Of a DNA stretch of 23,071 bases, positions 1 to 23,071 are shown piece after piece. Below the pieces are notes generated by a model. It ran no database searches. It was not told the DNA's origin and was given only the letters and a program-made list of their open reading frames with translations. Source of the stretch: a virus; IMG/VR virus record IMGVR_UViG_3300037246_001792, positions 1 through 23,071 of that record. The stretch is one strand, 5' to 3'. A program made the translations under genes and the position numbers. Every line of letters starts with the position of its first letter. The stretch's first letter is position 1.

Positions 1-1505
1 AAGATCAAATATTTGAAGGGATAAATAAACTCACTAAAGCTGTTAGCTCCACATTAGGGGCTAGCGGCAAGTGTGTTATCCTAGAAGATGATCAAGGAAA
101 ACCCATTATAACCAAAGATGGTGTAACTGTTGCGAATTCAATAGTATTATTAGATGCTGTTGAAAACATGGGTGCAACATTAATAAAAGAAGCTGCTAGA
201 AAAACTGTAGAAGAAGCTGGCGACGGCACAACTACGGCAACAGTATTAGCCCAGGCAATACTAGAAGAAGCAAGCAAAAAAGAAATTAATACTAGACAAC
301 TAAAAGAGGGTATTAATTCAGCTGTGAAAAAAGTTATAAAATATTTAGAAGATATTACTATAGATGTTACAGGCGATATGATTAATCAAGTTGCCACTAT
401 CTCTTCTAATAATGATTCAGAATTAGGTAAACTAATTGGTGGAGCATTTAAGAGTGTAGATAAAACCGGCGTCGTAATAATGGAAGAATCTAAAGACTTA
501 ACTTCATCAGTGGAGATCATTGATGGTATGCAGTATGATAGGCCTTTAAAGAGTTTACATTTTGTAACTGATCAAAACAAAGGTGTTGCTGAATTAAAAA
601 ATCCTCTTGTTCTAGTTGTTGAATCAAAAATAGAAAACATACGAAAAATACAAGGTGTATTAGAATATGTTATTAAAAAGAATAAACCTTTATTTATTAT
701 TGCCGACGTAGAACCTCAGGTTTTAGCTGCATTAGCAATGAATAAAATGAAGGGTAATATAAAAGTTTGTATTGTAGATGCTCCAGTATTTGGATTTACA
801 AAGAAAGAGAAGTTAAATGATTTAGCTTTAATGACTGGCGCTACTGTTATAAATGAAGATTTAGGTGATGATATGGATTTAATAGATCCTAGTCATTTAG
901 GGAAAGCTAAGAAAATAATTAGTAATAAAGAAAATACTATAATACAAGTAGAAGAAACTCCAGAAGCAGTAAAAGATTTGATTGAAGAAATTCAAGCAAA
1001 ACAAGCCATAGAGAAACTTCCTGCATACAAAGTAGCACATGAAAGAAGACTTGCGTTATTAGCTGCTAAAGTAGCCGTGGTTAAAGTAGGTGCTAACTCT
1101 GAAATCGAATTAAAAGAAAAGAGTGATAGAGTTGAAGATGCTATTTGTGCTACAAAAGCCGCAATAAAAGAAGGTATAGTACCTGGTGGAGGTATCGCAT
1201 TACTTAATGCTGCCGAATATATAGAAGAAAATAATGAAGCCGAGAAGATTTTAGCTCGCGCAGTACTTTCTCCTTATAAAATTATACTAGAAAACGCTGG
1301 ACTAGAACCAAAAATGCCAAAAAAGCATGGTTTTGGAATAGATGTGGTTACAGGAAATATGGTAAATATGATTGATAATGGAATTATAGATCCATTATTA
1401 GTAACAAAAAGTGCATTATTAAATGCGGCTTCTGTGGCAACTACTATCTTATCAACTGATTGTATAATAAATAATATTAGATTACATGAAGGCGATAGGA
1501 AATAA
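1..1505 (+). CDS. groEL: Phage-encoded 60-kDa chaperonin (GroEL), 5'-truncated by window edge
   Basis: ATP-driven folding chamber; in phages it usually helps fold capsid or other virion proteins. The frame is open from base 3, so the gene begins upstream; by recalled alignment about 13 N-terminal residues are missing. Visible landmarks are the ITKDGVTVA segment (bases about 108-134), the nucleotide-binding GDGTTTAT signature (about 219-242), the EGMQ-like apical entry (here DGMQYDR), the RVEDAICATKAA segment with the catalytic Asp (codon 1137-1139, equivalent to E. coli D398), PGGG after it, and NMIDNGIIDP near the C terminus. About 500 residues are visible. The C-terminal Gly-Gly-Met tail of bacterial GroEL is absent; the protein ends in a charged IRLHEGDRK. 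In the apical substrate/GroES-binding groove, positions I align with E. coli Y199 and Y203 are L and H, while F204 is kept. The last 20 bases overlap groES, so the two are translationally coupled. Identity is very secure. Confidence 0.96.
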   Translation, partial: DQIFEGINKLTKAVSSTLGASGKCVILEDDQGKPIITKDGVTVANSIVLLDAVENMGATLIKEAARKTVEEAGDGTTTATVLAQAILEEASKKEINTRQLKEGINSAVKKVIKYLEDITIDVTGDMINQVATISSNNDSELGKLIGGAFKSVDKTGVVIMEESKDLTSSVEIIDGMQYDRPLKSLHFVTDQNKGVAELKNPLVLVVESKIENIRKIQGVLEYVIKKNKPLFIIADVEPQVLAALAMNKMKGNIKVCIVDAPVFGFTKKEKLNDLALMTGATVINEDLGDDMDLIDPSHLGKAKKIISNKENTIIQVEETPEAVKDLIEEIQAKQAIEKLPAYKVAHERRLALLAAKVAVVKVGANSEIELKEKSDRVEDAICATKAAIKEGIVPGGGIALLNAAEYIEENNEAEKILARAVLSPYKIILENAGLEPKMPKKHGFGIDVVTGNMVNMIDNGIIDPLLVTKSALLNAASVATTILSTDCIINNIRLHEGDRK

Positions 1506-1746
1506 CTTAATTATAAAAAAAATAGGAGAATCTAACCAAAAAACTAAAGGTGGGCTAATCTTAACTGAAAAACAACGTGAAGACATTCGGTTTCAACAAG
1601 CTCAAGTAATAGAAATAGGTGATTCTGTGGTAGCAGTTAAACAAAATGATATAATTTATTTTGATAAATCTGCAGCACATAAAATTGAAATTGAAAAAGA
1701 ACCATATCATGTCATTAGACAAGAGAATGTGGTCGTTGTTTTATGA
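1486..1746 (+). CDS. groES: Co-chaperonin GroES
   Basis: An 86-aa lid for the GroEL chamber. The order of elements matches GroES: first strand NLIIKKI (residues 7-13), a mobile-loop region (about 14-29) containing the GGLIL tripeptide-plus-hydrophobics that docks on GroEL, then QAQVIEIG, a KQNDIIYFD strand corresponding to VGDIVIF, and a C-terminal strand ending VVVVL. It is about 10 residues shorter than E. coli GroES, mainly in the middle loops. The start overlaps the groEL end by 20 bp in another frame, and its TGA stop overlaps the next ATG (ATGA). This gives a tight groEL-groES-downstream operon, in the reverse of the usual bacterial groES-groEL order. The start is fixed by the first strand beginning only six residues after the Met. 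Confidence 0.92.
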   Translation: MKAIGNNLIIKKIGESNQKTKGGLILTEKQREDIRFQQAQVIEIGDSVVAVKQNDIIYFDKSAAHKIEIEKEPYHVIRQENVVVVL

Positions 1747-2189
1747 AAAGGCTAGAAGCAAGAGACCTGAAAGAGATGAACTTGTTAAAACATTACCGTA
1801 TAATACGCAAATGGGCTTCCAAAAACAACGGCTTAACTGATGCAGAAATAGAATTATTAATTTATCTAGACTGCATAGAACTGTTTACAAGAAAAGACTT
1901 TGAAGCAGGAGTATATTCTTTTAGTTGGAATAACAGAAGATGGGGTAAATTAATTCAAGATGATTGGATTCAAGTGTGGCGCTATAGAAATAGAACTACA
2001 CAGAAATACAACATATATAAAATTTCATTTAAAGGTAAACAACTTATTAACAGAATGTATAGGATAATGTTAGGAGAAGAAGATATACCTACAAGTGAAC
2101 GTAGAAATAAATTAATAGCGGGTAATACTTATACTGATAAGGTTTTAACTTATGCTATTTATAATGTAAATAAAGATAAAAACCGTTAA
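1743..2189 (+). CDS. Small winged-helix (MarR-like) DNA-binding protein, putative
   Basis: A basic 148-aa protein coupled to groES by an ATGA overlap. Predicted order: a long N-terminal helix (about residues 8-28), a short helix starting LTDAEIELLIYL (31-42), a segment around FTRKDF that could be the helix before the recognition helix, then WNNRRWGKLIQDDWIQVWR (62-80) as a recognition helix leading into a beta wing (VWRYRN...YNIYKIS, 78-95), and a final amphipathic helix KGKQLINRMYRIMLG (97-111). This is the order expected of a MarR-type winged helix. I see no catalytic motif. Position after the chaperonins suggests a regulator of late or virion genes, but it could also be a structural DNA-binding protein. 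The fold call is inferred from the pattern only. Confidence 0.55.
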   Translation: MKRLEARDLKEMNLLKHYRIIRKWASKNNGLTDAEIELLIYLDCIELFTRKDFEAGVYSFSWNNRRWGKLIQDDWIQVWRYRNRTTQKYNIYKISFKGKQLINRMYRIMLGEEDIPTSERRNKLIAGNTYTDKVLTYAIYNVNKDKNR

Positions 2190-2191
2190 AT

Positions 2192-2554
2192 ATGGGATTA
2201 TTAGGAAAATTTGTCAAAGGTAGATTAAGAAAAAAACTTGGCATTACAAAAATACAAAAATCACTTGATCAATTACCAGGACTCGTAGCTAGCGGTGATA
2301 ATAAGATAATAAAAGCCATTGAAGGCCTCAGCGATGAGGGGGTTGAAGGTGAGCCAAATTTTAGTCAACAAGAAGGAATTACTAACACCGTAGATCCTAC
2401 AATGTCTAGTCCAGATATTGGAGGAGTACTTAACCCACCTACAACATTTGATCCAAATACTAAAGCCGCGGCTGCTGGAATGTTTGGGGAAACAATGGAA
2501 GGATCCTTTGATAGAAATATGGGAGGAGCGGAAGAATTAGAAGAATTAGGATAA
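2192..2554 (+). CDS. Unrecognised 120-aa protein, basic N terminus and acidic low-complexity C terminus
   Basis: I do not recognise this family. The N-terminal 25 residues are strongly basic and amphipathic (GKFVKGRLRKKLGITKIQK). The rest is Gly/Pro/Asp-rich and probably unstructured, ending in EELEELG. No Cys, no membrane segment and no enzyme motif is visible. The start lies two bases after the preceding stop. It belongs to the run of small charged proteins between the chaperonins and the lysis genes, but it lacks their SPLN motif. A virion-associated or DNA-binding role is possible from charge and position only. Confidence 0.6.
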   Translation: MGLLGKFVKGRLRKKLGITKIQKSLDQLPGLVASGDNKIIKAIEGLSDEGVEGEPNFSQQEGITNTVDPTMSSPDIGGVLNPPTTFDPNTKAAAAGMFGETMEGSFDRNMGGAEELEELG

Positions 2555-2567
2555 ACAAATAAAAATT

Positions 2568-2801
2568 ATGAAAAAATACAAATCACCACTTAAAATGATA
2601 GAAGACAAGTCTCATACACATGCTTCTAAAAACAATTCTGTAGGTATAGTTGGGGAATCTCAAATATGGGATGGTCCATTAGATCAAGATGGAAGAACAC
2701 ATGGGAAAGGTTGGAGCGCTGGGCTTTATGGAATGAAGCTAAAATTAGGAGCTGTTCCTTATACACCAGGTCCAATAACACAAATTGCAAAAGGAAAATA
2801 A
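2568..2801 (+). CDS. Small KSPL-motif protein (77 aa), unknown function
   Basis: A 77-aa basic protein opening MKKYKSPLKMIEDKS, so a KSPL motif sits at residues 5-8, as in the 59-aa protein at 3708. The middle is Gly/His-rich (SHTHASKN, then DGRTHGKGWSAGLYG), and the C terminus has a Pro-rich PYTPGPITQIAKGK. It has no hydrophobic core that would make a stable globule, so it is probably a short bound or unstructured protein. An AT-only leader (AAATAAAAATT) precedes the ATG. The next gene starts two bases after its stop. An overlapping frame extends leftward from the next gene through this one, but this frame carries the family motif at its start. Function unknown; it belongs to the shared-motif set. 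Confidence 0.7.
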   Translation: MKKYKSPLKMIEDKSHTHASKNNSVGIVGESQIWDGPLDQDGRTHGKGWSAGLYGMKLKLGAVPYTPGPITQIAKGK

Positions 2802-2803
2802 TT

Positions 2804-3703
2804 ATGCCATACAAACAAGGAAGAAATCCAATTTCAAGAAAAAATTCTCCATTAAACGCAAGAAATCCGTTTAGTAGAGTATCACCATTAAGCATGAAGG
2901 CTGAAGATGGTCAATCTCATAAAGAATTAAGAAAAGCCGATAAGTTAAAAGAACATAAAGCTGAAATGCATAGTAAAGGTAGAGATCCAGAGCAAGTAGA
3001 CGCACAGAGAGAAGAAGATAATACTCAAGCAGCTAATCAACCTATGGGCCCTGAGAGAAGATCATCTCAATCTCCTTTACATTCTCATGAAGAAAAAGTA
3101 AAACAAATAGAAGCAAAAATTAAGGCACTAAAAAAGCGATATGGAGAGGCAGATTTTTATGAAAGAAAAGATGTTCAAGCATTGTTTAAACAAAAAACAG
3201 CAGCTGAAGAGTCTCACAAAGAAGGAGGTCCTTCAAGAAAATCTTCATCACCTGTTAAGGCAAAGTGTCCAGAAGGGTGGACGCTAAATCCAGACAAAAA
3301 GGGAAAACCGTGTCTTCCACCAGAAGATAGAAAAGATATACCGAAAAAGGGAGAAAGACTAGCTCCATCAAGAAAATCTAGCTCTCCATTAAATGAGGAC
3401 GAAGTTGAGTCACCAGAAAAAAAAGATAAAGTTGAAGCAGTAAATGAAATTAAAAAAGAAGAGAAGAGTGATGGCGGAAAAGTTGAAAAAATAGAAACAA
3501 AAGAAAAAGCTGATACTACACCAAAGCCAAAATCTCGTAGAGAAAAGAAAATAGATAAAGCTGAAAAATCAGGGAAAACTAGAAAAGCTAGGAGATTAAA
3601 AGGTAGAGAAGAAAGAAAGAAAGTAAGAAAACAAAGAAAAGAAGGTAAAATAAGTAGAAGTCAAAAAACCTACGCTATAAAAGAAAGTAGAAAAAATCAA
3701 TAA
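2804..3703 (+). CDS. SPLN-repeat, lysine/arginine-rich virion-type protein (299 aa)
   Basis: Highly charged and probably mostly disordered. The frame stays open upstream to 2666, but the ATG at 2804 is chosen because it follows the previous stop by two bases and gives the leader MPYKQGRNPISRKNSPLN, nearly the same as those of the proteins at 5260 and 5486. Motif copies lie at residues 10-18 (ISRKNSPLN), 23-30 (FSRVSPLS), 84-92 (ERRSSQSPL), 143-152 (PSRKSSSPVK) and 188-197 (PSRKSSSPLN), with a degenerate ISRSQ at 283-287. A helix-forming stretch occupies about 95-135. A two-cysteine CPEGW...KPC unit lies at 155-170. Residues about 243-299 are very rich in Lys and Arg (REKKIDKAEKSGKTRKARR and onward), suited to binding nucleic acid. 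I infer an internal virion or DNA-associated protein. No enzyme domain is visible. Confidence 0.75.
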   Translation: MPYKQGRNPISRKNSPLNARNPFSRVSPLSMKAEDGQSHKELRKADKLKEHKAEMHSKGRDPEQVDAQREEDNTQAANQPMGPERRSSQSPLHSHEEKVKQIEAKIKALKKRYGEADFYERKDVQALFKQKTAAEESHKEGGPSRKSSSPVKAKCPEGWTLNPDKKGKPCLPPEDRKDIPKKGERLAPSRKSSSPLNEDEVESPEKKDKVEAVNEIKKEEKSDGGKVEKIETKEKADTTPKPKSRREKKIDKAEKSGKTRKARRLKGREERKKVRKQRKEGKISRSQKTYAIKESRKNQ

Positions 3704-3707
3704 TTTT

Positions 3708-3887
3708 ATGAAAAAGTCACCATTACAAATGTTAGGTCTTAATAAAAAAAAGAAACCAACTACTCAACCCCCATTAACAGAGGAAGAAAAGAGAAGATTG
3801 CATGCAGTATCTTCAGTAAATTATGGTAAAGTAGTTTCTTCAGGTGGTGTTGATTTGGGAATAATAAAAAACAAAAAAAATAAATAA
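3708..3887 (+). CDS. KSPL-motif microprotein (59 aa)
   Basis: A short gene with the same compact spacing as its neighbours: ATG four bases after the upstream stop (leader AATTTT) and TAA eleven bases before the next start. The product begins MKKSPLQMLGLNKKKK, placing KSPL at residues 3-6, very like MKKYKSPLKM in the 77-aa protein at 2568. A Pro/Glu-rich linker (PTTQPPLTEEEKRR) follows, then a small uncharged segment VSSVNYGKVVSSGGVDLG and a basic tail. Codon use matches the neighbours. Function unknown; it is supported mainly by context and the shared N-terminal motif. Confidence 0.65.
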   Translation: MKKSPLQMLGLNKKKKPTTQPPLTEEEKRRLHAVSSVNYGKVVSSGGVDLGIIKNKKNK

Positions 3888-3898
3888 AAAAGTAAATC

Positions 3899-4852
3899 AT
3901 GATAATAAATCCAAGCACATTAACAAATGGATTAAGAGTTGTACCAAGTGATAAAATAAATATTCCAGGCTCAACTTTAAGATTCTCTGGAACGTGTAAT
4001 GCAAATACAGCTAATAAACTAGTTGATACAACCAGACCGTTACAGATAAATCCTACACGAGGTAGTTTCGTACAATCTTTAGAAGCAGCACCAAGTCAGG
4101 GTCAAGTTGCGGATCAAGGAGTACAAGTAGGTGATGTAGTATATAACACAACTGACTGGACGGTAGGACTTGTTAAAGCTGTTGATAGTGCGGTACAATT
4201 AAGCATTATGGACGCTGATGGTATAGATTTAGATTTATTTCCTGCAGGAACTGAAAATTATTCAATTTACCAAGCTAATGGTCTTTATAGAGTTCCAACT
4301 GGATCTTATGGATTTAGATTAGATGCTGGTGTAACTTTATCTAATATAAGTACAAATACCTCAGCTGGATTTAGCAATGCTGTTGATCAAGCAATTGTTC
4401 CATCTGGAGGAACTTATATAGATGCAATGACTCCAGGAAGAGGTGCTACATTTACGGCAACCACTGTTGGTGGTGCTGTTACAAATGTAAAAGTAGTAGC
4501 GGTAAGTACTTATAGTTTAACAGATCTTGAAGGTTTGACACTTGTATTTAATACTGCAGCTATTGAAGCAGCTTTCGGTGGTGGTGGTACAGGTGCTGTA
4601 ACTGTTACAATTGGTAACGTAGCATCAGGCGATGAAGAAGAAATTGTTGGAAGTGATTCAACTGGACAACCAAAAGCTTTCCAAATTTGGAACGGAGAAA
4701 CTACAGACGATATAGATGTAGGGGTTATTACAGCAGGCGGTGATGATATAATTATATCTAAATTACCAGCCGGAACAATGTCTCCTTTAGCAGTGATTAG
4801 AGTAAAATCTACAGGTACAACTGCTAGTAAAATAATATACGCATATTCATAA
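3899..4852 (+). CDS. Beta-rich virion or decoration/fibre-like protein (317 aa)
   Basis: Rich in Gly, Thr, Val, Ala and Asp and poor in Lys, unlike the charged proteins around it, as expected of a beta-sandwich virion protein. The N-terminal part has a VGDVVYNTTDWTVGLVKAVDS unit (about residues 77-97) and SIYQ near 122-125. The middle (about 169-240) is a Gly-rich module: GGTYIDAMTPGRGATFTAT, then GGAVTNVKVV, then GGGGTGAVTVTIG. Similar modules appear in the giant tail protein at 18426. The C-terminal domain (about 258-317) ends IIYAYS, with strands around DIIISKLPAG and LAVIRVKS, reminiscent of decoration or head-fibre C-terminal domains. No signal peptide. Role inferred as capsid decoration, fibre or tail accessory. 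Its location among the SPLN proteins suggests that the block is virion-related. Confidence 0.6.
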   Translation: MIINPSTLTNGLRVVPSDKINIPGSTLRFSGTCNANTANKLVDTTRPLQINPTRGSFVQSLEAAPSQGQVADQGVQVGDVVYNTTDWTVGLVKAVDSAVQLSIMDADGIDLDLFPAGTENYSIYQANGLYRVPTGSYGFRLDAGVTLSNISTNTSAGFSNAVDQAIVPSGGTYIDAMTPGRGATFTATTVGGAVTNVKVVAVSTYSLTDLEGLTLVFNTAAIEAAFGGGGTGAVTVTIGNVASGDEEEIVGSDSTGQPKAFQIWNGETTDDIDVGVITAGGDDIIISKLPAGTMSPLAVIRVKSTGTTASKIIYAYS

Positions 4853-4879
4853 AAAATTAATAATTAAAAACAATAAGAA

Positions 4880-5257
4880 ATGGCACACCCAATTCACAAA
4901 CACATGCACACTCATATTACAAGAGATAATGTGAAGGCAGCAATTAAAGATGATAAAGCACATATCGACTATTTAAAAAGAGATGTACTAGATGATCAAA
5001 AATTTCATGCAAAAGATAAAGACGAAAAGCAAACAGCTGATGAAAAACATATATCTAAATTAGCAGGAGATATTAAACATGATGAGAAAAAAGAAGGAGT
5101 ATCAAGAAAAAGCTCCCCAGCTAATCAAAATGTTAAGGAAGAAGATGTTGTTCAAAAAGAAGCAACAGAAAGTAACGAAGGAGGATTTGGAACAGCTACA
5201 GAAGATTCAGAGGCTGTAATTGATTTTGAAAAAACTTTAAATACAAAAATAAATTAA
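4880..5257 (+). CDS. Charged SPLN-family protein with His-rich N terminus (125 aa)
   Basis: Starts MAHPIHKHMHTHITRDN with five His in the first twelve residues, a possible metal-binding patch. A long, charged, helix-forming segment follows (about 17-72, with regularly spaced DDKAHID, DQKFHAKDKDEK and DEKHISKL). Residues 73-83 are GVSRKSSPANQ, a clear variant of the SRKxSPLN motif in which L is replaced by A. The C terminus is acidic and Gly/Thr-rich. No enzymatic motif and no membrane segment. It is separated by two bases from the next SPLN gene. Its function is not known to me; I read it as one of the motif-tagged cargo or internal proteins. Confidence 0.65.
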   Translation: MAHPIHKHMHTHITRDNVKAAIKDDKAHIDYLKRDVLDDQKFHAKDKDEKQTADEKHISKLAGDIKHDEKKEGVSRKSSPANQNVKEEDVVQKEATESNEGGFGTATEDSEAVIDFEKTLNTKIN

Positions 5258-5259
5258 TC

Positions 5260-5475
5260 ATGGCATATACACAAAGTAACCCCATAAGTCGTAAAGCTTC
5301 CCCTTTAAATGAAGGAAAAGGCTGCGCAAAAGACGAAGGTGGAAAAGGCTGTATTGATAAAGACGAAAAAGGTTGGTTCATCTGGAATAATAAAAAAGGT
5401 GGTATCTTTAAAAGATGTGATAGCAAAGAAGATTGCGAAAAGATCTTAAGAGTACCAGCAGTTCACGGAGGATAA
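5260..5475 (+). CDS. SPLN-leader cysteine-containing small protein (71 aa)
   Basis: The leader MAYTQSNPISRKASPLN (residues 1-17) matches those of the proteins at 2804 and 5486 in position and sequence. Behind it sits a compact unit of about 50 residues with four Cys (22, 31, 53, 59; spacing C-x8-C-x21-C-x5-C) and an aromatic core GWFIWNNKKGGIFKRC. This pattern fits a small metal- or disulfide-stabilised domain displayed after a tag. There is no signal peptide, so if it folds in the cytoplasm zinc is more likely than disulfides. Start chosen because the leader begins exactly at the ATG. Function unknown. Confidence 0.7.
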   Translation: MAYTQSNPISRKASPLNEGKGCAKDEGGKGCIDKDEKGWFIWNNKKGGIFKRCDSKEDCEKILRVPAVHGG

Positions 5476-5485
5476 AACACAATCT

Positions 5486-5917
5486 ATGCCTTATACACAA
5501 AATTGGGGTATTTCCCGATCACAATCTCCATTAAATAATAATGAGAGGAGGACTATAATGGAAGATCCTGTAGAAAAAGAAATTCCAGCGTTTGCTATAC
5601 CAGAAGTAGATGTTAATGCGGAAGATAAGGATATTATTAAACAAAATAACCAAGAAGCCGCTATGCAAGCTGCAAGTATTTCTGGTGGTGGTGGTTCTTT
5701 TTTAACAAAACAAGTTCTTAAAGAAGGAGTTAAAAAATATGTTGCCCCAGCAATTGGTAAAGCATTAGGAGTAATGGGAATGTTTTTCACATCTCAAAGT
5801 GCTCACGCTAGACCCCCAGGAGAAATGGTAGATGGGGAGTATATAAAATATAGTGATTTTGATAATCCAAAATGGGGTGAAACATCACATGGTAAAAGAT
5901 TTAGCAAGGAAAAATAA
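5486..5917 (+). CDS. SPLN-leader protein with C-terminal hydrophobic segment (143 aa)
   Basis: Opens MPYTQNWGISRSQSPLN, the third copy of the shared N-terminal leader. An acidic linker follows (about 26-60), then SGGGGSF, an amphipathic segment FLTKQVLKEGVKKYVAPAIG and a short hydrophobic stretch KALGVMGMFFTSQSAHA (about 88-104), too short for a confident membrane span. The C-terminal 40 residues are polar. A perfect GAGGAGG sits six bases before an in-frame internal ATG (codon 25, base 5558), so a shorter 119-aa form without the leader may also be made. SAHA followed by R resembles a signal-peptidase box but is not N-terminal, so I do not call export. Function unknown. Confidence 0.65.
   Translation: MPYTQNWGISRSQSPLNNNERRTIMEDPVEKEIPAFAIPEVDVNAEDKDIIKQNNQEAAMQAASISGGGGSFLTKQVLKEGVKKYVAPAIGKALGVMGMFFTSQSAHARPPGEMVDGEYIKYSDFDNPKWGETSHGKRFSKEK
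5545..5560 (+). promoter_or_regulatory. Strong internal Shine-Dalgarno plus in-frame ATG
   Basis: GAGGAGG at 5545-5551 lies six bases upstream of ATG 5558-5560, in frame with the 143-aa protein. Almost no other gene here has such a site; most have A/T-only leaders. It would let ribosomes make a 119-aa product lacking the SPLN leader. The same bases also encode Glu-Arg-Arg, so the match could be coincidental. Confidence 0.4.
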
Positions 5918-5920
5918 ATT

Positions 5921-6241
5921 ATGGCATTTAAATTAGAACCACCATTTAAAAAAAGACCTCCGGTATATGAGAGAGAATTAGAAGAAGGCTGTTTGGGTAA
6001 AGGTAATAAAAATGGCACTATATTAATAGCTGATGATTTGCCACAGGAAGATCATGAAAGTATTATAGACCATGAAGAAATTCATATAGATCAAATTAAA
6101 AGGGGAGATTTAGATTATGATGATGAAAATGTATATTGGAAAGGGAAAGCTTATCCAAGATCTAAAATGAAAGAAGGTGCTCCAAATTTACCATGGGAAA
6201 AAGAAGCATACGATAAAACTGATAATTTCGAAAAATTATAA
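5921..6241 (+). CDS. Small HExxH zinc-metallopeptidase-like protein (106 aa)
   Basis: HEEIH at residues 51-55 fits the HExxH zinc-binding helix, preceded by the hydrophobic/acidic run ESIIDHEEIHIDQI. A third-ligand candidate is the Glu in PWEKEAYD (E95), about 40 residues downstream, as in gluzincin-type minimal peptidases. ILIADD before the helix could form the edge strand. At 106 aa it is a minimal catalytic core with no signal peptide or cell-wall-binding domain. It lies two genes upstream of a holin, so a lysis or virion-associated peptidase role is reasonable but inferred. Alternatively it is a processing protease for virion proteins or a non-catalytic relative. The motif is directly visible; the substrate is unknown. 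Confidence 0.6.
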   Translation: MAFKLEPPFKKRPPVYERELEEGCLGKGNKNGTILIADDLPQEDHESIIDHEEIHIDQIKRGDLDYDDENVYWKGKAYPRSKMKEGAPNLPWEKEAYDKTDNFEKL

Positions 6242-6245
6242 TTAA

Positions 6246-6389
6246 ATGGAATCAAAAGGACTAGGAGATTCAATTGAAAAATTTACTCAAAAAACTGGGA
6301 TAAAAAAATTAGCTAATAGTATACCTGGAGGGTGTGGGTGTAAATCTAGAAAAGCTACATTAAATCGCTTATTCCCTTATAATAAATAA
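6246..6389 (+). CDS. CGC...FPY microprotein (47 aa)
   Basis: An ATG four bases after the peptidase-like gene opens a 47-codon frame ending one base before the holin ATG. The product is MESKGLGDSIEKFTQKTGIKKLANSI... and then CGCKSRKATLNRLFPY (residues 30-45). I recall similar small proteins with a GLGD start, a TGIKK helix and a C-G-C-x2-R-K-x2-LN-x2-FPY tail in Bacteroidota phages, usually annotated hypothetical. That recollection is unverified. The paired Cys could bind metal or cap a partner. Placement between a peptidase-like gene and the holin suggests a lysis-linked role, but nothing in the sequence proves it. The KSRKATLN stretch looks a little like the SPLN motif; I treat that as coincidence. 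Confidence 0.7.
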   Translation: MESKGLGDSIEKFTQKTGIKKLANSIPGGCGCKSRKATLNRLFPYNK

Positions 6390-6390
6390 G

Positions 6391-6846
6391 ATGGCAAAAA
6401 AGAAATTTAAAGATACAACCGTTGGACAGCTATTATTTGGTGCTGCTTCTGTTATTAATCCTACTTTAGGAAACGTATTGCAAGGCCTTACATCACCTAA
6501 AGAAGCATTGGTTGCTATAACTAAATCTGATGTAAGTGCAGAAGATAAAATTAAACTGCAACAAATAATATACGATCAACAAAATAAAGAAATAGAATCT
6601 ATCACTTCAAGATGGCAGGCAGACTCCATATCTGATTCATGGTTAAGTAAAAATGTTAGGCCATTAGTGTTAGTATGGTGTATAGTTATCTTTTCCTTAG
6701 CAGGTATTTTAGATAGCATTGAAAGTTTACCTTTTCATATAAATGAATTATGGAATGACACTTTCGAGAAAATAATGATGTCCGTCGTTTTAGCCTATTT
6801 TGGTGGACGTACAACAGAAAAAGCAACTAGTATATATAAAAAGTAA
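6391..6846 (+). CDS. Holin, GTA/3TM-type
   Basis: A 151-aa membrane protein that would form the inner-membrane lesion at lysis. The central SRWQADSISDSWLSKNVRP (residues 73-91) followed by a hydrophobic span PLVLVWCIVIFSLAGIL (91-107), then a short periplasmic or cytoplasmic loop and a second span IMMSVVLAYFGG (128-139), is the signature layout of the 'holin of 3TMs, for gene-transfer release' family (PF11351 as I recall it). A weaker hydrophobic region near residues 11-32 may be the remaining segment. The basic start MAKKKFK and end SIYKK would face the cytoplasm. No endolysin of a known class is visible in the window; the nearest candidate is the HExxH protein upstream. Confidence 0.82.
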   Translation: MAKKKFKDTTVGQLLFGAASVINPTLGNVLQGLTSPKEALVAITKSDVSAEDKIKLQQIIYDQQNKEIESITSRWQADSISDSWLSKNVRPLVLVWCIVIFSLAGILDSIESLPFHINELWNDTFEKIMMSVVLAYFGGRTTEKATSIYKK

Positions 6847-6902
6847 AAGTATATATTAATAAGTAATAATAAATAGAGTAATAATAATTAAAATTTAATC
6901 AA
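6847..6902 (+). other. AT-only spacer, possible promoter region
   Basis: This is one of the few gaps over 50 bp. It is almost wholly A/T, with TATATTAAT near 6851-6859 and a direct repeat AGTAATAATAA at 6862-6872 and 6877-6887 (15-bp period). No clear Bacteroidota -7 TAnnTTTG box and no hairpin are visible. It separates the holin from the packaging operon, so a promoter is plausible, but low complexity makes any match weak. Confidence 0.25.
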
Positions 6903-7172
6903 ATGACAAAAAAAGTAGAAAAAAAAGTAACTAAAATTACTACAGAAGAATTAGAAGCAGTAAAAAATCAACAAAATAATATTCAAAAAGTATTATTAGA
7001 TCTTGGCGCATTAGAAGCTAGAAAACTTGAAGTCTATAAAGCTTATGAAGAATTTCATTCAGCATTAGAAGCTACTAAAAAAGAACTAGAAGAAAAATAT
7101 GGTCAAGTAAATATTGATTTAACTGATGGAACTTATACTGAAATAGAGAAGAAAGAAGAAGTTAAGAAGTAG
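6903..7172 (+). CDS. Small coiled-coil protein (89 aa)
   Basis: Nearly all helix-forming: residues 13-68 are rich in Glu, Lys, Leu and Ala with heptad-like spacing (EELEAVKNQQNNIQKVLLDLG, then ARKLEVYKAYEEFHSALEATKKELEEKYG). A short tail NIDLTDGTYTEIEKK could be a beta strand. Basic start and Lys/Glu end. I recall similar short coiled coils in flavobacterial and marine phages just before packaging genes, without assigned function. It has no DNA-binding motif, though an oligomeric assembly or packaging accessory is possible. AT-rich leader with no Shine-Dalgarno. Confidence 0.7.
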   Translation: MTKKVEKKVTKITTEELEAVKNQQNNIQKVLLDLGALEARKLEVYKAYEEFHSALEATKKELEEKYGQVNIDLTDGTYTEIEKKEEVKK

Positions 7173-7175
7173 ACG

Positions 7176-7403
7176 ATGACCTCTATTATAAGAAAAATAA
7201 GTATAGGCGCGGACTATAAAAACGAAGCTATGCATTATTCTGTAGGTCAATCTGTTTATGGGGGACATACAATATGTAGTATTAGTTTTAGTCAAGCAGA
7301 CAATTCTTATAATATTTATATAAAGAAAAACAATGAAGTAATGCCATGGAAAAAGTTTAATTCTAATATGGCTATTTCAGTAGAATATGATTTGGAATAT
7401 TAA
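7176..7403 (+). CDS. Small conserved-type phage protein (75 aa), unknown
   Basis: Predicted as an all-beta domain: IIRKISIGADYKNEAMHYSVGQ (strand and loop), GGHTICSISFSQADNSYNIYIKKN (two strands and a hairpin), then a MPWKKFNSNMAISVEYDLEY end. I recall proteins of this pattern (SIG-x-DYK...MHY-x-VGQ) as recurrent hypothetical proteins of Bacteroidota phages, unverified. No catalytic residues stand out. Its TAA shares a base with the ATG of the next gene (stop 7401-7403, start 7403), so the two are coupled, which hints at a link to the GroES-like protein that follows. Confidence 0.68.
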   Translation: MTSIIRKISIGADYKNEAMHYSVGQSVYGGHTICSISFSQADNSYNIYIKKNNEVMPWKKFNSNMAISVEYDLEY

Positions 7404-8029
7404 TGAATAGTATATATGATTTTATTATAACCCCTAAAAAAGGTAGGTATAATAATGAAGTTAAAGTAGGAAGTAAAACTCTTATTACAAATGCTAATAT
7501 TGAAGATCATAGACTAGTAAGCAGACATGCTATTATTAAGTCAATACCTTTAGCATACTCTTTTGATTTAGAAGTAGGCGATGAAGTAATTATACATCAT
7601 AATATATTTAGAAGATGGTATGATGTAAAGGGAAATGAAAGAAATAGCAGCCAATATTTCAAAAAAGATTTATATTTTTGTAAACCAAATCAAATTTATT
7701 TATATAAAAAAAATGATAATTGGTTGCCTTTTATGAATAGATGTTTTATAATGCCTATTAAAGATACTAATCCTCTAACAACAGATTTAGAACAAAAGTG
7801 TATAGGTATATTAAAAATAGGTAATGATGAATTAAAAGCATCTAATATCAACCCAGGGGATCTAGTTGGTTATAAACCAGGTAGAGAATGGGAGTTTATT
7901 ATAGATAATAAGCGAATTTATTGTATGAAATCAAATGATATTGTTATAAAGTATGAACACAAAGGAAACGAAGAAGAATATAATCCAAGCTGGGCAAGTG
8001 GCGGTGAAAGAGTTAATCAAAGTTGCTAA
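7403..8029 (+). CDS. Tandem GroES-fold (double-barrel) protein, putative second co-chaperonin
   Basis: A 208-aa protein in which the GroES order of strands can be read twice. First half: DFIITPKK (6-13; first strand), a loop of about 13 residues leading to SKTLIT (24-29; compare GGIVLT), RHAIIKSIP (41-49), LEVGDEVIIHHNIF (56-69; compare VGDIVIFND) and NQIYLYKKND (96-105). Second half: CFIMPIKD (114-121), QKCIGILKIG (131-140), INPGDLVGYKPG (149-160), NKRIYCMKSNDIVIKYE (169-185). The second half lacks a long mobile loop; the first may keep one. The C terminus NPSWASGGERVNQSC extends past the barrels and overlaps the next gene by 77 bp in another frame. It may pair with the phage or host GroEL, or be a structural relative that has lost chaperonin binding. 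The fold is inferred from the pattern. Confidence 0.6.
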   Translation: MNSIYDFIITPKKGRYNNEVKVGSKTLITNANIEDHRLVSRHAIIKSIPLAYSFDLEVGDEVIIHHNIFRRWYDVKGNERNSSQYFKKDLYFCKPNQIYLYKKNDNWLPFMNRCFIMPIKDTNPLTTDLEQKCIGILKIGNDELKASNINPGDLVGYKPGREWEFIIDNKRIYCMKSNDIVIKYEHKGNEEEYNPSWASGGERVNQSC

Positions 8030-8228
8030 AGAGCCTATTGTTGATTCTGATAGTGACATTTCCGCAGATAGACTTAAAAATGCTGCAGCTACTAAAAAAC
8101 TAGCTATATTTGATGCTTTTGAAATTCTAAATAGAATTGAAGAAGAAAAGAATATGTTAGAAGATAAACCTAAGGAGGTTAAAAAAGAAAAACCTTTTAG
8201 GGGTTTTGCAGAAGGGAGGTCTAAATAA
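7953..8228 (+). CDS. Putative small terminase subunit or packaging accessory (91 aa)
   Basis: Sits immediately before the large terminase, sharing one base with it (TAA 8226-8228, ATG 8228), the usual place for a small terminase. Predicted helical: IIQAGQVAVKELIKVAKEPI (10-29), a short acidic loop DSDSDISADRL, then AAATKKLAIFDAFEILNRIEEEKNML (44-69) as a coiled-coil helix, and a basic, disordered tail ending RGFAEGRSK. No clear helix-turn-helix, so the assignment rests on position, size and the helix-hairpin layout. The ATG lies 77 bp inside the upstream gene; there is no later ATG before residue 68, so the overlap looks real unless a GTG is used near 7998. Confidence 0.5.
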   Translation: MNTKETKKNIIQAGQVAVKELIKVAKEPIVDSDSDISADRLKNAAATKKLAIFDAFEILNRIEEEKNMLEDKPKEVKKEKPFRGFAEGRSK

Positions 8229-8230
8229 TG
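8214..8230 (+). promoter_or_regulatory. Shine-Dalgarno site for large terminase
   Basis: GGGAGG at 8214-8219 lies eight bases before the terminase ATG (8228). It is one of the few convincing Shine-Dalgarno-like sites in front of a gene here. A second AAGGAGGT lies further up at about 8172-8179, inside the upstream gene. The site supports the 8228 start. Confidence 0.5.
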
Positions 8231-10438
8231 TACGAACAAACTTTATATAAAATTATAGATGACCATATTAAACCTAAAATTATTAAACGATTAAATCGTT
8301 ATAATAAATGGAAGTATGGATATAATAAAGAACATGATATTATAGTTATTAGTAGGACTGGTAAAATAGGAAAGATTTATGAAATACAAAATCTTAGAAT
8401 AGCTTTACCTAAAGAAGAAAAAGTCCATGAATTTGAAAATAAAACTTGGGCTAAAACTGAATATCCTAAATCTTTAAAAAGAATTAAAACAGTATTTGAC
8501 TGGAAAGATTATCCAGAAGATTTTAAAGAAAAATGGTTTGAATATATTGATGAAGAATTTAAAAGACGTGAAGAAGGTTTTTGGTTTTCTAATCAAGGGG
8601 TTCCTACTTATCTTACTGGCACTCATTATATGTACTTGCAATGGAGTAAGATTGATGTTGGGGCACCAGATTTTAGAGAAGCCAATAGATTATTCTTTAT
8701 ATTCTGGGAAGCTTGCAAAGCAGACAGAAGATGCTATGGAATGTGTTACCTTAAAAATCGTAGATCAGGATTCTCTTTTATGGCCTCAGGAGAGGTTGTG
8801 AATTTAGCTACATTAGCTAGTGATTCCAGATATGGAATATTATCTAAAACTGGTCCAGATGCTAAGAAAATGTTTACTGATAAAGTAGTACCAATTTCAG
8901 TAAATTATCCATTCTTTTTTAAACCGATCCAAGATGGTATGGATCGACCAAAAACAGAATTAGCATATAGAGTACCAGCTTCTAAATTTACTAGAAGAAA
9001 GATTGAAATGGGTAGTGTAGTAAGTGATTTACAAGGATTAGATACTACTATTGACTGGAAAAATACTGGAGATAATAGTTATGATGGTGAAAAATTAAAA
9101 CTATTAGTGCATGATGAAAGCGGAAAATGGGAAAAACCAAATAATATTTTAAATAACTGGAGGGTTACTAAAACTACATTAAGATTAGGTAGTAAAATTA
9201 TTGGTAAATGTATGATGGGGAGTACTTCAAATGCATTAGATAAAGGAGGTAGAAACTTTAAAAAATTATATGATAACTCAAATGTTACAAAAAGAAACCG
9301 CAATGGACAGACTAGCTCAGGACTATATTCTTTGTTCATACCTATGGAATGGAATTACGAGGGATACATTGATGCTAATGGGATACCTGTCTTCAATACC
9401 CCAACTGCCGAAGTTAAAGGACCGCAAGGAGAATTTATCGATCTGGGGGTCGTCGAATATTGGAAAAATGAAGTTGATGGATTAAAAGAAGATCAAGATG
9501 CTTTAAATGAATTTTATAGACAATTTCCAAGAACTACAAAGCATGCTTTTAGAGATGAATCTAAATCATCTTTATTTAATCTAACTAAAATATATCAACA
9601 AATAGATTTTAATGAAGATTCTAATAATAGGGCCGCAGTAACTCAGGGCAATTTTATATGGGAAAATGGTATTAAAGACACTAGAGTTATATTTGCTCCT
9701 AATAATCAAGGTAGATTTTTTATAACTTGGGTGCCAGATGATAATTTACAAAACAGGTTTTTTGAAAAAAATGGTATTAAATATCCTGGTAATGATCATA
9801 TAGGAGCATTTGGATGTGACCCATATGATATTTCAGGAACAGTTGATAAAAGAGGATCTAATGGATCTTTACATGGGTTAACTAAGTTTAGCATGGAAGA
9901 AGCCCCAGCTGATCATTTTTTCTTAGAATATATAGCTAGACCTCAAACAGCTGAGGTATTTTTTGAAGATGTATTAATGGCATGTATATTTTATGGAATG
10001 CCAATTTTAGTAGAAAATAATAAACCTAGGCTTTTATATCATTTTAAAAGAAGAGGTTACAGAGGTTTTGCTATGAATAGACCTGATAAAGTTTGGAATA
10101 AACTTTCAGTAACAGAAAAAGAAATAGGTGGTATACCTAATTCAAGTGAAGATATTAAACAAGCTCATGCTGCAGCAATTGAATCTTATATAGAAAGTGC
10201 AATTGGTTTTAATGGAGATAGTTATGGAGATATGTATTTTCAACGAACATTAGAAGATTGGGCCTCTTTTGATATAAATAACAGAACTACGCACGATGCT
10301 TCTATTAGTTCTGGACTTGCTTTAATGGCATGTAACAAAAATAGATATGCTCCAGTAAGTAGAAGAAAACGAGAACCAATTGATCTTGGTATTAAAAGAT
10401 ATGATAATAAAGGATTAGTTTCAAAAATAATTAAATAA
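8228..10438 (+). CDS. terL: Terminase large subunit (DNA-packaging ATPase/nuclease)
   Basis: A 736-aa motor that pumps and cuts the concatemer at the portal. ATPase part: a divergent Walker A-like LKNRRSGFSFMAS (175-187), in which the usual GxxxxGK[ST] is not present and the Lys or Arg lies early; Walker B LKLLVHDESGKW (290-301; D296 and catalytic E297); and a coupling-type GSTSNALDKGG (331-341). Nuclease part, RNase H-like: first Asp in IGAFGCDPYD (D531), Glu in PILVENN (E596) and last Asp in THDASISSG (D690). The length and the FWFSNQGVPTYLTGTHYMYLQW segment (118-139) are what I recall of crAss-like and related Bacteroidota phage terminases. The portal gene starts at the next base after its stop. 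Family identity is secure; the Walker A Lys assignment is not. Confidence 0.93.
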   Translation: MYEQTLYKIIDDHIKPKIIKRLNRYNKWKYGYNKEHDIIVISRTGKIGKIYEIQNLRIALPKEEKVHEFENKTWAKTEYPKSLKRIKTVFDWKDYPEDFKEKWFEYIDEEFKRREEGFWFSNQGVPTYLTGTHYMYLQWSKIDVGAPDFREANRLFFIFWEACKADRRCYGMCYLKNRRSGFSFMASGEVVNLATLASDSRYGILSKTGPDAKKMFTDKVVPISVNYPFFFKPIQDGMDRPKTELAYRVPASKFTRRKIEMGSVVSDLQGLDTTIDWKNTGDNSYDGEKLKLLVHDESGKWEKPNNILNNWRVTKTTLRLGSKIIGKCMMGSTSNALDKGGRNFKKLYDNSNVTKRNRNGQTSSGLYSLFIPMEWNYEGYIDANGIPVFNTPTAEVKGPQGEFIDLGVVEYWKNEVDGLKEDQDALNEFYRQFPRTTKHAFRDESKSSLFNLTKIYQQIDFNEDSNNRAAVTQGNFIWENGIKDTRVIFAPNNQGRFFITWVPDDNLQNRFFEKNGIKYPGNDHIGAFGCDPYDISGTVDKRGSNGSLHGLTKFSMEEAPADHFFLEYIARPQTAEVFFEDVLMACIFYGMPILVENNKPRLLYHFKRRGYRGFAMNRPDKVWNKLSVTEKEIGGIPNSSEDIKQAHAAAIESYIESAIGFNGDSYGDMYFQRTLEDWASFDINNRTTHDASISSGLALMACNKNRYAPVSRRKREPIDLGIKRYDNKGLVSKIIK

Positions 10439-12832
10439 ATGAATACATACGCAAATCCAAATAGCGCCTTCCCTAGCCAAACTGTGCCAGATGTTGAAAA
10501 ATCTTCCATAGATTATGGTAGACAAGTTGCACAAGCTATAGAAGGTGAATGGTGGAGACAAGGAGGTAATGGTACTCGGTTCGCTACTTCTTATAATAGA
10601 TTCCATACTTTAAGATTATATGCGCGTGGAGAACAACCAGTTCAAAAATATAAAGATGAATTAGCTATTAATGGTGATATGTCTTATATGAATTTAGATT
10701 GGAAACCAGTTCCAGTTGTTTCTAAGTTTGTAGATATAGTTGTAAACGGGATGGCTAATAAAATATTTGAAATAAATGCATTTGCTCAAGATCCTATATC
10801 ATTAAAAAGAAGAACAGACTATGCTAATGCTATTTATGAAGATATGTTAGCTAAGCCTTATTTGCAAGAATTACAAGGAACTTTAGGTATTAATCAATAT
10901 CAAAGTCCTGATCCAGCTAATTTACCTGAAAATAAAGAAGAATTAGATCTTCATATGCAATTAAGTTATAAACAATCTGTAGAAATTGCTGAAGAAGAAG
11001 TGATTGATAATACCTTAGCTAAAAATAAATTTGAAAATACTAAGAAAAGATTTTATTATGATTTAGTTACATTAGGAATAGGAGCAGTAAAAACACAATG
11101 GAACAAAGCGAATGGGGTTACTATAGATTATGTAGACCCAGCTAATATGATTTATTCATATACTGAAGATCCTAATTTTGATGATATTTATTATGTAGGA
11201 GAAATAAAACAATTAACTATTCCTGAAATAGCTAAACAATTTCCACATTTAACTGAAGATCAATTAGAAAAAATCCAACAAACTAAAAGTTATAGTAATC
11301 AACAACTATACGGATGGCAAACTTATGACCAAAATACTGTGCAAGTTTTATTCTTTGAATATAAAACTTATAACACTCAAGTATTTAAAATAAAAGAAAC
11401 TGATACAGGTTTGGAAAAAGCATTAGAAAAACCTGATACTTTTGACCCACCAGAAAATGATAATTTTTCTAGGGTAAGTAGAAAAATAGAAGTTCTTTAT
11501 AAAGGGTGTAAAGTAATAGGGAACAATGAATTAGTACAATGGGAGTTAGCAGAAAATATGACAAGACCTTTTGCTGATACTACTAAGGTTGAAATGAGTT
11601 ATGCAATCGTAGCTCCAAGAATGTATAAAGGTAGAATAAATTCTATTGTAAGTAAGATAACTGGGTTTGCTGATATGATTCAATTAACTCATTTAAAACT
11701 ACAACAAGTAATTGCTAGAATGGTTCCAGACGGTGTATTTTTAGATATGGATGGGCTTGCTGAAGTTGATTTAGGTAATGGTACTAATTATAATCCAGCT
11801 GAGGCGTTAAATATGTATTTTCAAACTGGTAGTATAGTGGGGAGATCTATGACTCAAGAAGGAGATATGAATCCAGGTAAAGTTCCTATTCAAGAACTTG
11901 CTACATCTACTGGCCAAGGGAAAATACAAAGTTTAATTAGTACTTATCAATATTATTTACAATTAATAAGAGATGTGACCGGACTTAATGAAGCTAGAGA
12001 TGGTTCAGTGCCAGATAAAAGTACTTTAGTAGGTTTACAAAAAATGGCAGCTAACCAATCTAATGTAGCTACTAAACATATATTAGATGCGGGATTATGG
12101 TTAATATTAAGAACATGTGAAAATATAGCTTTAAAAGTTGCAGATTCTTTAAACTATCCTTTAACTTTAAATTCTCTTAAAAGTTCTATATCTACATATA
12201 ATACAGGAACTTTAGCAGAAATACAAAACTTAAATCTTCATGATTTTGGTATATTTTTACTATTAGAGCCAGAAGAAGAGGATAAACAAATGTTAGAACA
12301 GAATATTCAAATGTCTATACAACAAGGAGGAATTGATTTAGAAGATGCTATTGATATTAGACAAATCAAAAATTTAAAACTAGCTAATGATGTTTTAAAA
12401 CAAAAGCGTAAAAAGAAAACTGAAGCAATGCAAGAAGCTCAAAAAGCTCAAGCAGAGGCAGAAGGGCAAGCTCAAGCTCAAGCATCTGAGGCGGCGGCTA
12501 TGGCTGAAGTGCAAAAGAACGAAGCTATGACTCAAGCTAACATTCAATTTGAACAAGCTAAATCTCAAATGGAAATTCAAAGATTGCAAACAGCCGCCCA
12601 ATTGAAACAACAAGAAATGCAATTCCAACATCAATTTGATATGGAATTAAAAAAGATAGAAGTGCAAGCGATGCAAGAAAAGGAGAATAGAATTGAAGAT
12701 CGCAAAGATAAAAGAACAAAAATGGAGGGTACTCAACAAAGTAAAATGATTGAGCAAAGAAACACTAGTGGATTACCTACAGATTTTGAAAAAGAAACCC
12801 CAGAACAATTTAGTGGTGCTGCGGGTGTTTAA
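10439..12832 (+). CDS. Portal protein with long Gln/Ala-rich coiled-coil C terminus
   Basis: A 797-aa protein directly after the terminase, the standard place for the portal ring at the unique capsid vertex. Core features include an N-terminal RLYARGEQPVQKYK region (about 60-73), NLDWKPVPVVSKFVDIVVNGMANKIF (86-111), a long helical stem region with SKITGFADMIQLTHLKLQQVIARMVPDGV (about 405-430), and the VTGLNEARDGSVPDKSTLVGLQKMAANQS segment (about 515-543), which I recall from Bacteroidota and marine phage portals. From about residue 655 to 760 the chain is a Gln/Ala/Glu-rich coiled coil (QAEAEGQAQAQASEAAAMAE and so on), consistent with a barrel or crown extending into the head, ending in a polar tail. 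No frame break. Confidence 0.88.
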   Translation: MNTYANPNSAFPSQTVPDVEKSSIDYGRQVAQAIEGEWWRQGGNGTRFATSYNRFHTLRLYARGEQPVQKYKDELAINGDMSYMNLDWKPVPVVSKFVDIVVNGMANKIFEINAFAQDPISLKRRTDYANAIYEDMLAKPYLQELQGTLGINQYQSPDPANLPENKEELDLHMQLSYKQSVEIAEEEVIDNTLAKNKFENTKKRFYYDLVTLGIGAVKTQWNKANGVTIDYVDPANMIYSYTEDPNFDDIYYVGEIKQLTIPEIAKQFPHLTEDQLEKIQQTKSYSNQQLYGWQTYDQNTVQVLFFEYKTYNTQVFKIKETDTGLEKALEKPDTFDPPENDNFSRVSRKIEVLYKGCKVIGNNELVQWELAENMTRPFADTTKVEMSYAIVAPRMYKGRINSIVSKITGFADMIQLTHLKLQQVIARMVPDGVFLDMDGLAEVDLGNGTNYNPAEALNMYFQTGSIVGRSMTQEGDMNPGKVPIQELATSTGQGKIQSLISTYQYYLQLIRDVTGLNEARDGSVPDKSTLVGLQKMAANQSNVATKHILDAGLWLILRTCENIALKVADSLNYPLTLNSLKSSISTYNTGTLAEIQNLNLHDFGIFLLLEPEEEDKQMLEQNIQMSIQQGGIDLEDAIDIRQIKNLKLANDVLKQKRKKKTEAMQEAQKAQAEAEGQAQAQASEAAAMAEVQKNEAMTQANIQFEQAKSQMEIQRLQTAAQLKQQEMQFQHQFDMELKKIEVQAMQEKENRIEDRKDKRTKMEGTQQSKMIEQRNTSGLPTDFEKETPEQFSGAAGV

Positions 12833-12843
12833 TTAATTTTATA

Positions 12844-12856
12844 ATATTATATTATG
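12844..12856 (+). promoter_or_regulatory. A/T-only translation leader (copy 1)
   Basis: The 13-mer ATATTATATTATG ends on the start codon of the scaffold gene and is repeated exactly at the start of the gene at 15619. There is no Shine-Dalgarno. It fits Bacteroidota translation starts, where A/T-rich unstructured leaders act in place of purine boxes. The repetition could also reflect simple low complexity. Confidence 0.4.
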
Positions 12857-14059
12857 TCAAAAACAAAAACAGAAACTAAGCCTGAGATGACTAAAGAAGT
12901 CAAATCAGAAGGTGGAGATATGAAAATGAAATCAAAACCTAAAATGAAAAAATTTGCTACAGATGAGGTAACTAAAGTAGATTTAACTAAAGACCCCAAT
13001 GTAAAATTGGAAGAGCCTATCAAAGTAGATTTAACTAAAAAACAAGAAGACGATGCCATTCAAATCGGAGAAACAAAGACGGTGGATGTGGAAGAACGAA
13101 CCGGAGATGGCGAAAAGGTGGACGCTGGAGGAGACACAACCACTGAAGAGTCCAGCTCGCCTATTGAAGAAATTCAAGAGGTCGCCGGGGAGTCGGTGCA
13201 AAATAAAGTAATAGATGAGGTTTCAGATCCTAATGCTAAACTACCTGAAAATATTGAAAAACTAGTTAACTTCATGGAAGAAACTGGAGGTACAGTAGAG
13301 GATTATGTAAGATTAAATGCTGATTATTCTAATGTAGATGAAGAAAAGCTATTAAAAGAATACTATACAAAAACTAAACCACATTTAAATGATGAAGAAA
13401 TTACTTTTGTAATGGAAGAAAATTTCTCATTCGACACAGATATTGACGAAGAGCGAGACGTCAAAAGAAAAAAACTCGCTAAAAAAGAAGCAGTTGTAGA
13501 AGCCAAAACCTTTTTGGAAGATTTAAAAACTAAGTATTACGATGAGATCAAGTTGAGACCAGGTATAACTCAGGATCAACAAAAAGCAACGGAATTCTTC
13601 AATCGCTACAATAATGAACAGGAATTAGCTGAGCAAAAGCATGAAAAATTCCTTAACAACACTAAACAACTTTTTTCTGATGAATTCAAAGGTTTTGATT
13701 TCGAAGTTGGTGAAAAGAAATTTAGATATGGTGTTAAGGATCCCAATGCAGTTGCAGAAAATCAATCTAATCTAAACAACTTCGTCGAGAGGTTCTTGGA
13801 TAAAGAAGGTTATGTTAAAGATACGAGAGGTTATCATAAAGCTATGTATGCTGCACAAAATATAGACAAAATAGTAAATCATTTTTATGAACAAGGTAAA
13901 TCTGATGGGATTAAAACAGTTGTAGATGGTTCTAAGAACCCTACTGCTGCTACTCGCCAAACAGCGGGTGATATTAATCTTGGTGGATTTAAAGTTCGTG
14001 CTATAGACGGTGTAGATAGTTCAAGATTAAAAATCAAACGAAGTAAATTTAACAATTAA
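12854..14059 (+). CDS. Scaffolding-type protein (401 aa)
   Basis: Lies between the portal and capsid genes, the usual place of a capsid scaffold or head-assembly protein. It is highly charged and helix-rich, with no catalytic motif. Residues 1-115 are low-complexity and acidic/Lys-rich, with a repeated KVDLTK unit (VTKVDLTKDPNVKLEEP then IKVDLTK). A central helical region (about 120-290) includes ERDVKRKKLAKKEAVVEAKTFLEDLK. The C-terminal part, with NQSNLNNFVERFLDKEGYVKD and KAMYAAQNIDKIVNHFYEQGKSDGI, ends in a basic RLKIKRSKFNN tail, typical of scaffolds that bind capsid protein. The DNA for residues about 76-116 is unusually GC-rich (see the findings). I cannot see a protease domain. Scaffold assignment is from position and composition. 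Confidence 0.68.
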   Translation: MSKTKTETKPEMTKEVKSEGGDMKMKSKPKMKKFATDEVTKVDLTKDPNVKLEEPIKVDLTKKQEDDAIQIGETKTVDVEERTGDGEKVDAGGDTTTEESSSPIEEIQEVAGESVQNKVIDEVSDPNAKLPENIEKLVNFMEETGGTVEDYVRLNADYSNVDEEKLLKEYYTKTKPHLNDEEITFVMEENFSFDTDIDEERDVKRKKLAKKEAVVEAKTFLEDLKTKYYDEIKLRPGITQDQQKATEFFNRYNNEQELAEQKHEKFLNNTKQLFSDEFKGFDFEVGEKKFRYGVKDPNAVAENQSNLNNFVERFLDKEGYVKDTRGYHKAMYAAQNIDKIVNHFYEQGKSDGIKTVVDGSKNPTAATRQTAGDINLGGFKVRAIDGVDSSRLKIKRSKFNN

Positions 14060-14070
14060 AATTAATAATT

Positions 14071-15555
14071 ATGGGTGTATTAAGTCCTCAGTTTGGGAGT
14101 CTTATTCCATCACAAACAATGCAAGCTTTAGAAGGAAACTATCTAAACTTTGCTACAGGTGGTGCGAATGATTTCGCTCAACAATATCTACCGGAAATTT
14201 ATGAAGCAGAGGTAGAGCGTTATGGAAACAGAACGTTAGGTGGCTTCTTAAGAATGGTTGGCGCTGAAATGCCAATGATGTCAGATCAAGTTGTTTGGTC
14301 TGAACAAAACAGATTACACATCGCTTATGATGGCGTAAGCTGTACTGCTGCAGGTTCGCAGTTAACTATTAACAATGGTACTAACGTACTAATGCCGAAC
14401 ATGACAGTAGTAATTATGGATCCAAACGATCCTTCATTTACAGTAAAAGCTATTGTAGATAATTCAGGTGCAATTGATCCAGTTGGTATGGGTGCTGCTA
14501 ATTTAGTAGACGTTATACCTTATACTCAAGCAAATGCAAATCCAGGGCTAGCTAAAACTAACCTTAAAGTATTTGTATACGGTTCTGAGTTTGGAAAAGG
14601 ATCTACGGGTCCTGCTACAGCAGCTACAAGTGCTGGTGGAGATCCTTGGTCTATTCAACCTTCTTTCTCAACATTTAGTAACAAACCAATTATAGTAAGA
14701 GACAGATACGCAGTAAGTGGATCTGACGCTTCTCAAATTGGTTGGGTAGAAGTTGCGACAGAAGATGGTGCTAGTGGTTATCTATGGTATTTAAAAGCTG
14801 AAGGTGAAACTAGATTAAGATTCGAAGATTATTTAGAAATAGCAATGGTTGAAGGTGAACTAGCTAATTTAGCTCAGGTTGCTGCAATCGTAGCGGCTGT
14901 TCCTTCTTTTGCTGGTGCTGGCGCAACTGCTGGTTCTATTGGTACTGAAGGTTTATTTGCTGCTATTAATAATGGTGGTAATGTACTTTCTGGCTATGCT
15001 GGAGGGTTACAAGACTTTGACCAAGTTCTAGAAAATCTAGATACTCAAGGAGCTATTGAAGAAAATATGCTTTTCTTAGACAGAAAAACTGAGTTATTAT
15101 TTGATAACATGTTAGCGACACAAAACTCTTATGGAGCTGGAGGTACATCTTATGGTGTATTTGAAAACTCTGAAGATATGGCGCTTAACTTAGGTTTCTC
15201 TGGATTTAGAAGAGGTTCATATGACTTCTATAAAACTTCTTGGAAATACTTAAACGACGCTTCTACAAGAGGTGGTTCTTCTAACTTTGTTAACGGTGAC
15301 AACATCGATGGTGTATTAGTACCAGCTGGTACTTCTTCAGTATACGATCAGTTACTAGGAACAAACATTAGACGACCATTCTTGCATGTAAGATATAGAG
15401 CTTCTCAAGCAGATGATAGAAGAATGAAATCATGGTTAACAGGTTCTGTTGGCGGTGCTGCTACTTCTAATTTAGATGCTATGGAGGTAAATTTCTTATC
15501 AGAAAGATGTCTTTGTACTCAAGCTAGAAATAATTTCGTATTATTTACAGCTTAA
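14071..15555 (+). CDS. Major capsid protein
   Basis: A 494-aa protein following scaffold, with strong codon bias and a dedicated terminator, as expected of the most abundant virion protein (HK97 fold in related phages). It begins GVLSPQFGSLIPSQTMQALEGNYLNFATGGANDF (residues 2-35), with an N-terminal arm, then YLPEIYEAEVERYGNRTLGGFLRMVGAEMPMMSDQVVWSEQNRLHIAY (about 40-88), the pattern I recall from Bacteroidota and crAss-like phage capsid proteins. The middle has beta-rich insertions; the C terminus has a long RRPFLHVRYRASQADDRRMKSWLTGS helix/strand region and ends in ERCLCTQARNNFVLFTA. It is likely a substrate of the phage chaperonins, by analogy with other phages that carry GroEL or GroES homologues. 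Confidence 0.85.
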   Translation: MGVLSPQFGSLIPSQTMQALEGNYLNFATGGANDFAQQYLPEIYEAEVERYGNRTLGGFLRMVGAEMPMMSDQVVWSEQNRLHIAYDGVSCTAAGSQLTINNGTNVLMPNMTVVIMDPNDPSFTVKAIVDNSGAIDPVGMGAANLVDVIPYTQANANPGLAKTNLKVFVYGSEFGKGSTGPATAATSAGGDPWSIQPSFSTFSNKPIIVRDRYAVSGSDASQIGWVEVATEDGASGYLWYLKAEGETRLRFEDYLEIAMVEGELANLAQVAAIVAAVPSFAGAGATAGSIGTEGLFAAINNGGNVLSGYAGGLQDFDQVLENLDTQGAIEENMLFLDRKTELLFDNMLATQNSYGAGGTSYGVFENSEDMALNLGFSGFRRGSYDFYKTSWKYLNDASTRGGSSNFVNGDNIDGVLVPAGTSSVYDQLLGTNIRRPFLHVRYRASQADDRRMKSWLTGSVGGAATSNLDAMEVNFLSERCLCTQARNNFVLFTA

Positions 15556-15564
15556 TTTTTTTAT

Positions 15565-15595
15565 AAGGTAAGGGCACTTCGGTGCCCAATACCTT
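15565..15595 (+). terminator. Hairpin terminator after major capsid gene
   Basis: GGGCAC-TTCG-GTGCCC (15572-15587) is a perfect six-bp stem closed by a UUCG tetraloop, the most stable tetraloop class. It is extended, after a small internal loop, by AAGGT (15565-15569) pairing ACCTT (15591-15595). It starts ten bases after the capsid stop. The following bases are A/T-rich but hold only a weak U run, so it may act as a partial terminator or as an mRNA 3'-end protector. Both roles would raise capsid expression. Confidence 0.8.
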
Positions 15596-15608
15596 TAATT
15601 ATTTAATT

Positions 15609-15621
15609 ATATTATATTATG
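15609..15621 (+). promoter_or_regulatory. A/T-only translation leader (copy 2)
   Basis: Exact second copy of the ATATTATATTATG leader found before the scaffold gene, again ending on a start codon. It lies just downstream of the capsid terminator hairpin, so it could also overlap a restart promoter, though no -7 TAnnTTTG box is visible. Confidence 0.4.
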
Positions 15622-16443
15622 GAAACAGAAAAACAAGAAGTTGTAGTGGAAAAACCAGTTAAGGTTAAAACTCCACCACAACCCAAAAAACAATCACATC
15701 CAGAAGATGGATGGGAATTAAAAGATAGAAATTATTTTTTAACTGGAAATAAAGAACCTCTTACTTTCACATTAAAATCAAGACATACAGAGAAATATCC
15801 TTTGTTATGGTTTGATCCTGTGAAAAAAGAGCAAAGAGCTTTAAGATATGCAACTAACCAATCTTCACCCTTTGTAGATGAACAAAAAGGTGAAGTAACA
15901 TTGAGACATATTATGTTTCAAGATGGTGGGTTACATGTTCCTCAAGAGCATCAGGCTTTGCAAAAACTTTTATCTTTATATCATCCAGATTTAAATGGAA
16001 GATATGCAGAAGTTAAGAAAGTACAACAAGCTAAAGATGAACTAGCAGAAATGGAAATAGAAATTGAAGCTTTAAATGTTGCAAGAGCTATGGAAATTGA
16101 AATAGCTGAAGCTGTATTAAGAACAGAGGTTGGTTCTGCAATAAACGCATTAAGTTCTAAAGAAGTAAAAAGAGATTTAATTAGATTCGCTAAGAAAAAT
16201 CCTAGATTATTCTTGGATTTAGCTAAAGATGATAATGTTCAATTAAGAAACTTTGGAATTAAAGCAATTGAAGCAGGGTTAATAAATTTATCTAGTGATC
16301 AAAGATCATTTACGTTAGGTAAAAATAAACGTAAATTATTTAATGTTCCATTTGATGAAAACCCACATTCAGCACTTGCTGCGTGGTTTAAAACAGATGA
16401 TGGTGTAGAAATATACAGAGCAATAGATAAAAAACTATCTTAA
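15619..16443 (+). CDS. Head-associated protein between capsid and connector genes (274 aa)
   Basis: Begins with a charged, Pro/Lys-rich disordered tail (1-30). A beta domain follows (about 31-110), with NYFLTGNKEPLTFTLKSRHT, PLLWFDPVKKEQRALRYATNQSSPF and TLRHIMFQDGGLHVPQEHQ. Next comes LLSLYHPDLNGRY, a coiled coil at about 131-180 (VKKVQQAKDELAEMEIEIEALN...), and a helical, partly repeat-like C-terminal region (LIRFAKKNPRLFLDLAKDDN...LRNFGIKAIEAGLI). I recall proteins with a YATNQKSPF-type segment next to capsid genes in marine phages, without firm function. No enzymatic residues stand out. Its own leader and a strong 3' hairpin isolate it as a separate transcription or stability unit. A head-completion or minor capsid role is inferred. 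Confidence 0.65.
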   Translation: METEKQEVVVEKPVKVKTPPQPKKQSHPEDGWELKDRNYFLTGNKEPLTFTLKSRHTEKYPLLWFDPVKKEQRALRYATNQSSPFVDEQKGEVTLRHIMFQDGGLHVPQEHQALQKLLSLYHPDLNGRYAEVKKVQQAKDELAEMEIEIEALNVARAMEIEIAEAVLRTEVGSAINALSSKEVKRDLIRFAKKNPRLFLDLAKDDNVQLRNFGIKAIEAGLINLSSDQRSFTLGKNKRKLFNVPFDENPHSALAAWFKTDDGVEIYRAIDKKLS

Positions 16444-16452
16444 CATAAATAT

Positions 16453-16483
16453 TAATAAGGGCGGCAACACGCCGCCTTTATTA
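16453..16483 (+). terminator. Strong hairpin, terminator-like
   Basis: AATAAGGGCGGC (16454-16465) pairs with GCCGCCTTTATT (16471-16482) over 12 bp with a single G-U wobble, and one more T-A pair (16453/16483) can be added. The loop is AACAC. It lies ten bases after the stop of the 274-aa gene and 17 bases before the next ATG. A classic U tract is not present after the stem, so termination efficiency is uncertain. Confidence 0.82.
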
Positions 16484-16499
16484 TAAACACTATACTAGA

Positions 16500-17192
16500 A
16501 TGGCAATAAACGTAGATACTGTATACAAGACTGTTTTGTTAATCCTTAACCAACAGCAAAGAGGATATATGACCCCTGATGAATTCAATAAAGTTGCAAC
16601 CCAGGTTCAATTAAATATATTTGAAAAATATGAAGACGATTTAAATCAACAGTATCGTGTGCCGCAAAATGACACAGAATATGCAAATCGTATAAAAAAT
16701 ATTGAAGAGAATTTACAATTCTTTCAAAGAACAGGAGCTACAGCTTATGTAGGCCCACATTTTACTTTAACCCCTACTGATATATATAGATTAGGTACTG
16801 TTTTTTATGATAGTACTCAACTTACCCAGTATGCACAAAGAAACGAGATAACACAATTATTACTTTCCCCGTTAACTCAACCAACAACTGATTTTCCTAT
16901 ATATTTATATGAGAATGATACTTTATTTGTATATCCTACTACTATACAAACAGGTGTTACTATATCTTATTTAAAGAAACCTGTAGATGTGGTATGGGCT
17001 TATACTACAGGAAGTTTAGGACAATTTATATATGACACTATTACCTCGGTAGATTTTGAATTAAATGTATCAGAACAAACAAATGTAATAACACGAGTAT
17101 TAGCATATTCAGGAATTATTATTAATGATCCTACAATTATACAAACTGCTGCAGGGGAAATACAAAAAGAAGAACAAAACTCAAAACAATAA
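16500..17192 (+). CDS. Ring/connector-type protein (230 aa)
   Basis: A head-to-tail connector candidate, first gene of the tail module. N-terminal helical part: INVDTVYKTVLLILNQQQRGYMTPDEFNKVATQVQLNIFEKYEDDLN (about 3-49), a pattern I recall from ring or virion proteins in Bacteroidota phages. The middle strand LTPTDIYRLGTVFYD (90-104) leads into FPIYLYENDTLFVYPTTIQTGVTISYLKKPVDVVW (about 132-166), with the ISYLKKPxDVxW segment often seen in such connector proteins. The C-terminal part is helical/acidic and Gln/Lys-rich. Three bases separate it from the next gene. Function is by similarity of pattern and by position; the exact ring is not assigned. Confidence 0.68.
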   Translation: MAINVDTVYKTVLLILNQQQRGYMTPDEFNKVATQVQLNIFEKYEDDLNQQYRVPQNDTEYANRIKNIEENLQFFQRTGATAYVGPHFTLTPTDIYRLGTVFYDSTQLTQYAQRNEITQLLLSPLTQPTTDFPIYLYENDTLFVYPTTIQTGVTISYLKKPVDVVWAYTTGSLGQFIYDTITSVDFELNVSEQTNVITRVLAYSGIIINDPTIIQTAAGEIQKEEQNSKQ

Positions 17193-17195
17193 GAT

Positions 17196-18422
17196 ATGCC
17201 TAGACCAGATGGAGGATTAATCCAAGAAACTAATTTACAATATTACGCGGGTGCGCAGATTATATATACAGAAGTAGCATTAACTACTGATTATACTTTT
17301 AATTTTAATACTGCTTTATCGCTAGGGAGTACTTCGAGCTGGGCTATGACTGATCCTGATTTTACTTTAAATAATTTTAGAATATACACTAGTCCCACAG
17401 GTTTAGGAGACTGGAGTGAATATTTAACCACTTATACATTAACTGTTAATCAAGTTGGGGCAAAACAACAAAGTGTTATAGCATTAGGTAATGCACAAGC
17501 TATAGGTACATATGTTAAAGTACAATTAAAAGAAGACGCAGTAGCTAATAATTATGGTGGCTATGAATATATAAGTTTAAATGATATAGTAAATAATTTT
17601 ACTGTTGGATATGTAGGTCAAGATAAATTAATACCTAGAGTTAATAGAACAGATGTAATTTTTCATGCAAAAAGAGGTTTGCAAGAATTTAGTTATGATA
17701 CATTAAAAAGTATAAAATCTCAAGAATTAACCGTTCCCGATAATCTTTCAGTAATAATACCACAAGATTATGTTAATTATGTTAAATTATCTTGGGTAGA
17801 TGGTAATGGTGTTAAACATACAATATTTCCTACACAATTAACTAGTAGTCCTTATGAAGCTCCTCTTCAAGATAAATTTGGAGAAATTATTCAAGATAAT
17901 TTTGGAGATAATTTAGATGGCACTTCTTTAACTAACGAGAGATGGGAAGGTTTTAATACCTCTAATATTACTGGGGTTTGGCCTATAAATTCTATTAATA
18001 ATCCCACTATTTATATGTATGATTGGTGGGGAGAAGCTTATGGAATTGGAGGATATTGGGGACAAAGATATGGGGGTGATCCTGTTAATATGCAAATGAA
18101 TGGATGGTTTAATATAGATGAAAGAAGAGGAACATTTAATTTTTCTAGTGATTTAAAAGGCAAACTTATCATATTAGAATATGTATCAGATGGTTTGGCT
18201 TATGATTTAGATACTAAGGTCCCTAAACTAGCTGAAGAAGCAATGTACCAACACTTGCTTTATAGTATAATGTCTACTAGAAAAGATACAGCGGCTATAG
18301 CGCCACAATATAAAAGACAAAGATATGCTGCATTAAGAAATGCAAAAATAAGATTATCTAATATTAAACTAGATGAAATCGTACAAGTGATGCGTAACAA
18401 ATCTAAATGGATAAAACACTAA
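17196..18422 (+). CDS. Head-tail adaptor/ring protein (P22 gp4-like role), with N-terminal beta domain
   Basis: Two parts are visible. Residues 1-118 form a beta-rich domain (LQYYAGAQIIYTEVALTTDYTFNFNT, GTYVKVQLKED). Residues about 124-200 carry the adaptor pattern I recall from short-tailed Bacteroidota and marine phages: YISLNDIVNNFTVGYVGQDKLIPRVNRTDVIFHAKRGLQEFSYDTLKSIKSQEL, then VPDNLSVIIPQDYVNYVKLSWVD. In remembered relatives this core begins near the N terminus, so the first domain may be an added module. The C-terminal part includes a Gly/Trp/Tyr-rich segment (YDWWGEAYGIGGYWGQRYG) and an FNFSSDLKGKLIILEYVSDGLAYD region before a final helix that ends in a basic KSKWIKH. The next gene begins three bases after its stop. 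Confidence 0.72.
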   Translation: MPRPDGGLIQETNLQYYAGAQIIYTEVALTTDYTFNFNTALSLGSTSSWAMTDPDFTLNNFRIYTSPTGLGDWSEYLTTYTLTVNQVGAKQQSVIALGNAQAIGTYVKVQLKEDAVANNYGGYEYISLNDIVNNFTVGYVGQDKLIPRVNRTDVIFHAKRGLQEFSYDTLKSIKSQELTVPDNLSVIIPQDYVNYVKLSWVDGNGVKHTIFPTQLTSSPYEAPLQDKFGEIIQDNFGDNLDGTSLTNERWEGFNTSNITGVWPINSINNPTIYMYDWWGEAYGIGGYWGQRYGGDPVNMQMNGWFNIDERRGTFNFSSDLKGKLIILEYVSDGLAYDLDTKVPKLAEEAMYQHLLYSIMSTRKDTAAIAPQYKRQRYAALRNAKIRLSNIKLDEIVQVMRNKSKWIKH

Positions 18423-18425
18423 AGA

Positions 18426-21400
18426 ATGCCAGAAATTAAAAATACCTTTTTAAAAGGTAGAATGAATCAAGACATGGACTCTCGTATTCTTCCACAAGGA
18501 GAATATAGAGAAGCTATCAATTTATTGATTAGTAGGTCTGAAGGTTCTACTGTAGGTGAATTTGAAAATATATTAGGAAATTTACAAGTAGGTACGGTTT
18601 CAGCAACAAAACATGCGGTAGTCATAGGGCATACAGTAGATGAAACTAATAATAAGGTATATGTTTTTGCAACAACATTTAGTGATAGTGATTCTTCTTC
18701 AAGAGCGGGACTAACTGAAACATGTTTAATACTTGAATTTGATTTAAGCAACCCAGGATCTCCTACTACTTTAGTATCAGGATATTGGTTAAACTTTAAT
18801 CAAAAATTTCCTATACATGGAGTTAATTTAATAGAGGAATTGTTATTTTGGACTGATAATTTAAATCAGCCACGAAGAATAAATATAACTACTGCGGCTA
18901 ATAATCCTTCAGCTTATACTACAGAAGTTCAAATTTCTGTAGCTAAATATTATCCTTGGAATCCTCTTATTCCAATGGCACGAACTACGGGAATTATTGC
19001 TGCAACAACCACTGCTACTACTTTAGTTGTAAGTTATCCTTTACCTAGTGTAAGAGTTGGAGATATAGTAATGGATCATAATAAAGGACCAGGGATTACT
19101 GAGAGTGTTCCTAACTTAGTTAAAGTTACTAAAGTAAATTCTACTACATCTTTTGAAGTATCTCCTACTATAGGCTCAGTTTTAGCTAATGGATTTAAAG
19201 TAGATTTTAGTAGAACTACTATGGAAAATCATAGTGAACAATATATGTCTAATTATTCTCAACAAATTTTAGACAATACAGGACTTAAGCCTAGCACTGC
19301 TTTGAGTACTGTAGATTCTTATAATCCTGATGGTTGGCAATGGTTATCTTTACAAGCAGCTTCTGCCTATGGTATTTCTTATGGAGGAATTCCTAGAGTT
19401 GGGGATTTAGTTTCAAAAGTGGCAAACCCTACTGATATTCCTAGTAATTTAAGAGTTAAAGATGTAGTAATAAAAGTAGGTGCTACTACGACCGGAATCC
19501 AAAGTTGGCATGTTTATTTTGATCAAGATCCAACAGGTGGCTCTTATACTGGTTTTACTAATGGGGCTCCTGGAGATACAGTGACTTTTGGAGATAATCC
19601 TTTATATGATAGTGGTTATCCTGGTGATCCAGCATTTTTAGATGATAAATTTGTAAGATTTAGTTATAGATTTAAATTTAATGATAATGAATATTCTTTA
19701 ATGAGTCCATTTAGTCAGATAATGTTTATTCCAAAACAATATGGAGAGTTTGGATTAGGACAAATAGACCAAGATATTAATGGGCCTTATGAAACTAATA
19801 CTACATTTAATAATTATTATCAAGACGAAGAAGACGCATATACTAGTACAATATTACAATGGTTTGAAAATAATATAGATACTATAGGTTTAAAAATTCC
19901 CTTACCAAGTTCCTTAAGTGAACTTCAAAGTATTTATAATGTAAAAGCAGTTGAAGTTTTATATAAAGAATCAGATGCTTTATCCGTTAAGGTTTTGGAT
20001 AGTATTACAACAAATAGTATAATAGAAAGTGGCCCTGCGAGTTCTCTAAGTTTATATAATGCAGGAACTGGGTATAGCGCTGGTACAGAAGGAGTAACTA
20101 ATATTGGAAATATATATACAGGAACAACTAATACAGCGGCTAGTGGATTAACTATTACTATTACTGAAACTGGTGGTGTTATTGATGGAGGAACAATTGC
20201 TACATATGGTACAGAATATAAAGATGGAGATATTGTAAATGTAGATAATGGGGATAAAGGAAGATTTATAGTATATGTTGATTCTTCAGCTATATCATTA
20301 GTATCATATGATGACCCTACTAATGGGTTAATAGACCAGTATTACTGGGATTATGATTATAAATCTATTAAACCCTATAAAACTTTAACTGAAGGACAAA
20401 CTACTAGAGTTTATGATAAAGTTCCTGTAAAAGCTTTAGGGCAAGAACTTATTACTAATAGAGTAGTATATGGAAATATTGTAGAAAGAATGACTCCCCC
20501 TAAATCTATTGCTTATAGTGCGGGAACAAATAATAGAAATACTGTAGAAGATTTATATACACAATATCCTTATCATACTATCAAACAAAATAGAACCTAT
20601 CAAGTAGGATTTGTTTTAGCAGATTATTATGGAAGGCAATCAGATGTAATATTATCTTCTTATGATGATACGAAAGAAAAATTTGGATCTAGTGTATATT
20701 TACCTTATAATACATTAGGCGACAACACTAATACTCATGTACTCGATTGGATAGGTAAAGCTTTAACTGTTACATTAGATGAACAATTTGCAAATAGTCC
20801 CAATCCAGCTTTAGGCGAACCTGGTATATATAGAGAACAAGGATGGGTAAGTAGTGTGTTGGCTATTACAGATGCGGATGATGGTTATGTAACAGGGGTA
20901 ACATATAACACAACCGGTGGATCAGGTAGTGGTTGTACTGTAAGAGTAAATGCAATAGTAGGAGTCGGGGAAATTGCTGGGATTACTATTATGACCGCAG
21001 GATCTGGTTATGCCCAGGGGGATGAATTAACAGTTGACGGAGGTGATGGGTATGGAGATTTTACAGTAAATGTTGGCGAAGCAAATCCTTTAGGTTGGTA
21101 TACTTATAAAATAGTAGTTAAACAACAAGAGCAAGAATATTATAATGTTTATATACCTGGATTTATTAATGGTTTACCAATACAAGATAGGTTAAGTAAT
21201 GGTACTGGAGGATTAAAACCTAATGCTGCAGCTACTACTACTAACCCTACTATCCCTAAAACATATAGAAATAAATTAGCTTTAGGTACTTTAATAGGTG
21301 ATAATATAAACAAAGTTCCTAGAAATCTTAAGGAAGTTGGCCCTACTGATGAAGAATTTAATAGTGATGAGATTTTATATATTAGAGTTAATAATCCTGA

Positions 21401-23071
21401 TGTACTTCAAAATGTAAATAATTATAATGCAGTTGCTTATAATCAACAATATTATCCTGGGCTAGCTAGTCAAAATGTACAAAATATTTCTACGGCAAGA
21501 GAATCTAAATATGCAGCTATTCCTTTTGTAGGATGGGAAACAGGGGCTACTCTTTTAAGAAATCCTAAAGGTAATCAAGGAGAATATGGTAGTACTTATG
21601 AAGTTACGGCAGATGGTACTATACCCGACTCAGCTGAACAAAATGCAGGGGGAACTTGGCAAACTGCGCCAACAGGGGCTATTCCTCATGGAGATGTATC
21701 TACTGTGCAATCTTTTTATGGATCTGATCAAAATCCTTTTATAATATCATTTAGTACTTCAGCCAATAGTGGTAATCCAGTTGGGGCTATAGTGGCAGGC
21801 CCTATAGATTCAGGATATACTGGAGCTGAAGGCGGTGCTATGGCCATGCAACCTATATTATCTGTAGCAGAAACTAAACCAGTATTTTCTTTATTAGATA
21901 TATATTGGGAAACTACTATGTGTGGAAAAATTGAAACATTAAATTCTTCTATAGTAGCAGAATATGGAGGAATTATTGGTATTAGTACAGAAGCAGCATC
22001 AACATTTGCAGAAGATGTGGCAAATAATGTAAGTATAGGTACTGCCTTTAAATTTATAAATGGCTCTGGAGCAGAGGTTTTAAGTAGTACTATAGATTCG
22101 GTAACTATTACTCAAATAGTAAAAGAAAATGAACCTACTGCAGATGTTAAAAGTTTATTTGGTATAACAGGCCCAGATGGTTCTAGCCAATGGCAAATAC
22201 AGACTGCTTCATATTTTTGGTATGGAACAACTACAGGGGACACACCTTCTAGTGGAACTTATATAGTAAGTTTAAATGTTATATCTGGTGGTAATGTATA
22301 TAATGATGATCTTCCATCGGTATTAACTTTTACTTTAACTAATGAAAATCCCGTAATGTATCATACAGCTATTGATGCAGCTAATGTTATTTCTACTCCA
22401 GCATATGCACTTGCCACAAATCCTTTAGTAGGCGACACAGATATAATACAATTATACGGTACTAATGGCACTAACATTTTAAATACAGGATATTATGAAG
22501 AGGAACTTGCTTGGAGTATAGCATCGGTCTTGCCGGCAGCTCAAGAGCCTTTCTTTAATATAGATAGTACAGGAAAAATAACTACCACTAAGACTATGAT
22601 TAATGAGCAAGAATATACTATAAGTGTAACATTAGCTGATGCAAATGGTACAGGTATTGGATTTAAATCTATAACTAAGGGAATTACTTTTACAGCAGGA
22701 ACAGCTTATGCACCTAAAGTTATTTGTACAGGATATGGTAGTAATTTTATGCCAGCTCCACCAAGTGCAGGAGTATCTAATGCAGAATTTTTGTTTGCAG
22801 ACGATAGTTCAACAACAACAGGTAATACAACGGGTAATCCTTTTAGTCTTACACCGACTTATTTTTATAATTCTCAAAGAGTATATAATGCTAGTGGGGA
22901 CGGTGCAAGTTGTACACCAGGAACTGGGGCTTGTTGTCAAGGAGGTTTATTCCAAGGAACAATGTATATACAGCCTTGGTTAGAAGTCACTTCTACTGTG
23001 GCTGGTGATGCTTATATTCAGTTTGCAATTCAATATAGAGCGTCAAGCAGTAATCCTTGGACAGAAATTGA
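18426..23071 (+). CDS. Giant tail-nozzle / muzzle / 'stabilization' protein, 3'-truncated by window edge
   Basis: Open for at least 1548 codons with no stop, running off the window. The start PEIKNTFLKGRMNQDMDSRILPQGEYREAIN, then EGSTVGEFENILGN, is the N-terminal signature I recall for P22 gp10-like stabilization/muzzle proteins of marine and crAss-like phages. LLFWTDNLNQPRRINI (about residues 138-153) is a beta-propeller blade repeat. Further landmarks are a VRVGDIV beta insert (about 190-262), a QNRTYQVGFVLADYYGRQSDVILSS segment (near 722), and MQPILSVAETKPVFSLLDIYWE (near 1141). Two Gly-rich modules lie near 546-620 and 818-886, and a cadherin-like FFNIDSTGKITTTKTMINEQEYTISVTLAD lies at 1376 and after. 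The visible C-terminal part is Cys/Gly-containing and may be receptor-proximal. It probably forms the tail nozzle and its decorations. The 5' end is certain; the true 3' end is unseen. Confidence 0.82.
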   Translation, partial: MPEIKNTFLKGRMNQDMDSRILPQGEYREAINLLISRSEGSTVGEFENILGNLQVGTVSATKHAVVIGHTVDETNNKVYVFATTFSDSDSSSRAGLTETCLILEFDLSNPGSPTTLVSGYWLNFNQKFPIHGVNLIEELLFWTDNLNQPRRINITTAANNPSAYTTEVQISVAKYYPWNPLIPMARTTGIIAATTTATTLVVSYPLPSVRVGDIVMDHNKGPGITESVPNLVKVTKVNSTTSFEVSPTIGSVLANGFKVDFSRTTMENHSEQYMSNYSQQILDNTGLKPSTALSTVDSYNPDGWQWLSLQAASAYGISYGGIPRVGDLVSKVANPTDIPSNLRVKDVVIKVGATTTGIQSWHVYFDQDPTGGSYTGFTNGAPGDTVTFGDNPLYDSGYPGDPAFLDDKFVRFSYRFKFNDNEYSLMSPFSQIMFIPKQYGEFGLGQIDQDINGPYETNTTFNNYYQDEEDAYTSTILQWFENNIDTIGLKIPLPSSLSELQSIYNVKAVEVLYKESDALSVKVLDSITTNSIIESGPASSLSLYNAGTGYSAGTEGVTNIGNIYTGTTNTAASGLTITITETGGVIDGGTIATYGTEYKDGDIVNVDNGDKGRFIVYVDSSAISLVSYDDPTNGLIDQYYWDYDYKSIKPYKTLTEGQTTRVYDKVPVKALGQELITNRVVYGNIVERMTPPKSIAYSAGTNNRNTVEDLYTQYPYHTIKQNRTYQVGFVLADYYGRQSDVILSSYDDTKEKFGSSVYLPYNTLGDNTNTHVLDWIGKALTVTLDEQFANSPNPALGEPGIYREQGWVSSVLAITDADDGYVTGVTYNTTGGSGSGCTVRVNAIVGVGEIAGITIMTAGSGYAQGDELTVDGGDGYGDFTVNVGEANPLGWYTYKIVVKQQEQEYYNVYIPGFINGLPIQDRLSNGTGGLKPNAAATTTNPTIPKTYRNKLALGTLIGDNINKVPRNLKEVGPTDEEFNSDEILYIRVNNPDVLQNVNNYNAVAYNQQYYPGLASQNVQNISTARESKYAAIPFVGWETGATLLRNPKGNQGEYGSTYEVTADGTIPDSAEQNAGGTWQTAPTGAIPHGDVSTVQSFYGSDQNPFIISFSTSANSGNPVGAIVAGPIDSGYTGAEGGAMAMQPILSVAETKPVFSLLDIYWETTMCGKIETLNSSIVAEYGGIIGISTEAASTFAEDVANNVSIGTAFKFINGSGAEVLSSTIDSVTITQIVKENEPTADVKSLFGITGPDGSSQWQIQTASYFWYGTTTGDTPSSGTYIVSLNVISGGNVYNDDLPSVLTFTLTNENPVMYHTAIDAANVISTPAYALATNPLVGDTDIIQLYGTNGTNILNTGYYEEELAWSIASVLPAAQEPFFNIDSTGKITTTKTMINEQEYTISVTLADANGTGIGFKSITKGITFTAGTAYAPKVICTGYGSNFMPAPPSAGVSNAEFLFADDSSTTTGNTTGNPFSLTPTYFYNSQRVYNASGDGASCTPGTGACCQGGLFQGTMYIQPWLEVTSTVAGDAYIQFAIQYRASSSNPWTEI

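Follow-up and report, generated by a model that had tools for sequence, protein, structure and literature searches.

A conserved Ser-Pro leader on unrelated small late proteins of a marine podovirus lineage and its proposed role in virion loading

The capsid-targeting sequence (CTS) of bacteriophage T4, MKTYQEFIAE, is a short N-terminal peptide carried by unrelated, often small basic proteins (IPI, IPII, IPIII, and Alt) and is removed from them by the prohead protease (gp21, Peptidase_S77). Its first 10 residues are enough for packing, and it is seen as a means to pack diverse proteins (PMC9026906, PMC3012670, and PMC7411985). Short-tailed phages also hold protein cargo within their particles: P22-like and crAss-like phages have ejection and cargo proteins. 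In crAss-like phages, which infect Bacteroidetes, gp45 and gp46 of crAss001 are cargo proteins of the particle (PMC10172136).

The DNA analysed here (the window) is a 23,071-base IMG/VR record of a marine podovirus. It contains groEL, groES, small late genes, and genes for terminase, a P22-like portal (10439-12832), a presumed scaffold, the capsid protein (14071-15555), and the tail. The portal of MW202828 shares 49% identity with that of the window, and the portals of Flavobacterium, Cellulophaga, and Tenacibaculum phages share 25-40%. Going by the isolated relatives, viruses of this lineage probably infect marine Flavobacteriia. The small genes form a block directly 3' of groEL and groES (3-1746) and before holin-like and terminase genes. 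An earlier note, made from the DNA letters alone, described a short motif (SRKxSPLN or KSPL) in all but one of the seven genes at 2568-5917, on proteins otherwise unrelated, and this description holds. All genes of the block discussed here are on the plus strand. The 77-aa protein (2568..2801) has the short form KSPLKM at residues 5-10 (2580-2597). The Lys/Arg-rich 299-aa protein (2804..3703, pI 9.9) starts with the long-form leader MPYKQGRNPISRKNSPLN (2804-2857) and has four more SP copies, five in total. It is followed by a basic 59-aa protein (3708..3887) starting with MKKSPLQM (3708-3731), again the short form. In the His-rich 125-aa protein (4880..5257) the tag is internal (SRKSSPAN, residues 75-82, 5102-5125). 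The 71-aa protein (5260..5475) consists of the leader MAYTQSNPISRKASPLN (5260-5310) and a four-Cys body (5311-5472), and the 143-aa protein with a hydrophobic segment (5486..5917, pI 6.1) starts with MPYTQNWGISRSQSPLN (5486-5536). The motif is absent from the remaining gene, which encodes a beta-rich, acidic 317-aa protein (3899..4852, pI 4.3) that weakly matches a tail fiber family of PHROGs. A fold search with this protein returns mainly unnamed viral proteins, and its relatives range from about 160 to 321 aa in length owing to a variable middle region. Two neighbouring families are tagged in relatives and not in the window: the 120-aa protein (2192..2554; MNKSPLNF and MSKSPLNF in relatives) and a metallopeptidase-like 106-aa protein (HEEIH, 5921..6241), where the leader is degenerate (KKRPPVY; KKTSPVY and KKNSPIY in relatives). 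PHROGs and Pfam give no informative family for the tagged proteins of the window, and a tblastn search of isolated phages with the 299-aa and 71-aa proteins gives no useful match.

The pattern SP[LA][NKQHS] has nine matches in the ten proteins of the block (1,364 aa), exactly in the six proteins named above. Residue shuffles of the block give a mean of 0.2 matches, and none of 20,000 shuffles reaches nine. A search elsewhere in the window, which the earlier note had suggested, finds no match in the remaining 4,916 aa. The tag is longer than first noted: the 299-, 71-, and 143-aa proteins have a common N-terminal leader of 17-18 residues, whose full form is M[AP]Y.Q..NP[IL]SRK.SPLN. When the three starts are aligned, MPYKQGRNPISRKNSPLN of the 299-aa protein stands over MAYTQSN-PISRKASPLN (71 aa) and MPYTQNW-GISRSQSPLN (143 aa). 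The leaders of the 299-aa and 71-aa proteins are 72% identical over 18 residues, and their bodies do not match apart from Lys-rich stretches. Indeed, among all six tagged proteins only weak matches are found outside the tag, again in Lys-rich stretches. From gene to gene, the leaders use different codons at almost all synonymous positions (e.g., TCA, AGT, or TCC for Ser and AGA, CGT, or CGA for Arg). Therefore, it is the peptide itself that is conserved, and the leaders are not recent copies of one gene start. In the predicted structure of the 71-aa protein (AlphaFold, mean pLDDT 57, too weak for a fold search) the leader is disordered and the body has a beta-beta-beta-alpha arrangement.

Related loci were gathered via the portal (80), the 77-aa family (80), and the four-Cys family (68). 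Over 232 related loci, the proteins of 450 aa or less have 145 copies of SPLN compared to 3 in composition-preserving shuffles, counts that are not phylogenetically independent, and the permuted control LPSN does not occur. The earlier note would have withdrawn its reading had the motif been no commoner in relatives than expected, and these counts show the opposite. The tag is biased toward the N-terminus: 277 SP[LAVMIF] starts lie within the first 20 residues versus 29 in shuffles, again over related loci that are not phylogenetically independent. The residues most common after SP are L and then N. The tag has a long form, M.Y.Q..NP[LI]SRK.SPLN, and a short form, M..KSPLN, with the core SP[LFI][NK]. 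When proteins are clustered after masking of the tag, more than 25 clusters have it in at least part of their members, and the leader-class proteins alone have at least 16 unrelated bodies. The tag also comes and goes within a family. The 77-aa family is tagged in loci L008, L011, L033, and L054 and untagged in L032, L065, and L072, and no tag is encoded upstream of these untagged orthologs.

In four long records (62-69 kb), 22 of 135 small genes on the late strand are tagged versus 2 of 136 on the other strand (p 8e-6). These tagged genes form two groups, one within the groES-terminase block and the other past the gene for a very large virion protein. Relatives of the His-rich 125-aa protein have several SP copies. 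In L054, SPAKMKSPMKK repeats are found that are like histone H1 tails, and SPAK/SPMKK repeats exist in some Lys-rich relatives. Some families that are separate in the window exist as fusions elsewhere. In L033:2578-3111 the tagged 120-aa family is joined to the 59-aa body, and in L190 (from 4569) and L151 (from 8073) the His-rich protein is joined to the four-Cys domain. Such fusions are consistent with a common destination of these proteins.

Another small frame of the window encodes a 52-aa protein, MPFKSEKQRRWMWKNEPEMAKRWT...KSPARLLKKFKR (13053..13211, plus strand), with a KSPA motif. It is nested within the presumed scaffold gene (12854-14059) and read in a different frame. In about 30 related loci this inner frame is likewise open, with 39 distinct sequences, of the type MPF.SEKQR[RK][WYF][ML]W. 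Since both frames are kept in about 30 loci, the 52-aa frame looks like a real overprinted gene. The end of the protein, KSP[ATVN].LL, resembles the tag, and it is possible that this is a further tagged protein.

A scan of all IMG/VR DNA with the leader alone finds 86 stretches, and the SP core is also present in 38 of 82 reading frames. The window-type portal exists in 18 of the 24 leader records tested (51-84% identity), the other six being short (4-11 kb), and in none of 16 control records with chance leader matches. The tag is absent from the isolated relatives elemo, phi38:1, phi19:3, phi13:2, Gundel_1, and MW202828, whose portals are 49% or less identical. The tag is thus tied to one capsid lineage. 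As the isolated relatives are untagged, their virion data cannot decide the role of the tag. No description of the tag was found in the literature searched, which leaves out most subscription journals.

T4-like marine records have a reused N-terminal leader of their own. It has the form MKKIIKLNENDIENLVKKIIKE / MKITKSQLKQIIKEEL, also MKKIRITESELVDLIEKLVKE, and is found on several neighbouring proteins. For example, K.NE.DIENLVKKIIKE or MKITKSQLKQIIKEEL recurs on several neighbouring proteins in L248:10015-13296, L249:533-2990, and L250:8709-9218, and in L248 these genes lie between the S77 protease and the scaffold/gp23 genes. No isolate is matched by tblastn of this leader. The reused leaders of the T4-like records are likely a family of capsid-targeting sequences. 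Like the SP leader, one such leader exists on many proteins, the same four-Cys cargo included. Unlike the SP leader, it is helix-like, acidic and hydrophobic, and occurs with Peptidase_S77 and gp23, and it is probably cleaved.

The four-Cys body is found in three settings: free-standing (L182 and L186), behind the SP leader in the lineage of the window, and behind the other leader in large records. The four-Cys body of the window is identical to that of the T4-like L166 at 44 of 52 positions (85%). In this T4-like virus the leader is CTS-like, and the gene adjoins the major capsid gene. The sister podoviruses L011, L087, L091, and L096 have four-Cys bodies behind the same SP leader as the window, yet in the tree (53 columns) the body of the window groups with that of L166 (support 100/99), apart from all four. 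The cargo of the window is nearer to a T4-like virus than to its sister podoviruses, and therefore a cargo was exchanged while the leader was kept. Peptidase_S77 is found in 9 of the 13 large records that have the four-Cys domain behind the other leader. Two large records were sampled at the capsid locus. Both have a confirmed gp23 (E 5e-71 or better), with the four-Cys gene close to the protease, scaffold, and gp23 genes. Most four-Cys proteins of the large records have an acidic [LI]..E stretch directly before the domain (e.g., LIKEE/GKGC and LNEQE/GKGC), which would suit a gp21-like cut. An Ackermannviridae protein (L253:3926-4126 and L254:3929-4120) starts with MKTFGEFLTE, similar to the T4 CTS, and continues with a segment that weakly resembles the four-Cys domain (E 2e-6 among 6,363 sequences). 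It is not relied on here, because it was chosen from a weak collection-wide match (E 0.4 or worse) and the fold is small.

Other cargos are found behind the SP leader in relatives and not in the window. They include a DUF5872-like domain (L223, L224, L226, L228, and L229) and DUF6321 (L351, L353, L361, L375, and L416); the families CW.GYKR.PGT and AHNAP are further examples in relatives. The DUF5872-like domain also exists behind a CTS-like leader (L181 and L183). In the T4-like cyanophage Syn19, T4-GC 119 (L339:4449-5612), encoded beside the small terminase gene, has DUF5872-like and DUF6321 segments on one protein. Both domains are also found in S-SCSM1 ORF29 (L427:1693-3246), whose segments are identical to the podovirus cargos at 35 of 39 and 36 of 63 positions. 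ORF29 was deposited as a virion protein by a group that analysed virions by mass spectrometry; it is the product name in the deposit that makes the link, and the accessible part of the S-SCSM1 paper does not name ORF29. Another protein with a DUF6321-like segment, S-CREM2 gp137, is detected in virions (PMC10665884). T4-GC 119 and ORF29 have the same domains as the tagged relatives but differ from them in that a single long protein holds the domains and has no SP leader. Note that cyanophage proteins of the T4-GC 119 type consist of small domains in a row (DUF5872-like, DUF6321, and short Cys/Trp segments), which exist as separate proteins elsewhere.

The SP leader is similar to the T4 CTS in being a short N-terminal peptide on unrelated, often small basic proteins. 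The two differ in several ways. Their sequences are unrelated (M.Y.Q..NP[LI]SRK.SPLN compared to MKTYQEFIAE-like), the SP tag also has internal and repeated copies, and its virus is a P22-portal-type podovirus. Furthermore, while the T4 CTS is removed by gp21, no such protease is found for the SP tag. None of 24 leader records has Peptidase_S77, nor has any of 7 long podovirus records, and neither S78 nor ClpP is found in 11 records; the records may be incomplete, several being fragments. As no protease of these types is found in the records of the lineage searched, the tag probably stays on the protein, or is removed by another protease. The crAss001 cargo resembles the proposed role of the SP tag in being protein cargo within a short-tailed phage particle. 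It differs in that no common short tag is described in the accessible part of the report (PMC10172136), and none is found in annotated genes of the stretch scanned here, which is half of crAss001; N-terminal SP matches there lie outside annotated tagged genes.

We propose that the SP leader is a lineage-specific virion-loading tag, which would resemble the T4 CTS in its working without being a member of the T4 type, and give this reading a probability of roughly 0.65. A short disordered peptide on many unrelated late proteins would dock on a lineage-specific assembly protein as the prohead forms, and the attached small proteins would become enclosed. They would then probably be ejected into the host along with the DNA. 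The scaffold, the portal, and an inner capsid protein are candidates for the docking site, because the tag follows that lineage. Among the roles offered in the earlier note, a docking or targeting signal is thus the one best supported: the tag is modular, predicted to be disordered, carried by late genes, and confined to one portal lineage, and its cargos are shared with T4-like viruses. That it acts in this way is what we infer from these features. Several points speak against virion loading. The T4-like leader used for comparison is itself a putative targeting sequence. The closest model differs in its defining step, since no prohead protease is found. Internal and repeated copies are superfluous for a plain N-terminal address, though they are perhaps added binding sites. 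The DUF5872-like and DUF6321 cargos belong to relatives and not to the window, and the isolated relatives, with portals at most 49% identical, are untagged.

The SP motifs might instead be SPxx/SPKK elements that contact DNA, the tagged proteins being histone-like condensers of an AT-rich genome that are packed by DNA binding alone. In favour of this are the strongly basic nature of the 299-, 77-, and 59-aa proteins and the resemblance of the L054 repeats to histone H1 tails. However, L and N, both non-basic, are the commonest residues after SP, single N-terminal copies also exist on neutral or acidic proteins (e.g., the 143-aa protein), and the conserved M.Y.Q..NP of the long leader would be needless for DNA binding. 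This explanation is held to be unlikely. A partner in the infected cell, such as phage GroEL, the membrane, or the lysis machinery, would account for the place of the block, which has groEL/groES on one side and the holin-like and terminase genes on the other, and for the tagged metallopeptidase-like family of relatives. It explains poorly why full-length records have a second tagged cluster past the gene for the very large virion protein, and why T4-like viruses have the cargo domains next to capsid genes or within virion proteins. Recruitment to the cell rather than the virion is held to be improbable.

A protease or kinase site, also offered in the earlier note, would fit a short, disordered sequence with Ser-Pro. 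Yet a conserved leader of 17 residues is longer than a site would require, the S77, S78, and ClpP families are missing from the records searched (several of them fragments), and no phage kinase is noticed in the window. The kinase version finds no support, and either version is held to be very improbable. Since many of the proteins are Lys- and Ser-rich and counts over relatives are not independent, chance or composition has to be considered, as does recent duplication of one gene start. These are refuted by the shuffles of the window and of the relatives, by the LPSN control, and by the codon differences, and hardly any weight is left to them. For virion loading itself, a more specific form is about evenly balanced between true and false. 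In this form, a permanent, uncleaved loading tag unrelated to the T4 CTS would have arisen in a marine podovirus lineage, drawing on a pool of small cargos that is also found in T4-like viruses, and a change of leader alone would move a cargo between virus types.

If virion loading is the role of the tag, a short sequence would flag virion-borne, probably injected, proteins straight from metagenomes, in a lineage that is uncultured, marine, and well represented in IMG/VR. DUF6321, the DUF5872-like domain, and the four-Cys domain, all domains of unknown function, would be packaged cargo, which is a testable hypothesis. It would also suggest a second, possibly protease-free, route for loading proteins into phage particles, and a swap of leaders would let unrelated viruses use a common set of delivered proteins.
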